From Pseudomonadota bacterium (GTDB taxonomy: Bacteria > SAR324 > XYD2-FULL-50-16 > JAHJRI01), in NCBI GenBank assembly GCA_022360105.1, contig JAKSDL010000433.1:1-7016 (forward strand): 7,016 nt of DNA, written 5' to 3'. Positions 1 through 7,016 of this stretch are shown here, piece by piece. Position numbers and translations under genes: made by a program. A model generated the notes under the pieces. That model ran no database searches. It was not told where the DNA came from and worked only from the letters and a program-made list of their open reading frames with translations. The number at the start of each line of letters is the position of its first letter. The first letter of the stretch is position 1.

Positions 1-2
1 AA

Positions 3-161
3 CACCTGGCAGGGGGAGGATTAAAATATGGAAATCAGTATCCTTCCACCGATTTGATTTTGTTTTGCAAGACCCAATTTCGGCAGACAAAAGTCAAAAG
101 AAGATCTGGCCTCTTTATCTCAATCCAGTTCATTAGAAACCGACATGTGAAAAATGACTAA
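3..161 (+). other. Window-edge open stretch, possible 3' end of an upstream gene
   Basis: Two plus-strand frames are open from the left edge: one runs to a TAA at 159-161 (about 52 residues), another to a TAG at 134-136 (about 44 residues). Neither translation resembles a family I know, and neither has a start inside the window. One of them could be the C-terminus of a gene beginning further left, but two open frames at once in AT-moderate DNA can also occur by chance. This is recorded so the edge is not read as definitely empty. Confidence 0.15.
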
Positions 162-262
162 ATAATTATGGGAATGAGTTAATTTAAATCTAATCATAAA
201 TATTTTTGTTTAATTTGGAGGATGGCTAACTTGTTTCCCATCAATTTTATACCTTGCATTTT

Positions 263-337
263 TTAACCACGAAGACACGAAGCACACGAAGTTTTCAACT
301 GTTTTTTTCTCTGTGCTCTCTGTGTCTCTGTGGTTAA
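263..337. repeat. Degenerate inverted repeat, TTAACCAC ends
   Basis: The left arm (263-291) starts TTAACCACGAAGACACGAAG and the right arm (309-337) ends CTCTGTGGTTAA; the reverse complement of the right arm begins TTAACCACAGAGACAC. The outer eight bases pair perfectly and the inner parts pair imperfectly because the short internal units GAAG/CACG are shifted. The spacer of about 17 bases is T-rich. The pattern resembles non-coding palindromic elements scattered between genes in many environmental bacterial genomes. It encodes nothing and could fold as a cruciform or RNA hairpin. Confidence 0.65.
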
Positions 338-370
338 ATTGTCCTTACGTTAATCAAGCCAGTAAATATC

Positions 371-389
371 AACCACAGAGGGTACAGAG
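371..389. repeat. Partial third copy of the TTAACCAC-type repeat
   Basis: AACCACAGAGGGTACAGAG repeats the sense of the left arm at 263-291 and is closest to the reverse complement of the right arm at 309-337 (AACCACAGAGACACAGAG). No matching opposite arm follows it, so it looks like a decayed or half element. Confidence 0.5.
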
Positions 390-486
390 TTTTCTACTTT
401 TCTTGGAGGCGGATTCACCAACTTGTCAGTTGATAACTCCTAAATAAAATAAATTTTTAATATCAACAGATTAACTTGAAAAATGC

Positions 487-511
487 TTCAATGATCGGCC
501 CGACCATTGAA
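487..511. promoter_or_regulatory. 25-bp near-perfect dyad, candidate operator
   Basis: The arms TTCAATGATCGG (487-498) and CCGACCATTGAA (500-511) are reverse complements at 11 of 12 positions, around a single central base; the mismatch is A494 against C504. The near-zero spacer and 12-bp half-sites are typical of a binding site for a dimeric regulator. No T-run follows on either strand, so a terminator is less likely. It ends 69 bp before the radical SAM start codon and lies just upstream of a possible -10 box at 536-541, so a regulator bound here could control the operon. The regulator is unknown. Confidence 0.5.
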
Positions 512-535
512 AACATTCCTCCCTTCCAGTAAATC

Positions 536-541
536 TAAAAT
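536..541 (+). promoter_or_regulatory. Possible -10 box for the radical SAM operon
   Basis: TAAAAT matches five of six bases of the TATAAT consensus and lies 39 bp before the start codon at 581. No good -35 box sits 16-18 bp upstream (the region around 513-519 is poor), which would suit a promoter that needs an activator, perhaps at the adjacent dyad. Such boxes occur by chance in AT-rich DNA, so the support is weak. Confidence 0.25.
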
Positions 542-580
542 ACACTAGAAAACAAGAATCATTTTTATGGTGAACAAGCT

Positions 581-1636
581 ATGAAGTCCTGTTTAAACCT
601 TTATTTTGCGCCCTATAAAACCTGCAATTTAAATTGCAGGTATTGTTATGTGCCCACCTACAATAAAAAAAGCAATGCTGTTCATGATCAACAGGTTCTT
701 GCTGCTTTTAACGACTTGTTAGCTAAAATTGAAAAGGAAGACTATCGCATCGGTTCGTTTTGTTTGCACGGGGCGGAACCAGCCCTTTTGATTCCAAAAT
801 CTGTTGCGGCGATTGCCCATGCTGTAACAAAACATTGGGAGAGAGCAGGAATTAAAAAGCAGGGAATAGCGATTCAGTCGAACGGTACTTTGTTCGATCA
901 TACCTATCTAACCACCTTACAATCCGAGCTGTCATCCGATGCAGAAGTTCGTTTAGGGTTTTCGATCGATCCTCCTAAAGTTGTTCATGATGAATTTCGT
1001 CAAAACAGTTTTGATTTGGTGGAAAGCAACTATCAATTGGCTTTAGAGCTTGGATTTCCTGTTTCTGTTTTGTCTGTTATCACGGGTAAAACGCTGAATC
1101 ACTTGCAGGGATTCAAGGCATGGATCGATTCGCAGCTGGAACGACAGGAAAAAACAGGAAATCCATATCGAGTTAAAATCAAGCTGGCTACCGGGAAATA
1201 TGCCGTAACCGATGAGAAGATGAAAACATTCATCGAATTTCTTATTGCAAATAATTACCAAAAGCTTATCCAGATATTATCTCCCGGCTACTGCCTGCAG
1301 GCGGGGAATGAGTGCGAATGGTATGAGTTTGATGTTGATGGAAATTGCTATGCTTGTAATAAGACCTTCAATGATTCAGGTATCTTTGCCTCATGGCGCC
1401 ATGAATCGCTTGATGTGATTGTTGAAAAACGACGCAGACTTTTCTCAAATGAGCATCAACACAGTGAATGCCGGAGCTGTGAATTTCAATTTCTTTGTAA
1501 CAGTGGATGTCCGACAGATCGACACAAATCCGGTCCGATGACCGGAAAAGCGCACGAGTGCGAGATTATCAAAGCTGTCATGAAAGATCTGGAGCAAAAA
1601 AGAATCCACTTAACTGATTTTTATAACTATAATTAA
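581..1636 (+). CDS. Radical SAM/SPASM protein, anaerobic sulfatase maturase-like; putative peptide or protein maturase
   Basis: This 351-residue enzyme probably binds one radical-SAM [4Fe-4S] cluster and two auxiliary clusters and modifies a protein side chain in the cytoplasm. The SAM motif CX3CX2C is Cys15, Cys19, Cys22. A GGEP-like motif reads HGAEP (63-67), followed by SNGT (100-103) and SIDPP (128-132), all in the usual radical SAM barrel order. The C-terminal SPASM domain has Cys238, 245, 256 and 259, then CX2CX5CX3C (Cys297, 300, 306, 310) with CP and R314, and Cys327. Length and cysteine spacing fit anaerobic sulfatase maturases, but Asn260 follows Cys259 where those enzymes, as I recall, have a catalytic Asp. 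No sulfatase lies in the window. The gene 12 bp downstream, with a Cys/Ser tail, is the likely substrate. The start is supported by GGTGA at 569-573, seven bases upstream. The fold is firm; the substrate is inferred. Confidence 0.93.
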   Translation: MKSCLNLYFAPYKTCNLNCRYCYVPTYNKKSNAVHDQQVLAAFNDLLAKIEKEDYRIGSFCLHGAEPALLIPKSVAAIAHAVTKHWERAGIKKQGIAIQSNGTLFDHTYLTTLQSELSSDAEVRLGFSIDPPKVVHDEFRQNSFDLVESNYQLALELGFPVSVLSVITGKTLNHLQGFKAWIDSQLERQEKTGNPYRVKIKLATGKYAVTDEKMKTFIEFLIANNYQKLIQILSPGYCLQAGNECEWYEFDVDGNCYACNKTFNDSGIFASWRHESLDVIVEKRRRLFSNEHQHSECRSCEFQFLCNSGCPTDRHKSGPMTGKAHECEIIKAVMKDLEQKRIHLTDFYNYN

Positions 1637-1648
1637 CAGGACATCATT

Positions 1649-2764
1649 ATGTATTTTGCGGGGAATCTTGCTATCGATCCGTCTCAAATGACGAAGATTG
1701 AAAGGGTGAAACCAACAAAAATATTTGCCAAGTTTTTAAACGCCATCACCATGGGGCTGAGCTCGGAACAGGTTGAAATGGAGACGTTTACGGCTGTTTC
1801 CATTCTGCAGCAACTGAACATGAGTCTGCGCAGTATCAAGGTCAACAATGTGATCCGGCTGGCTGTAAATGATTATGACTTCTATCTGGACGAGAAAGGA
1901 GTTGATGATGATTTAGAGCAGGCGATGCTGGAAATGGAAGTTAAAATTGATGCCTTTGAATCGGAAACGTTTGAAGGCGTTTATATGGTTTTGGAACATG
2001 AAAAAAATCGGATTAAATACCTGATTGAAATTAGTATTCTTCGCAAACACAAGGTGGGTGAATTCCCTATTCAAATTAAGGTAAACGGCGTTCTGGCAGA
2101 CTACAAAGCCCGACCTGGAGAAAACAGGAAGCAACTGGAAAATCGCATGGGTGATGCGTTTAAAAAGCAGGAAAAATACGATGGTTTGCTGCTGCACACG
2201 GAAAACGAGTTTAATTCCTTTATCGGTGATCTGGAACTGGCGGTTCGAAAATTTATCAAAACCGACGATACTCACCAGGAAACGTCAAAAAGAATGATTC
2301 GGCCGAAAAAGAAAGTTAACAAACCCGATGATTTCGAGGCTAACCGGCATTCCGAACCGATCTACCATGGTTACTACGGTTTCAGCGATTTTATGTTTTA
2401 TTCCCTGCTCTGGTCTTCCATGTGTCACCACAATAATATTTACTGTAATAATTTTACCATGGTGGATGAGGCAGGTCAGGACGTCATGACAGTGGGTGAA
2501 GAGGGATTTAACGCCGGAGATACAAACACTCTGAACGACGAAGCCGATTTTGAAGCGCCGGCAGAAGGGGATGTGGCCTATCACGGTGATAATGAATTTC
2601 AAGAGGAGCTGGAATCTGCCAATCTGTACTCGGAGACCGACAGCAGTGATATGGGAGGAACTGAAGAATCAAGCTGGTTCGGAGGCGATGACAGCGGCGA
2701 TGCATCCGGTTGCAGCTCTTGCAGTTCCTGTAGTTCGTGCAGTAGCTGTGGGGGTTGTAGTTAA
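1649..2764 (+). CDS. Unrecognised 371-residue protein with a (CxxC)-repeat C-terminal tail; candidate substrate of the upstream radical SAM enzyme
   Basis: I do not recognise the family. Residues 1-213 look like a mixed alpha/beta domain without any Cys. A basic patch follows (214-225, KRMIRPKKKVNK). Residues 240-268 are aromatic-, His- and Cys-rich (YYGF, FMFYSLLW, Cys259, His260, His261, Cys266). Residues 272-351 form an acidic Gly/Ser-rich linker with about 25 Asp/Glu. The last 17 residues carry Cys355, 358, 361, 364, 367 and 370, separated by Ser-Ser and finally Gly-Gly. No Lys or Arg occurs after Arg233. There is no signal peptide, and the hydrophobic stretch near 246-256 is too short for a confident membrane span. 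Start: ATG with AGGA at 1638-1641, seven bases upstream. The 12-bp gap to the radical SAM gene indicates one transcript. The layout suggests a modification substrate whose N-terminal domain is retained; a metal-binding tail is the main alternative. Confidence 0.85.
   Translation: MYFAGNLAIDPSQMTKIERVKPTKIFAKFLNAITMGLSSEQVEMETFTAVSILQQLNMSLRSIKVNNVIRLAVNDYDFYLDEKGVDDDLEQAMLEMEVKIDAFESETFEGVYMVLEHEKNRIKYLIEISILRKHKVGEFPIQIKVNGVLADYKARPGENRKQLENRMGDAFKKQEKYDGLLLHTENEFNSFIGDLELAVRKFIKTDDTHQETSKRMIRPKKKVNKPDDFEANRHSEPIYHGYYGFSDFMFYSLLWSSMCHHNNIYCNNFTMVDEAGQDVMTVGEEGFNAGDTNTLNDEADFEAPAEGDVAYHGDNEFQEELESANLYSETDSSDMGGTEESSWFGGDDSGDASGCSSCSSCSSCSSCGGCS
2711..2761 (+). repeat. In-frame nine-base repeat encoding the C-S-S tail
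   Basis: Six Cys codons fall exactly nine bases apart (2711, 2720, 2729, 2738, 2747, 2756), with Ser-Ser between the first five and Gly-Gly before the last. The Ser pairs use different codons each time (AGC TCT, AGT TCC, AGT TCG, AGT AGC) and Cys uses both TGC and TGT, so the DNA units are not identical. That indicates retention of the amino-acid pattern rather than a fresh slippage product. Confidence 0.85.
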
Positions 2765-3132
2765 TCCCCGATTGTTTCTATTTTTACCTTGTCTGTGTAA
2801 AAGGACAAATAGCCCTTTAGTTCTGGTACGTATTCCAATGGTTGGGGATAGTACCAGACCGCATTTTCAAGTGCCTTATCGCCAACAACCAGATCGTAAT
2901 AAGAGGCTTCACCTTTCAATGGGCAGAAGGTATGAAGGTCAGATGGCACCAGGTACTCCTTTGCCGTGTCATTAAACGGAAAATATAAAACAGGCGGGTA
3001 CACTCCCCTGTGAGAACTTTCTGTCAGCTGGATGGCATTGGTGGTATCGACAATCACAGAATCTTCAACCTTGACGATGTATCTCTCTGTAAGCTCTTTA
3101 AAATCAGCTTTATGCTCAGGATGCTTTTCCAT
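2761..3132 (-). CDS. DUF427 family protein
   Basis: This is a 123-residue small, probably cytoplasmic protein of the DUF427 family, whose biochemical role is not established. The family pattern is clear: a beta-rich core with HTFCPLKGEASYYDL (67-81), the Cys-Pro-Leu-Lys-Gly hallmark at 70-74, WYYPQP (93-98) and a GYLSFYTDKV end (107-116). The ATG at 3132 is chosen because AGGAG precedes it by five bases and the family start fits; the same frame runs open upstream to 3222, but that part lies inside the fadH coding sequence. It follows fadH on the same strand after 13 bp, so the two are probably cotranscribed. Its stop codon overlaps the stop of the convergent Cys-tail gene in the shared TTAA. 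Confidence 0.9.
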   Translation of the reverse strand: MEKHPEHKADFKELTERYIVKVEDSVIVDTTNAIQLTESSHRGVYPPVLYFPFNDTAKEYLVPSDLHTFCPLKGEASYYDLVVGDKALENAVWYYPQPLEYVPELKGYLSFYTDKVKIETIGD

Positions 3133-3145
3133 GGTATCTCCTGCC

Positions 3146-5191
<2,046 letters not shown>

Positions 5192-5241
5192 TCACGTATG
5201 GTTTTTTTGTTTCGTTTCAAGGTTTCAACGTGACATTAAAT

Positions 5242-5269
5242 GTTATCATTGCCTTTTCAGGATTTACAA
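5242..5269 (-). promoter_or_regulatory. Possible promoter for fadH-DUF427
   Basis: Read on the minus strand, TTGTAA (5264-5269) and GATAAC (5242-5247) are 16 bases apart, each matching four of six consensus bases. They lie about 70 bp before the fadH start codon. No FadR-like or other known operator was recognised next to them. Confidence 0.28.
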
Positions 5270-5352
5270 GCAAATCGACCAGTAAGTCATTTGAAGTTAC
5301 GTTTTCGGGAATACGTTTCGCTTTTCCATTGTCCTTAACTCATTGATAATCC

Positions 5353-5379
5353 TTGACAGGGCGGAGTTTTTTGGATAAA
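5353..5379 (+). promoter_or_regulatory. Possible promoter for the universal stress protein gene
   Basis: TTGACA (5353-5358) is a perfect -35 consensus. The best -10 candidate is GATAAA (5374-5379) at a short 15-base spacing; TAAATC (5376-5381) has ideal 17-base spacing but fits the consensus poorly. If used, the leader would be about 145 bases long before the ATG at 5532. Confidence 0.35.
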
Positions 5380-5531
5380 TCATAAACAACATTCGGAGTC
5401 CGTCAATAGAAACGAAAATATCGGGCAGACAAGTTATGTTGCTTGAATTAAAATTGTCTTCAGATGAATGTTGAATGTGACTATTCAGGTTGCGAACAAC
5501 ACACCTACTGCCACTATTCCGGGGAATAACA

Positions 5532-5927
5532 ATGCTATTTATGGTTTGCTACGATGGTACCAGCCAGGCCAAAATTGCTCTTCAGCACGCGGTTATATAT
5601 GCCAAAGCATTTAAGGCAAAAATTTTGGCAGCAACGGCTTTGCATGGAGATCCGAAAGATCAATTGAACCATCTGGATGAAGCTGAACGATTGCTAAAAG
5701 AAGCCAAAAAAGTTTTGGAAGATAACAGCATAGACTTTGAAACCAAAATGCTGCCTGCCAACAACATGAGTATTGGCGAAAACCTGGTGTTTCTTGCAGA
5801 GGATAAAGGTGTAGACAAGATTATTATCGGGACCAGCAGAAAATCAAAGGTGGGAAAATTTGTATTCGGGTCAACAACGCAACATGTAATACTGACAGCA
5901 CCCTGCCCCGTTGTGGCCGTTAAGTAA
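5532..5927 (+). CDS. Universal stress protein (UspA family)
   Basis: This 131-residue single-domain cytoplasmic Usp presumably forms dimers and supports stress or starvation survival. The N-terminus MVCYDGTSQAKIAL gives the first strand and the conserved Asp8. The C-terminal part DKIIIGTSRKSKVGKFVFGS through APCPVVAVK carries the nucleotide loop, normally GX2GX9G(S/T). Here it reads Gly100-X2-Arg103-X9-Gly113-Ser114, so the second Gly is Arg and ATP binding is uncertain. The ATG at 5532 is preferred: GGGGAA precedes it by about six bases and the family begins here, whereas an in-frame TTG at 5490 would add 14 residues outside the family. The gene is monocistronic in view, divergent from fadH and convergent with the ABC ATPase gene. 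Confidence 0.92.
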   Translation: MLFMVCYDGTSQAKIALQHAVIYAKAFKAKILAATALHGDPKDQLNHLDEAERLLKEAKKVLEDNSIDFETKMLPANNMSIGENLVFLAEDKGVDKIIIGTSRKSKVGKFVFGSTTQHVILTAPCPVVAVK

Positions 5928-5935
5928 AAGGGATG

Positions 5936-5958
5936 GGGTATCAGCAGGCGCGATACCC
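5936..5958. terminator. Small hairpin between convergent genes, possible bidirectional terminator
   Basis: GGGTATC (5936-5942) and GATACCC (5952-5958) form a perfect seven-pair stem with a nine-base loop in the 39-bp gap between the Usp and LivF-like stop codons. No long T-run follows on either strand, so it is not a classic intrinsic terminator; its position between two gene ends is the main support. Confidence 0.4.
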
Positions 5959-5966
5959 GCCACATG

Positions 5967-6770
5967 TTACATCCAACGTTTTCTTCTTTTGTAAGACTTC
6001 ACTTCTTTGAAAGATTTTCTTCCTCCCCCTTGTGTAATTCCCATATAGAATTCCTTGACGTCCGGATTGTCCTTCAACTCATTGGTTGGACCTTCCAGAA
6101 CAATCTTACCCGATTCCATAATATAAGCGTAATCCGCAATTTCCAGGGCAATTTTGGCATTCTGTTCGACCACAAGAATGGTGGTTTTTAGCTCTTTGTT
6201 GATTTTTACAACATTTTCAAAAATCTCTTTTACCAACAACGGGGCCAAACCCAGGGAAGGTTCATCCAACATCAACATTTTAGGTGCGGCCATCAGAGCC
6301 CTGGCAATGGCTACCATCTGCTGTTCACCACCGGAACAATAACCGGCAAGCCGACCTTTAATTTTGGTGAGCCTGGGGAAGTGTTGATACATCAGTTCAT
6401 GATCACGACGAATATTTTGTGACCCGTCTTTACGCGTAATGGAGCCGACAATAATATTCTCATCGACACTCAGATGCTTGAAAACCCGGCGCCCTTCCGG
6501 AACCATCACGGCACCAAGCTTTACCACATGGGTGCCCAGCTTGTTGGTGATATCTTGATCATTAAAGCGGACAAAACCGTCTTTGATAAATCCGTTTTCC
6601 GGTTTTAAGAGTCCGCTGATGGCTCTTAAAGTGGTGGTTTTTCCCGCACCATTGGTACCCAGCAGTGCCACAATCTTGCCTTCGGGAACATCGATACTTA
6701 CCCCCCTGAGTACTTGAATGATGTCGTTATACACCACTTCGACATTGTTTACTTCCAACAACTTTGTCAC
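5967..6770 (-). CDS. livF: ABC transporter ATP-binding protein, LivF-type (branched-chain amino acid family)
   Basis: This 267-residue ATPase would power import of branched-chain amino acids or related carboxylates with LivG, LivH, LivM and a binding protein, none of which is in the window. Walker A is GTNGAGKTT (38-46), the Q-loop region shows the LivF-style VPEGRRVF (90-97), the signature is CSGGEQQ (145-151) with Cys instead of the usual Leu, Walker B is LMLDEPS (166-172), and VEQNA (201-205) takes the switch region, as usual in LivF. The normal LivF end near residue 245 is followed by about 20 extra basic residues (GGGRKSFKEVKSYKRRKRW). The start is GTG at 6770, with AGGGA four bases upstream. 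The family is certain; the substrate is not. No clear promoter is seen, and any partner genes would lie beyond the right edge, at least 246 bp away. Confidence 0.92.
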   Translation of the reverse strand: MTKLLEVNNVEVVYNDIIQVLRGVSIDVPEGKIVALLGTNGAGKTTTLRAISGLLKPENGFIKDGFVRFNDQDITNKLGTHVVKLGAVMVPEGRRVFKHLSVDENIIVGSITRKDGSQNIRRDHELMYQHFPRLTKIKGRLAGYCSGGEQQMVAIARALMAAPKMLMLDEPSLGLAPLLVKEIFENVVKINKELKTTILVVEQNAKIALEIADYAYIMESGKIVLEGPTNELKDNPDVKEFYMGITQGGGRKSFKEVKSYKRRKRWM

Positions 6771-6825
6771 AGAATCCCTTTTTTACATTTTAGATGTGTG
6801 TCCGCTCCAAAAAGTGTTTTTATTA

Positions 6826-6899
6826 GTCATTCCGGGTTTGACCCGGAATCCAGTCTTTCCGTACATTCCCATGGATGCCGGATCAAGTCCGGCATGACA
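6826..6899. repeat. Composite intergenic inverted repeat (GTCATTCCGG type)
   Basis: The outer arms GTCATTCCGGGTTTGACCCG (from 6826, continuing to about 6853) and its partner at 6872-6899, ending CCGGCATGACA, are imperfect reverse complements. Each arm also contains its own small palindrome (CCGGGTTTGACCCGG; GCCGGATCAAGTCCGGC). This nested-palindrome layout is that of the dispersed non-coding elements found between genes in many proteobacteria and Desulfobacterota. Short open frames across it, such as the one spanning 6714-6920, are by-products of the repeat. Confidence 0.7.
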
Positions 6900-7000
6900 G
6901 GGATTCACAATTTCAATTGAATCGCAAATTAAGCATTGAATGACTTTTAGGAGTAGACTCAGATGTTAAATTTTACATTTTGAGATTTTTTTTGCTTCCC

Positions 7001-7016
7001 CGTGAACGTGCACGTC
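7001..7016. repeat. Possible edge of a hexamer tandem repeat (CGTGMA)
   Basis: The last 16 bases read CGTGAA CGTGCA CGTC, two six-base units and the beginning of a third, and include the perfect palindrome ACGTGCACGT. Tandem CGTGAA/CGTGCA arrays occur between genes in some bacterial genomes. The window ends before the array can be confirmed. Confidence 0.3.

What the first reader, a model, noticed from the sequence alone, without database searches (positions are those of the whole stretch)
581..2764. Two-gene radical SAM/SPASM plus Cys-tail protein system, possibly undescribed
The sequence shows a SPASM maturase-type enzyme followed 12 bp later by a 371-residue protein with six Cys in strict three-residue spacing at its C-terminus. 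Established knowledge: SPASM enzymes next to Cys- or Gly-rich repeat proteins install thioether links (sactipeptides, ranthipeptides) or oxidise Ser/Cys to formylglycine. Inference: this enzyme modifies the C-S-S tail, and the large N-terminal domain serves as a retained carrier or recognition domain in place of the short leader seen in most ribosomal peptides. Since the enzyme resembles formylglycine-forming maturases and the tail is entirely Cys, Ser and Gly, either chemistry is conceivable. No protease or exporter is present, so the product may stay attached to the protein.
Basis: partly seen in the sequence, partly recalled or inferred. Interest (0 to 1): 0.85.

Follow-up and report, generated by a model that had tools for sequence, protein, structure and literature searches.

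The report
Cysteine-tailed protein with interchangeable partner enzyme
A bacterial protein ending in a string of cysteines is encoded next to a partner gene that probably modifies that tail; across many phyla the partner is either a radical enzyme, as here, or an unrelated small protein, and when the cysteines are lost the partner is gone too.

Summary
A radical SAM/SPASM enzyme (581-1636) is followed 12 bp later by a 371-aa protein (1649-2764) ending CSSCSSCSSCSSCGGCS. The tail protein belongs to an unnamed family (no significant Pfam, NCBIfam or PDB match) found in many phyla. The reason is informative. In 43 others the partner gene is an unrelated ~145-aa helical protein (Pfam PF27765, motif D-WHEF-IL...C...HH.P...CGxC). 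Partner and Cys tail go together: 52 of 53 Cys-tailed loci have a partner; 0 of 21 Cys-less loci do. The tree needs 8 changes of the Cys tail; well-supported independent pairs agree in 5-6 of 6, none the other way. Six of 11 distant relatives of the small domain are fused to their own Cys/Gly/Ser tail. So the partner very probably acts on the tail of a retained carrier, and two unrelated proteins can do it. The chemistry is unknown. Formylglycine is less likely: the Asp next to the third SPASM cysteine of anaerobic sulfatase maturase is Asn here. The nearest precedent in print is TIGR04222 membrane proteins with MNIO enzymes.

The parts
581..1636 (+). Radical SAM/SPASM enzyme, 351 aa (family modelled as A2)
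   Evidence: PF04055 and TIGR04085 above cut-off; nearest solved structure anaerobic sulfatase-maturating enzyme 4k37, profile E 6.9e-25
623..646 (+). CNLNCRYC, the CxxxCxxC motif (Cys15, 19, 22) for the radical SAM cluster
   Evidence: C15, C19, C22 invariant in 30 aligned sequences
1292..1561 (+). SPASM cysteines Cys238, 245, 259, 297, 300, 306, 310, 327 (two auxiliary clusters inferred)
   Evidence: All invariant in A2; in the alignment to anSME Cys245 is offset by one residue from the position of anSME Cys-261
1358..1360 (+). Asn260, directly after SPASM Cys259; the aligned residue in anSME is Asp
   Evidence: CN by pattern in 79 of 80 homologues P0121-P0200; in P0200 the pattern caught another Cys, and its aligned site is also CN; alignment to anSME
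1637..1648 (+). 12-base spacer with a Shine-Dalgarno-like AGGA
1649..2764 (+). Cys-tail carrier protein, 371 aa (family modelled as A1)
   Evidence: No significant family in Pfam, NCBIfam, PADLOC or by sequence in PDB; 238 homologues
1649..2647 (+). Folded carrier part, about residues 1-333
   Evidence: AlphaFold2 on A1: mean pLDDT 87.1, pTM 0.82; the only stretch of 3 or more residues under pLDDT 50 is 334-366
1718..1720 (+). Lys24, the N-terminal residue most tied to the Cys tail
   Evidence: Lys in 50 of 54 Cys-tailed rows (window included) and 1 of 21 Cys-less rows; weaker in the protein sample P0001-P0120
2711..2761 (+). CSSCSSCSSCSSCGGCS tail, Cys355, 358, 361, 364, 367, 370; predicted disordered
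   Evidence: pLDDT under 50 for residues 334-366; conservation

Best explanation
A two-gene protein-modification unit. The 371-aa protein is a retained carrier (no signal or membrane segment evident on reading, so probably cytosolic) with a folded N-terminal part and a flexible acidic/Ser/Gly/Cys C-terminus. The radical SAM/SPASM enzyme acts on the C-terminal cysteines by radical oxidation. In most relatives an unrelated small helical protein (PF27765, with invariant Asp, His, Glu, Cys and His residues that look like a metal site) does the equivalent job. Shown here by comparative data: tail and partner form one functional unit, the partner is interchangeable, and the carrier survives without either. 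Inferred: that the action is covalent modification of Cys. Most likely chemistry, weakly held: an oxidative Cys product (thioether cross-link, or a thiooxazole-type heterocycle as made by both radical SAM SbtM and MNIO iron enzymes), giving a metal-binding or redox tail. Formylglycine is less likely.
For: Partner by tail over 74 loci: partner+Cys 52, partner+no Cys 0, no partner+Cys 1, no partner+no Cys 21. tblastn control: a partner relic around 0 of 21 Cys-less loci (3 kb upstream searched in 8, 2.9 kb in 1, 1.5 kb in 11, 0.6 kb in 1); a partner hit in 52 of 53 Cys-tailed ones. Tree: 8 changes of the Cys tail; 6 independent pairs on well-supported branches, 5-6 the same way, 0 the other way, sign-test p 0.031-0.0625. 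Dedication: the radical SAM family is in 5 of 391 class genomes (E up to 1e-22), each also holding the tail gene next door; close PF27765 members in 3 of 391, the same three genomes in which one search found the pair adjacent; radical SAM family in 6 of 6 rSAM-locus genomes and at family-level scores in 0 of 24 others. One locus, L021, uses a different SPASM enzyme placed 3' of the tail gene. Distant PF27765-like domains carry their own Cys/Gly/Ser tail in 6 of 11 proteins looked at.
Against: No product was seen; co-loss shows a functional link, not covalent modification. L016 has a Cys tail without an adjacent partner (a PF27765 gene lies elsewhere in its genome). L053 counts as paired only through a fragment at a contig start. 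The small partner has no proven enzyme relative and no fold match, so a chaperone or metal-loading role is not excluded. Independent contrasts are few: 6 supported pairs, p only about 0.03-0.06. Lys24 coupling is weaker in the larger protein sample (86 of 101 against 8 of 16). The genome-contig sample rests on one peptide pattern, so divergent carriers are under-sampled.
Confidence: 0.68

Rival explanations
1. The tail is a metal or Fe-S binding site and the partner (either kind) is a loading or assembly factor; no covalent change of Cys occurs.
For: CxxCxxCxxC spacing could hold Fe-S or other metals; the small partner has invariant D, H, E, C, H, H and a C-terminal CGxC.
Against: A full SPASM radical SAM enzyme with all its cluster cysteines is an odd loading factor; spacing drifts to CGSSC, CGGGC and so on across homologues, unlike a fixed cluster site.
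Confidence: 0.2
2. The enzyme converts tail Cys (or Ser) to formylglycine, like anaerobic sulfatase maturases.
For: Best PDB match is anSME (profile E 6.9e-25) and best NCBIfam match is TIGR03942; formylglycine is also made by unrelated aerobic enzymes (recalled), which would parallel the partner swap.
Against: The anSME Asp after the third SPASM Cys is Asn here; TIGR03942 score 77.7 against a cut-off of 349.45; no Pro or Arg in the tail, so no C/S-x-P/A-x-R motif (motif recalled).
Confidence: 0.08
3. Thiooxazole-type heterocycles on the tail Cys, made by radical SAM here and by the small PF27765 protein elsewhere, for copper or other metal binding.
For: Thiooxazole is the one Cys product in the passages I read that is made both by a SPASM enzyme (SbtM, PMC11002830) and by non-haem iron enzymes (PMC12452194). 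The alternative SPASM enzyme in L021 scores best to the ACGX and SbtM models (231 and 177 bits, both under cut-off).
Against: The window's own enzyme is nearer to anSME, YhhB, DynA and PapB; the SbtM model is not among its 25 best shown of 49. No evidence for copper. Genomes holding the two partner types do not differ in having a haem-copper oxidase (43 of 44 genomes match, 7 of 8 radical SAM ones), so no oxygen split was found.
Confidence: 0.2
4. Neighbourhood coincidence: the enzyme acts on something else and the Cys tail is unrelated low complexity.
For: Only 9 of 74 loci have a radical SAM neighbour; two-gene units are easily transferred together.
Against: Repeated joint loss in several lineages and strict pairing.
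Confidence: 0.03

Closest known systems
TIGR04222 membrane proteins with MNIO (DUF692) enzymes (PMC12452194, passages seen)
   Same: Large retained protein with a C-terminal Ser/Gly region interspersed with Cys, proposed as a protein substrate of a neighbouring Cys-oxidising metalloenzyme; some members lack Cys, and some lack an MNIO neighbour.
   Different: Different carrier (no TIGR04222 match; no membrane segment evident on reading), different enzymes (radical SAM/SPASM or PF27765), and a stricter tail-partner coupling.
Anaerobic sulfatase-maturating enzyme (anSME, 4k36-4k39)
   Same: Radical SAM fold, eight SPASM cysteines, acts on a Cys or Ser of a full-size protein.
   Different: Asp to Asn after the third SPASM Cys, far under the family cut-off, no sulfatase in the window and no target motif.
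Ranthipeptide and cyclophane maturases (PapB, YhhB, DynA)
   Same: SPASM radical SAM enzymes with detectable similarity (58-64 bits); substrate genes adjacent (recalled).
   Different: Far under the cut-offs; substrate is a 371-aa folded protein, not a short leader-core peptide; no Asp or Glu between the tail Cys.
SbtM and ACGX-type SPASM enzymes (thio/selenooxazole; passages in PMC11002830)
   Same: SPASM enzymes; SbtM acts on Cys-containing peptides; the L021 partner falls near this branch.
   Different: The window's enzyme does not; substrates are peptides.
Plant GRDPs: DUF1399 plus a C-terminal Gly/Cys repeat GCGXXCXGXCG (PMC8585784, passages seen)
   Same: Domain joined to a Gly/Cys tail, as in the fused bacterial PF27765-like proteins; NCBI names two of the listed PF27765 rows 'glycine-rich domain-containing protein' (P0214, P0228).
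   Different: No PF07173 (DUF1399) match found for PF27765-like proteins; a lead, not a shown relationship.

Membership tests
Radical SAM/SPASM enzymes | PF04055 and a SPASM model above cut-off, CxxxCxxC | tested here: met
   PF04055, TIGR04085, motif; Pfam's SPASM model not hit
Anaerobic sulfatase maturase (TIGR03942) | Score above curated cut-off | tested here: not met
   77.7 against 349.45 bits
Anaerobic sulfatase maturase (TIGR03942) | Eight SPASM cysteines | tested here: met
   Eight invariant Cys; seven align with anSME, the eighth is one residue off; anSME numbering from PMC5491770 passages
Anaerobic sulfatase maturase (TIGR03942) | Asp directly after the third SPASM Cys (Asp277; catalytic role recalled) | tested here: not met
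   Asn in all 30 aligned sequences and by pattern in 79 of 80 homologues; alignment
Anaerobic sulfatase maturase (TIGR03942) | Substrate with C/S-x-P/A-x-R motif (recalled) | tested here: not met
   No Pro or Arg in the last 19 residues
PapB-type ranthipeptide maturase | Score above curated cut-off | tested here: not met
   58.4 against 340 bits
PapB-type ranthipeptide maturase | Cys paired with Asp/Glu acceptor in the core | tested here: not met
   No Asp or Glu within CSSCSSCSSCSSCGGCS; Cys/Asp linkage from the start of the abstract of PMC9413430 (search listing)
TIGR04222 (near_uncomplex) tail proteins | TIGR04222 domain | tested here: not met
   No NCBIfam family for the carrier at E up to 1
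TIGR04222 (near_uncomplex) tail proteins | Ser/Gly/Cys low-complexity C-terminus | tested here: met
   description from PMC12452194 passages
GRDP-like PF07173/DUF1399 (for the alternative partner) | PF07173 match | tested here: inconclusive
   No match for 29 members of A3 or in 38 genomes; the genome search rang nowhere, controls included
PF27765 (alternative partner) | Precomputed Pfam domain | tested here: met
   PF27765.1 on all 120 rows listed of 247 homologues of A3; the model did not appear in the local Pfam scans
Retained-carrier Cys modification | Covalent change of tail Cys in the product | not testable with these tools
   needs mass spectrometry

The most novel reading that the evidence does not exclude
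PF27765 (D-WHxF/H-IL-T-Y-C-HH-P) is an unrecognised family of small metal-dependent enzymes that oxidise Cys in Ser/Gly/Cys tails, in trans or fused in cis, and it does the same reaction on the same carrier as a radical SAM/SPASM enzyme: a case of two unrelated chemistries exchanging for one protein modification, perhaps reaching to plant GRDP proteins.
Probability: 0.3. Interest if true: 0.9.

Novelty: new variant of a known kind. Interest (0 to 1): 0.72.

Why it matters
Cys/Gly/Ser low-complexity tails are usually passed over as disordered ends. Here evolution shows that such a tail needs a dedicated partner and that an uncharacterised small helical protein can stand in for a radical SAM enzyme. 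This points to an unrecognised maturase family (PF27765) and gives clean substrate-enzyme pairs for biochemistry. It also suggests how to read other Cys/Gly-tailed proteins, including TIGR04222 and perhaps plant GRDPs. The neighbours in some lineages (DUF4178, DUF350, spermine-synthase-like and AdoMet decarboxylase-like proteins, K+ channel; Band_7; rhomboid) hint at envelope stress.

Tried and rejected
Aerobic/anaerobic split of the two partners: tested with COX1 PF00115; 43 of 44 genomes have a match, including 7 of 8 radical SAM genomes, so the idea found no support.

TIGR04222 in 20 of the genomes: one weak match under cut-off. PF07173 in 38 genomes: nothing rang, controls included. PADLOC: only generic viperin-like radical SAM similarity. 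Plasmid copies: none by megablast. Papers: no description of this pair found in searches (open-licence library only; listings and passages seen). Goldman 2013 and Lewis 2021 were not held, so the role of anSME Asp277 is recalled.

Lys24 as a hard requirement: rejected, as R, H, Q and N also occur with Cys tails and Lys persists in 8 of 16 Cys-less proteins of the second sample, some of which may be incomplete.

Rows dropped before the count: of 78 distinct loci, L001 and L069 (gene runs off the contig), L019 (frame ends early, tail not seen), L059 (upstream cut). L001 and L019 have a partner upstream. Deduplication was by the first 200 residues. L133, a distant match below the cut used, was found later and not added.
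Full report
What is in the window. Two adjacent plus-strand genes, 581-1636 and 1649-2764, are 12 bases apart. The other genes are ordinary and not part of the pair: DUF427, an OYE/FadH-type flavoprotein, a universal stress protein and a LivF/UrtE-like ABC ATPase. No whole genome is held for the window, no tRNA was found, and no near match exists in the plasmid collection.

The enzyme. It scores as Radical_SAM and SPASM (TIGR04085); Pfam's SPASM model was not hit. The alignment of 30 sequences keeps CxxxCxxC and eight SPASM cysteines invariant. A profile of the family finds anaerobic sulfatase-maturating enzyme in the PDB at E 6.9e-25, aligned over most of its length. The residue after the third SPASM cysteine, Asp in that enzyme, is Asn in all 30 aligned sequences and by pattern in 79 of 80 homologues, the 80th being a mis-caught Cys in P0200. 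The NCBIfam enzyme models nearest to it are far under cut-off: TIGR03942 77.7 of 349.45, YhhB 64.4 of 445, DynA 61.2 of 450, PapB 58.4 of 340.

The carrier. It has no significant family by Pfam, NCBIfam or PDB sequence. AlphaFold2 gives a confident folded part (mean pLDDT 87.1) and a disordered segment 334-366 that holds most of the tail. Of 120 homologues listed from 238, 104 have at least two Cys in the last 60 residues.

Neighbours of homologues. A scan of genome contigs, resting on one peptide pattern, gave 60 loci from Bacteroidota, Ignavibacteria, Kapabacteria, Calditrichota, Planctomycetota, Myxococcota, Gemmatimonadota, Latescibacterota, Spirochaetota and others. Directly upstream of the carrier lies the radical SAM family in 8 of 60 and a ~133-150 aa protein family in 37 of 60, never both. 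That second family (alignment A3) has invariant P65, D70, W73, H74, E75, C87, H96, H97, P99, C142 and G143, with C145 in 90% or more. It carries Pfam PF27765 on all 120 listed of 247 homologues, and 5 of the 120 are fused to an AdoMet decarboxylase domain. AlphaFold2 predicts an all-helical fold (pLDDT 92.7) with no match in the PDB.

Partner and tail go together. With further genomes (391 of one class; 82, 52 and 196) I had 112 carrier ORFs, 78 distinct. Four were dropped (see Tried and rejected). Of the remaining 74, 43 have PF27765 and a Cys tail, 8 the radical SAM family and a Cys tail, 1 (L021) another SPASM enzyme immediately downstream and a Cys tail, 1 (L016) a Cys tail with no neighbour partner, and 21 neither Cys nor partner; a partner beside a Cys-less carrier was not seen (Fisher p 1.5e-17, which ignores kinship). 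L053 is counted with PF27765 because a fragment of it lies at the contig start; L016's genome has a PF27765 gene elsewhere. A tblastn control found no trace of either partner around the 21 Cys-less genes (up to 3 kb upstream, 1.5 kb in 11 and 0.6 kb in 1) and found one around 52 of 53 Cys-tailed genes. The last search, 335 genomes of one phylum, gave three matches: two already known and one distant, Cys-less carrier without either partner, L133, which was not added.

Independence. On a maximum-likelihood tree of the carrier domain without the tail (75 rows with the window) the Cys tail changes 8 times; for the Cys-less, partnerless group well-supported branches force at least 6 changes. Of 6 independent pairs on well-supported branches, 5-6 change partner and tail the same way, none the other way (p 0.031-0.0625). 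The window sits in a supported set of 16 rows holding 9 radical SAM/Cys rows and 7 Cys-less, partnerless rows (100/99). Within that set carriers with and without the pair share neighbour genes: the Band_7 cluster lies near L002, L003, L004, L007, L009 and L010 and also near the Cys-less L017, L033 and L035 (Band_7 shown for the L002 member), so this looks like joint loss in place (inference).

Dedication of the partners. In 391 genomes of one class the radical SAM family occurs in 5 (E up to 1e-22), all among the 16 that hold the carrier, and next to it. Close PF27765 members (E under 1e-40) occur in 3 of 391, the same three genomes in which one search found the pair adjacent; five more genomes have distant members. 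Among 30 genomes the radical SAM family is present in all 6 rSAM-locus genomes (E under 1e-129), while the best match in the other 24 is 9.0e-18, a partial one.

Cis versions. Eleven more distant relatives of the small domain were examined (12 distant matches; one had no locus): 6 (L097, L098, L126-L129) are fused to their own C-terminal Cys/Gly/Ser tail, with hydrophobic segments visible in L097 and L098; one more (L096) is followed by a separate protein ending SGCGSDGGCGGCG; 4 show no such tail. So the domain is tied to such tails more than once.

A possible contact site. Lys24 is Lys in 50 of 54 Cys-tailed rows and 1 of 21 Cys-less rows; Asn57 in 93% and 33%. In the protein-database sample the Lys24 link is weaker, 86 of 101 against 8 of 16. 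I treat it as a lead for docking or for a residue that meets the modified tail.

Mechanism. Co-loss and replacement show that tail and partner work together; radical SAM/SPASM enzymes are known as protein and peptide modifiers (PMC5491770, passages), so covalent change of the tail Cys is the simplest reading. Thiooxazole has been reported both for a SPASM enzyme (SbtM; PMC11002830, passages) and for iron enzymes (bufferins; PMC12452194, passages), which makes exchange of enzyme type plausible; the L021 partner is nearest to the ACGX and SbtM models. Thioether links remain equally open. An oxygen-based division between the partners was tested and not found.

Comparison. The nearest described case is TIGR04222 membrane proteins, with Ser/Gly/Cys tails proposed as MNIO substrates (PMC12452194, passages). 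Ours differs in carrier, in enzymes and in the strict coupling. The PSP paper (PMC11237479, passages) describes operons with a 7TM spermine-synthase-like protein, DUF350 and DUF4178; the Tenacibaculum locus L042 has DUF4178, DUF350, a spermine-synthase-domain protein, an AdoMet decarboxylase-like protein and a K+ channel just before the PF27765-carrier pair. I found no description of the pair in print.

Noticed in passing
L021 11153-12217: A SPASM enzyme nearest to TIGR04340 (ACGX system) and TIGR04082 (SbtM) lies 15 bases 3' of a Cys-tail carrier whose genome had no match to the A2 family (E up to 1e-10) or to PF27765 (E up to 1e-5): an independent radical SAM partner.
   Followed up: partly
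P0216, P0219, P0227, P0232, P0235: PF27765 fused to an AdoMet decarboxylase domain (PF02675), 264 aa, linking the small partner to polyamine-type genes.
   Followed up: no
L042 4436-11074: Gene row DUF4178, an unmatched protein that looks like a lipoprotein, DUF350, spermine-synthase-domain protein, AdoMet decarboxylase-like, K+ channel, PF27765, Cys-tail carrier: resembles a described PSP-linked envelope-stress operon.
   Followed up: partly
L126-L129, L097, L098: PF27765-like domain fused to a C-terminal Cys/Gly/Ser tail, an architecture like that reported for plant GRDP proteins.
   Followed up: partly
L008, L011, L018: Cys-less carriers follow a rhomboid-protease-like gene (PF01694 shown for the L011 copy only) and end in an acidic-aromatic tail (FGDFDI, FGDIDF, FGDMDY), also seen in Roseivirga locus L028.
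   Followed up: no
window 262-338: Imperfect inverted repeat with CCACGAAGACACGAAG-like arms in the upstream intergenic region, perhaps a dispersed intergenic repeat.
   Followed up: no
window 6826-6900: Sequence TTCCGGGTTTGACCCGGAATCC...GCCGGATCAAGTCCGGCATGAC looks like a dispersed palindromic element (impression from reading the sequence, not tested).
   Followed up: no
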